Below, one piece after another: positions 1 to 40,996 of a DNA stretch of 40,996 nucleotides. Below the pieces are notes generated by a model. It was not told the DNA's origin. It saw only the letters and a program-made list of their open reading frames with translations, and made no database searches. The stretch comes from a virus. The DNA is taken from positions 1 to 40,996 of IMG/VR virus record IMGVR_UViG_3300036817_000042. One strand, written 5' to 3'. The translations under genes and the position numbers were made by a program. Every line of letters starts with the position of its first letter. Within the stretch, counting starts at the first letter, position 1.

Positions 1-45
1 AAAGCCGGAGTTTGTTATACTACGGCTAAACTCAGTAAAACTATA

Positions 46-249
46 TCAGAAATCGCCTGATACTGTGCCGTCGCCATTATCCTGCGCCCAAAATGGCAAG
101 GCAGCCTCAACCGACCATGCGTGAATCTTTTCGGCTTGTGCCTCGTATTCAGCTTGTGTGATCTTTCCAGCGAGGAACGCCGCATCCAGGCGATCGAACG
201 CGCGTTCCACCTTGCGTTCAATCAAGTCTTCTGTCAGTCCCGAGTCCAT
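46..249 (-). CDS. Small SHOCT-like protein, 67 aa
   Basis: A 67-residue acidic, helical protein. Its middle (LAGKITQAEYEAQAEKI, about residues 25-42) resembles the SHOCT motif, a short helix pair with G-x-I-T-x-x-E-Y-E that usually ends longer proteins or mediates oligomerisation. The ATG at 249 follows an AGGGA ribosome site. A clear promoter (285-312) lies just upstream and a terminator of the previous gene lies behind it, so it is its own transcription unit. Specific function unknown. SHOCT similarity is from memory of the motif and is moderate. Confidence 0.7.
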   Translation of the reverse strand: MDSGLTEDLIERKVERAFDRLDAAFLAGKITQAEYEAQAEKIHAWSVEAALPFWAQDNGDGTVSGDF

Positions 250-276
250 GGTTCGGTTCCCTGCGGCGGAAATGCC

Positions 277-313
277 GTGTCAACATCATAGCGGTTGACG
301 TGGCACGGTCAAC
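277..313 (-). promoter_or_regulatory. Promoter P1 with inverted-repeat operator
   Basis: On the minus strand, TTGACC (312-307), a 16-nt spacer, then TATGAT (290-285) form a good sigma70-type promoter ahead of the gene starting at 249. GTGTCAAC (277-284) and GTTGAC (294-299), 9 nt apart, form an inverted repeat that encloses the -10 box. The same arrangement recurs at 1318-1338 and 2461-2485, suggesting one repressor controls three promoters (inference). Confidence 0.65.
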
Positions 314-344
314 AAAAAAACGCCCGACATTGCTATCGGGCGTT
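314..344 (-). terminator. Rho-independent terminator after the DUF932 gene
   Basis: On the minus strand, ACGCCCGA (343-336), an 8-nt loop and TCGGGCGT (327-320) form a perfect 8-bp stem followed by a run of seven T (A at 314-320 on the plus strand). It lies 40 nt after the DUF932 stop codon and directly before promoter P1 of the next gene. Confidence 0.85.
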
Positions 345-383
345 CGCTTGCGAGTCTTAGGTTACTGGACTTCGCAGGCTACG

Positions 384-1274
384 TTAGGCGGTCAAGTCTG
401 CCATCTTTTCCGCCAGCGTCCACAGTGCGCGATTGAGCTTGACGTTGCCGTCAATTCCTTTGACCTCGCGAGTCGTCACGTTGCGCCGCTTGCCGTCGGC
501 GTTGACCGACACGCCATGCATACCGCCGCGAACCATGTTCTCTTGCATCACGTTGAACGTGGTCCACAGATCGCGCGTCCCGTCCGGCTTTGCCTTATCT
601 TCCCAGCGACGCGCAGTGAGAACGCGGTCCGGCGTGACTGGCGCATCTTCCCAGCGTTCCACATCGGGGAACCGGAGCGGTAACGCGGCCTCCGCAAACA
701 AACGCTGTTGCGGCGCGGACAACAGACGCCCGCGCATATGGTCCGCAACTCCGAGCGAACGAGTAAAATCCTGGACAACGCTATAGGTTCCCTCAATCAC
801 GTCGTCTACAAGCCGGCGCTTATGCGCCACGTTCACCTCCTGGAACCGATCGCCCACGATCAGACCATTAGCGCAAATCGTGCGGAACACACCGCTCAAA
901 AGCTTGTACTTCGTGGAACCATCGTGCGAGTTAAGCATGATCAATTCCGGAATGCCGACGTCGGATCGCGTGTCGTTCTCGCGACGAAAGCGAACCATGT
1001 GCTTTGTGTAGCCGAATCGCGTGACGTCGCGCGCCTTGGCTTCGCAGGCAAAGACCGGGCGAAAGCCTTCATTCGCCAACGCGTCAATCACTTGGATCGT
1101 GGGAACGAAGCCATACGCCTCACTCCGTCTATGGTGAGCCGACTCGGCGAAAATGCTCGGAACCGCGCGGTGCAACTGATCATGCGACAATGGCTCATGA
1201 AAGTTGCCCATAAGAGCGCCGCCGGCCGTCGTGTTGGTTTGGCCGTACTTGAATTTTGCGAATGTGGCAGACAT
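384..1274 (-). CDS. DUF932 family protein, 296 aa
   Basis: Full-length member of DUF932, a family common on phages and plasmids with no settled biochemical function. Visible family hallmarks are F-P-x-x-Q-V-I-D-A-L, GFRPVFACEAKARD, the KHMVRFRR stretch, ELIMLNSHDGSTKYKL and FRTICANGLIVGD (about residues 55-150), followed by a helical C-terminal half. Start ATG at 1274 has GGGAG nine bases upstream. It is driven by promoter P2, whose -35 overlaps the end of the preceding gene, and closed by the terminator at 314-344. The family's frequent early location suggests a host-takeover or replication-linked role, which is inference. Confidence 0.9.
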   Translation of the reverse strand: MSATFAKFKYGQTNTTAGGALMGNFHEPLSHDQLHRAVPSIFAESAHHRRSEAYGFVPTIQVIDALANEGFRPVFACEAKARDVTRFGYTKHMVRFRRENDTRSDVGIPELIMLNSHDGSTKYKLLSGVFRTICANGLIVGDRFQEVNVAHKRRLVDDVIEGTYSVVQDFTRSLGVADHMRGRLLSAPQQRLFAEAALPLRFPDVERWEDAPVTPDRVLTARRWEDKAKPDGTRDLWTTFNVMQENMVRGGMHGVSVNADGKRRNVTTREVKGIDGNVKLNRALWTLAEKMADLTA

Positions 1275-1317
1275 TTCGGTTTACTCCCAAAGCCGGGGCA
1301 ACAGCGCCCGGGCAACT

Positions 1318-1349
1318 GTCAACATAGTGACGGTTTACGCTGGTGTCAA
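1318..1349 (-). promoter_or_regulatory. Promoter P2 with inverted-repeat operator
   Basis: Minus strand TTGACA (1349-1344), 17-nt spacer, TATGTT (1326-1321): a perfect -35 and a fair -10 before DUF932. GTCAAC (1318-1323) and GTTTAC (1333-1338), again 9 nt apart, repeat the P1 operator with one mismatch. The promoter overlaps the stop codon of the gene at 1335-1628. Confidence 0.7.
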
Positions 1350-1628
1350 GTCGATAGGTAGATGCGTCACAAAATCGGGTTTGCCGCTGTAACTTTGCAC
1401 GAAGGCGTAGCCGTTGTGTCCAGGCATGCCACCGCCGTACCACGACGCACGCCACTCCATTTTTTCCGCCAACGCCTTCGCTGCGGCCATGTGGTTGGCG
1501 TCAATGCTTAGCGCGTTGTCCCATTCGAGAACGACACTACCGACTGCTGCGGTTGCCTTGACGCGTCCCGGTCTATGGTTCGTCGGCGCAAGGAAATGTG
1601 TCGTGATTACCTGATACATATTGTTCAT
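1335..1628 (-). CDS. Conserved phage protein of unknown function, 97 aa
   Basis: Begins MNNMYQVITTHFLAPTNHRPG. The pattern (I-T-T-x-F-L-x-P-T-N, R-V-K-A-T-A, LSIDANHMAAAKALAEKM, a glycine-rich loop YGGGMPGHNGY) matches a small protein I associate with many phages and environmental contigs, always without known function. The chosen start at 1628 forms an ATGA overlap with the stop of the micro-gene upstream; an alternative is the ATG at 1619. It is the last gene of the unit 2425-1335. Confidence 0.75.
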   Translation of the reverse strand: MNNMYQVITTHFLAPTNHRPGRVKATAAVGSVVLEWDNALSIDANHMAAAKALAEKMEWRASWYGGGMPGHNGYAFVQSYSGKPDFVTHLPIDLTPA

Positions 1629-1777
1629 CTGCATATCCATGAGTGATCTGTTTGAGATTTGTGGAACCATTGGCAACGGTGCGACGTCGGCGCAGGTTCA
1701 CACGGCGATTGCGCTTGTGGTGTGCTCGCGAGGACAAACGCGAGCAACACCAGTACAATTGCGAGGACTATTTGCAT
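1625..1777 (-). CDS. Micro-gene for a 50-aa exported peptide
   Basis: A 50-codon frame that fits exactly between its neighbours: the ATG at 1777 overlaps the last codons of the gene at 1768-1938, and its TGA (1627-1625) overlaps the next ATG. It starts MQIVLAIVLVLLAFVLA, a strongly hydrophobic 17-residue stretch, followed by A-Q-S, a plausible signal peptidase site. The short mature part has four cysteines and several histidines and tryptophans. I infer a membrane-anchored or periplasmic peptide. The ribosome site is weak, so translational coupling is likely. Confidence 0.55.
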   Translation of the reverse strand: MQIVLAIVLVLLAFVLASTPQAQSPCEPAPTSHRCQWFHKSQTDHSWICR

Positions 1778-1938
1778 TGCTCGCAAACCAGCACCCGCAC
1801 GCGTTCGCTCGCCGCGTCGCGTTCGGCTTGCGTCTTCGCGTGATTGAACTGATAGAAAGGCGACGTTTCATCAGTCGCGTGGCACTCGCATTCTCGCGTA
1901 GGCAAGCCGGAGTGCGGACAAATCCGAGTATCGGTCAT
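1768..1938 (-). CDS. Small Cys-rich, possibly zinc-binding protein, 56 aa
   Basis: Starting at ATG 1938 (GGAG eight bases upstream) it encodes MTDTRICPHSGLPTRECEC and ends VLVCEQCK. Cysteines C-x(8)-C-x-C near the N-terminus and C-x-x-C at the C-terminus could form a zinc ribbon. The longer frame to 2025 would overlap the upstream gene by 47 nt and has no ribosome site, so I prefer the short form. Function unknown. Confidence 0.65.
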   Translation of the reverse strand: MTDTRICPHSGLPTRECECHATDETSPFYQFNHAKTQAERDAASERVRVLVCEQCK

Positions 1939-1978
1939 TAACCATGCTCCATGCACAATGGCGGTGTGTGTGATACGG

Positions 1979-2425
1979 TTATTGGTGGGCATAGCCGTCT
2001 GCTTCAATGCCGAACACAACGCCATTGATCATGCCCATCCAGCAACCGTTTAGCCCGTCCCAGCGAAAGAACCGCCGAAATTCATCGTAGGATGCGGCGT
2101 TGTGCGGCTGTGTCTCAAACAGGCGCAAGCATGCGGCCTCTTCTTTCTCATTCATCTGACGCTCAAGAACAATGCGCGCCTGTTCTTCCGCCAACTTTGC
2201 CGCCGCCCGTTCCTCGCGTTCGGCCATGACTGAGTTGTGCGCGTTCTCGATCGCGTCGGCCATACGCTTTGCATAGGCAGTATCGCCAACTTGATAGACA
2301 ATGCGCGCCACCACATCGCCCTTCGTGTTGCGGGCGTTGATGCACACTGCATCGCCGTCCTGCGTCGCGCGCAGAACAAAATCATGATCGCCGCTGTTCG
2401 GCCAAACGTAAACACTTGCTCCCAT
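1979..2425 (-). CDS. Hypothetical coiled-coil protein, 148 aa
   Basis: First gene of the minus-strand unit ending at 1335. From ATG 2425 (GGAG ten bases upstream) the N-terminal 60 residues look like a compact beta domain (ASVYVWPNSGDHDFVLRATQ), followed by a charged helix rich in Glu and Ala (about residues 75-115) and a short C-terminal domain (FFRWDGLNGCWMGMINGVV). A longer frame to 2485 would start inside operator P3 and is unlikely. No family recognised. Confidence 0.65.
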   Translation of the reverse strand: MGASVYVWPNSGDHDFVLRATQDGDAVCINARNTKGDVVARIVYQVGDTAYAKRMADAIENAHNSVMAEREERAAAKLAEEQARIVLERQMNEKEEAACLRLFETQPHNAASYDEFRRFFRWDGLNGCWMGMINGVVFGIEADGYAHQ

Positions 2426-2460
2426 GACACCGTTGCTCCATCGCGGGCTTGATTGCCCGT

Positions 2461-2495
2461 GTGTCAACAATAGCAACGTTGACACGCGACGTCAT
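2461..2495 (-). promoter_or_regulatory. Promoter P3 with perfect inverted-repeat operator
   Basis: GTGTCAAC (2461-2468) and GTTGACAC (2478-2485) form a perfect 8-bp inverted repeat with a 9-nt centre, the best copy of the operator seen at P1 and P2. A -10 TATTGT (2472-2467, minus) sits across its left half, with a weaker -35 ATGACG (2495-2490) 17 nt upstream. Confidence 0.6.
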
Positions 2496-2776
2496 GCGGC
2501 GAGTTGACGCAGACAGAAATCTGTTGATTGTAACAATTTGTGTGTTGACGCTCACACGGCATTCTAGCGGCGTCTACATGCGTTCTGTTGCTTTTGGCTA
2601 TGTAGGTAGCTCACGGTCCGGAATCGCCGATCCAATGTATTCATCACGCGATACACGCGGCGCTCACCGTCAACAGGTTGCATGTTTTCGTGTTGACATT
2701 CAACCGACAGCGATCGAAAAATCTCCAAAAAAAAATTGGGAAGTCCAACAGAACAAAAGTGGAACGGTGGTATACC
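2486..2776. promoter_or_regulatory. Divergent control region with GTTGAC half-sites
   Basis: Non-coding gap between divergent operons. Further copies of the operator half-site occur as GTTGAC at 2503-2508, GTGTTGAC at 2542-2549, GTCAAC at 2669-2674 and GTTGAC at 2692-2697. It must hold the promoter for the plus operon starting at 2777, but I find no convincing -35/-10 pair: TTGACA at 2693-2698 has no good -10 at 17 nt. A poly-A stretch lies at 2728-2735. Confidence 0.55.
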
Positions 2777-2995
2777 ATGAGAACCTATGATGAGCATATA
2801 GAGTGGTGCAAGCAGCGCGCGATGGAATATTTGAATCGCGGTGACCTCGTGAACGCCGTGGCGTCCATGACCTCTGACCTCAACAAACATAATGGAACAC
2901 GAAACATCAACGCTTACATTCTGCTGCTTGGCGCGATGCGCGCGCAGGAACAAGATGCAGACGGCGTACGCCGTTGGATAGAAGGATTCCGCTAA
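2777..2995 (+). CDS. Conserved phage protein, 72 aa
   Basis: Starts MRTYDEHIEWCKQRAMEYL at ATG 2777. The order H-x-x-W-C-K-x-R-A-x-E-Y-L, then G-D-L-x-N-A-V-A-S-M-x-S-D-L-N-K-H, and the ending V-R-R-W-I-E-G-F matches a small all-helical protein I recall from many tailed phages and some plasmids, of unknown function. First gene of the plus operon. The next ATG overlaps its TAA. Ribosome site GGTGG is modest. A longer upstream frame (from 2678) lacks conserved sequence. Confidence 0.8.
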   Translation: MRTYDEHIEWCKQRAMEYLNRGDLVNAVASMTSDLNKHNGTRNINAYILLLGAMRAQEQDADGVRRWIEGFR

Positions 2996-3210
2996 TGCTC
3001 AAGCTCAAGGCCGTAACGCCCGCGCTGGAAGGAACGGTTGAAGACCCCAAGATCGCGACAATCCTTGTCAATCCGGATCATGTCGTCTGCATCACGGAGC
3101 ACGAGACAAATCCGAAATGGTCGCGTGTCAATCTGTTGGATGATTACGAGTTCATTGTGGAGGGATCGCCAACCGATCTGGCAAAGCTGCAATGGAGAGA
3201 ACCACTATGA
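2995..3210 (+). CDS. Small protein of unknown function, 71 aa
   Basis: Starts MLKLKAVTPALEG at 2995 inside TAATG, with GAAGGA eight bases upstream. Predicted mostly beta: VNPDHVVCITEHETNPKWSR, then VNLLDDYEFIVEGSP. The V-N-P-D-x-V pattern recalls small phage and flagellar FlbD-like proteins, and resembles the N-terminal part of the protein at 25547-25855. Function unknown. Translationally coupled on both sides. Confidence 0.7.
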   Translation: MLKLKAVTPALEGTVEDPKIATILVNPDHVVCITEHETNPKWSRVNLLDDYEFIVEGSPTDLAKLQWREPL

Positions 3211-3611
3211 GACGAGGATTCAGACGTGAATGGAAAGAGGCCGCAACCCAGCACGCGCGCGGGTTTGATTCGTATTCGTTTCCCCCGTCATCGTTCCTTC
3301 CGGCCGGACCTTACAATTGGCCACGGATGCCGTATCCGTATCTCCTCGGCCATCGGTACCCGCAATGGCTGCATCACCGCGTCTACTGGTACGATGTTGA
3401 CCTCTGGCTTTGGTTCGATTGGTGGAACTGGGCCTTATGGTTTCGCCTATTCCAACCCGGCGCGTCGCCGTTTCGTACGCAGTATCTGCAACCTGACATT
3501 GTTGGACATACGATGCTCCGATTCCAGCGCGAGCTAAGGCCATGGGCGGCCGATCGCGGCGTGCAAGGTCGCGACGTCGTGATTGACATTGCGCGAGGTG
3601 CAACACGATGA
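3207..3611 (+). CDS. Tryptophan/tyrosine-rich protein, 134 aa
   Basis: ATG 3207 overlaps the previous stop (ATGA) with GGAGAG upstream, so it is clearly part of the operon. Composition is extreme: residues about 40-85 (from YNWPRMPYPYLL to WNWALWFRLF) contain some eleven Trp and many Tyr, Pro and Phe. The last 45 residues look like an ordinary soluble segment. It may be peripheral or membrane-active, but no clean transmembrane helix is visible because charged residues and prolines interrupt it. No family recognised. Confidence 0.65.
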   Translation: MRRGFRREWKEAATQHARGFDSYSFPPSSFLPAGPYNWPRMPYPYLLGHRYPQWLHHRVYWYDVDLWLWFDWWNWALWFRLFQPGASPFRTQYLQPDIVGHTMLRFQRELRPWAADRGVQGRDVVIDIARGATR

Positions 3612-4123
3612 CTGATCGGACGGTCCCGTGCAACGGCTGCCGCGCATGCTGCCTGACTGACCTCATTATCTTGCATCCGGAGTGCGGCGACCGGCCGGAC
3701 GATTACCAGACTGTTGATGTGAGCCATCCGTTCACCGGCCAACGCGTCAAGGCGCTTGCCCGTAAAGCCAACCTTGAATGTGTTTACTTGGATGACCAAG
3801 GCTGTACGATACACGATCGCGCTCCCGCGATCTGTCGGGAGTTCGATTGTCGCCGCATGTACCTTGGATACACGCGGGCGGAACGCAAGCGCATGGTGCG
3901 AGATGGCTTGATGGGCAAGGACGTGTTTGAAGCCGGGCGAGAACGCTTGGCCAGTCTGGAGAATGGAAGTGAGTTCAAAGCAGCAAGTCAGCCAAAAAGA
4001 CGCGATCAAGCTGGCCGAAAAAGTCGCGAGGATGACAGGCGACAAGGTGTTCGCACTGCGGGCGGCGTCGCTCAAGCAGAAACTGCACCAGAAGCCACTG
4101 AAGCCGATCATTGCGAAGATTAA
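3608..4123 (+). CDS. YkgJ-like CxxCxxCC cluster-binding protein
   Basis: Residues 8-15 are C-N-G-C-R-A-C-C, the signature of the YkgJ/UPF0153 (CxxCxxCC) family, thought to bind zinc or an iron-sulfur cluster. Matching downstream parts are ARKANLECVYLDDQGCTIHD and APAICREFDCRR, which supply four more cysteines. The start at 3608 overlaps the previous stop (ATGA). The last 50 residues are low-complexity and overlap the next gene out of frame by 161 nt, so this tail may be non-functional read-on. Cellular role of the family is not established. Confidence 0.85.
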   Translation: MTDRTVPCNGCRACCLTDLIILHPECGDRPDDYQTVDVSHPFTGQRVKALARKANLECVYLDDQGCTIHDRAPAICREFDCRRMYLGYTRAERKRMVRDGLMGKDVFEAGRERLASLENGSEFKAASQPKRRDQAGRKSREDDRRQGVRTAGGVAQAETAPEATEADHCED

Positions 4124-4292
4124 CGCGCCGACATGGAAAGCCCGTGCCAAGCTTATCGGCGTCAGCCGGCAAGCGATGTGGCGATGGTTCAAAGAGCCGG
4201 GTGCGCCGGGTTCGGCGCGTCCAAACATCGATCAAGCAACACGGATCGCCAAGTTGACCGGCGTTCCGGTGGAAGTGATCAGGGGGGAATGA
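3963..4292 (+). CDS. Helix-turn-helix DNA-binding protein, 109 aa
   Basis: The second half carries a Cro/XRE-like helix-turn-helix: ARAKLIGVSRQAMWRWFKEP, then N-I-D-Q-A-T-R-I-A-K-L-T-G-V-P, the usual order for operator-recognition helices. The first half is a basic helix. It is a candidate for the repressor that reads the GTCAAC/GTTGAC operators (inference). Start choice: ATG 3963 with GGAGA nearby; ATG 4032 is also possible and would remove most of the overlap with the YkgJ-like frame. Its TGA overlaps the next ATG. Confidence 0.7.
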   Translation: MEVSSKQQVSQKDAIKLAEKVARMTGDKVFALRAASLKQKLHQKPLKPIIAKINAPTWKARAKLIGVSRQAMWRWFKEPGAPGSARPNIDQATRIAKLTGVPVEVIRGE

Positions 4293-4555
4293 TGGTCAAG
4301 GGTTTGAGGCAGACCGGGCGCAACGGCCCCTTCGCGACATTTGAGCCGGAAGTCAGCGCAACGACCGGCATGATGGAAGCGATCATGGGGCCGCTACGCG
4401 AGTTCGCTCGGAAGACCGATGCAACGCTGGCGCGGCTGGAGGCCAAGATGGAAGTCATGCAGCGGGAAATCGATCAATTGAAAGGATTCCAAGTGCGTGG
4501 GCCACTTGTCTGTCGCGGCGGCTGGCGCTCGCATGTGGTGTTACCCCAGGAGTGA
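4289..4555 (+). CDS. Short coiled-coil protein, 88 aa
   Basis: Starts MMVKGLRQTGRNGPFATFEP behind a strong AGGGGGG ribosome site, overlapping the HTH stop codon. Residues 33-69 form a heptad-like helix (FARKTDATLARLEAKMEVMQ and following). Ends just before the ERF gene. Function unknown; an accessory to HTH or ERF is only suggested by position. Confidence 0.6.
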   Translation: MMVKGLRQTGRNGPFATFEPEVSATTGMMEAIMGPLREFARKTDATLARLEAKMEVMQREIDQLKGFQVRGPLVCRGGWRSHVVLPQE

Positions 4556-4559
4556 CACA

Positions 4560-5312
4560 ATGAACGACATGGTGCGCAAAACCCCGGCGATGAACCTGAG
4601 CGAGTTCATCACCACTTTCATGAACGATCCCGGCATCACGGCGGACAAGCTTGACGCCGTGCTGCGGATGCGGCGCGAACTGCTGGCGGAGGAACAACGC
4701 GAATTGTTCCATGAGGCGTTCGCGGCCATGCAGGCAGAAATCCCGCAGGTCCGCAAAGATGGCGTGGTCGAATTGCGCAAGGACGGTAAAAGATTTGGCA
4801 GCTACAAGTTTGCCCGCTGGGAAGACATGGACAAGGTGTTGCGTCCAATCCTGGTACGGCACGGCTTTTCGCTGCGGTTCAACAATGTGAGCGCCGATGG
4901 CAAGCTTGTCGTACGCGCCTTCCTGATGCGGGGCGGTTTTGAAGTCTTTGCTGATAGCCCACCGCTGCCACCCGATACTGGTCCCGGCCGCAACTCGCTC
5001 CAGGCCGCCGGGTCCAGTACAAGCTATGGCAAACGCTACGCCGCCGAATGTGTGCTCAACATCGTGCGCCAGGGCGAGGACAACGACGGCATCGGCGTTG
5101 AAGAGACGTTGACCAAGGGTGAGTTCAATTTCATCGCAGGTCTGCTGAAGAAGACCAAGGTTGAACTGCCCGTATTCCTGCAAGCGATGGCACCATACAC
5201 CGACCGTCTTGACGGCATACGCCGCCGTGACTACAACTCGTGTGTTAACGCTCTGAACATCAAGCTTCGCAAGCAGGAGGCAGGAAATGGAAATCAACGG
5301 CAAACCGGTTGA
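4560..5312 (+). CDS. erf: ERF-family single-strand annealing recombinase
   Basis: 250 residues, usual size for the ERF family of phage annealing proteins (P22 Erf type), which pair complementary single strands during recombination and genome circularisation. Hallmarks: FHEAFAAMQAEIPQVRKDG near the N-terminus, YKFARWEDMDKVLRPILVRH in the middle, and the near-invariant GSSTSYGKRYAAECVLNI followed by an acidic E-D-N-D-G around residues 155-185. ATG 4560 has AGGAG eight bases upstream. It is paired with the YqaJ exonuclease at 7884, making a two-component recombination system like Red or RecET. Confidence 0.93.
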   Translation: MNDMVRKTPAMNLSEFITTFMNDPGITADKLDAVLRMRRELLAEEQRELFHEAFAAMQAEIPQVRKDGVVELRKDGKRFGSYKFARWEDMDKVLRPILVRHGFSLRFNNVSADGKLVVRAFLMRGGFEVFADSPPLPPDTGPGRNSLQAAGSSTSYGKRYAAECVLNIVRQGEDNDGIGVEETLTKGEFNFIAGLLKKTKVELPVFLQAMAPYTDRLDGIRRRDYNSCVNALNIKLRKQEAGNGNQRQTG

Positions 5313-5715
5313 AGATGCCACATCGCCGCTCAAAGTCATCATAACGCCGCGTGATTGTAGCTTAGGCCAAGTTAAAAATCCGGCGACGTGCGCTGTCTCT
5401 CGCGCAATCGTACGTGGCTACAAATGCATATCGGCAAGAGTCCATGTCTCAAAGACCTATATCGAGTTTAACAATCGATGGGTCCGTTATCAGACACCTG
5501 AAGCGTTGACGTACGAGATTCGCGCTTTCGATCGTGGCGGCCGGTTTGAGCCGGGTGATTATATGCTTGTCCCGGTATCGCCTGGACAGACTTTAATCGC
5601 GCTAGAGAAACGCAGAAGCACAAAATCAGATAAGCGCACGCGCCATGACAACAACACAGCGCGACGCCAACTGCACCGCATGACCGGCATCCGACCGAAA
5701 GGAGGGAATCGATGA
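5287..5715 (+). CDS. Conserved phage protein, 142 aa
   Basis: Overlaps the ERF 3' end by 26 nt, with GGAGG just upstream of ATG 5287. The pattern D-C-x-x-G-x-x-K-N-P-x-x-C-A-V-S-R-A-I, then V-H-V-S-K-T-Y-I-E, WVRYQTPEALTYEIRAFDRG and FEPGDYMLVPVSPGQ matches a phage-borne family of unknown function. The C-terminus is basic (KRRSTKSDKRTRHD). Its position between ERF and the helix-hairpin-helix protein hints at DNA metabolism. Confidence 0.75.
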   Translation: MEINGKPVEDATSPLKVIITPRDCSLGQVKNPATCAVSRAIVRGYKCISARVHVSKTYIEFNNRWVRYQTPEALTYEIRAFDRGGRFEPGDYMLVPVSPGQTLIALEKRRSTKSDKRTRHDNNTARRQLHRMTGIRPKGGNR

Positions 5716-6785
5716 ATGAGAACGCCAAGAACGTTGCCATCATGGTGCGCGGCGCGTATGACCTCCAGAAGTTGCGTATGCAGATGGGTCTACGCTTGGT
5801 CGGAAATTTCCGCGCCAAGCTGAAGGTGATGCCGGAGATAGGGAGCAACCCGAAGACGGACAGCGTGCCAACGTCGGCCAGCAACCCAACGCAGACAAGC
5901 GCGCCGAAGGCCAAAAAGAAAGCCGTACGTCGCAGCGAGCCAGAATCCGATAGCGAACCGAAAGTGCCAAGCGAGACGGACGACGCCGAAATCACTGAGG
6001 AAGGCAAGAAGGTCATTGAAGTATTGCGTGCCTCCTATAAGCGCCTCACGGATGGCGTCGCCCGCAACCGTACGCTGCCGACACAAAAGGGTTTTCACGG
6101 CGACGAAATCATCAGCACCTATGTTGAGCTACAGCTTGTTGACCGCTACATCGACATGGAGAAGATGGAAGCGAAGACATTTCGCATGCTGACGACCTCG
6201 CTGGAGGAAATTCCGATCTACAACGAATATCTCAAGGACGTCATTGGCGTGGGTCCGGCAATGGCCGGCGTCATCATCGGCTGGTTTGATCCGCACAAGG
6301 CACGGCATGTATCCAGCTTCTGGAAATACAGCGGCCTGGACGTTGGTCCGGATGGGCGCGGCCGGTCACGCCGGCAGGAACACTTGGTCGAGCGCGAGTA
6401 CAAGGACAAGAACGGCGAATTGAAAACGCGCATGTCAATTACCTATGAGCCGTTCGTCAAGACCAAGCTGATGGGCGTGCTCGCTGGATCGTTCATCCGC
6501 ACCGGATCATCATGGCGGTTGACCTATGACGACTACAAGAACCGTTTGTTGAGCGATGATCGCAAGATCAAAGTTGGCGTGGACGAATGGAAAAAGCTGC
6601 GCAAAGCGGGTGAGGACGTGTCGGATCACTGGACACCGGGCCGCATCAACGACGCCGCCAAGCGGTACATGATCAAGATGTTTCTTGCTGATCTGTGGGT
6701 CCGCTGGCGCACCCTGGAGGGATTGCCGGTGACCAAGCCGTACGCAGAGGCTAAGCTAGGCCATCGGCCACACAAGGCAGCCTAG
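5712..6785 (+). CDS. IS110 C-terminal-like helix-hairpin-helix protein
   Basis: 357 residues. Residues about 175-215 (DVIGVGPAMAGVIIGWFDPH, then FWKYSGLDVGPDGRG) match the helix-hairpin-helix 'Transposase_20' region that ends IS110/IS116 transposases. The following RSRRQEHLVEREY and FVKTKLMGVLAGSF are typical of the phage version. The N-terminal DEDD/RuvC-like catalytic domain of real IS110 enzymes is absent, replaced by a basic start and a Ser/Thr/Lys linker (residues 45-95). No insertion-sequence ends are visible. I therefore read it as a phage DNA- or RNA-binding protein, not a mobile element. Its stop lies 7 nt before the first repeat array. Confidence 0.75.
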   Translation: MNENAKNVAIMVRGAYDLQKLRMQMGLRLVGNFRAKLKVMPEIGSNPKTDSVPTSASNPTQTSAPKAKKKAVRRSEPESDSEPKVPSETDDAEITEEGKKVIEVLRASYKRLTDGVARNRTLPTQKGFHGDEIISTYVELQLVDRYIDMEKMEAKTFRMLTTSLEEIPIYNEYLKDVIGVGPAMAGVIIGWFDPHKARHVSSFWKYSGLDVGPDGRGRSRRQEHLVEREYKDKNGELKTRMSITYEPFVKTKLMGVLAGSFIRTGSSWRLTYDDYKNRLLSDDRKIKVGVDEWKKLRKAGEDVSDHWTPGRINDAAKRYMIKMFLADLWVRWRTLEGLPVTKPYAEAKLGHRPHKAA

Positions 6786-6792
6786 CTGTTTG

Positions 6793-7566
6793 AGTAATCC
6801 GATGAAGTTCAGCGCGCCGATATGGAAGAGTAATCCAACGTCGATAGTGCGTCAAAATTGGGTAGTAAACCATTCTGGTTGAGCGCGCCACCCTAGACTA
6901 GAAACCCATTACCATACAGCGTGCCATTTATGGCAAGTAAACCAGTTGAGTACAGCGAGCCAGATTGAAACAGAAACCCAGGCGAAACGAGCGTGCCAGA
7001 CTGTAAGAGAAACCCAGCGAAACGAGCGGACCACCCACAATTAGAAATCCGATCCAGCACAGTGACCCATAGTTAGGAAACCGCCCCAGCTTAGCAAGCC
7101 GGTACTAGATAGAAACCCGTGGTGTTGAAGCGCGCCAAATTGTGATAGAAAACCAGTGCAATTAAGCGGCTTTAATCGAAGAGTAATCCACTCGTGCCTA
7201 GCGTGCCTTTATGGAATAGTAACCACCTCTCGCGCCCAGCGCGCCGCCGTGGGACAGCAATCCGGTGGATAACAGCGCGCCATCGCAGCTTAGAAATCCA
7301 GAGATACTGAGCGAACCAGCGAACCTAGAACACCAGAACGTTTAGTGCGCTACACGATGACCAGAAACCCACTCATGGCGAGCGTGTCACCTCTCGAAGA
7401 AACCCGGCAGGCCAAGCGTGCCAGCGTAACCTAGTAAACCATGTTGAAGCAGCGTGCCGCACTAATGTAGCAACCCGTGCGGAAGCAGCGCGCCCACAGG
7501 GCGTAGCAAACCAGTAAACGAAGCGCGCCAACTGTCAGCAAGAAAACCACTCATTGATAGCGTGCT
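6793..7566 (+). repeat. Array 1: alternating A/B 8-nt boxes, 18-nt period
   Basis: Forty-four 8-nt boxes in strict alternation. A = AGNAANCC (20 of 22 exact) and B = AGCGNGCC (13 of 22 exact; the rest mostly differ at one or two bases). Of 43 spacers, 31 are exactly 10 nt, eight are 9, two are 11, with one of 6 and one of 12. Spacer sequences are unrelated to one another. The base after each box is nearly always a purine. No frame is open through it: TAG, TGA and indels are frequent on both strands. The array fills the whole gap between the helix-hairpin-helix gene and 7582 and reads in the operon's direction. Function unknown. Confidence 0.9.
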
Positions 7567-7581
7567 TAACGAAAGGAAAAT

Positions 7582-7881
7582 ATGATGATTGAACTGATAC
7601 TAATAGCGACACTCATTGCCGGGACCGAGAACATACAAGTCCAAATCGGCATTGAGGATATCCAACCCGTCGGCGACTACGAATGGCCGTTGCCGCCGTG
7701 CTACTGGACCAAAAGCTGTCGCGGCCCCGATGACTATTACCAGCCGCGCGAAATCCGACCGGCCCCTTATGATCCGCGTGCGCCGCGCCGTGAGCCGTAC
7801 CGTGGCTATGGACCGCCGCCAGTCCACGAAGAACCATGGCGCGGCCCTCCGCCGTATCCGTCACCTTATCGCGGGAGGTAA
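7582..7881 (+). CDS. Exported proline/tyrosine/arginine-rich protein, 99 aa
   Basis: Begins MMIELILIATLIAGTENIQV, a short hydrophobic segment that could be a signal or anchor, without a clear cleavage site. The rest is a disordered Pro, Tyr and Arg-rich tail (EIRPAPYDPRAPRREPYRGY, ending YPSPYRGR). AAAGGA lies seven bases before ATG 7582, immediately after array 1. Only two bases separate its stop from the YqaJ start. No family recognised. Confidence 0.65.
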   Translation: MMIELILIATLIAGTENIQVQIGIEDIQPVGDYEWPLPPCYWTKSCRGPDDYYQPREIRPAPYDPRAPRREPYRGYGPPPVHEEPWRGPPPYPSPYRGR

Positions 7882-7883
7882 GC

Positions 7884-8588
7884 ATGAAGATCATCGAATG
7901 CGCGCAGTATTCGCCAGAGTGGTACAACGCCCGTATGGGGAAGCCGACGGCTTCGATGTTCCACAAGATCGTGACGCCGACCGGCCAGTTGTCGAGGCAG
8001 GCCGGTCCCTACATGTACAAGCTGCTGGCCGAGCGCCTGTTGATGGAGTCGATGCAGGATCAGCTTGGCTTTGTCGAGTGGGCCGAACGCGGCAAGCTGG
8101 AACAGCGGCACGCCGCCGCGCAATTCGAGTTCACCCACGACATCAAGCTGCGCGAGGTCGGTTTCGTGACCACTGATGACGGTCAGATCGGCTGTTCGCC
8201 AGACTACCTCTACGCCAACCGCTGCGTCGAAGTGAAATGCCCGGCCCCGTGGACGCAACTGATGTACCTGTCCGAAGGTCCCGGCGCTGACTACACGCCG
8301 CAGGTCCAGGGACAACTGATGATCGGGGAATGGGACTCCGCTCACTTCTACAGCTACCATCCTCGCATGCCGCCATATGATGCGATGCTAGGACGTGATG
8401 CCGGATACATCGGAAAGTTGGCTCACGCACTTGGCCGGTTCTTGGACGACATGAACGTCGCACACGAGCGCCTGAAGCAACTAGGCGCATACGTGCGCCT
8501 GGACGGTAATGTTCAGGGCCGGTTACCGCTGGAGCGCGCCTATCCGGAGGCGTTGCCCGAACCACTCCAGATCGAGGTTCCCGAATGA
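7884..8588 (+). CDS. YqaJ-like viral exonuclease (PD-(D/E)XK)
   Basis: 234 residues, normal for YqaJ/lambda Exo-like 5'-3' exonucleases that resect double-strand ends for an annealing partner. Motifs: PEWYNARMGKPTAS at the N-terminus, E73 in GKLEQRHAAAQFE, the catalytic core GCSPD (D107) followed by E116-V-K118 in CVEVKCPAPW, and PQVQGQLMIGEWD (about 139-151). ATG 7884 follows GGGAGG; longer frames to 7836 are unnecessary. Works with ERF at 4560. The stop overlaps the next start (ATGA). Confidence 0.92.
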   Translation: MKIIECAQYSPEWYNARMGKPTASMFHKIVTPTGQLSRQAGPYMYKLLAERLLMESMQDQLGFVEWAERGKLEQRHAAAQFEFTHDIKLREVGFVTTDDGQIGCSPDYLYANRCVEVKCPAPWTQLMYLSEGPGADYTPQVQGQLMIGEWDSAHFYSYHPRMPPYDAMLGRDAGYIGKLAHALGRFLDDMNVAHERLKQLGAYVRLDGNVQGRLPLERAYPEALPEPLQIEVPE

Positions 8589-8836
8589 AAGAGAAGTCAG
8601 AGCCGGTCACACATGAAGTCTGCATCGACGCCCGCAAGGTTGACTTCGTGGTGCGGACGATCAAGAGCATGACAATGAATCCAAATGAAGCGATGGGCGT
8701 GTTGATCGCGGCCTACATGAAAGTGTGCGAGGAATCCACACAGAATCAGATGACACAATTGGAAATGGCTGTCATCGCGCATAAGATGATCATCTCGATG
8801 GAGGATGAAACGATCCCGTCTACCAGCATGCACTGA
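8585..8836 (+). CDS. Small protein of unknown function, 83 aa
   Basis: Coupled to YqaJ by an ATGA overlap. Helical, with MNPNEAMGVLIAAYMKVCEE and MTQLEMAVIAHKMI as the main helices, and an acidic end. Last gene of the plus operon before array 2. The size and the N-terminal strand plus helices could suit a ribbon-helix-helix-type protein, but the evidence is weak. Confidence 0.65.
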   Translation: MKEKSEPVTHEVCIDARKVDFVVRTIKSMTMNPNEAMGVLIAAYMKVCEESTQNQMTQLEMAVIAHKMIISMEDETIPSTSMH

Positions 8837-8849
8837 GGCCATTGAACGA

Positions 8850-9358
8850 AGTGACCCAGCACTGTTAGCGCGCCAGTAAAGATTAGAAAACCTGAGATCA
8901 CTAGCGAACCACCTCCATTAGCAAACCGGTATAAAAAGTGGCCACTGCGCGATCAGCAAACCACACAAGAAAGCGTCAAATTTAACCTGCGCGTATTCGC
9001 ATAGGAAAGCGAGCCAAAGCAGCGAAAGCAATCCAGATGCCGGGAGCGTGCCGTGCTGTAAAGCAATCCGAGTAGCTTAGCGCGCCGTTGGAGACGAGAA
9101 ACCCAATTATTACAGCGCGTCAAATTGGTTTAGTTCACCAAAACCTCTAAGCGTGTCACAAGGCGAGAGTACACCGAACCTTTGGAGCGTACCTGCAAGA
9201 CGATAGAGAGTTGTATTAAAATCGGCATCAAAGAGTGACATATGCTATACTGATCTCGCTGTTTGACATCGTGAAATCCACCTGCGCCGACGAGGCCAAG
9301 CAACCCGGCATGCGCCAGCGTGTCACAAGTACCAAGCAACCCGCTTCGCCTTAGCGCC
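8850..9358 (+). repeat. Array 2: alternating A/B boxes, partly eroded
   Basis: About 25 boxes of the same two types as array 1, for example AGAAAACC, AGCGAACC, AGCAAACC (8884-8926) and AGCGTGCC, AGCAATCC, AGCGCGCC, AGAAACCC (9045-9103), mostly 9-11 nt apart. Order and spacing degrade at about 8977-9000 and 9200-9290. The last two pairs (from AGCAACCC at 9299 to AGCGCCCT at 9351-9358) run into the 3' end of the opposing gene. Orientation is plus, the direction of read-through from the YqaJ operon. The eroded part contains AT-rich sequence with TATACT at 9246-9251, a possible -10 without a good -35. Confidence 0.85.
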
Positions 9359-9578
9359 CTGCCAGCCACACGGACGTCCCAACGACACCAAGACAGTAGA
9401 TCGCCAAAGCCCCAAGACGATAAGCGTCGGCGTGGTCGAGCGCGAGGAACGTCAACCAGATACCTCCGATCACCGCGACCAATACAATAAGTCGCTGCGC
9501 CAGAACGGCTGTCAGCGTGCTCACCGCACCCAGCATGCCTTGCTTCCAGGCAAAGCGGGCGATGTACTCCTGCCGCAT
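9351..9578 (-). CDS. Small two-helix membrane protein, holin candidate
   Basis: 75 residues from ATG 9578, which lies 10 nt after the previous stop. Two hydrophobic segments are clear: about residues 14-40 (LGAVSTLTAVLAQRLIVLVA...) and 50-72 (GALAIYCLGVVGTSVWLAG). Size and topology fit a holin or other phage inner-membrane protein, and it is the last gene of the virion operon. A longer frame to 9737 overlaps the upstream gene by 149 nt and lacks a ribosome site. Holin is inference. Confidence 0.6.
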   Translation of the reverse strand: MRQEYIARFAWKQGMLGAVSTLTAVLAQRLIVLVAVIGGIWLTFLALDHADAYRLGALAIYCLGVVGTSVWLAGR

Positions 9579-9588
9579 GCCCTGCTGA

Positions 9589-9927
9589 TCAGCGGGCGGC
9601 GTCGAAGTCGTCGTCGTCCTCATCATCGAAGGTGATGGTTGGGGCGGCGGATCGGGCAGATTTCTTTCCGCGACCATTTCCATTCTTCTTGAACGCCGCT
9701 GCGGCGTCGCGGACGGCTGATCCTGTGAGTTCGTCATCGTTCTTATTCTCTTTGCGCAGAGCCATGAAGACGTGTTGAACGCGCGCGATGGCGATGAACG
9801 CGTTCAAGCGTTGTGGAAACGTAATATCGACCTCGTGCTTTTCCATTTCATCCAACAGCAAGCCAAGCTGCTTGTACAGCCGACTGTTGACCTTGAGTGG
9901 ATCAGCGTCTTTGTCCTTAGTTGTCAT
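9589..9927 (-). CDS. Hypothetical phage protein with acidic tail, 112 aa
   Basis: GGAAGGA precedes ATG 9927. The N-terminal 65 residues are helical (LYKQLGLLLDEMEKHEVDI, then FIAIARVQHVFMALRKENK), followed by a basic linker (KKNGNGRGKKSARS) and a strongly acidic end, D-D-E-D-D-D-D-F-D. The start overlaps the stop of the 423-aa virion protein (ATGA). Function unknown. Confidence 0.75.
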   Translation of the reverse strand: MTTKDKDADPLKVNSRLYKQLGLLLDEMEKHEVDITFPQRLNAFIAIARVQHVFMALRKENKNDDELTGSAVRDAAAAFKKNGNGRGKKSARSAAPTITFDDEDDDDFDAAR

Positions 9928-11195
9928 TGGCGTCCTTCCTGCGATTCGGCACCGCGTACACCAGCCTGGACAAGTTCGTCCAGTGTGAAAGGACCGCGCG
10001 GCAACGGCGAACGCAACTCTCGCGCCGTGCCAAGCTGTGACGCCCGCGCCAGTTCGTCAAGCGTGCGGTTGATGCCGCGACTGGCGATGCCTCCGGCCCC
10101 AGCACGCGCCGCAGCGGGGATGCCCAAACCGGCAACAGTAAACAAATGACGCAGGAAATGACTGATGTGACCCTGACCGGGTGGACCGCCAAGCGCACCA
10201 AGGATATTGCGAGTAAACCCGCCGCGATGCAGCGTTTCCAACTGCTCGCGCTCCTGCCTTGTGATCACATTGAGATTGCCGTTCCTGATCTCACGCAAAG
10301 CGCGCGCTTCATCCGGGACGACGGCGATCCGGCCGGCATCTGCATCAGATAGAATTGAGCCGACACCGCGCCGCAATGCTTCGTGCGACGATTCGTCAAC
10401 GCCGGGCCGCGTCGCGCCCCTGATGCGATTCATCAGGTTTGCTGACCGGGCATTGAGTACCTGCATGTCGTTGCCACGAATCGGTTGGCCTGGACGCAAT
10501 CCGCCGCCCGCGCTCTCGATCTCGCCGATCGTCGGCGTGTTGGTCCGCCGTATCGCCGCACGCTCTGCGCCTGCACCGCGCCCCAACGCAGCCGCACCGC
10601 CTGCGATTGCGCCGGCAACCGGCGATCCGGTGACCTCCGTGACTGCCTCACCAGTCCCGCCAGCGAGCGCGCCAGCGGTCATCCCGCGTGCGATAGTGCC
10701 GGGACCGGTCATCAGACCGACTGGATCAAGCGCACCCTCTGTCGCTGCGCCAGCGATCCGCGCGGCCGGCGTACGTCCGGTATAAGTTACCGGCACGCCG
10801 GTCCGCTGTTCGACCTCCTGTGCGATATCCGAAGTCGTCGGCAGAATGTGCCCCAGCCGCTCGCGCTCAAGCTGACGCTCTCGCAAATGCGTAGGAACGC
10901 CAAGCTGTGCCGTTGCCCAATCGACGCCGCGATTCATCAGGCCCGACACACCAGCACCCAGCGCAGAAACATCGCCGCCCAGACCCGGCACGTGCATCGG
11001 CGCACGCGCTGCGCCGGCCGCTATGCTGCCCGCAACATCTTTGACGTCCGACGTCAAGCTAGGTTGTGGCGGTTGCTGCCATAGCTCCGGCCGCTGCTGC
11101 CTGAGAATACCGATCGCCTGATCACGCGTCGCGCCCTCCGGACCAGTAATGGTGATGCTCTGGCCGCCCGGCCCCTCAAATGTGAAATCCGGCAT
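9924..11195 (-). CDS. Ala/Gly-rich virion protein, possible ejection protein
   Basis: 423 residues starting MPDFTFEGPGGQSITITGPE, an N-terminal motif seen at the start of many phage internal or ejection proteins. A glycine/alanine-rich stretch at about residues 160-215 (IARGMTAGALAGGTGEAVTE and following) could insert in membrane. Soluble helical parts follow. It is coupled to the 746-aa protein (TGATG), with GGAGGA upstream. By content and position among tail/internal genes of a podovirus-like operon, a DNA-ejection role is plausible but not shown. Confidence 0.7.
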   Translation of the reverse strand: MPDFTFEGPGGQSITITGPEGATRDQAIGILRQQRPELWQQPPQPSLTSDVKDVAGSIAAGAARAPMHVPGLGGDVSALGAGVSGLMNRGVDWATAQLGVPTHLRERQLERERLGHILPTTSDIAQEVEQRTGVPVTYTGRTPAARIAGAATEGALDPVGLMTGPGTIARGMTAGALAGGTGEAVTEVTGSPVAGAIAGGAAALGRGAGAERAAIRRTNTPTIGEIESAGGGLRPGQPIRGNDMQVLNARSANLMNRIRGATRPGVDESSHEALRRGVGSILSDADAGRIAVVPDEARALREIRNGNLNVITRQEREQLETLHRGGFTRNILGALGGPPGQGHISHFLRHLFTVAGLGIPAAARAGAGGIASRGINRTLDELARASQLGTARELRSPLPRGPFTLDELVQAGVRGAESQEGRQ

Positions 11196-13435
11196 CAGCG
11201 TATCCTCCAGCCGGGCGGCAGACCACCGCCGGTATCTGGTGCGGGCGCAGCAGGTGCTGTAGGTGCCCCGCCGCCGGGTATGCTCCAGCCGGGCGGCAAA
11301 GCCGGCGCAGCCGGAGCCGATCCCGGCGCACCGCCTCCGAAATCGCCAACCGGACGCTCAACCGCACCCTCTAACGCCCGTTGCGTTGCAGGCAGCAAGA
11401 ACAGGCCCCGAAAGTCATTAAAACCAGTGCCAGCACCATACTGTTTTTCAAGTCCGACCATTTGGCCCGCCATCAAGGTCCTGTACGTATTAGCAATGCT
11501 GGCGGTTTGCTCACCAGTATTAGCGCGATCAAGATTGCGTCCAGCCTCCATACGTTCGGTAACGCCGCCGCCGCCACTGACGACACTCTTGACGATTTCT
11601 TCACCAATGATCTGTCGCGCCGCATTGTAGTCAACAGGTGCCGTGCGTCCAGTTGCCGCTGCAACATCCTGGAATATGGCGTTGAGTGGACGTATCGAAG
11701 TCGGGTTATCGAGTTCGCGACCGAGTCGCTCCAGTGTATCGAGATGACTGATTGCAACATTGAGCGCGCGCACTTGATCGCCCTGCTTACCAACTGCAAA
11801 CGCCTTGGATGTTGCTGCCGCATTCTTCCACTGTATACCTTTGCGTGCCAGATATCGCGTTGCTTCTTCAGGCGTAAAACCATGCTGATCCTGAAGGACC
11901 TTGACGGCACCGTTGATGATGGCGGTGTCTGTCCGTTGGCCTTGTTTGCTGGCGCGAATGCCCCTTGTCGCAAGACTGAAATCACCAGTTTCGGCCAGCA
12001 ACAGAGAGCGTTCCTTGACGTCGCCGACGTCGCTTGCGGCGTGAGGATCAATCTTCAGGGCCGCACCTTCTGCCGCTACCCAACCGGGATCACTCTTTTG
12101 CTTGGCCGTTAATTCATTGCCGGCAAGAACATACTGCATACGTTGGGTCATTTCCGGACTAATCTTCTCCATCGCCGGCATGATCATGTTCATTCGCTTG
12201 GCAACGGCTTCATTGTCATCGCCGCTTGGTAGGTTTGGACTGCTTAACACATTGTTGTAATAGTCCGTCAGCTTGTCCTCTTCTCTTTGCGCGGCCTCAT
12301 TTGAGTGCGGCTGTGTCGTTGGGAACGGATTTCTGCTTCCCAGATGCCCCATGAACATCCGCGTTGCCGCGCTGCGAATGGCGCTGTTGTAAGGCGCGGG
12401 AAACTCTGGCATGCCGTCCGCCGTCGCGGGTACTCCCGCCGGTCCCGGCGCTGCTCCCGGCGCAGCAGTCCCAGCAGGTGTTGCCGCCTTTGGTGCTACC
12501 GGCCTGTCCGGCTGAAGATTGCGGTCATCAGCCTCCGCATCGCGATCTGCCTTCGTACTCTGTGCGCTGACCTTCCACGCATCCAAGCCCTTAGCATGTC
12601 GCGCATCGATGACGCGCTGGACCTCTCCATAGCCGCCATTATGAAGCGCACGCAACAGTTCATCATCCTGATACTTGCGCGCCGTGGCTTCCAACTGATG
12701 CTTCAATTCCTCTTCATTGAATTTTGCGCTCTCCGGTCCATATGAAATAAACACTTTGGAAAAGTCGGCAAATTCTTCCTGTAACCGCTCAAGCATTTCC
12801 TCATGTTGCTGCTTGGCCTGTTCGTGCAGCATCTTGGACGACTGCATATAGCCTTTGACAAAGGCATTGATCGTACTGGCACGCAGACCAATCAAATTGC
12901 GCGCCATCCCCTTGATCGGGTTCGATCCGCTCTGCATGAAGAAACCGAGCACCTGTCGCATCAGCGCATTCACGTCCTGATGCTGCGGCATCCATGGCGA
13001 CGGCGCGAGGCCAGGATAGCGGAACGATCCGAGCAACGCCAAATCCGGCTTGCCCCAATCGTGCGGCCGATACGGTCCCTGACTGGGGATGAAAGGCTGA
13101 TACCGCTGCGGACGCTGTGGTCGCGGCGTTTCTGGTTGAGCTTCGACCGGACGTCCGAAGTCAATCGGGCGCTGCCGCCCGGCGAGCGCGGGAAGTGACG
13201 GACTGAAGCGCGTCGTCGGCGCGCGCTGTGGCGGCGTAAGAGGCGATGTACCGAATGCGCCGGGGTCCATCTGGCCTTGGTCCGGCGGCGGCTGTGGCTG
13301 CGCATTGCCATCCGTCAACGTGAGCGATGCCGTACGCTGTGGCGCATTCTCCGAATCAAACAGGGCGCGAAGTCGCTCATCGCTGCGTTCCTCATTCGCG
13401 GCGCTGGCATAGGCTTGGTCGAGGTCAAACGGCAT
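11195..13435 (-). CDS. Large virion protein, probable internal/ejection protein
   Basis: 746 residues from ATG 13435 (AGGGACG upstream, TGATG overlap with the 789-aa gene). Features: Pro/Gln-rich disordered N-terminus, a long helix around residues 185-250 (KMLHEQAKQQHEEMLERLQE...), a Pro/Ala linker (about 320-350), a helical body, and a Gly/Pro-rich C-terminus ending in P-P-G-W-R-I-R. The repeated P-P-G-W-[SR]-I-x motif near the C-terminus also appears 25 residues earlier. Architecture suits a podovirus internal core protein. No enzymatic motif seen. Confidence 0.7.
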   Translation of the reverse strand: MPFDLDQAYASAANEERSDERLRALFDSENAPQRTASLTLTDGNAQPQPPPDQGQMDPGAFGTSPLTPPQRAPTTRFSPSLPALAGRQRPIDFGRPVEAQPETPRPQRPQRYQPFIPSQGPYRPHDWGKPDLALLGSFRYPGLAPSPWMPQHQDVNALMRQVLGFFMQSGSNPIKGMARNLIGLRASTINAFVKGYMQSSKMLHEQAKQQHEEMLERLQEEFADFSKVFISYGPESAKFNEEELKHQLEATARKYQDDELLRALHNGGYGEVQRVIDARHAKGLDAWKVSAQSTKADRDAEADDRNLQPDRPVAPKAATPAGTAAPGAAPGPAGVPATADGMPEFPAPYNSAIRSAATRMFMGHLGSRNPFPTTQPHSNEAAQREEDKLTDYYNNVLSSPNLPSGDDNEAVAKRMNMIMPAMEKISPEMTQRMQYVLAGNELTAKQKSDPGWVAAEGAALKIDPHAASDVGDVKERSLLLAETGDFSLATRGIRASKQGQRTDTAIINGAVKVLQDQHGFTPEEATRYLARKGIQWKNAAATSKAFAVGKQGDQVRALNVAISHLDTLERLGRELDNPTSIRPLNAIFQDVAAATGRTAPVDYNAARQIIGEEIVKSVVSGGGGVTERMEAGRNLDRANTGEQTASIANTYRTLMAGQMVGLEKQYGAGTGFNDFRGLFLLPATQRALEGAVERPVGDFGGGAPGSAPAAPALPPGWSIPGGGAPTAPAAPAPDTGGGLPPGWRIR

Positions 13436-15804
13436 CACTGCGTCCCTGTTGCCTGTTGCTGCTGGCCGGCAAGTTCGGCTTGCACCTGCCGCTGCTGGCG
13501 CTCCCGCCACATGCGCGAGTAGCCATGTCCCCGATAGCCACCCCAATCATTGTAGACTTCCCCGCTGCGCAGCACGCGACCGCCGCGCCAGCCGGCGTTC
13601 GGATCACGACCGGACCCTTGATCGGTCGCACCGCCAAGCACATTCGATCCATTGAGCGCCATGTCGATCGCGGCATTGTAGCGCCCCATCGACGCCGGAT
13701 TAGCTTGCAACTGACGAAGAGCACGCTGGTATGCTCCGGTTCGCATTGGACCATAGAACGACGGCGACAACATTGATTGAAGCGAACGCCCGGTCATCGC
13801 AGCCCGGTTCATCAGGCTCTCAACCGGCCCGATCGGATCGGTGGAGTTCTCAGTCGCGAGCATCGCGGCAACGGCCGCACGCAATCGCGGACTGGCGCTG
13901 ATTTCGTCGCGAAACTTCGAGCGCTCATTGCGCAGATAGCCGGAATAACCTTGCGTCGGCGGCGTACTCGTGCCGGCGGACCGCGACCGGGCCACAAATT
14001 GCGGCGTGATCTGTGGAGCGCCTGCCATGGCCTGCCTGTCCTGTTGAATGCGGGATAGGACATTATTCCCAAATGGCACGACCGATCGCGATGCGAAGCC
14101 GGGCGATGCCGCCGACATCAGGAGGTCGCCTTGGGTGCCTTGAGTACCTTGCGGCTGTGCGCTCTGTGCGCCGGCCTGGAGCGCACCTTGAGTCCGCGCG
14201 AGGTCGGCTTGCTCCTGCGGCGTACGCGGCGCAGCGACATCACCCATGCCTGATGGTACGCCCGGCCCAGCAACTTGATTTCCGGTGTCGGCAGGCGCGG
14301 TCGCCGGAACCGGTGGGTTCCCAGGACCAAACTGGAACGGAGTCCCGCGTCCCGGTGTCGCCGGTCCGGCCGGTAACGCACCCGGCGCAAACTGCTGATT
14401 CCCGGGCTGACCTCCACCCGCCGGTTGGCCCGGCGTCGGTCCGTTGTCCTCGTGCTCCGCTCCAGGGTCTTGCTGCTGGTCATCCTGTCCGTCCTGTCCG
14501 TCCTGTCCGTCCTGCTGGCCGTCGCCGATCCCCATGCTGTACCGCATCCCACGTCCCGGCGGTCCATCGCCATAACGATGCCCGTACCAGTTGAAACCGC
14601 GCATGCCGCGCCCATGCCGACCGCCGATGCCGCGACCATAGCCAAAACGACCATGCCGTACCCTCCCCATTGGTCCAAAGCCAGGGAAGCTACCGCCGCC
14701 ACCTCCACCGCCAAGGCCACCAGCACCACCCAACAACCGCGCTACAAGCGGTGCAAGCTGTGATGGCAATCCCATTTGATGCAAGGCATTGGCGGCAAGC
14801 CGTTCCAGCGCCGTGCGCGGCTGCGGGTTGGCGCGACGGTCCTGTTGCTGCTGTTGCCGCCGCTCCTGTGGCGTCTTGGCATCGTCCGTGGTGCCGGTCG
14901 GACCGGCCGGACGGCCGTCGGGGCGGATCGGCTGCGCCTGGACCGGCGTCACGCCGGGCTGTGCGCCACCCTGGAGCGGCTGCTGTGCGGTCTGCTGTGG
15001 CGGTGCCGGCTGTGGTGTCGGGACCGCACCCGCGCCGCCCGCCATTGTTGTCGCCGCGACCTCTCCGGTACCGGGTCCGGCTTCCCCAGGCTGCTGCAAC
15101 TGCGCTGGTCCTGTGTCTATCATGCCTACCTGATCGGTGGGCAGTTGTTGATTAGGTCCGGTGGCCATTTGTTCGGCCGGCTGGAACCGCTGATCGAATG
15201 TGGCGAGTTGCTGCCCTCCGGCTTGCTGTCCGCCTTGGCCCGGCCACGGCTGGCCTTGCTGCGGGTCCCAGCCTGGAGGCCCGGTGCGCGCGCCGGCCCC
15301 GCCTTGCCCCATCTGTTGGATATAGGCGGGCATCTGACCGGGTGCTCCCCACTGGCCGCCGCCCTGCCAACCCTGCGGATTGACCGGCCGGTTCTGCAAT
15401 CGCTGCACCTGTTGGTCCTGTGCAAGCTGTTGCAGCGACCGCGTGCCCGGTGCTCCCTGTTGACCTTGCTGACCGGGCTGCTGACTGCCTTGCCCAGCTT
15501 GACCGCCAAGATCACCGGCTTGAAGTTCGGTCTGGACCGGCTGATAGGCTGCTTGCGGCGTCTGTCCGGCAACCGACGTATCGAAGCCACCAGCACCACC
15601 GGCGAATTGATCCATCGGGTAGAGGCCGGAAGTCGGATCATAACCGGACTGCGACGGATCGTAACCACCGCCCATGTTGGCATAGGGATCATAGCCGGTG
15701 CCGAGCGTCGGATCGTTGGCATACGCCGCAATGTTGGGATCGCTGCTGATGCCACTGAAGCCGCTGACATCGTAACCGCTGGCGCTGGGATCGTAAAAAC
15801 TCAT
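13435..15804 (-). CDS. Large virion protein with possible murein-hydrolase end
   Basis: 789 residues from ATG 15804 (AGGCGG upstream; the longer frame to 15888 is unneeded). The first 600 are Gly/Gln/Pro-rich and low complexity: tandem G-Y-D-P repeats near the N-terminus, and a 9-bp DNA tandem at about 14483-14515 giving G-Q-D repeats. The last 150 residues are different: AAVAAMLATENSTDPIGPVE, S-L-M-N-R-A-A, GATDQGSGRDPN and SGEVYNDWGGY. This resembles cell-wall hydrolase domains of the SleB type (E-x(n)-N-R pattern), so it may open murein during entry. That match is from pattern memory only. Confidence 0.7.
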   Translation of the reverse strand: MSFYDPSASGYDVSGFSGISSDPNIAAYANDPTLGTGYDPYANMGGGYDPSQSGYDPTSGLYPMDQFAGGAGGFDTSVAGQTPQAAYQPVQTELQAGDLGGQAGQGSQQPGQQGQQGAPGTRSLQQLAQDQQVQRLQNRPVNPQGWQGGGQWGAPGQMPAYIQQMGQGGAGARTGPPGWDPQQGQPWPGQGGQQAGGQQLATFDQRFQPAEQMATGPNQQLPTDQVGMIDTGPAQLQQPGEAGPGTGEVAATTMAGGAGAVPTPQPAPPQQTAQQPLQGGAQPGVTPVQAQPIRPDGRPAGPTGTTDDAKTPQERRQQQQQDRRANPQPRTALERLAANALHQMGLPSQLAPLVARLLGGAGGLGGGGGGGSFPGFGPMGRVRHGRFGYGRGIGGRHGRGMRGFNWYGHRYGDGPPGRGMRYSMGIGDGQQDGQDGQDGQDDQQQDPGAEHEDNGPTPGQPAGGGQPGNQQFAPGALPAGPATPGRGTPFQFGPGNPPVPATAPADTGNQVAGPGVPSGMGDVAAPRTPQEQADLARTQGALQAGAQSAQPQGTQGTQGDLLMSAASPGFASRSVVPFGNNVLSRIQQDRQAMAGAPQITPQFVARSRSAGTSTPPTQGYSGYLRNERSKFRDEISASPRLRAAVAAMLATENSTDPIGPVESLMNRAAMTGRSLQSMLSPSFYGPMRTGAYQRALRQLQANPASMGRYNAAIDMALNGSNVLGGATDQGSGRDPNAGWRGGRVLRSGEVYNDWGGYRGHGYSRMWRERQQRQVQAELAGQQQQATGTQ

Positions 15805-15811
15805 TGCCGCC

Positions 15812-16138
15812 TCACTTGCCAGCCAAACCAGCAATACTACCAAGACCGCTGGCACCCTGTTCCTGGTTAAGCAAATTTTGCTGCGCATTCAGTTCATTGA
15901 CTTGGGAACCTAGCTGGTCTTCCTGGATTGCGGTATTGGCTGCCGTCGTCGCCGCACCTTGTCCGGCCGCTCCGATCTGCAACGCCTCTCCTGTTGACGG
16001 TCCCGCCCCGGTGCCGGCCTGTGCGCTCATCGCCCCCAATGTGCCTTGTTGATTGAGATACTGATATTGCTGTGCTGGGTCCGTCATCGGAAACGGCAGC
16101 GTGAAATTACCGCCGAGATTGCCACCGCCGCCTGCCAT
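15812..16138 (-). CDS. Small Gly/Gln-rich virion protein, copy 1
   Basis: 108 residues, MAGGGGNLGGNFTLPF at the start, Gln-rich helix at about 65-95 (IQEDQLGSQVNELNAQQNLL) and a Gly/Ala end (GSIAGLAGK). TAGGAG lies seven bases before ATG 16138. It shares start, length, helix position and ending with the gene just upstream, so the two look like an old tandem duplication. Probably a minor tail or internal protein by position. Confidence 0.75.
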   Translation of the reverse strand: MAGGGGNLGGNFTLPFPMTDPAQQYQYLNQQGTLGAMSAQAGTGAGPSTGEALQIGAAGQGAATTAANTAIQEDQLGSQVNELNAQQNLLNQEQGASGLGSIAGLAGK

Positions 16139-16147
16139 CGCGATCTC

Positions 16148-16543
16148 CTACTTTCCCAAGCCACCGAGCGCACCGACAAGACCCGCGGATTGTCCCGCCG
16201 ATTGCGCATTCGACTGTTCCGCCTGTTGCGCCAGATTGTTGTATGCCTGCTGTTGCTGGAGCGCGGCTTGGTTCTCTTCGATACCGATCTGGCCAGCGCC
16301 AAGCTGCGCCCGTGTATTTCCCGCTGCAATGTCGGTTGACTCCGCAGGCTGCATGCCGCCGGACTGCTGGCCAAGTTGATTGGTGCCGCCGCCAAGACCG
16401 AGGTCATTGTAGGTCGCTGTGGTCCGCGCCGCGCTGTTGGCACCGACACTTTGCGCCCATGCCGTCGGATCAGGTCCGACCGGACCAAACGGCGTCGATC
16501 CACCACCGCCGACGCTGCCAAGATCGATGCCGCCGCCCGCCAT
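16148..16543 (-). CDS. Small Gly/Gln-rich virion protein, copy 2
   Basis: 131 residues from ATG 16543 (GAGGTG upstream); a GTG at 16546 could add one residue. Starts MAGGGIDLGSVGGGG and ends LVGALGGLGK with a Gln-rich helix (IGIEENQAALQQQQAYNNLA) before it, the same plan as the gene at 15812-16138. TGATG overlap with the preceding gene. Function unknown; likely structural. Confidence 0.75.
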   Translation of the reverse strand: MAGGGIDLGSVGGGGSTPFGPVGPDPTAWAQSVGANSAARTTATYNDLGLGGGTNQLGQQSGGMQPAESTDIAAGNTRAQLGAGQIGIEENQAALQQQQAYNNLAQQAEQSNAQSAGQSAGLVGALGGLGK

Positions 16544-16956
16544 CACTCACCTCGTAAGCTGACAACAAAACGCGGTTCAAGATGACATCCGATCCGTTCC
16601 ATCAACGGACCGAGGTCAACGCCGGTTTCCGAGAACGCCGACCATTGCACCGCCTTGCGCCGTCGCGCCCAATCTACGCTGTCCCGCAGCAAATGGATAC
16701 AATCCCACACGTGGCCGTCATCAGCCGTCACGATGCTGACAACAGCCTCTATGTCATTCGGCGTCCATGGTGTCGAGCGCAGCCCGGTGAGCACAAACGC
16801 ATGATCGGTGCGGACTGCATAGAACAGGTGAGGATTGGGCAGAACGACGTGACGCACCCACGATTCGGTGGTAACAACATCGTAGTTGTCGCTGTACTTG
16901 CGCAGCAACAAATCCTTCAACCAAATTTCATCATCCGGAAATTTGATGTGCCTCAC
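16543..16956 (-). CDS. Phage protein, possibly GNAT-like, 137 aa
   Basis: From GTG 16956, which overlaps the previous stop (GTGA), it begins (M)RHIKFPDDEIWLKDLLLRK. The pattern F-Y-A-V-R-x-D-H-A-F-V-L-T-G and WSAFSETGVDLGPLMERIG recalls acetyltransferase-fold proteins of podovirus tail operons, but no acetyl-CoA loop (Q/R-x-x-G-x-G/A) is visible. An ATG at 17040 with a good GGAG would add 28 residues, at the cost of an 88-nt overlap. Function unknown. Confidence 0.6.
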   Translation of the reverse strand: MRHIKFPDDEIWLKDLLLRKYSDNYDVVTTESWVRHVVLPNPHLFYAVRTDHAFVLTGLRSTPWTPNDIEAVVSIVTADDGHVWDCIHLLRDSVDWARRRKAVQWSAFSETGVDLGPLMERIGCHLEPRFVVSLRGE

Positions 16957-17411
16957 CAGAACGGGTAATTCTGGAATTGCGCCGTTGGCAGCACCTGATT
17001 GGCAATGTAATGTTCCTGATGATTGATCCACGTCCACCATTTTGTTGACTCCGGCGTCGCCAGCGTCTTGTCAGCAAAATCATGGAAACTGCCCACCTGC
17101 GTCGCCGGCCGCTGTCCTGTCAGGAACCACCACCCGAACCATCCCGGCAACGTCACCGTCGCATCCTGATGTGCCTGTCCGTGATTGAGATGCCAACCGC
17201 TGGCCTGTGTCTTGGTATTGACTTCCGGGTCCAGCATATAAGGCAGCACGGAGAATTGCGAGAGGCCGATACCCTCCCATCCCATCGCACCGAACAGGTT
17301 GCGATGTGCCATCATATGTTCAAAAGCAAAAGCACCGCGTTTGGCATACGGCAGCGTCGTGTGAACATTTGGATGTTCATCCGGCGGGACAAGCAGCGTC
17401 ACGATCGCCAT
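16953..17411 (-). CDS. Virion-operon protein of unknown function, 152 aa
   Basis: Starts MAIVTLLVPPDEHPNVHT and is rich in Trp and His (GWFGWWFLTGQ; KWWTWINHQEHY). The sequence reads as a compact beta protein. Position between tail-hub accessory genes and the Gly/Gln-rich proteins suggests a minor structural role. Overlaps the upstream gene by 35 nt; ATG 17423 is an alternative start. No family recognised. Confidence 0.65.
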   Translation of the reverse strand: MAIVTLLVPPDEHPNVHTTLPYAKRGAFAFEHMMAHRNLFGAMGWEGIGLSQFSVLPYMLDPEVNTKTQASGWHLNHGQAHQDATVTLPGWFGWWFLTGQRPATQVGSFHDFADKTLATPESTKWWTWINHQEHYIANQVLPTAQFQNYPFW

Positions 17412-17637
17412 GATATTCCACATCAAAGTAGTAGGCTTTGTCCGGCGATGGCCAGACCACTATCGTATTACCATCGTACATCCAAAATTCTTTGGGAAAA
17501 CCGTAGTCGTTCCAGGGCGACAAGGTATCGACCTCGCGTAACTTCACAACAAGCGGAAGGCCGCGCCCGCACTTCATGAGTACGCTGCGCGGCCGTTCGC
17601 GAACCTTGTAGTATCCCTGAAATGCCTTCATCCTCAT
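17377..17637 (-). CDS. Virion-operon protein of unknown function, 86 aa
   Basis: From ATG 17637, which overlaps the upstream stop (ATGA), it begins MRMKAFQGYYKVRERPRSVL. Predicted beta-rich: LPLVVKLREVDTLSPWNDYG, FWMYDGNTIVVWPSPDKAYY. The longer frame to 17772 only adds shadow sequence of the upstream gene. Unknown function, probably structural by operon position. Confidence 0.65.
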   Translation of the reverse strand: MRMKAFQGYYKVRERPRSVLMKCGRGLPLVVKLREVDTLSPWNDYGFPKEFWMYDGNTIVVWPSPDKAYYFDVEYHGDRDAACPAG

Positions 17638-18053
17638 GGACGTCTCTTGTGCGAGTTGCGTCCGGCCGTCTGTGCATTGCTCTCCATCAGGCGGTCGAAC
17701 TCCTTCGAACCTTGCCGCGTACCCTCCCGAACGTGAGTCGCGACAAGGCCCGATGGGGCTTGGCGGTCCCACACCGGCCAGCCGCCGGGATCAAAGCCTC
17801 TCGGGCTGATTCTGTCCATCCCGTGATCCGACATCATCGAATCGGCGGCCTCAACTGACTTGCCGCGCGGCCCGACACGCGGTTCGGTGGCATAGCGGAG
17901 CGGCCCAGCGACGGGCCGCCCTTCCATTTGCACCCTATCGTTCTGAAGAAAGTGACCATGACCATTCCAACGCCCGTCCTTGCGAGCATCGGAACCGGTT
18001 TCCGGGTTGAGCTTGGGCCATTCGCCCTGCCGGCCTCTGTGTCCGCTGCCCAT
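17634..18053 (-). CDS. Gly/Arg/Asp-rich hypothetical protein, 139 aa
   Basis: GGAGA eight bases before ATG 18053 and a directly adjacent upstream stop (TGA then ATG) support it. The sequence is polar and probably disordered (GSGHRGRQGEWPKLNPETG...), rich in Gly, Arg, Asp and Pro, ending N-S-H-K-R-R-P. It is the last and longest member of the arginine-rich micro-gene chain. No family recognised. Confidence 0.65.
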   Translation of the reverse strand: MGSGHRGRQGEWPKLNPETGSDARKDGRWNGHGHFLQNDRVQMEGRPVAGPLRYATEPRVGPRGKSVEAADSMMSDHGMDRISPRGFDPGGWPVWDRQAPSGLVATHVREGTRQGSKEFDRLMESNAQTAGRNSHKRRP

Positions 18054-18137
18054 TCAGTATCTCCTGCCGTGTCTGCGCCGTGGAAAGCGCATGCGGCCAC
18101 CGCGCGTGCGGTGACCGCGCCGGCCCCGTCGCGCCAT
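18054..18137 (-). CDS. Protamine-like 27-aa micro-protein
   Basis: Twenty-seven codons between TAATG at its start and a TGA directly touching the next ATG. It begins MARRGRRGHRTRGGR and ends R-R-Y; 13 of 27 residues are arginine, with no acidic residues. Composition and length resemble protamines and the adenovirus core peptide mu. Likely nucleic-acid binding by charge (inference). Coupling on both sides is the main evidence that it is translated. Confidence 0.6.
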   Translation of the reverse strand: MARRGRRGHRTRGGRMRFPRRRHGRRY

Positions 18138-18232
18138 TACCGATAGCGCCTACGGGAACGTCGAAGATGACGTCCGCGCCGCTGCTTGGTCTGTTCGTCG
18201 ATCTTTTCGGCCTCAGTCTGCCAATCCTTCAT
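18137..18232 (-). CDS. Arg-tailed 31-aa micro-protein
   Basis: A perfect AGGAGG lies six bases before ATG 18232. MKDWQTEAEKIDEQTKQ is an acidic-amphipathic first half, followed by a basic tail with nine arginines (R-R-G-R-H-L-R-R-S-R-R-R-Y-R). Its TAA overlaps the next ATG. It could be a small adaptor with a nucleic-acid-binding tail; function unknown. Confidence 0.65.
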   Translation of the reverse strand: MKDWQTEAEKIDEQTKQRRGRHLRRSRRRYR

Positions 18233-18234
18233 GG

Positions 18235-18309
18235 CTACCTCCTGCGTGATCCGCGACGGCCACCCCGTCGCAGGCTTGGAACGACCATGGCATTACCGCG
18301 ACGCGCCAT
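18235..18309 (-). CDS. Arg-rich 24-aa micro-protein
   Basis: AGGAGAGG lies just before ATG 18309, inside the 3' end of the nuclease gene (17-nt overlap). Nine of 24 residues are Arg; it begins MARRGNAMVVPSLRRGG and ends R-R-R. The stop is 2 nt before the next ATG, and its last two Arg codons supply that gene's AGGAGG site. Same character as the 27-aa gene at 18054. Confidence 0.55.
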   Translation of the reverse strand: MARRGNAMVVPSLRRGGRRGSRRR

Positions 18310-18730
18310 CAGCCTCTCCTACCGGGTTTCCGCTTGGCTCTTGCTTTGCGGAGGTTCTTGCGGGCCGCTCGCTTTTGGAGCTTGGTTGGGTACTTGGGAT
18401 GCCTTCCTGTGAGTCGGCCCATTTCAACAGGCGCTCCCAAACGTGCCAGGGTACGACCACCAGCGGGTCTTGGCGGTCACGCCGCAAGAACAGTACATCG
18501 TAGTCGGCCAACCACCGCTCAATAAGCGCAAAGCCTTCGCCGCCACCACGGCCCTTGACCTCCGCCGAGAGCGCAGTCTCTCCGACGTACACATCCACAT
18601 CATGACCGGAACCGCGAAATCGCGTCGCGCCGGATGCGGGATAACGTTCGGCATGGAGGCCAGCTTCAACATGCCTATTCACAATCTCCCGTTCGATCCG
18701 ATCGCCCTTCTCCCGTTCCTTCTTTCCCAT
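18293..18730 (-). CDS. PD-(D/E)XK nuclease, Holliday-resolvase-like
   Basis: 145 residues from ATG 18730. KEREKGDRIEREIVNRHVEA (N-terminal helix with a conserved Glu), then GSGHDVDVYVG (D44/D46) and LSAEVKGRGGG (E57-x-K59) give the E, D, E-x-K set of PD-(D/E)XK enzymes such as archaeal Hjc-type resolvases. I recall similar proteins in alphaproteobacterial phages. LIERWLADYDVLFLRRDRQD follows. Its position inside a chain of arginine-rich peptides is odd. Junction resolution before packaging is a sensible role (inference). Confidence 0.8.
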   Translation of the reverse strand: MGKKEREKGDRIEREIVNRHVEAGLHAERYPASGATRFRGSGHDVDVYVGETALSAEVKGRGGGEGFALIERWLADYDVLFLRRDRQDPLVVVPWHVWERLLKWADSQEGIPSTQPSSKSERPARTSAKQEPSGNPVGEADGASR

Positions 18731-18881
18731 TGTCCATGCTCCACTCACGCCAGCCGCCATTTTTCACGGCGACAAACTCACGTCCATTATACGCCACCTG
18801 CATCGCCGGCTTACGACCGATGTATATCTTCTTGACGATACGAACTGGCACCACATGGCCTGTTGACAGCGTGACCTTCAT
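18675..18881 (-). CDS. Small beta-rich protein, 68 aa
   Basis: Starts MKVTLSTGHVVPVRIVKKIY with GGAG ten bases upstream; VAYNGREFVAVKNGGWREWS completes a beta-rich core. The last 20 residues overlap the nuclease gene by 56 nt and look like read-on. The start overlaps the previous stop (ATGA). Function unknown. Confidence 0.65.
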   Translation of the reverse strand: MKVTLSTGHVVPVRIVKKIYIGRKPAMQVAYNGREFVAVKNGGWREWSMDNGKEGTGEGRSDRTGDCE

Positions 18882-19057
18882 CGTCTCGATCTCCGGCCGT
18901 AGCGAATGTTACTGCGCTTCAGACCTAGACTTGGATACCTCCGCTCACCGGCTCTTCTGGCAACATCGGTCAAAACGCGATTAGTCATGCCGCGACTGCC
19001 GCCGGGCGTTTGAATATCGCGGTAATTGCGCTGATCGCCCGGATCATCATTGGGCAT
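18878..19057 (-). CDS. 59-aa protein with arginine-rich end
   Basis: Too short for most callers but fixed by coupling: ATG 19057 overlaps the preceding TGA (TGATG, with GGGAGA upstream), and its own TGA overlaps the ATG at 18881. N-terminus MPNDDPGDQRNYRDIQTPGG is polar; the middle is helical (TNRVLTDVARRAGERRY); the end is basic (Y-G-R-R-S-R-R). Unknown function. Confidence 0.65.
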   Translation of the reverse strand: MPNDDPGDQRNYRDIQTPGGSRGMTNRVLTDVARRAGERRYPSLGLKRSNIRYGRRSRR

Positions 19058-19239
19058 CAGTGTCTCCCGCTGCGCCGGCCACGCCGCTTGTCGCGATGCG
19101 CAATGACCGGTCCCGCCCGGCCGCCAGGACGCGGCGTACGATGCCGGACCTTCTCTTGACGTCCGCCCTCGCGTGCGGAGCGCCAGTCATCAGGCCAACT
19201 ATCGTCAGACCATGGATTGCGCTTGACCGCTGCCATCAT
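19057..19239 (-). CDS. 60-aa Arg/Asp-rich protein
   Basis: GGGAGTAG lies directly before ATG 19239. MMAAVKRNPWSDDSWPDDW is followed by a basic half (HRDKRRGRRSGRH at the end). TGATG overlap with the next gene. Unknown function; part of the arginine-rich chain. Confidence 0.6.
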   Translation of the reverse strand: MMAAVKRNPWSDDSWPDDWRSAREGGRQEKVRHRTPRPGGRAGPVIAHRDKRRGRRSGRH

Positions 19240-19290
19240 CTACTCCCGACACGTGCGCTGCTGGTCATGCGGCCGATGCCGCGACCTATG

Positions 19291-19470
19291 CTATCGCCGC
19301 CGCCGCGCCGCCCGCCGCCGGGTCTGGCGCGGAATGATCTGCCGCGTGAGGCCCCTGATCTTCTGGATGATCTGACGAGCCTGCTCAACGGCCTTAATGC
19401 CCCCTGCCGCGCCGCGTGCGGCGGTGCCGTCTGCCACGGTGCCCTCCGGTCGCGCTCTTGGGCCGCTCAT
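19291..19470 (-). CDS. 59-aa helical protein with Arg8 tail
   Basis: From ATG 19470 the frame reads MSGPRARPEGTVADGTAARG, then a regular amphipathic helix (AVEQARQIIQKIRGLTRQII) and a tail with R-R-R-A-A-R-R-R-R; 14 arginines of 59. Protein-like codon choice in this frame is better than in the overlapping frame of 19394-19585 for the shared 77 nt. No strong ribosome site, so coupling from the overlapping gene is assumed. Confidence 0.55.
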   Translation of the reverse strand: MSGPRARPEGTVADGTAARGAAGGIKAVEQARQIIQKIRGLTRQIIPRQTRRRAARRRR

Positions 19471-19585
19471 GCCGGCCGCCGCGTGGAACGACTTGAACGC
19501 CCGTCTTGGGCCGGTTCTCCCGGCCCCGTCCTACGCCGGCCGGATCGACACGGCTGCGGCGTCCAAGATTAACGCCTCTTGCCAT
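19394..19585 (-). CDS. 63-aa Arg/Gly-rich protein
   Basis: GGAGG precedes ATG 19585, which overlaps the preceding TGA (TGATG). MARGVNLGRRSRVDPAGVGR starts a very basic Gly/Arg/His-rich sequence ending R-G-R-G-H. The second half overlaps the gene at 19291-19470 in another frame, so its C-terminus is the least certain part. Protamine-like composition; function unknown. Confidence 0.55.
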   Translation of the reverse strand: MARGVNLGRRSRVDPAGVGRGRENRPKTGVQVVPRGGRHERPKSATGGHRGRRHRRTRRGRGH

Positions 19586-19740
19586 CAGAGCCTCCGCAAT
19601 TTGCGCTGACTGTTCATGACGCGCGGATACCGCCAGTTCGCGTTGGTACGCGCCCGGAACGGCGGTGTTCTGAAGTTACGCGCTTTCGAATTTGGCCCGA
19701 GCATCCGCGCCATGTTCTGCGGGCGCAGAATCCGTGGCAT
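19585..19740 (-). CDS. 51-aa basic protein
   Basis: Locked between two TGATG overlaps (19740 and 19585). Begins MPRILRPQNMARMLGPNSKA, ends K-L-R-R-L; 12 arginines, almost no acidic residues, with aromatic residues in the middle (RTPPFRARTNANWRYP). Member of the same basic micro-gene chain. Confidence 0.6.
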   Translation of the reverse strand: MPRILRPQNMARMLGPNSKARNFRTPPFRARTNANWRYPRVMNSQRKLRRL

Positions 19741-19814
19741 CAGCGACGCCTACGTGCCCGGATACGACGCGCCCGGCGTGTCATGCGGAGTCGGTGTGTC
19801 CTACGTCGTGGCAT
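19740..19814 (-). CDS. Protamine-like 24-aa micro-protein
   Basis: First gene of the chain, 58 nt after the tail-hub gene. GGGAG lies eight bases before ATG 19814, and its TGA overlaps the next ATG. Fourteen of 24 residues are arginine (begins MPRRRTHRLRM, ends R-R-R-R), with no acidic residue. Almost certainly a nucleic-acid-binding peptide if translated. Confidence 0.6.
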   Translation of the reverse strand: MPRRRTHRLRMTRRARRIRARRRR

Positions 19815-19871
19815 CTTTGAACTCCCTTGGTTGGGGTCGCTTTTCTAATTTGGGATTCTGCACTCTTGAGG

Positions 19872-21527
19872 CTAAGCGCCGTACAGGGTGCGGTCTTCCT
19901 TGCCGACGAACAGACGTTCGATGGTGAAGTCCGGGCTGTAGCTTATCATGTCAAGCTGCCCGCTCAAACCCTGTCCGGAAATCTGTGCCGGATCAAGCCG
20001 GTACAGTTCACCTTGGGCAATCTGGAAGGCCACATCCTGCCGTCCATTGGGAATGCCGCCACCGGTCGTGGTGATGATGCCATTGAACGCCGCGCCATCA
20101 CCGCTGTAATCTGTCACTTCCAGGTACAAGCGCTTCCACGTCTTGATCGTCAGCCCCTGGATTCCGCTGCCCTTGTACGCCTTCGTTGAGAAACGTTTCG
20201 GCAAAGCCGGATCGGGGTTCGCGAACAATTGATAAAGGCTTTGCCCATCGGTTCCATACGGCGTGATAACTGAATCCTGCTCGTAACTTCCGATGTGGGT
20301 AAGACTTAAATTTTGGCTTGCGACCGACCATATCTCTTTTCCCCGCAGGTTGCCGTGCCACATCAATATCAGAGGTCGCCGCACGCCGAACGGATCGGTA
20401 AACATGGCGTTGAGCAACATCACTCTGAAGCCGAAGATGGTGGCCGGACAGATTGTCGGTTGGAAATCGGTGTTTTCCAGCGTCGTATAGAGGCGCGTGA
20501 TCTTCTCCCCGATGACTTGTGCATCACCACCAAACATAAGATAAACAGAGCCTCTATGAGCAAGAGGATCAGTATCCGGTGGGTGAAGGGGCGCACCATT
20601 GCCGATAACGAAATACCGGCCCCAATGCCCAACAGGGCGAGGAAAAGCGTGACCAATCTGAGGATCGACATTCTGATAATTGAACACGGTGCTGTAGGGG
20701 CTGGCGACGGTACCCGCCCCCGTGAGTTGGACATTGCTAATCATGTCAGTCGAGCTATCGCCAAAGCAAAACAGATAGCCGGCTGCGGCGGACAGGTCCA
20801 TGTAACTATAGACAAGCTTGTCTCCGAAGTAACCGAAAGCTCCACCCCCGCCGGATGCCGAGAAGTCGGCCCCGTTCTGCGGGGCGGAATAAGCTATTAC
20901 ATTCTTACCTGCGACGAAAAGACGCTCCTGGTACACTTCCATCGTGTAGATGCCGGGTAGCCCGGTCGGCATCGTGAACGGACCGAGGCCCGAGATATCG
21001 GCGCTGGTGAACCAGTCAGGGGCGGGAGCACCGGGCGCATACAGTGTGGTGCCATCCCACGCATACAGACCGCCCGGCGAACCGAACAGCACACCGCCGG
21101 CCTCTCCCGGCGTGTTGCCGATCCAGCGCGGTCGCCAGACCTTGGCGCTGGCCCAATACTGCGGTCCGATCGGTGCCCACGCGCCGGGGATCGTGGTCAC
21201 CTGGAGCGTGTCGAGGTCAACTTCGTCTATGTTGCCATTACTGAGGAACATCCACCCCATCCGGCCCGGCGGCGGCCACCCAAACGGCGGCGTCTGATTG
21301 CCATAAAAGCCGAAAAAGATGCGCAGGATCGTGGTGCCCGCAGGAGCCGTATAAAGGACCGGCCCATGCCCCCAGCACGCGCGCAAGCTACCCGGTCCAA
21401 TCGGAAACAAATTCTCATTCCAATATAATTCCTCATCATCGATGCTGTGCCTTGGAACGAGTTGGTTTAGGCCCGCCCATTGCTCCAGCACCATTATGTC
21501 GGGAGGGTTGGCGGACTGGATAGGCAT
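19872..21527 (-). CDS. Tail hub / DNA-stabilisation beta-propeller protein
   Basis: 551 residues. LEQWAGLNQLVPRHSIDDEE and NLFPIGPGSLRACWG at the N-terminus are typical of podovirus proteins of the P22 gp10 / T7 gp12 kind, which form the tail tube below the portal ring. The body consists of repeated blade-like strands (GGLYAWDGTTLY, ERLFVAGKNVIAYSAPQNG, GSVYLMFGGD, KRLYLEVTDYS). Start 21527 overlaps the preceding basic gene by 92 nt; ATG 21494 (MVLEQW) is a reasonable alternative. Assignment rests on pattern memory and position next to connector and capsid genes. Confidence 0.78.
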   Translation of the reverse strand: MPIQSANPPDIMVLEQWAGLNQLVPRHSIDDEELYWNENLFPIGPGSLRACWGHGPVLYTAPAGTTILRIFFGFYGNQTPPFGWPPPGRMGWMFLSNGNIDEVDLDTLQVTTIPGAWAPIGPQYWASAKVWRPRWIGNTPGEAGGVLFGSPGGLYAWDGTTLYAPGAPAPDWFTSADISGLGPFTMPTGLPGIYTMEVYQERLFVAGKNVIAYSAPQNGADFSASGGGGAFGYFGDKLVYSYMDLSAAAGYLFCFGDSSTDMISNVQLTGAGTVASPYSTVFNYQNVDPQIGHAFPRPVGHWGRYFVIGNGAPLHPPDTDPLAHRGSVYLMFGGDAQVIGEKITRLYTTLENTDFQPTICPATIFGFRVMLLNAMFTDPFGVRRPLILMWHGNLRGKEIWSVASQNLSLTHIGSYEQDSVITPYGTDGQSLYQLFANPDPALPKRFSTKAYKGSGIQGLTIKTWKRLYLEVTDYSGDGAAFNGIITTTGGGIPNGRQDVAFQIAQGELYRLDPAQISGQGLSGQLDMISYSPDFTIERLFVGKEDRTLYGA

Positions 21528-21645
21528 AACCCATTTCTTTCTTCAACCATTTGCGGTGCGCGGCTTCACCCTTGGTCCGCAAAATGTGAGCGCCGCGTTT
21601 GAGGTCCGCGACGCTCACAAGTCTCAGGCGTCTGACACGAGTCAT
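21436..21645 (-). CDS. Basic 69-aa protein
   Basis: Starts MTRVRRLRLVSVADLKRGAH 14 nt after the preceding stop. Rich in Arg, Lys and His (RTKGEAAHRKWLKKEMG), no hydrophobic core. The last third overlaps the tail-hub start, which is the weak point of this call. Unknown function. Confidence 0.5.
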   Translation of the reverse strand: MTRVRRLRLVSVADLKRGAHILRTKGEAAHRKWLKKEMGYAYPVRQPSRHNGAGAMGGPKPTRSKAQHR

Positions 21646-21658
21646 GGGACTCAGTATC

Positions 21659-22387
21659 TCAATAACGATACTGCACTCTGCGGTTCATGTCGTCTGGATA
21701 TCGGCGTCCATACAGATTGCGCCGCAGCCCATCAGCGATGCTGTGAACCTGAGACATTTCGTGCTGCATGCGCTGAAGCCCGGCCATATCACCGCGTTCA
21801 CGGTACTCCGGCCAACGCCCATACCAACCGTCGGCATAGCGGTGCATGCCATCGATCTCCGCATGTGCCCATGGTTCCCACTGCCGCCGCATGATTGTCA
21901 GATGATCACGGAAGCGGCCAAACCTCCGGTACAGACCTTCGTGCTGTTCGTACCATTCCTCCGGCCGGCGACCGGGCCGCTGTAGCTGACCGACAAGACG
22001 CTGCAACTCATGAGCCTCGCGCCATGCCCACTCGTGCTGGCCGTACCACCAGCGCCAGCGGCGCTCCCATGGCCAGTCTTCACGCCAGTCATCTTCCCGG
22101 CCTTCTTCCCATTCACCATATCGACCATGACGCCGATCATCCCATTCCCGCCGCTCGCGTGTGCCGGTCAGATCCCCAAGCGCCTCACGTTCGATTGATT
22201 CGGCCCTTCGCTCCAGCCGTTCGCCTTCGCGTTCCTCGTGCTCCGCACGCCGTTCAACGGCCGCCGCCCGCCGCAGATCGCGTACGGTGTCGTCAACACC
22301 TTTCTCCGCTGCCTGCACCAAGCGATAGATTTCCGCCGTTATGCGGATTGCGCGGTCAAGCAGCGGATCAACACCACGTTCTGCCAT
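21659..22387 (-). CDS. Charged helical protein, paralogue of 22418-22813
   Basis: 242 residues. The first 83 (ERGVDPLLDRAIRITAEIYR, VDDTVRDLRRAAAVERRAEH, LGDLTGTRERRE) are nearly the same as residues 38-118 of the upstream gene, so the two arose by tandem duplication. The remaining 160 residues are Trp/Arg/Glu-rich helices (WRWWYGQHEWAWREAHELQR). Long charged helices and location between connector and tail hub suggest a structural or assembly role. No family recognised. Confidence 0.72.
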   Translation of the reverse strand: MAERGVDPLLDRAIRITAEIYRLVQAAEKGVDDTVRDLRRAAAVERRAEHEEREGERLERRAESIEREALGDLTGTRERREWDDRRHGRYGEWEEGREDDWREDWPWERRWRWWYGQHEWAWREAHELQRLVGQLQRPGRRPEEWYEQHEGLYRRFGRFRDHLTIMRRQWEPWAHAEIDGMHRYADGWYGRWPEYRERGDMAGLQRMQHEMSQVHSIADGLRRNLYGRRYPDDMNRRVQYRY

Positions 22388-22417
22388 GATGGCCTCCTGT
22401 CTGTGACGGGCGGCCGA

Positions 22418-22813
22418 TCAGTAGCGACCGCGCTCGCCGCGCTCCATGCGCTCACCGCGTTCCTCACGCCGCTCGCGTGTCCCGGTGAGGTCACCAAGCG
22501 CCTCACGTTCGATACCTTCCGCCCGGCGCTCCAGCTTCTCACCTTCGCGTTCCTCGTGCTCTGCCCGGCGCTCAACCGACGCCGCACGTTGCAGGTCGCG
22601 CACGGTATCATCAACGCCGCGCTCCGCCGCTTGAAGCACTTCCCATAGTTCCTTGACCAACTTCAAGGCGCGGTCAAGCAACCGATCGACACCGCGATCC
22701 TCCATACGGTCGCCGTAACGGCGCTCGCCACGCTCGCCGCGCTCGCCGCGCCGATACATATCGCGTCCGTACATCTCGCCGCGTCCGTAGCGGCCACGAT
22801 CATCATAAGACAT
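22418..22813 (-). CDS. Charged coiled-coil protein, 131 aa
   Basis: N-terminal Arg/Gly/Tyr repeats (G-R-G-E-M-Y-G-R-D-M-Y, R-G-E-R-G-E-R-G-E-R), then the 80-residue helical unit shared with 21659-22387, then a Glu/Arg end (ERREERGERMERGERGRY). The alternating + and - charges make it a polyampholyte. Start 22813 has GGAGAG eight bases upstream. Function unknown. Confidence 0.72.
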   Translation of the reverse strand: MSYDDRGRYGRGEMYGRDMYRRGERGERGERRYGDRMEDRGVDRLLDRALKLVKELWEVLQAAERGVDDTVRDLQRAASVERRAEHEEREGEKLERRAEGIEREALGDLTGTRERREERGERMERGERGRY

Positions 22814-22865
22814 GACTCTCTCCTACGTTAAGTCCGCGTTGGTTGACTAGCTTGCTTCTATGACA

Positions 22866-23558
22866 CTACGCCGAACGCATGACTGCGCCATAGGCGGTCT
22901 GTATCATCTGCGGGCAAACGACAGACGCGCAAAACGGCAGATCGGTGTTGAACAACTGCGCCATGGCTTGGGCATCTTGCGCACGTTGCTGCTGAATCAG
23001 ACAGAGGACAGCGGCCCAATAGCTCACCGCGTCCTGCCACGGCTGCGGGATCGGTTCCGGGTCGTTGTCGGTCAATAGGTTCGTCGGGATGCACGTGCAA
23101 TCGACCTCCATGGGGTTGGACTGGGCAGGAATGGGGGCGAGGTATAGAGAGCCGAGTTCGCCCAAACCATATTGCGCATACCAGCCCGGTTCCGAAATAG
23201 TGCCGTAAAAGGTACCATTGAAGATGCGAAACCGGCTTTGGAAATCGGTCCAGGGTATCCGCCGCCAAGTGGGCTTCCAACCACCGACTCCGATCGCCAC
23301 CGCCAATGAACGTATCGCGAGGATAGAGTCCACTCCCGGAGCTTCCTTTTGGACAAGACTCTTCCAGTCCGAAAATCGGTATACCTCTTGCTTGGGGTGC
23401 GTGCGAACGCCCATAGGGAGGACTCGAAGACACCCGGAAGCATAGGCAATTCTCCGCCGTGACCGATTGATGAAATTGATCAACATCGGATGTGTGTAAA
23501 ATTGCGCCTGTTGATCGTTCAACAGGTTCTGAACATCAACGATGTAGCGCGCCAGCAT
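22866..23558 (-). CDS. Head-tail connector (adaptor) protein
   Basis: 230 residues directly after the capsid gene. The N-terminus LARYIVDVQNLLNDQQAQFY, then H-P-M-L-I-N-F-I-N-R-S-R-R-R-I-A, has the helix-loop-helix layout of phage adaptor proteins that bind under the portal (gp4/gp6-like: region with L-N-D, then position for F-I-N). PWQDAVSYWAAVLCLIQQQR near the C-terminus matches the closing helices of such proteins. Assignment by pattern and order; moderately sure. Confidence 0.7.
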   Translation of the reverse strand: MLARYIVDVQNLLNDQQAQFYTHPMLINFINRSRRRIAYASGCLRVLPMGVRTHPKQEVYRFSDWKSLVQKEAPGVDSILAIRSLAVAIGVGGWKPTWRRIPWTDFQSRFRIFNGTFYGTISEPGWYAQYGLGELGSLYLAPIPAQSNPMEVDCTCIPTNLLTDNDPEPIPQPWQDAVSYWAAVLCLIQQQRAQDAQAMAQLFNTDLPFCASVVCPQMIQTAYGAVMRSA

Positions 23559-24575
23559 CTAGAATGCCTGCCCTCCGGTGATGCCATTGATGATGATGCC
23601 CGTGCTTGGCTTTGAGCACACCAAGTTCAAGGCGGTGAGAGTAAGCCCAACGCTTGCAATCTGACCCTGCGGAATAGTCGAATACCATCCTGTCCACGCA
23701 AAATTTGCATCTTCGTGGATGACAAGCGTGATGTACTTGCTATTAAATCCGAAGGCAGTCCCGACAGGGCAGTTAAGATCGAAGAATATTGGCGTATCTC
23801 CGAGTAGTAATCCACGGAAACCGGAGTTGACGGGATCATCTTTACCCCATCGTGTTGACGGATCATTATTATATCGCTCCACGCTGATGAAGTCGGTCAT
23901 CAGCGTCGTCCAATCCTCAACGCTCATGACCACGAAGTCGAGTGCCTCACCGCCGGCATGCTTGGCCGCTTGAAGCATATAAGGAATGAAACCGATCCGG
24001 CTAAGGACAGCACCCGCGTTGTTAACGACGAGGCCCTGCCACATAGGATAGACCTCGCGTGATAAACCGCCGTATACGGGCGCAGTAACTGCATTGCCGT
24101 AGGCGTCCAGAAGGCCGAACATCCGCAGGACGTTGCCCCCCGACGTCGTGAACAACGCTTCTGCCAGCGACATCAGGGCGCTGTTCTTGAGGTCGTTCAG
24201 CTTGAGCATCAATCGGGATGCTACCGCGATAGCGTCTTGGGTAACCAATTGTTCCAGTCCGAAACTGGTTACCGGGGTAGCCAGGGCGCATAGGTTAAAC
24301 TCCGCATTGACGGTCGCGGCAACGTCCTGCGGGATGTTGAACTGACCCGCCGGCCCGATCCACGATGATTGCACATACTGGCCGGTCTGGACCGGCTGTG
24401 TGTATGGCGAGACGCCGCCGCTGGCCCGAATGGCGTTGCGCAGCAACAGCGCCAGCAACGGATTCTGCCGATAGATCAGCACCACGACCATTTGCGCGAA
24501 CACCCGCCGCACGGTCGCTTCTAGTTCCAACCCGATCGGGCCGGACGGGATCAAGCCAGCACCAAGCAGCGGCAT
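23559..24575 (-). CDS. Major capsid protein (HK97 fold)
   Basis: 338 residues, usual capsid length. It lies between a scaffold-like gene and a connector. Strand-rich sequence with a helix IAVASRLMLKLNDLKNSALM (spine helix), a central G-G-L-S-R-E-V-Y-P-M-W-Q-G, and FNSKYITLVIHEDANFAWTG in the P-domain. Such 'N-x-L-x-L-x-R ... W' sequences are common in podovirus-like environmental phages. Codon use is less GC-biased than neighbours at third positions, as expected for a highly expressed gene. Confidence 0.82.
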   Translation of the reverse strand: MPLLGAGLIPSGPIGLELEATVRRVFAQMVVVLIYRQNPLLALLLRNAIRASGGVSPYTQPVQTGQYVQSSWIGPAGQFNIPQDVAATVNAEFNLCALATPVTSFGLEQLVTQDAIAVASRLMLKLNDLKNSALMSLAEALFTTSGGNVLRMFGLLDAYGNAVTAPVYGGLSREVYPMWQGLVVNNAGAVLSRIGFIPYMLQAAKHAGGEALDFVVMSVEDWTTLMTDFISVERYNNDPSTRWGKDDPVNSGFRGLLLGDTPIFFDLNCPVGTAFGFNSKYITLVIHEDANFAWTGWYSTIPQGQIASVGLTLTALNLVCSKPSTGIIINGITGGQAF

Positions 24576-24603
24576 GACGGATTCCTTTTATTTGTAGCGA
24601 CGA

Positions 24604-25155
24604 TCAGAAGCCTTGTTGTTTGGCCTTCTGTTCATCGCGAAAGATTGCGCCAAGGATTTCCTTCCGTGCCCATCCTTCAGGGTCTTTCGCAACTTCAGCG
24701 AAGCCATCGCGCTGCGCATGGTTCCAACGCTGATCGTCATACGCCTGCGTCGGGTCCGTCGTCTTGGGCGACTTAGCGGCCTTATAGGTCGCCGCAACTT
24801 CATAATCGCCGATGTTGCGCTCGATCATGAAGTCTTCAAGTTCCTTCATTGCATCATCGGTAAAGCCGTATTCGTCTTGCGTCTTCTTACGCTTCGACTT
24901 GTAGGCTTCATCGTCGGCTTGACGCCGCGCCGTCTCTGCCGCCTCACGCTCGCGATCATCGCGTTCCTTGAACCGCTGATCGACTTTCGTCTCAATGTCG
25001 TAGTCGGGAATTTGCAGAGTCGGGTACTTCTTCTTGATCAGCGCCTTTGCCTCTTTGGACAACTGCGGATCATTGTAGATCGACTCCACGAAGTCGGCGA
25101 CTTGCCGGCGTTGTTGCAGAAAATTATACTCGTCATCCTCTATTTGCCGTGGCAT
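24604..25155 (-). CDS. Scaffolding protein
   Basis: 183 residues, highly charged and helical: QRFKERDDREREAAETARRQ is a coiled coil, and the C-terminus is basic (WARKEILGAIFRDEQKAKQQ), as in scaffolds that dock to the capsid shell. Placement 28 nt before the capsid gene supports it. Repeat array 3 lies immediately upstream of its start codon, so it may lie in its leader RNA. Confidence 0.78.
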   Translation of the reverse strand: MPRQIEDDEYNFLQQRRQVADFVESIYNDPQLSKEAKALIKKKYPTLQIPDYDIETKVDQRFKERDDREREAAETARRQADDEAYKSKRKKTQDEYGFTDDAMKELEDFMIERNIGDYEVAATYKAAKSPKTTDPTQAYDDQRWNHAQRDGFAEVAKDPEGWARKEILGAIFRDEQKAKQQGF

Positions 25156-25169
25156 CGCTTTAACCTCTC

Positions 25170-25356
25170 GGATTGCTATTGCACGATGGCGCGCTGCGGT
25201 GCATCGGTTTTCACATCACGTGCGGCACGCTGCTCGACACCGGTTTACTCATCATGTCCGGCCCGCTCGCATAGTCTGGTTTACTCGTTCGAAACGGCCG
25301 CTGACGCACTCCGGTCTGCTAGGTTCGCGTGGCCCGCTCAGTCATACGGGGTTGTC
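25170..25356 (-). repeat. Array 3: A/B boxes on the minus strand
   Basis: Eleven boxes of the array 1 type, read on the minus strand. On the plus strand they appear as GGATTGCT (25170), GGCGCGCT, GGTTTTCA, GGCACGCT, GGTTTACT, GGCCCGCT, GGTTTACT, GGCCGCTG, GGTCTGCT, GGCCCGCT and GGGTTGTC (25349). Nearly all spacers are 10 nt, so the register is as strict as in array 1. It begins within the 3' end of the gene at 25338 and ends 14 nt before the scaffold start codon. The three frames contain TAG/TGA stops. Confidence 0.88.
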
Positions 25357-25547
25357 TGCTTTGGTTCGAACCAATAAGCATCTAATCCACAGAAACCTTC
25401 AGTGAACCGGATGAAGTGAAGTTGCATTTCATGAACGGGCGCGCTGCCGACGAGCAATTCAACAGCCCGCGCCACACGCGGATTGTTGCAATGAGCGACG
25501 CCATTGTTGACGTAGTAACGGCAGTCGATACAGGAAGGCCGTGCCAT
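25338..25547 (-). CDS. Cys-rich small protein, likely zinc-binding, 69 aa
   Basis: MARPSCIDCRYYVNNGVAHC gives C-x-x-C and a third Cys; GFCGLDAYWFE supplies a fourth. This is the layout of small phage zinc-finger-like proteins of unknown role. ATG 25547 overlaps the previous TAA (TAATG). The last six codons lie in array 3. Confidence 0.75.
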   Translation of the reverse strand: MARPSCIDCRYYVNNGVAHCNNPRVARAVELLVGSAPVHEMQLHFIRFTEGFCGLDAYWFEPKQTTPYD

Positions 25548-25855
25548 TACGTCCCCCGATCCGTGCTCCGATCGCGTGACCGTTCCTCGCGTGGACGTTC
25601 CTCGCGACGCTCATGCCGCTCGCGCGGCGACACGAAGCGTTCTTCAATTTCGTCCTTTTCCTCCTTCGGATTGCGCAGCCGGCGGATGACCTCGTGGAAC
25701 TCTCCTTCCACGATAACCCCATCTTTTGGACCGCCCTCCAGGCCAATAAAGATGTAAGGGTCATCGCGCCGATGCGCCGTAACGAAGGCGACTTCATCCG
25801 GGTTGATGGCGACATAATCGCCATGCTCACCACGGAATAAAACAAGGTCCGCCAT
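25547..25855 (-). CDS. Conserved small protein with charged tail, 102 aa
   Basis: The N-terminal 60 residues form a beta domain (GDYVAINPDEVAFVTAHRRD, then YIFIGLEGGPKDGVIVEGEF), a pattern seen in several phages with V-N-P-D/I-N-P-D. The last 40 residues are an Arg/Glu/Asp polyampholyte (RERHERREERPREERSRDRS). Function unknown. Confidence 0.72.
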   Translation of the reverse strand: MADLVLFRGEHGDYVAINPDEVAFVTAHRRDDPYIFIGLEGGPKDGVIVEGEFHEVIRRLRNPKEEKDEIEERFVSPRERHERREERPREERSRDRSTDRGT

Positions 25856-25864
25856 GTGAGCCTC

Positions 25865-26050
25865 CTAGCTCATGTTGCTCTTGCCAATGATTCTTGGCTG
25901 GAGCGGAACGCCGCCCTCCGGTCGGGGTACTACAGATGGAATAGCCCCCCACTCTGATACCTCCGACTGGACATCCACCTGCAAAATAGTCCGTGGAGGA
26001 GTCTCAGGTGGCGCAGTTATGGGCGGGTCGTAGCTACGATTTTGTGCCAT
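25865..26050 (-). CDS. Pro-rich hypothetical protein, 61 aa
   Basis: Starts MAQNRSYDPPITAPPETPPR; disordered N-terminus, then a short beta-like part (RTILQVDVQSEVSEWGAIPS). AAGG is ten bases before ATG 26050. Lies between the HNH gene and the next structural gene. Function unknown. Confidence 0.55.
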   Translation of the reverse strand: MAQNRSYDPPITAPPETPPRTILQVDVQSEVSEWGAIPSVVPRPEGGVPLQPRIIGKSNMS

Positions 26051-26062
26051 GATTTCAATGCC

Positions 26063-26386
26063 TTAGCTAGAGTGACCATAGTGATGAAGCCAATGACGCG
26101 AGATGTTTTCTTGATGCGTCACCAGTTCGAGGTGGGCGGGGTTAACACACCACCTGTTGCGACACAGATGATCGACTTCAAGTCCTTCAGGAATTGGCTC
26201 ACAAAGCATACGAGCTACGCGAGCATTCTTTCGCTGCTTGCCCTCGTACCATTGCATTTTAGCGTAGCCACGACTGTGTGAACCAAGCCATACATGACAA
26301 TCCACACCAGGAATAACCGCCGTAAGACGGTCAATCACTTCGATAGGCGTTTCCGCCGGCCCCCCACCCTTAAGTGCCATCATCAC
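26063..26386 (-). CDS. HNH homing endonuclease
   Basis: 107 residues with a classical HNH active site: EVDHLCRNRWCVNPAHLELV (D72-H73, zinc-type Cys C75 and C80, N82-P83, H85). YAKMQWYEGKQRKNARVARM forms the preceding DNA-binding segment. Free-standing HNH enzymes spread by cutting the allele that lacks them, and this one sits between virion genes where it has no structural role. The start overlaps the preceding stop (TGATG), so insertion kept the operon intact. Confidence 0.88.
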   Translation of the reverse strand: MMMALKGGGPAETPIEVIDRLTAVIPGVDCHVWLGSHSRGYAKMQWYEGKQRKNARVARMLCEPIPEGLEVDHLCRNRWCVNPAHLELVTHQENISRHWLHHYGHSS

Positions 26387-26859
26387 GCTCCCGGCATCGG
26401 GGTTGCTGGATTGGGCGGCTGCTGGCCTTGCTGACCACCACCGCCGGCCTGACCACCGCCGCGTCCCTGAAGCATCTGGAGCAACGGGTTCTGTGCGACA
26501 CCTCGCATGAGGTCGCGAAGCTGCGTCATTTGGACGCCGGCCGTCGGCGCACCTTGCGGAATGTGCCGCGACAATTGTTGCACTGCACGGAGCGCCGACG
26601 TGTGCGCGGGCGTACCGCTCTGAAGTCCCGGCAGCGCCGCCTGAATCATATCGATCGCCGTCTTGATCTTCATCAACGCATCGGCTTGATTGCCCGGTCC
26701 CGGTGCGCTGACTTGCGGTCCCTGCCTTTGACGCTGAAGCGCCGCGAGCACAGGACCGCCAGCCTGTTCACCCGCCGCCGCTTCATCCGGTGCCGGTTCG
26801 CCGCCGGGGCCTGGACCGCCGCCGCCGCCGGGTTCCTGTGCGCCATAAACGTCACTCAT
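26383..26859 (-). CDS. Gly/Pro/Gln-rich protein, 158 aa
   Basis: Disordered Gly/Pro N-terminus (EPGGGGGPGPGGEPAPDEAA), a helical core of about 70 residues (ALMKIKTAIDMIQAALPGLQ), and a Gly/Gln end (GGGQAGGGGQQGQQPP). It follows the portal gene. Could be an accessory head or scaffold-like protein. No family recognised. Confidence 0.65.
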   Translation of the reverse strand: MSDVYGAQEPGGGGGPGPGGEPAPDEAAAGEQAGGPVLAALQRQRQGPQVSAPGPGNQADALMKIKTAIDMIQAALPGLQSGTPAHTSALRAVQQLSRHIPQGAPTAGVQMTQLRDLMRGVAQNPLLQMLQGRGGGQAGGGGQQGQQPPNPATPMPGA

Positions 26860-26915
26860 GTTGTCGCTTCCCGGAATGGATTCCTACACGCACTATGGCA
26901 GCATACAACTGGTTG

Positions 26916-28622
26916 TTAACGCCGTCTACCGCCACCAGCCGCCGGTTTCTTGTGCTCCGGCAGACCGACGATATCGCGCACTACTTCCTCCTGCTTTTCT
27001 TCCTTGGCCTGCGCAGCTTGCGCCTTCTGACGTTCGCGGAGACGCGAGAGGAGAAGTTCGGCCCCGGGCGGGTGGAGCATGTGGATAAGGTCTTGGGCGT
27101 CGATTGCTCCAGCCCGTGCCAATGCGATAGCAACCTGTCTGTTGTCTTCCTGGAAGGCGGGGCTGGCGCTGTGGCTATCAACTTGCACTTGGTAATTCTC
27201 TGGCAGATCATGCAATAGAAATTCGGTCCCTTCATCTGTTCTGTGAACACTAGGGTCCATCGCTTGCATGACATGCAGACCAAGACTACCGGTGTCGGCA
27301 AGCTGCCTCTCTATCCGCGCGGCTTGGTCAATGAGTCGAGGCGATGAAGTCCGGACCAAGGTCTGCGCATGGACGCCAGCACGGACTCCAGGCTCACCCT
27401 GTCCGCCCATGATTGGACTAAAACCTGATGCCTCATCGAACATCTTCCATAGGAACTCGATTTCCTCCAGGTAACCCTGTGGCGGAGGTTCGACCAGCTT
27501 AGAAGCTTTTGCATTGGGGTTAGGGTCATTGAGAAAGCCACCCTCGCTCATGATCTTGTAGTACTGTTCTTCCGTCACGCCGGTAAAACCTGAGAGGACC
27601 TGCGGCGCGTTGACATTGCGATCCCACATCACCTTGAGGTCACGCAGCCGCTTGTTCAACACATCCTGCAACATCTGCACGTCGGCGAGAATACTGCGGC
27701 CGAAGAAGTAGCCCGGCGTCGGTTGCGCCTGGACCTTGACAAACGAATGCTTGCCCGGCACCCGACTCAAGTTGCGTCGGGTACGCTTCCCTTCAATGAT
27801 GATATCGGGATAGACAAGCTGGACCGTGGTGTAGTCACCATGGCGTTCCGGGTCTTTGATCCATAGCTCACACAACCTCACTGTAGGTGAAAATTTCTTC
27901 TGAGGTCGCCACGGCGTCGGCACAGGAAATACTGAGACAATGCCGGCCGCGGATGGTGGATCGTTAACGTTTCCGAGCGGCTGTAGCCCACCCACGACCA
28001 TCTGGTGAAGATAATTCGGTTCCTCTGAATCGCGATCGTGCTGCCGCGCCTCATTGATCTGTTCAATAATTTCGTCAGCATCAGGATGACCGTCTTCCTC
28101 AAGAGTAGCACGCAAGCGAGAAACAGTAGGATATGACACATGACAGAACGCCTCCTGCTCCTCCAGTGACAACACTGTCTCTGATAACACGCCGAAATTC
28201 TGCGGATGCACGGGCGCAATCTTAAAGCCAATGTCATGAGGCCGCACCTTTAGAAGCTGAATGCCATTAATCAGCGACCACAGCACCGCCTCTGCGAAGA
28301 TCACGTCGCTATCGGTCTGACGGAAATCCGCCGTCAGCTTCTCCGACACCAATTGCGCGCGATCCAGCACGTCCTTCGGTTCGCCAGTATCAAACACAAG
28401 CTGGAACCGAACATCAGTCGGCTGCATCAGAAAGCCGGCTAACTTATCGATAAAGGGTTTGCATTTGTTGTAGATAGCAGCACGAGCATCGTAGCTGCCC
28501 ATCCAATAATACTGAGTCGCGCGGGTGTAGACCATGCCACGGTCCGACGCCGACGCCATGCATTCGTCCACAAGCTCACGGGACCACTCCGTCATGTCCT
28601 TGGCTTTTGGAATCTTCAGCAT
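26916..28622 (-). CDS. Portal protein
   Basis: 568 residues, normal size for podovirus-like portals, which form the 12-fold ring at the packaging vertex. Evidence is position after terminase and the family pattern: YDARAAIYNKCKPFIDKLAG, long helices in the centre with PTPGYFFGRSILADVQMLQD, LNKRLRDLKVMWDRN, and ASGFSPIMGGQGEPGVRAGV, the usual portal segment before the wing-to-crown helix (TLVRTSSPRLIDQAARIERQ). The C-terminal 50 residues are basic and Gln-rich. Confidence 0.88.
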   Translation of the reverse strand: MLKIPKAKDMTEWSRELVDECMASASDRGMVYTRATQYYWMGSYDARAAIYNKCKPFIDKLAGFLMQPTDVRFQLVFDTGEPKDVLDRAQLVSEKLTADFRQTDSDVIFAEAVLWSLINGIQLLKVRPHDIGFKIAPVHPQNFGVLSETVLSLEEQEAFCHVSYPTVSRLRATLEEDGHPDADEIIEQINEARQHDRDSEEPNYLHQMVVGGLQPLGNVNDPPSAAGIVSVFPVPTPWRPQKKFSPTVRLCELWIKDPERHGDYTTVQLVYPDIIIEGKRTRRNLSRVPGKHSFVKVQAQPTPGYFFGRSILADVQMLQDVLNKRLRDLKVMWDRNVNAPQVLSGFTGVTEEQYYKIMSEGGFLNDPNPNAKASKLVEPPPQGYLEEIEFLWKMFDEASGFSPIMGGQGEPGVRAGVHAQTLVRTSSPRLIDQAARIERQLADTGSLGLHVMQAMDPSVHRTDEGTEFLLHDLPENYQVQVDSHSASPAFQEDNRQVAIALARAGAIDAQDLIHMLHPPGAELLLSRLRERQKAQAAQAKEEKQEEVVRDIVGLPEHKKPAAGGGRRR

Positions 28623-29104
28623 CAGTTCACCCTGATCGCACGGCGCTTGCTGATCTCGATTAAGTCAGGTTCGCTCCCGTTCTTGAGATTGTGCTGAAGC
28701 ACGTCCAGGCCGCTGCCATGCTTCAGTCGGGTCTGGCGGCCGTACGCCATCGCAGTCTGAAGTGTTTCATTTCCAGCCGTCCACGTGCTAGGTGCGGCGG
28801 TCGCCATCGCTTGCCGCGCCTGATCAATCGTCACGTCCTTGTAGCGGACCGTCGGCGTGCCCCCTTCCTTGCCCTCCACCTTGGCATCGGCAACGCCGTA
28901 GTCTTTCTCCATAATGTCTTCCGCCAACTTGACCGCCTTCGCGCGCGCCGAACCACCGATGGCGAATGGCTTAAATTCTTGCTGCATGTCGTCGGCCTGA
29001 CAATTCGGACATTCCGGCGGCAACGCGTCGTACTCTTCCAAGGACAGTTCGACCTCCAGGAAGTGACCGCAGTCCGGACAGGCGAATGTGCGTCTGATAG
29101 GCAT
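28622..29104 (-). CDS. Zinc-ribbon protein between terminase and portal, 160 aa
   Basis: Cysteines C9-x-x-C12 and C32-x-x-C35 (FACPDCGHFLEVE; PPECPNCQ) build a FmdB-like zinc ribbon. The rest is helical (ARAKAVKLAEDIMEKDYGV, ITIDQARQAMATAAPSTW-type segment). Starts exactly where terminase ends and ends exactly where portal starts. Phages often have a zinc-ribbon gene here; packaging accessory is a guess. Confidence 0.75.
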   Translation of the reverse strand: MPIRRTFACPDCGHFLEVELSLEEYDALPPECPNCQADDMQQEFKPFAIGGSARAKAVKLAEDIMEKDYGVADAKVEGKEGGTPTVRYKDVTIDQARQAMATAAPSTWTAGNETLQTAMAYGRQTRLKHGSGLDVLQHNLKNGSEPDLIEISKRRAIRVN

Positions 29105-30903
29105 CAGAATTTTTCCTTCGGCGGGGCCTTCGCCTTGGCGTAAAGCTGTTGCATCTTCTGTGAGAACGCGAAGGACAACACCGTGCCAATGTCGCCCTGC
29201 GGCGGCTTCTCATGTACCGACGCCCATGTCAGATTCCGCGCCACCAGACCGGGCCGCCGCCACTCCACCCATGCGTGATGCGCCAGCACGAGCGCCGACA
29301 CGAGGTCATCATTCTCGCCTGTGTCCGGCCCTGCGCCGATCTGACCATTGTCATAAACGATCGCCTGCATTTGTTCGATCAGACGCACCGATCTGATCTC
29401 GACACGCCGCAACATCAGGCTGTCACGCATCTCCGAGTAAATCTGATGCTTGTTGTCGAAATTGGTTTTCCAGTTGACGACGTTGCCGGCACCACCCATC
29501 GAGTCGGGTCGCTTGTATAGGAACCACCGCACATGTCCGATCATGTCCAGGATATTGCCACCCTGTTGATCGGACTGAAGCTGACCACGTTCCGCCAGTT
29601 GACGCAGATTGCGAACCTCCGGCATGACGGCTGCGCCAACGCCGGTCACTTCAAGATTGGCCATATGGTTCTTGTAGGCCCCGCACAGATGCGAGAGCAC
29701 CCACGCAAGCTGATAGGTCAACGGTTTGTTTGATGCGAACTCTGCGACTTGAACTACTCTGTCAGAGTAACATCGCAGCACCTGGACTGCGTGGTCGTCA
29801 GCATCGCTGCCGCCACCGCCGGACGGGTCGATACCAAGTACATATATACCTTCATCAGCGGGCGGTTCCCACACGCGAAGATTAACTTCCTCTCGATTTG
29901 TGGTCTGCTCAATACGTGATGATAAGAAGCGATCTTCAAACACGTAGCGATAGCCTTTGTAGGGAGGCCCTTCAGCCAGAGCCTCACCAATTTCAAGCGT
30001 TCGCGCCGCAGGAAAAAAGCCACTTCCGCTGGCGATGAAGCATTCTCGCTCATGCCAAGGAAAGTGTCGAAGCATGTACTCTTCGGCGCGATATTCGCTC
30101 TCGCGCCGCCACCACGCAATCTGTTCCGGCTTGACTGTGACGCCGTACTCTTGCTTGACGATCTGCGCACGTTTGATTTCCTCCGCCGTGAGAACGCCGT
30201 CATCCCAATAGGTTTTGAAGTCTTCGTCGGTCTTGGGAATGCTGTAAGTCGGGTTAGCCCAGAAGCCGACGAAAATAAACTTCATGTGGCGGTCTTGCTT
30301 GGCCTGCTGGCAATGATGATAGAACCAATTGAAGCCATTAGCGATCGATTCCCAGATATACAGCCGGTTGGGGTTCTGCCGCGCCAGCGACGCCTTCAAC
30401 GACTCGACGCCGGCCAGACTGCGCCATAGGCTGCACTCCGTCGCGTGCATCATATTAAGTGCGCGAGAAGCCCCCAGATCGGGATTACTTCCCGCAGCAA
30501 GAAGATCAATAACACTACGGTTAGCAAAAGCCATCCCATTACGATTATTAACCAGAAGCCGATGTTCGGGCGACTTCCATTCAGGCGGTAGAGTTTCCAG
30601 GAGATTTGCAAATATGCGTCGAAGGCGCTCAAGATTATCTGTTCGGTCCGCGATGATGGCACCTTGGGTTCCCTCATTCGCGAGCGCCCATAGAAGCTCA
30701 ATAACCGACGATACCGTCGTGATCGCCATTTGTCGTGACTTGAGGATGACGAACTCATGGACACCTTCCTGGAGGCCCCGCGCCACCGCATCAATCACGA
30801 TCCGCTGCGATAGCCAGGGATCGACCTGCGTCTTGCCGAACTCTTTAGTTTCAAGTTTGACAGACCCAAGCAGATCATACATAGCCTTGCGGATTGTAGT
30901 CAT
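29104..30903 (-). CDS. Terminase large subunit (TerL)
   Basis: 599 residues. The ATPase part has the deviant Walker A K55-S-R-Q-M-A-I-T-T (FVILKSRQMAITTVSSVIE) used by many terminases, and a Walker B-like stretch NMMHATECSLW (about 150-160). The nuclease part begins GIYVLGIDPSGGGGSDADDH (D359 as first acidic ligand), with the later D-D-x-x-S-A-L-V-L-A-H-H (ENDDLVSALVLAHHAW). The motor pumps DNA through the portal and cuts it to length. The start overlaps the preceding small gene. Confidence 0.93.
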   Translation of the reverse strand: MTTIRKAMYDLLGSVKLETKEFGKTQVDPWLSQRIVIDAVARGLQEGVHEFVILKSRQMAITTVSSVIELLWALANEGTQGAIIADRTDNLERLRRIFANLLETLPPEWKSPEHRLLVNNRNGMAFANRSVIDLLAAGSNPDLGASRALNMMHATECSLWRSLAGVESLKASLARQNPNRLYIWESIANGFNWFYHHCQQAKQDRHMKFIFVGFWANPTYSIPKTDEDFKTYWDDGVLTAEEIKRAQIVKQEYGVTVKPEQIAWWRRESEYRAEEYMLRHFPWHERECFIASGSGFFPAARTLEIGEALAEGPPYKGYRYVFEDRFLSSRIEQTTNREEVNLRVWEPPADEGIYVLGIDPSGGGGSDADDHAVQVLRCYSDRVVQVAEFASNKPLTYQLAWVLSHLCGAYKNHMANLEVTGVGAAVMPEVRNLRQLAERGQLQSDQQGGNILDMIGHVRWFLYKRPDSMGGAGNVVNWKTNFDNKHQIYSEMRDSLMLRRVEIRSVRLIEQMQAIVYDNGQIGAGPDTGENDDLVSALVLAHHAWVEWRRPGLVARNLTWASVHEKPPQGDIGTVLSFAFSQKMQQLYAKAKAPPKEKF

Positions 30904-31103
30904 CAGTCACTCAACTGGTTGTTAACATTTGCGTCACGCTGAAGATGATCGCCATCCTGCCGCAACATCAGTCCACCCGGCACGTACGCCTGACCCTGTG
31001 TTGACCGCGCAAGCATCACACCTTGCACTCGCGCGATCTCGTGCAACGACTCGGCTATGTCGCGCAGATATGCCAACATAGCCTGTGTGTCGTCCTCACG
31101 CAT
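30903..31103 (-). CDS. Short helical protein before terminase, 66 aa
   Basis: MREDDTQAMLAYLRDIAESL and LHEIARVQGVMLARST form a coiled coil; the rest is polar. It stands where a small terminase subunit or accessory may be expected, but at 66 aa it lacks an HTH domain. The start (TGATG) and stop overlap its neighbours. Function unknown. Confidence 0.65.
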   Translation of the reverse strand: MREDDTQAMLAYLRDIAESLHEIARVQGVMLARSTQGQAYVPGGLMLRQDGDHLQRDANVNNQLSD

Positions 31104-31717
31104 CAGCGTTCCCCACGGTCATCCCGGTCACGATCGTCGCGGCGCTCACCGCGCTCGCGGTCATCCCCGCGCTCGCTGAACTCATCCAAATCGCCTTGTC
31201 GGTAGGACCGCCGCCGCTCCCGGCCTCGCGCCATCTCACGATCCTCACGAATTACAGCACGGCGCTGCGCCACCTGCCGCTCCAGCGACTCGTCCATGCG
31301 CTCGCCAAGCCGGCGCAGATCACGCTGTTGCCGTACGATGCCACGCGCACCACCGGTCGCCCGTGGTTCCTGCAACGGCGCAAGCCCGGTCTGACCAAAG
31401 GTCGAGCCACCCGAAGGCGGCACACCGCCAAGACCGTTGCCGGGACAGAAACTTTCACCGGGCCACAAGCCGGTGCCAAGCGGACCGCTGTAATCGCTGT
31501 TGCAGCATCCCGTGGTGTCGTCATACGGACCCATAGGAAAATCAAGCTGCACCACCGGCAACGACTCCCAGATTGGAACGATACCCGCCGCCGCCCAATC
31601 TTCGACCGGCAACGGCATGTTGGGATTGTTCGGATCAAACGGTGGTGGCGGACAACACGGCGACGCCAGGACCGGCGGCAGCGGTTGGTTCGGGTTCAAC
31701 CATGCAGGGGTTGCCAT
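31103..31717 (-). CDS. Pro-rich protein with charged C-terminus, 204 aa
   Basis: First gene of the virion operon, with AGGAGG eight bases before ATG 31717. The first 120 residues are Pro/Gly-rich with paired cysteines (C-C-P-P-P-P, G-C-C-N-S-D). The last 80 are Arg/Asp/Glu helices ending in RERGERRDDRDRDDRGER. Could be a DNA-packaging accessory by position. No family recognised. Confidence 0.65.
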   Translation of the reverse strand: MATPAWLNPNQPLPPVLASPCCPPPPFDPNNPNMPLPVEDWAAAGIVPIWESLPVVQLDFPMGPYDDTTGCCNSDYSGPLGTGLWPGESFCPGNGLGGVPPSGGSTFGQTGLAPLQEPRATGGARGIVRQQRDLRRLGERMDESLERQVAQRRAVIREDREMARGRERRRSYRQGDLDEFSERGDDRERGERRDDRDRDDRGER

Positions 31718-31797
31718 TGGATTGCCTCCTGTAACGAGCGGCGTATACTACGCCCTGCCCGTCCTCCTGGGAACCGGGCGCACCATGCCCACACGCC

Positions 31798-31835
31798 GAC
31801 GCCTCTGTGATCACGCGCACGATCACGGAGGCGTC
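31798..31835. other. 15-bp stem-loop
   Basis: GACGCCTCTGTGATC (31798-31812) pairs with GATCACGGAGGCGTC (31821-31835), with one G-T pair and an 8-nt loop. No T-run on either side, so a simple terminator is unlikely. It lies 80 nt before the first virion gene in the minus direction. Confidence 0.75.
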
Positions 31836-32092
31836 TGTGCGAGTCCCCTTACTCCACAAACTTACTAGACTATCGGGGTGCGGGCGGGCCACGGTGCTTT
31901 CAACTGGAAGCTTCAGAAAACAACGTTTCTCGGACTGTGGTGGCGCATCGCGCCCGAGCCTCCGCCCAAATTGTCCCAAAAATTTTTGAGGTTCAACTTA
32001 CCGGGCTACCATTTACCCTGCCAGCTTCTTTTAACGGGGGCTGGGTGCGCTTTTCCGTCTCGACCTCACCACCCTAGCGTCGTGCTCGCTCC

Positions 32093-32148
32093 GGTCAACC
32101 GGCGGCGGTCCGCACGTGAGGCTAGGTGCTCCCCGCCGCCAGTTGACC
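32093..32148. other. 16-bp inverted repeat containing GTCAAC/GTTGAC
   Basis: GGTCAACCGGCGGCGG (32093-32108) and CCGCCGCCAGTTGACC (32133-32148) pair at 15 of 16 positions with a 24-nt loop. The arms carry the same GTCAAC/GTTGAC half-sites as the early operators. Located 22 nt downstream of the stop of the gene at 32170. Confidence 0.75.
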
Positions 32149-32169
32149 TCCGCTGTGCGCGCCGCTCTG

Positions 32170-32562
32170 TCACGCCTGTGGTCGGGACGGAAGAACGCTC
32201 GCGGCGCGGGTCGAACCAAAGAACTGCGGTTGTCCACGTTTTATTTTCAACCTTGAGAATACCTCAAGCCGCGCGAGGTAAGCCCGCATGTGCGCCGCCG
32301 ATCGAGTCGGGATGCAGCCGTCATCGTAGAGGTAGATGCTGGCGACGTCCGTAGCGCCGTTCCAAGACATCTTCGCAGCCTGTGCCGCAGTGATCCGCAG
32401 CGGCACCGCATAGTCGGCGTAATTGACGAACTCATCCGTTCCCATGCCGAGTGGCTTGTAATTTCTGTTGAGTACAACGTAGAGTCCGGCGTCAACACGA
32501 TGGATGTTGTACGGAAAAAACACCTGACGAGCCTCAGATTTTAAGCCATTGCCCCAACTCAT
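32170..32562 (-). CDS. Small conserved protein, 130 aa
   Basis: AAAGGAGA lies just before ATG 32562. FFPYNIHRVDAGLYVVLNRN and Y-K-P-L-G are a pattern I recall from small phage proteins; NYADYAVPLRITAAQAAKMS is a second strand-helix segment. Unknown function. It follows the SF3 helicase on the same strand, but its own -10 (TATAAT, 32626-32621) suggests independent expression. Confidence 0.68.
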   Translation of the reverse strand: MSWGNGLKSEARQVFFPYNIHRVDAGLYVVLNRNYKPLGMGTDEFVNYADYAVPLRITAAQAAKMSWNGATDVASIYLYDDGCIPTRSAAHMRAYLARLEVFSRLKIKRGQPQFFGSTRAASVLPSRPQA

Positions 32563-32578
32563 GTTTTTCTCCTTTTGT

Positions 32579-32664
32579 CAACACTGGCAGTGTTGCATGT
32601 AGTTTCATGTAGCAATTCCTATTATACGCTCCACGTGCGCGCGCGTACCGGGCGCAGGTGGAGC
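32579..32664 (-). promoter_or_regulatory. TATAAT box, palindrome and stem-loop
   Basis: Three elements before the gene at 32562: (1) CAACACTG-G-CAGTGTTG (32579-32595), a perfect 8-bp inverted repeat with GTGTTGAC overlapping it; (2) a consensus TATAAT on the minus strand (32626-32621), lacking a good -35; (3) a stem-loop GCTCCACGTGCGC (32628-32640) / GCGCAGGTGGAGC (32652-32664), 12 of 13 paired, right at the place of the missing -35. Repeated TTCATGTA occurs at 32606 and 32682. Likely a regulated promoter; the loop may also end helicase transcription. Confidence 0.55.
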
Positions 32665-32707
32665 AAGTTTCAGATTTTGCTTCATGTAACTTCATAACCC
32701 AACGATT

Positions 32708-34117
32708 TCAGGATATTAGCCGCCTGCGAAGTCGCAATCCTTGTATTATTGTACCGTCCATGTTACGGCTTTTGGCGAATCCTTTGTTGACCACGAGGCG
32801 TTCCGAGAACGTCCGCCGGCCCATCGGCTCATCGCCGGATTCGAGACAGAACGCCTTGTAGCTTTCGTACAGCGCGCCGAGTTGCGCCCATAGGTCCAGG
32901 TTGCCGAGCCGGACCTCGCAACAGGTGGCCATCCACTCCGTCAGCACGTCCTGACTGTCCAGGTACTCGGTCGTGGCCGCGCGGATGCTCTGCGGCACCA
33001 TCAGGCCATGCCGCTGCCACTCCAGGCATCCAGTGATGCACCACCGCAGGATGCCGGGGGCCTCGCTCCGCAACTTCATGCCAAGATCAAGATCGCGTTC
33101 TTCCTCCGGCACGTACAGCGTGAATGGCACGAGGCACATGCGAGAGCGCATCGCATCATCGACGTTGCGCAACTGCGGCAGGTTGTTGCCGACGATGTTG
33201 ATTTTGAAGCCGGGTACGAACTCAAATTCGTCACGCCGCATGAAGCGTGCCGACACTGTGTCGCCGCCGGTCAGTGACTTGAGCCGGCTTTCGTTCCAAT
33301 GACGCCCTTCCTGCGTCTCTGTGGCAGTAACGAATCGCGCGCCCATCAGCTTGGCAATTTCGGTGGGATGCCGGTCGTTGCGGCTCTCCACAAAGGTTTC
33401 GATGCCGGCCGCCTTGGCGTACTCGCCCATGATGTGCGAAATCAACTCAAGCAATGTTGACTTTCCATTACGTCCGGTGCCGTAACCGAAGAACATCTTG
33501 TGCTCTTTGATGCTGCCGGTCAGACAATAGCCGAGCCACCGTTGTTCGAAATCTACCATCTCACGATCCTGGAGATTGATTTTATGAATGAAATCAAGGA
33601 ATAACGGACAGTCTTCAGTGTCTGCCGGAGCGATGCTTGTCGATTTGGTGATGAAATGATTCGGGTCGGAACTGATCATCAGTCCAGTCGTCAAGTCAAC
33701 AGTTCCACCGTTTACGCCAAGCAGCATTTCATGGGTGTCGAATTGTTCGGGTACACAGGCAATGCGTTGATCCGAGCGCGACATTCTTTCAATGCCGGCG
33801 ATCGTCGCGTCGGCTTTCAGCTTGCGGCGCAGTTGTTCGGGTGCATTGGCGGCAATGTTACGGCACAGCTTGCGTACCATGCTGAACACTTTGAGCACAG
33901 TGTCGGCCTTCCAGCGACTGCTGTCCCACTTCAGCCACTTGCGCGTCATGTTAACATAGCGGAGGTTGTCAATATTCTCGTCAATGAATTGAAGCGCAAT
34001 CGCATCGTCTGAATAGTCTGCCGGACGGGCATCGTCTTCAGGACGCGGTGGATTGGCGTTGTTGTTGCGGCGTTGCCTTCTACGTGGGAAATTTGCTACA
34101 TTGCCGTCGTCTGGCAT
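32708..34117 (-). CDS. SF3 helicase of the D5/P4 type
   Basis: 469 residues from ATG 34117. Superfamily 3 helicase order is complete: Walker A GYGTGRNGKST (211-221), Walker B RFVTATETQEG (261-271), sensor INIVGNNLP (307-315) with the following D-D-A-M-R-S-R (arginine finger). A D5_N-type region precedes it (LQDREMVDFEQRWLGYCLTG). No primase domain is present in the N-terminal 100 residues, unlike P4 alpha. It probably unwinds DNA at the phage origin; the primase must come from elsewhere. GGGAGG is eleven bases upstream. Confidence 0.88.
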   Translation of the reverse strand: MPDDGNVANFPRRRQRRNNNANPPRPEDDARPADYSDDAIALQFIDENIDNLRYVNMTRKWLKWDSSRWKADTVLKVFSMVRKLCRNIAANAPEQLRRKLKADATIAGIERMSRSDQRIACVPEQFDTHEMLLGVNGGTVDLTTGLMISSDPNHFITKSTSIAPADTEDCPLFLDFIHKINLQDREMVDFEQRWLGYCLTGSIKEHKMFFGYGTGRNGKSTLLELISHIMGEYAKAAGIETFVESRNDRHPTEIAKLMGARFVTATETQEGRHWNESRLKSLTGGDTVSARFMRRDEFEFVPGFKINIVGNNLPQLRNVDDAMRSRMCLVPFTLYVPEEERDLDLGMKLRSEAPGILRWCITGCLEWQRHGLMVPQSIRAATTEYLDSQDVLTEWMATCCEVRLGNLDLWAQLGALYESYKAFCLESGDEPMGRRTFSERLVVNKGFAKSRNMDGTIIQGLRLRRRLIS

Positions 34118-34156
34118 TGCGCGTTTCCTCCCTTGTCGGACCTCCCTACGAAGAAA

Positions 34157-34190
34157 GGCCCGGTGTTGTCTGGCAGGCACTCACCGGGCC
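34157..34190 (-). terminator. Stem-loop with U-rich end before the helicase
   Basis: GGCCCGGTG (34157-34165) and CACCGGGCC (34182-34190) pair perfectly with a 16-nt loop. In the minus direction TTTCTT follows. Since it lies upstream of the helicase ATG, it would act as an attenuator in the leader, or as a stop for antisense transcription from the right arm. No genes face it from the right, so attenuation is the simpler view (inference). Confidence 0.5.
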
Positions 34191-34220
34191 GATCCTTCCG
34201 CTGATCAGGGTCATTTTCAA

Positions 34221-34532
34221 GTGCAACCGCTTCGACCTCTAAGCACACGACCGACCCTCATTGACGATCCGTGGGGCTTCATCATCATCGACCCTACGAC
34301 CGGTGCCCGCGTCGGTGTCCCCAAGCCGACGGGGCGCATGCGACTTGTTTACGCATTGCCGGTCAACGAGAGCGATAAGGGTCCGCTGATGGTAGAGCCG
34401 CACCATCCGATCACGGACCCGTGGGGCTTCCTGCTGGTCGATCCCGTGTCCGGCTACGTGGTCGGTAAACCGGGCCTGTGGTGTCACCGCTGGGTCGGCG
34501 CACGTTGGACGGAAGACACGCGTAGGCTATAA
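34221..34532 (+). CDS. Two-repeat protein, 103 aa
   Basis: From GTG 34221 (CAGGG upstream). Two copies of one unit: DDPWGFIIIDPTTGARVGVP (near residue 15) and TDPWGFLLVDPVSGYVVGKP (near 65), joined by a linker. The end W-C-H-R-W-V-G-A-R-W is Trp-rich. Its stop overlaps a downstream ATG (TAATG at 34532). First gene of the right plus-strand block. Start codon uncertain; function unknown. Confidence 0.6.
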   Translation: MQPLRPLSTRPTLIDDPWGFIIIDPTTGARVGVPKPTGRMRLVYALPVNESDKGPLMVEPHHPITDPWGFLLVDPVSGYVVGKPGLWCHRWVGARWTEDTRRL

Positions 34533-34618
34533 TGCCGGCGGAAACGGCGACCCTTACTCGCCGGCCTCGTGTCGATTGCGTACGGTCGGCACGGGGTTCC
34601 ACAACGGGAGTGTCAGCC

Positions 34619-34912
34619 ATGCCGGAAGACTTCGACCATCACGGCCGCCTGGAGGAAAAGCTTGAAGTGCTGCGCCGGACCTCTCCGGAGCACGCGCGCG
34701 AGTTCCTGATCGTGCTGCTTGACGATGCCTTCAAGAACGGCCTCAACGCCGGTGCCGACGATGAAGCGCGCCGCGCCGCCAAAGTGCTGCGGGCCTGCAA
34801 GGGCTGTTGCTGCGAAGAAGAAGAGGAACACCACCACCACCATCACCATCACCACGACGGTGAAGGTGAGCGCGAAGTCGAACGTGAGCGCGGCGAGCGC
34901 GACCGGCGGTAA
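34619..34912 (+). CDS. Protein with natural His9 tract, 97 aa
   Basis: GGGAG nine bases before ATG 34619. A helical first half (RLEEKLEVLRRTSPEHAREF, FLIVLLDDAFKNGLNAGADD), then C-K-G-C-C-C, five Glu, nine His in a row and a Glu/Arg tail. Cys plus His tracts suggest metal binding, probably nickel/zinc (inference). The longer frame from 34532 is possible. Unrelated to cloning tags: codons are mixed cac/cat within native sequence. Confidence 0.7.
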   Translation: MPEDFDHHGRLEEKLEVLRRTSPEHAREFLIVLLDDAFKNGLNAGADDEARRAAKVLRACKGCCCEEEEEHHHHHHHHHDGEGEREVERERGERDRR

Positions 34913-34953
34913 ACGCCATCTCCGAACAGGACGCCAGCCTCTTCTAGCGAACC

Positions 34954-35274
34954 ATGCCGGTCACCCGCCGCTATACGCCCGAGCATCCGCCGGGTGAAAG
35001 TTGCACCTTCGGGATGGACTTCTCGATGGTGATTCCGCCCGGCGTCGGCATCAACACAGGCTCTGTTGACATCTGGACCAACCGGCCCGGCAATGTGGTG
35101 GAGGCCAGCGCCGACTGGAGCATTGGCAGTGTCATCGTGCGCGGACGTGCGCTATACTGCACGTTGAGCGGCGGCGTGCTTGGCATGGACTATCAGATCA
35201 GATGGACGGCGACCGACACCGACGGCAACGTATGGCCGCGCATCGCGACGGTGTTGTGCGCGTACACTTCGTGA
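34954..35274 (+). CDS. Fibre-tail adaptor-like protein, 106 aa
   Basis: A beta protein: ESCTFGMDFSMVIPPGVGI, VEASADWSIGSVIVRGRALY, CTLSGGVLGMDYQIRWTATD, G-N-V-W-P-R-I-A-T-V-L-C-A. This set of motifs matches phage proteins usually called fibre-tail adaptor or BACON-like, found before fibre genes. Together with the fibre that starts 150 nt downstream, an adaptor role is likely. Confidence limited to pattern memory. Confidence 0.7.
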   Translation: MPVTRRYTPEHPPGESCTFGMDFSMVIPPGVGINTGSVDIWTNRPGNVVEASADWSIGSVIVRGRALYCTLSGGVLGMDYQIRWTATDTDGNVWPRIATVLCAYTS

Positions 35275-35438
35275 CGCCCCCTTGGTTCCCGACACCTTGG
35301 GCGCGCTATGTGTGGCGCGTGAACCACATCTCGACCGGTCCAAGGCCCAAGCCGCGATGGTCGCGCTACAGCGCGTTTGATTCGTTCGTGATCCCGTGGC
35401 GTTCGCTGGTCACCAGAGGGAAACCGTTCGATGGATGA
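35271..35438 (+). CDS. Small Trp/Pro-rich protein, 55 aa
   Basis: GTG 35271 overlaps the adaptor stop (GTGA), and its TGA overlaps the fibre gene's first codons. Begins (M)TPPWFPTPWARYVWRVNHIS, Trp/Pro/Arg-rich. Coupling in both directions supports translation. Function unknown. Confidence 0.55.
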   Translation: MTPPWFPTPWARYVWRVNHISTGPRPKPRWSRYSAFDSFVIPWRSLVTRGKPFDG

Positions 35439-38361
35439 CTTCGTTCTCAACGTCCGCCAGATCATGGAGTTTCCGCTGAAGGCAGCGGCAGCGCCAACAG
35501 ACGCGGTGTTGCTCCAGGCCAACGGGCTTGGCGGTCCCTATCAGTTCTCGACCGCCTACGGCCTCGTGACCGGCGCGCTCGACTGGGAAGGCGCGGACCT
35601 TGGCGTCGGCGTCCCGCTACCCGGCGATGCCTCCGATACCGGCGTGCTCTCGACCATGTTCCTCACCCCGCTGGGCTGTACGTTCGGCTGGAATTTCTAC
35701 ACCACGGCGACCGGCCCGGCCCCGCTGGGACCGGGACCGTCGGCCTCGCTATGCTTTGACACTGGCGGCTTCACCTGGAACGTGCTGGGTGCCGGCGACC
35801 TCATGGCGCTGGAACTCGATGGTGAGCTTTACCTGCCTGTCAACACGCTGACTGTTGCACGTGAACCGCAGACTGCGCTGGAGGTAGCAACCAAATCCTA
35901 TGCCGACAATATCTATGATAGCCTGTATACGCTGTGGCAAAATGATACCGTTCACAGTTTCAACGGTCGAATTGGCGCTGTTGTCTTGTCGCTTGCCGAT
36001 GTGCTCGACGTCGGTGGTGCTCCGATCGACAGTCCCGCCTTCATCGGATCGCCCACCGCGTCCACCGCGTCCACTGGCGACATCAGTAGCCGCATTGCCA
36101 CGACCGCATTTGTCGCAACCGCAATCGCGGATGCCGTGGCAGAAGCACTGACCGACGTCGTTGACAGCTTCAATGGCCGCAGGGGCGATGTTGTCCTATC
36201 GCTGACCGACATCGAAAATGCTGGTGGTGCTCCACTCAACAATCCCGATTTCACCGGCACGCCGCGCGCACCCACGCCGCCGTGGGATGACGAATCGACG
36301 CGCATTGCCAACACCCAATGGGTATGGCGCGCGGTCGAGTTCGGCATCGAAGAATTGCGCGATGACGTCGTGCTGACATGGAACGGGCGGCTTGGTCACG
36401 TTGAACTGCGCTGGGATGACGTCGAAGACGTCGGCGGTGCGCCGCGCCATGATCCCGAGTTCACCGGTCATCCAACCGCACCGACGCCGCCGCCGATCTC
36501 AGATGACGCATCGATCGCAACGACCGCGTTCGTCAAGCATTTCATCAGTCAGAACATTGCCGGTGTCGCCACCTTCAACGGGCGCATGGGCCATGTTGTC
36601 TTGCGATGGGATGACATTGAAGATGCTGGCGGTGCGCCGCTACACTCGCCGCAGTTCACCGGCACACCGACCTCGACCAATCCGCCTGCGTTCGACGTCA
36701 GTCATCGCATCGCCACCACCGAATGGGTGCATGAGTTCTTTGAAGAAGCCCATCCGGAAGGCGTCGTGTGGAGCTTCAACGGACGTCACCGCGATGTTGA
36801 TCTGCGGCTGGAAGACATCATCCAAGCCGGCGGTGCGCCGATCTTTTCGCCGGAGTTTGAAGGCGTTCCATCTGCGCCGACGCCGCCGTTCGAGTCCGAC
36901 GACTTCACGATCGCCAACACCCATTGGGTCCAGGAGCATTTGCGCGACTTGTACCGCGACGTGATCGAACGGATTGAAGACAGCGTGGTCACATTCAACG
37001 GACGGCGTGGCCATGTCACGCTGGAACTGAATGACATCCTCGCTGCCGGTGGAGCGCCGCGCCACAGTCCGCACCTGACCGGAGAGGGGACGTCACCAAC
37101 GCCGCCAGCCGGCGACGCCAGCGATCGCATTGCGACGACGGAGTTCGTTCGATCGGCCATTGAAAAGAACCTGCCGGCGATCGGCCCACCAGGACCACGC
37201 GGACCGCGCGGCCGCATGGGCGAGAGCTTCCGCGTCAAGGCCAGCGTCTACTCGTGGCGTGAGCTTCCGCTCTACGGCAACGAGGTCGGCGACGTCCGCA
37301 TAACGGAGGACACTGGCATCGGCTACGTGTGGGTGTGCGAGTACGTGCCGAAGCCGCCGAAGCCGCCACCGCATCCGGAACCGTTTTACGAGTGCATCCG
37401 GGCGACGCCGGGGCCGTGGCCGGTATTCGAGCCGCCCGCGTTCGGGCCGCCGTTCATGCACCGGCCGCCGCATGAAGACGAGCGCGAGAGGGAATGTCAC
37501 TGGTCGCCCATCGGCTTGCTACGAGGTCCGCGTGGCGAGCAAGGTGAACGCGGTCCAGAGGGGCCGCGCGGCGATCCTGGACCGCCGCTGCGGGCGAGAG
37601 GTGTAATCCCGACCTATCATCAACTGCCTCTCTTTGGTAATCGCATCGGCGATTTATTCATTACCGAGTTTGAGCCGGAGGGCCACGCCTTCGTCTGGGA
37701 TGGCTACCGGTGGGTCGATATGGGCTACTGGCGCGGTCCGGAAGGTCCGCGTGGACCTCAGGGCGAGCGCGGCGAGCGCGGCGAAGGTCTGCGCATCGTC
37801 GGCACTGTCACGCACCCCAGCCAGTTGCCCGAGTACGGCAACGAACCCGGAGATATCTGGATTGATACCAGCACCGGCCACGCTTGGGTTTGGGAAGGCG
37901 AGCGCTGGGAAGACATCGGCCCGATTGCCGGCCTTCCCGGTCCACCCGGCCCGCAAGGACCGATAGGCCCGCCCGGTCCGCCCGGCCCGCAAGGGGAAGG
38001 CAATCGTATTCTCGGTACCGTCCGCGATTATGACGACTTGCCTGTCTATGCCAATGTGATCGGTGACATCTGGATCACCGCCGATGATGGCCATGGCTGG
38101 CGTTGGATCGGTTACACTTGGGTTGACATCGGTCTATTGCGCGGTCCGCCCGGCGAACCGGGGCTGGACGGCGAGCGTGGTCCGCCCGGCGAACAGGGCG
38201 AGCGCGGTCCACCGGGAGAATCCGGCGCTGCTGCCGTCGATGATGAACCACCGGAAAATCCCACTTCCGGCCGGCTGTGGTTCGACACACGAGATGCCCG
38301 GCTTTACATCTGGACCGGAGACGAGTGGGTGACGACGTGCTGTTGCGGCGGGAGTCACTGA
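35431..38361 (+). CDS. Tail fibre with six repeats and collagen-like segments
   Basis: 976 residues. N-terminal 170: virion-attachment domain. Residues about 180-580: six copies of a 65-70 residue unit, F-N-G-R-x-G-x-V-x-L ... G-G-A-P ... P-x-F-x-G-x-P-x-A-P-T-P-P ... R-I-A-T-T-x-F/W-V. Then four modules (LPLYGNEVGDVRITEDTGIG type) separated by G-x-y collagen-like stretches (GPPGPRGPRGRMG; GPRGEQGERGPEGPRGDPG; GLPGPPGPQGPIGPPGPPG and others) that probably trimerise. C-terminus TTCCCGGSH. Trimeric receptor-binding fibre. The module order repeats at DNA level but diverged, so recombination may vary its length. Confidence 0.88.
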   Translation: MDDFVLNVRQIMEFPLKAAAAPTDAVLLQANGLGGPYQFSTAYGLVTGALDWEGADLGVGVPLPGDASDTGVLSTMFLTPLGCTFGWNFYTTATGPAPLGPGPSASLCFDTGGFTWNVLGAGDLMALELDGELYLPVNTLTVAREPQTALEVATKSYADNIYDSLYTLWQNDTVHSFNGRIGAVVLSLADVLDVGGAPIDSPAFIGSPTASTASTGDISSRIATTAFVATAIADAVAEALTDVVDSFNGRRGDVVLSLTDIENAGGAPLNNPDFTGTPRAPTPPWDDESTRIANTQWVWRAVEFGIEELRDDVVLTWNGRLGHVELRWDDVEDVGGAPRHDPEFTGHPTAPTPPPISDDASIATTAFVKHFISQNIAGVATFNGRMGHVVLRWDDIEDAGGAPLHSPQFTGTPTSTNPPAFDVSHRIATTEWVHEFFEEAHPEGVVWSFNGRHRDVDLRLEDIIQAGGAPIFSPEFEGVPSAPTPPFESDDFTIANTHWVQEHLRDLYRDVIERIEDSVVTFNGRRGHVTLELNDILAAGGAPRHSPHLTGEGTSPTPPAGDASDRIATTEFVRSAIEKNLPAIGPPGPRGPRGRMGESFRVKASVYSWRELPLYGNEVGDVRITEDTGIGYVWVCEYVPKPPKPPPHPEPFYECIRATPGPWPVFEPPAFGPPFMHRPPHEDERERECHWSPIGLLRGPRGEQGERGPEGPRGDPGPPLRARGVIPTYHQLPLFGNRIGDLFITEFEPEGHAFVWDGYRWVDMGYWRGPEGPRGPQGERGERGEGLRIVGTVTHPSQLPEYGNEPGDIWIDTSTGHAWVWEGERWEDIGPIAGLPGPPGPQGPIGPPGPPGPQGEGNRILGTVRDYDDLPVYANVIGDIWITADDGHGWRWIGYTWVDIGLLRGPPGEPGLDGERGPPGEQGERGPPGESGAAAVDDEPPENPTSGRLWFDTRDARLYIWTGDEWVTTCCCGGSH

Positions 38362-38362
38362 C

Positions 38363-39238
38363 ATGGTGGAATTTCCGCGATATCCGACAATCGACGAAGT
38401 GTTCGAAGACTGGCGGTGGGACGGCGAGAAATGGGTCTGCACTATTCCGATCGGGACAGTGCGGTTCAGGTATGGTCTGCTGCAATTCTGGGACGGCGAC
38501 GATTGGGACACGATTCCGATCCCGTCGCCCGAGCTTACTGTCACCACGCAGATTTTCGATGCTCCGGGTGCCTACACCTACTATCCGCCATCAGGATTGA
38601 CACATGCGATTGTGGAATGTTGGGCGGCAGGAGGCGGCGGTGGCGGCGCGTTGACCAGCGGCAGTGCAAGCTTGGCTGGCGCGGGAGCCGGCGGCGGTCA
38701 GGGAGCTTATGTCCGCAGCACGTTGTCAGCGACCATCATCGGACCATCGCAATCGCTTTATGTCGGCGCGGGAGGAGCCGGCGGTTCGGGTACGGCCAAT
38801 GTCGCGGCAGCAACCGGGTTGATCGGCGAGGCCAGCCGTTTCGGCAGTCCGGTAGGACTTCTTTTGCTGGCCGCTCCCGGTGAAGGTGGCGCACCTTATT
38901 TTGCTGACGATGTTCTAATTCCAGTGGCGGGGGACGGTGGTCTGGCGGAAAATAGTATAGGACAAATACGCACAGGAGGCATCGCGGGTTTTCCAGGGTT
39001 TACCGTTGAGGGATGGAACAGGGCCGGAGGTGGTGTCGGATGGAGCATACAGGGATTGGGAGGCGGTAATAGTGAAGACCCACGTCCTATAAGAAATAGT
39101 ACTTTTGCGGGAGAAAATGGCGGTCCATCGGCGGGAGGAAATGGCGGCGTCGTCTTTGGGGTATCGTCGCCGTCACGTACGATAGCGGGCGGCAGAGGCG
39201 GTAACGGCCGCGTTGTCGTAACGGAGTTCAGATTATGA
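38363..39238 (+). CDS. Glycine-rich fibre tip protein
   Basis: 291 residues. N-terminal 70 residues share W-x-W-D-G-E-K-W and Q-F-W-D-G-D-D-W motifs, then a Gly-rich sandwich (AAGGGGGGALTSGSASLAGA, VGAGGAGGSG, AGENGGPSAGGNGGVVFG, GGRGGNGRVVV). This is the glycine-rich domain found at tips of phage fibres and in T-even gp38-type adhesins, where variable loops contact the receptor. Starts 1 nt after the fibre stop, with GGGAG upstream. Likely the distal fibre component. Confidence 0.82.
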   Translation: MVEFPRYPTIDEVFEDWRWDGEKWVCTIPIGTVRFRYGLLQFWDGDDWDTIPIPSPELTVTTQIFDAPGAYTYYPPSGLTHAIVECWAAGGGGGGALTSGSASLAGAGAGGGQGAYVRSTLSATIIGPSQSLYVGAGGAGGSGTANVAAATGLIGEASRFGSPVGLLLLAAPGEGGAPYFADDVLIPVAGDGGLAENSIGQIRTGGIAGFPGFTVEGWNRAGGGVGWSIQGLGGGNSEDPRPIRNSTFAGENGGPSAGGNGGVVFGVSSPSRTIAGGRGGNGRVVVTEFRL

Positions 39239-39501
39239 AAGTAGAGCTTGAAGAACGGGAATGGAATCAGATCATCGCGGCAGTAGCGGCGCAACATCCG
39301 CTGATCGCCAAGATTTCCTCGCAACTCGTGCAGCAGAAGATGTATCCTCATGCCGGCACAGAAGCATACCCGCAAGGCCAACACGCCGAAGAAGCGGCGG
39401 CAATGGGAGCACGTCAGAGCGTCGGCGGAATCGCGGGGGCTGCCTACGGGGCAAGCGATCCGAATGGCAAGTGGAGTTCTGAAAAGGCAAGGGAGAAGTA
39501 A
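39235..39501 (+). CDS. Small protein after the fibre genes, 88 aa
   Basis: ATGA overlap with the fibre-tip stop. Helical N-terminus VELEEREWNQIIAAVAAQHP, I-S-S-Q-L-V-Q-Q-K, then a small-residue-rich end. Could be a fibre chaperone by place in the operon, without sequence proof. Confidence 0.65.
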   Translation: MKVELEEREWNQIIAAVAAQHPLIAKISSQLVQQKMYPHAGTEAYPQGQHAEEAAAMGARQSVGGIAGAAYGASDPNGKWSSEKAREK

Positions 39502-39533
39502 GAGCCGGCGACGTCGCAGGTAGGAGAAACACC

Positions 39534-39863
39534 ATGGAAGAAGTTGAGCATACCAACGGCCAAACTCACGAGAAACCGCCGGCACGGCCGCTCGCAGTTC
39601 ACACATACGCAGCGTTCTCGGACGGCGTAATTCGCGGTGTGTGGGTCAATATGGATTTCAAAATAGTTCATATCGAGAATACGGCGCTCTCGCAGGTGCC
39701 GCGCGATATGATGCAGATACTCGATCCACAGGTTTTAGGATCGGTTGAAACCAGCGAGGAAAAGGGTTTGCCGCTGATTGAGAGTAATATTCAGCCCGAT
39801 GAAACAACGCCGGTCGCTGAAGACGCAAGGCAGCGCGAGGGCGGACGCAGGAGGAACCGGTGA
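39534..39863 (+). CDS. Hypothetical protein, 109 aa
   Basis: GTAGGAGAAACACC precedes ATG 39534. Core strands VRGVWVNMDFKIVHIENT-like (GVIRGVWVNMDFKIVHIENT), polar ends, and an Arg-rich C-terminus (R-R-R-N-R). Unknown function. Its stop overlaps the GTG of the next gene. Confidence 0.65.
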   Translation: MEEVEHTNGQTHEKPPARPLAVHTYAAFSDGVIRGVWVNMDFKIVHIENTALSQVPRDMMQILDPQVLGSVETSEEKGLPLIESNIQPDETTPVAEDARQREGGRRRNR

Positions 39864-40015
39864 AACGCTGGCCGATCATCCGGCACATCAGATGGCTGAT
39901 TCTTCTGTATCGTGTCAACAGACACTATGCTGTCTGGCTTGAGCTTGGCTATCTGCCGGTCCATGCCGATCAGGATTACGCGCACCTGGAGCGCATCCGT
40001 CGCGGTGAGGCATGA
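39860..40015 (+). CDS. Conserved small basic protein, 51 aa
   Basis: GTG 39860 overlaps the preceding TGA (GTGA) behind GGAGGAAC; its TGA overlaps ATG 40012. Reads (M)KRWPIIRHIRWLILLYRVN then W-L-E-L-G-Y-L-P-V-H-A-D. I recall related short proteins (K-R-W-P-I-I-R-H-x-R-W) from phages of Rhizobiales. Possibly membrane-peripheral; function unknown. Confidence 0.7.
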   Translation: MKRWPIIRHIRWLILLYRVNRHYAVWLELGYLPVHADQDYAHLERIRRGEA

Positions 40016-40374
40016 TGGTCAAGGAATTGCTGGCGCAGATCAGAGGTCCGGGAGCAAAGGCGTTCACCGCCGGCATCGTACTGTGGAATGACAAGGTGGT
40101 TGAGACTGCACCGATCCTTGGTTACATGAAGGGATGGACGCGCGACCGGGTTCGGGAATATTGCGAGCGACGCAACTGGTCCGTCAGAGTGGTCCAACAA
40201 ATAGAGCGGACCGACATCAATCCGAAAGGCAGCTTGACAACGCTCCAGCTGTTGGCTTACGGTCAGAAGGTAACCCAGGAGCATGGTGATGAAGAATTTG
40301 GTAGCAGCGATCGTGTTGGCGATGTGCGTGTGCGCCGCGATCTCGACGGCAAGAGCGGAGATGGTGTGCGCTGA
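40012..40374 (+). CDS. Hypothetical protein, 120 aa
   Basis: MMVKELLAQIRGPGAKAFTA start, coupled to the gene before. Beta-helical core (GIVLWNDKVVETAPILGYMK, GWTRDRVREYCERRNWSVRV) of about 90 residues. The last 30 residues overlap the next gene's signal peptide region in another frame and look like read-on. Function unknown. Confidence 0.65.
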   Translation: MMVKELLAQIRGPGAKAFTAGIVLWNDKVVETAPILGYMKGWTRDRVREYCERRNWSVRVVQQIERTDINPKGSLTTLQLLAYGQKVTQEHGDEEFGSSDRVGDVRVRRDLDGKSGDGVR

Positions 40375-40489
40375 ATGGGCGCGAGGCCAAGGCGGCAATC
40401 TTGTCTGTGTCCGCTGGGTGCAGAATCAGACCTACACACCGCCGCGCGGCAACCCAGGGTGTCTTGGCGGCATCTGCGGAACGCGCTAG
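40289..40489 (+). CDS. Secreted Cys-rich peptide, 66 aa
   Basis: Clear signal peptide: MKNLVAAIVLAMCVCAAIST then A-R-A before E. The mature 43 residues have four Cys (V-C, V-C, G-C-L-G-G-I-C) that could form two disulfides in the periplasm. AGGAGC lies ten bases before ATG 40289; ATG 40283 is also possible. May be a superinfection-exclusion or envelope protein (inference). Confidence 0.7.
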   Translation: MKNLVAAIVLAMCVCAAISTARAEMVCAEWARGQGGNLVCVRWVQNQTYTPPRGNPGCLGGICGTR

Positions 40490-40515
40490 TATAGACGCGG
40501 TGATCGGGGGACGCG

Positions 40516-40996
40516 ATGGCGAAGAAAACTGTTGTCGTCCCCAAACCTTGGCATTTATATGTAATCATTTGCAAAGAAAAAAATCACTTATATGTAGGTA
40601 TAACTCAATATCCTGAAAAAAGAATTGTTCAACATATCAAAGGTCGTGGATGCCCATTTACAGCGTATTATGGATATAAATCACATATACTAGCGGAAAC
40701 TACATACGAAAGTCGCGAGGAAGCAGAGGCCGCAGAAGTTAATCAGGTATTGGAAATTCAGCGTAAATACAAAAAACATGTTGTAGCTGGCGGACCATGG
40801 ACGGACCTTGACGGACAGTTACTAGACAGGGAAAATCTTACTAAGCTACAGCGACAATGGTACAACAGTCAGACTCGTCCATCTGGTTCATGGCCGCTAC
40901 CTCCAGGCTCAATAGTTCCGCGCAACAGGAATGAATTGATACAGACTTTACGAGACAGCTTGGCGATCGAGAAGGCGAAAGCGAAGAAAAGAGGAA
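40516..40996 (+). CDS. GIY-YIG nuclease, 3' end beyond the window
   Basis: From ATG 40516 (GGGGGA upstream) the frame is open to the end of the window, at least 160 codons. HLYVIICKEKNHLYVGIT (residues 14-31) followed by K-R-I-V-Q-H is the GIY-YIG catalytic start, here in the variant form x-Y-V ... Y-V-G. Codon use is much more AT-rich (tta, tat, aaa, ata) than the rest of the phage, so it is probably a recent acquisition and a homing endonuclease. The C-terminal domain after residue 90 is not identified. Confidence 0.8.
   Translation, partial: MAKKTVVVPKPWHLYVIICKEKNHLYVGITQYPEKRIVQHIKGRGCPFTAYYGYKSHILAETTYESREEAEAAEVNQVLEIQRKYKKHVVAGGPWTDLDGQLLDRENLTKLQRQWYNSQTRPSGSWPLPPGSIVPRNRNELIQTLRDSLAIEKAKAKKRG

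What the first reader, a model, noticed from the sequence alone, without database searches (positions are those of the whole stretch)
6793..7566. Array 1: 44 alternating 8-nt boxes with 10-nt unrelated spacers
Boxes A (AGNAANCC) and B (AGCGNGCC) alternate without a single miss over 774 nt, and 31 of 43 spacers are exactly 10 nt. Chance expectation is about one A box per 4 kb. Spacers are not repeated, so this is not simple tandem duplication: the boxes are kept while spacers drift, which implies selection on box sequence and spacing. The 18-nt period is not a multiple of the helical turn (10.5), so it does not suit proteins stacked on one DNA face. It better suits recognition of RNA or single-stranded DNA, or a filament wrapping the DNA. 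It is not CRISPR (boxes and spacers too short, no cas), not iterons of usual kind, and not coding. I know of no described element like it.
Basis: seen in the sequence. Interest (0 to 1): 0.95.

Follow-up and report, generated by a model that had tools for sequence, protein, structure and literature searches.

The report
TIGR guide-RNA array beside phage tasA
The striped repeat is an array of short guide RNAs of the TIGR-Tas kind, first described in 2025, in a phage that also encodes the matching nuclease-free Tas protein; the array itself is a new member of a known system, and the unusual part is that another piece of guide array sits in-frame inside the Tas gene.

Summary
Array 1 (6775-7566, + strand) has 45 alternating boxes: 23 edge repeats (AGCGNGCC) and 22 loop repeats (AGNAANCC), with spacers mostly 10 nt. 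It is a TIGR dual-repeat array (Faure et al. 2025, PMC12045711). The gene ending at its first box (5712-6785) encodes a Tas protein without a nuclease domain, i.e. TasA: NCBIfam TIGR_Tas_endo 108 bits, cutoff 100; its predicted fold matches TasH and TasR. Of 85 loci encoding Tas relatives, 77 carry the same kind of array. Across about 1,200 repeat units, the 3' half of each edge repeat co-varies with the 5' half of the next edge repeat rather than with its own, as expected in a processed guide RNA.

Most likely the array is cut into about 36-nt guides, each with two spacers, that lead TasA dimers to DNA. Targets are unknown; I found no enriched ones. Spacers are replaced wholesale between relatives rather than drifting.

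The less ordinary parts lie outside the finding. A 9-box array is nested in-frame inside tasA (5844-5994) and encodes a disordered linker absent from 44 aligned relatives. A second case lies in a relative's recT gene. More arrays lie at 8850-9360 (+) and 25152-25357 (-).

The parts
6775..7566 (+). TIGR array 1: 23 edge repeats (AGCGNGCC) alternating with 22 loop repeats (AGNAANCC), giving 22 edge-spacerA-loop-spacerB-edge units of about 36 nt
   Evidence: Chain score 464 against a maximum of 23.7 in 60 shuffles; starts and ends with divergent edge repeats (AGGCAGCC, AGCGTGCT)
5712..6785 (+). tasA: 357-aa Nop-type Tas protein with no nuclease domain
   Evidence: NCBIfam NF052498 TIGR_Tas_endo 108.4 bits, cutoff 100; sequence hits to TasR 9mty and TasH 21kl; AlphaFold model pLDDT 85, ten best PDB fold matches all TasH or TasR; no Pfam nuclease; Shine-Dalgarno-like AAGGAGG before the ATG
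5844..5994 (+). Intragenic TIGR array: 9 boxes in-frame inside tasA (codons 45-94), encoding a disordered S-N-P / S-V-P linker
   Evidence: Score 80; beats synonymous recoding in 2000 of 2000 trials; insertion absent from 44 aligned relatives; pLDDT below 50 at residues 44-78 and 80-91
8850..9193 (+). TIGR array 2: 20 boxes, partly degenerate
   Evidence: Score 150
9281..9360 (+). Short TIGR array 2b: 5 boxes
   Evidence: Score 39
25152..25357 (-). TIGR array 3: 12 boxes on the opposite strand among head genes; its last edge repeat contains the start codon of the next gene
   Evidence: Score 102
4497..5312 (+). ERF-type single-strand annealing protein gene, upstream in the same strand run
   Evidence: Pfam PF04404, E 1.3e-11
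7836..8588 (+). YqaJ-type recombination exonuclease gene, between arrays 1 and 2
   Evidence: Pfam PF09588, E 3.8e-11

Best explanation
Array 1 is the precursor of TIGR guide RNAs for the TasA protein encoded just upstream. Transcribed with tasA on the + strand, it would be cut within each edge repeat into about 36-nt tigRNAs: edge 3' half, spacer A, loop, spacer B, next edge 5' half. Two edge halves pair weakly (edge position 6 with position 3 of the next edge; 7 with 2). A TasA dimer holds edge and loop through the shared AG/CC(A) ends, so that the two spacers can pair with opposite strands of an 18-20 bp DNA target. This TasA has no nuclease domain, so it should bind and bend DNA rather than cut it. 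The most plausible effect is to block or bias expression, replication or inheritance of competing mobile DNA or of host genes. Shown here: family membership, array anatomy, unit boundaries from covariation, co-occurrence with tas, spacer turnover. Inferred from Faure et al.: processing, DNA binding. Inferred only: the biological role. The confidence given is for 'TIGR guide array serving TasA'; for the competition role alone I would say about 0.45.
For: Tas family assignment by sequence, above the curated cutoff, and by fold. 77 of 85 Tas-relative loci carry arrays found with the window's own matrices, 130 of 131 array segments lie on the tas strand, and reversed-sequence controls give none; a strict pattern hits 30 of 40 whole records, with 0 hits of the reversed pattern. 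In the whole set of loci, gaps are 10 nt in 2568 of about 2780 cases and an A follows the box in 77% of relatives' boxes, i.e. a 9-nt repeat ending CCA plus a 9-nt spacer, the published geometry. Covariation: edge_i position 6 with edge_i+1 position 3 leaves 22 unpaired of 1207, against 56.5 expected within locus (0 of 2000 permutations), 111 of 1327 within the same edge and 108 of 1207 in the reverse direction; positions 7 and 2 leave 22 against 36.8 (0 of 2000); the window alone leaves 5 against 7.6 (3 of 2000). This matches the edge-edge pairing in the TasR structure.
Against: No rho-independent terminator was found after array 1 on the + strand, unlike the typical published arrays; array 1 runs straight into the next gene. 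No DNA target was found: spacer pairs matched the phage's own genome and about 1 Mb of related phage loci no better than re-paired controls. Several edge repeats deviate from consensus, so not every unit need be functional. Transcription, processing and binding were not observed.
Confidence: 0.93

Rival explanations
1. The boxes are DNA sites for a protein (iteron, ParB-like or repressor array, or a wrapping filament), with spacers irrelevant.
For: Regular spacing; Faure et al. report ParB-like genes beside some tasA genes.
Against: Covariation runs between successive edge repeats in one direction only, which double-stranded DNA sites do not explain. Arrays lie on the tas strand in 130 of 131 cases; a set of DNA sites would not need that. 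Spacers are turned over as wholes.
Confidence: 0.02
2. It is a TIGR array, but the guides act mainly inside the phage programme: TasA directed to phage or host genes as a repressor, or as an RNA-guided helper of the neighbouring ERF/YqaJ recombination genes, rather than against competing mobile elements. (This differs from the best explanation in role, not in what the array is.)
For: The effector is nuclease-free, the array sits among ERF and YqaJ genes, ERF (5) and RecT (4) recur among 112 tas-neighbour proteins sampled, and arrays are spread over two strands and several operons.
Against: No enriched match of spacer pairs to the phage's own genome. Spacers differ completely between near-identical relatives, which suits changing foreign targets better than fixed self targets. 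Most neighbours are not recombination genes.
Confidence: 0.3
3. The array is a relic: a decaying TIGR locus no longer used.
For: 10 of 23 edge boxes depart from the strict consensus and array 2 contains broken boxes.
Against: tasA is intact with well-predicted structure. Deviating edges tend to keep pairing with the next edge (only 3 of 2000 permutations reach the window's value). Chance decay would break pairs at random.
Confidence: 0.05

Closest known systems
TIGR-Tas dual-repeat systems, TasA type (Faure et al. 2025, Science, PMC12045711)
   Same: Two alternating short repeats, 9-10 nt spacers, 36-nt period, shared box C/D-like ends, edge-edge pairing with covariation, Nop-type Tas effector next door, phage genome
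   Different: Longer than the usual 5-15 units; no terminator found; repeat ends AG...CC(A) instead of UG...CCA of TasR; further arrays on both strands and one nested in-frame in tasA itself
TasH of Salicola phage CGphi29 (SpTasH) and TaTasR
   Same: Same Nop core: ten best PDB fold matches, about 20-27% identity
   Different: They carry HNH or RuvC nuclease domains; this protein does not
IS110 (IS621, ISCro4) bridge-RNA recombinases
   Same: Related RNA-binding fold (ranks 11-18 of the fold search)
   Different: No N-terminal DEDD catalytic domain here; long array instead of one bridge RNA
Archaeal box C/D snoRNP (Nop5)
   Same: Weak fold resemblance and similar guide logic
   Different: No fibrillarin or L7Ae partner seen; guides are in tandem arrays
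CRISPR arrays
   Same: Repeats interspaced by unique, replaced spacers
   Different: Two alternating 8-9 nt repeats, two 9-10 nt spacers per guide; no Cas effector or Cas1/Cas2 was seen in the proteins scanned

Membership tests
TIGR-Tas (dual-repeat) | Two distinct alternating 8-12 nt repeats | tested here: met
   45 alternating boxes, score 464 against 23.7
TIGR-Tas (dual-repeat) | Spacers of about 9 nt (up to 12), unique | tested here: met
   31 of 44 gaps 10 nt, others 8-12, all unique; relatives: an A follows the 8-nt box in 77% of cases, so a 9-nt repeat plus a 9-nt spacer
TIGR-Tas (dual-repeat) | Array adjacent to a gene for a Nop-domain Tas protein | tested here: met
   NF052498 above cutoff; TasH/TasR best fold matches
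TIGR-Tas (dual-repeat) | Edge and loop share the box D and box C ends | tested here: met
   Both begin AG and end CC(A)
TIGR-Tas (dual-repeat) | Edge repeats pair across the guide, supported by covariation | tested here: met
   6-3' and 7-2' pairs across units, 0 of 2000 permutations
TIGR-Tas (dual-repeat) | Array starts and ends with a truncated edge repeat | tested here: met
   AGGCAGCC at 6775 and AGCGTGCT at 7559, each keeping the guide-side half
TIGR-Tas (dual-repeat) | Rho-independent terminator after the array (typical, not universal) | tested here: not met
   No + strand terminator in 3000-9800; the next gene starts 16 nt after the array
TIGR-Tas (dual-repeat) | Processing into 36-nt tigRNAs bound by Tas; RNA-guided DNA binding | not testable with these tools
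   Needs small-RNA sequencing and binding assays
TasA subtype | Solo Nop domain, no HNH or RuvC nuclease | tested here: met
   No Pfam domain; model starts directly with the first long helix, no N-terminal nuclease fold
IS110 transposase | N-terminal DEDD RuvC-like catalytic domain | tested here: not met
   No such domain in Pfam scan or model; the P0001 scan does not list NCBIfam IS110
CRISPR-Cas | One 25-36 nt repeat type and Cas genes | tested here: not met
   8-nt alternating repeats; no Cas family in the window proteins scanned

The most novel reading that the evidence does not exclude
TIGR arrays can live inside translated genes and feed back on them. In this phage a guide array is nested in-frame in tasA itself, so Tas-dependent processing of those guides would cut the tasA messenger: a built-in negative feedback on the effector. 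A relative carries the same arrangement in the tail of its recT gene, which would couple guide production to loss of the recombinase message.
Probability: 0.3. Interest if true: 0.7.

Novelty: new member of a known kind. Interest (0 to 1): 0.5.

Why it matters
TIGR-Tas is a recent RNA-guided family whose natural targets, processing enzyme and way of gaining spacers are open questions. This locus and its relatives give three usable facts: the processed unit boundaries can be read from covariation alone; spacers are exchanged wholesale while tas stays 95% identical, which points to active turnover; and arrays can be nested in coding genes, including the effector gene, which suggests a testable feedback circuit. 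The array in the finding is by itself an ordinary, long example.

Tried and rejected
Rfam search of the region: no match. Spacer-pair targets in the phage's own genome, both geometries, gaps 0-2: same as re-paired controls. Spacer-pair targets in about 1 Mb of non-redundant Tas-phage loci: 28 against 20 hits at one mismatch and 519 against 460 at two, no clear excess. I did not search the big collections for 18-nt pairs: by a back-of-envelope estimate chance alone would give several perfect matches per 2 billion bases for the window's guides, so there is no power. Apparent arrays running through tas in L046 and L078 were merging artefacts of the chain method, removed by an X-drop split. A general lack of in-frame stop codons in spacers (a sign that arrays are often translated) was mild and not phase-specific enough to claim. 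The window's other neighbour proteins have no detectable relatives near tas in other loci except weak ERF matches in two.

Full report
1. The observation. A chain search with two 8-nt weight matrices, forced to alternate, gives one unbroken chain of 45 boxes at 6775-7566 (score 464). The best chain in 60 Markov shuffles of the window scores 23.7. Exact matches to the strict consensus are 20 of 22 loops and 13 of 23 edges; 31 of 44 gaps are exactly 10 nt. Every frame on both strands holds 8-21 stops, so array 1 is non-coding.

2. The effector. The gene at 5712-6785 has a Shine-Dalgarno-like start and encodes 357 residues. It passes the curated NCBIfam cutoff for the TIGR-Tas family (108.4 against 100 bits), and in the PDB it matches only TaTasR (9mty) and TasH, more strongly with a profile of relatives. 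The AlphaFold model (mean pLDDT 85) has as its ten best PDB matches TasH and TasR complexes, then IS110 recombinases, then weakly Nop5. No Pfam nuclease domain is present, so by the published scheme it is TasA. The NCBIfam name says 'endonuclease', which does not fit a member without a nuclease domain.

3. The relatives. Protein-guided scans of viral and genome collections gave 85 loci with Tas relatives. With the window's own matrices, 77 of them show arrays; counting the window, 130 of 131 segments lie on the tas strand. The same scan on reversed sequences finds none in 86. On 40 whole records a strict edge-loop-edge pattern hits 30, and its reversed version none. In relatives an A follows the 8-nt box in 77% of cases (2183 of 2820), so the true unit is a 9-nt repeat ending CCA plus a 9-nt spacer, as published.

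4. Which strand and which unit. If the array makes tigRNAs, each guide runs from the 3' half of one edge to the 5' half of the next, and those halves pair in the TasR structure. In 1207 successive edge pairs, position 6 with next-edge position 3 is unpaired only 22 times, against 56.5 expected when partners are shuffled within the locus (0 of 2000), 111 of 1327 inside the same edge and 108 of 1207 in the reverse direction. Position 7 with next-edge position 2: 22 against 36.8 (0 of 2000). In the window alone, 6-3' is unpaired 5 times against 7.6 (3 of 2000); 7-2' is uninformative there. The direction of the pairing fits a guide RNA read on the + strand and not DNA binding sites.

5. How arrays change. 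L003 and L004 have tas genes 95% identical and not one shared spacer among 23 and 13; some closer pairs share runs of identical spacers and differ by whole units. In matched units mismatches are rare in both boxes (4 of 464) and spacers (12 of 580); since units were matched by their spacers, the spacer figure is a lower bound. So spacers are replaced as wholes; they do not drift.

6. Targets. Spacer pairs were tested in both possible strand geometries with gaps 0-2. The phage's own genome and about 1 Mb of related loci gave no excess over re-paired controls. The natural targets remain unknown, as in the original paper.

7. Other arrays in the window. Four more stretches exceed every shuffle: 5844-5994 (+), 8850-9193 (+), 9281-9360 (+) and 25152-25357 (-). 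The last lies among head genes and its final edge repeat contains the start codon of the next gene. A relative, L052, has four further arrays on the strand opposite to its tas gene, in other parts of its genome. A Tas protein can act in trans, so distant arrays are no problem, but Faure et al. describe arrays next to tas.

8. An array inside a gene. The 5844-5994 array is in-frame within tasA; seven of its nine boxes fall in codon phase 0, reading Ser-Asn-Pro or Ser-Val-Pro and the like, and it is stop-free in that frame. It coincides with an insertion absent from 44 aligned relatives (58 residues against a median of 12 between the flanking columns) and with the only long low-confidence stretch of the model. 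Synonymous recoding of the same residues never reaches its score in 2000 trials, so the nucleotide pattern is more than a by-product of the amino acids. L052 shows a second case: 12 boxes, 11 in codon phase 0, in the tail of a RecT gene (PF03837, E 4.8e-39), again 0 of 2000. A word search of the main text of Faure et al. for 'intragenic' or 'within the gene' finds nothing; their supplements were not readable here, so priority is not settled.

9. Reading. Array 1 is a long but ordinary TIGR array of the TasA type. Processing and DNA binding are inferred from the published family. The role is open: competition with other mobile DNA is the simplest reading given spacer turnover; control of host, phage or recombination functions is a live rival, given the nuclease-free effector and the ERF/YqaJ neighbours, though only 9 of 112 sampled tas neighbours are ERF or RecT proteins. 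The nested array in tasA suggests feedback, because Tas is required for processing in the published system; this is a hypothesis.

Noticed in passing
window 5844-5994: TIGR array nested in-frame inside tasA, encoding a disordered linker not found in 44 aligned relatives.
   Followed up: yes
L052 6088-6294: Second coding TIGR array, in the C-terminal tail of a RecT annealing-protein gene, 11 of 12 boxes in codon phase 0.
   Followed up: yes
window 25152-25357 (-): TIGR array among head genes on the opposite strand; its last edge repeat supplies the start codon of the next gene.
   Followed up: partly
L109 (part of the L052 contig) 864-7115: Four more arrays on the strand opposite to tas, far from it; two units share spacer A 'accgtaaaa' but differ in spacer B, a trace of unit duplication.
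   Followed up: partly
L078 5314-10657: Very large arrays on both sides of tas, about 226 boxes in all.
   Followed up: partly
L063 7998-9068: The tas reading frame runs on into the downstream array, extending the protein.
   Followed up: no
L003 from about 6203: The array follows an ATG and stays open in one frame for a long stretch (Arg-Lys-Pro / Ser-Glu-Pro repeats), so it may be translated.
   Followed up: partly
window 4497-8588: The TIGR locus sits in a run with ERF annealing and YqaJ exonuclease genes; ERF or RecT genes occur near some other tas genes.
   Followed up: partly
L017, L018, L019, L020: Tas with arrays in bacterial MAG contigs labelled Hydrogenedentota, Neomarinimicrobiota, Acidipila and Spirochaetaceae; whether these are prophages was not checked.
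   Followed up: no
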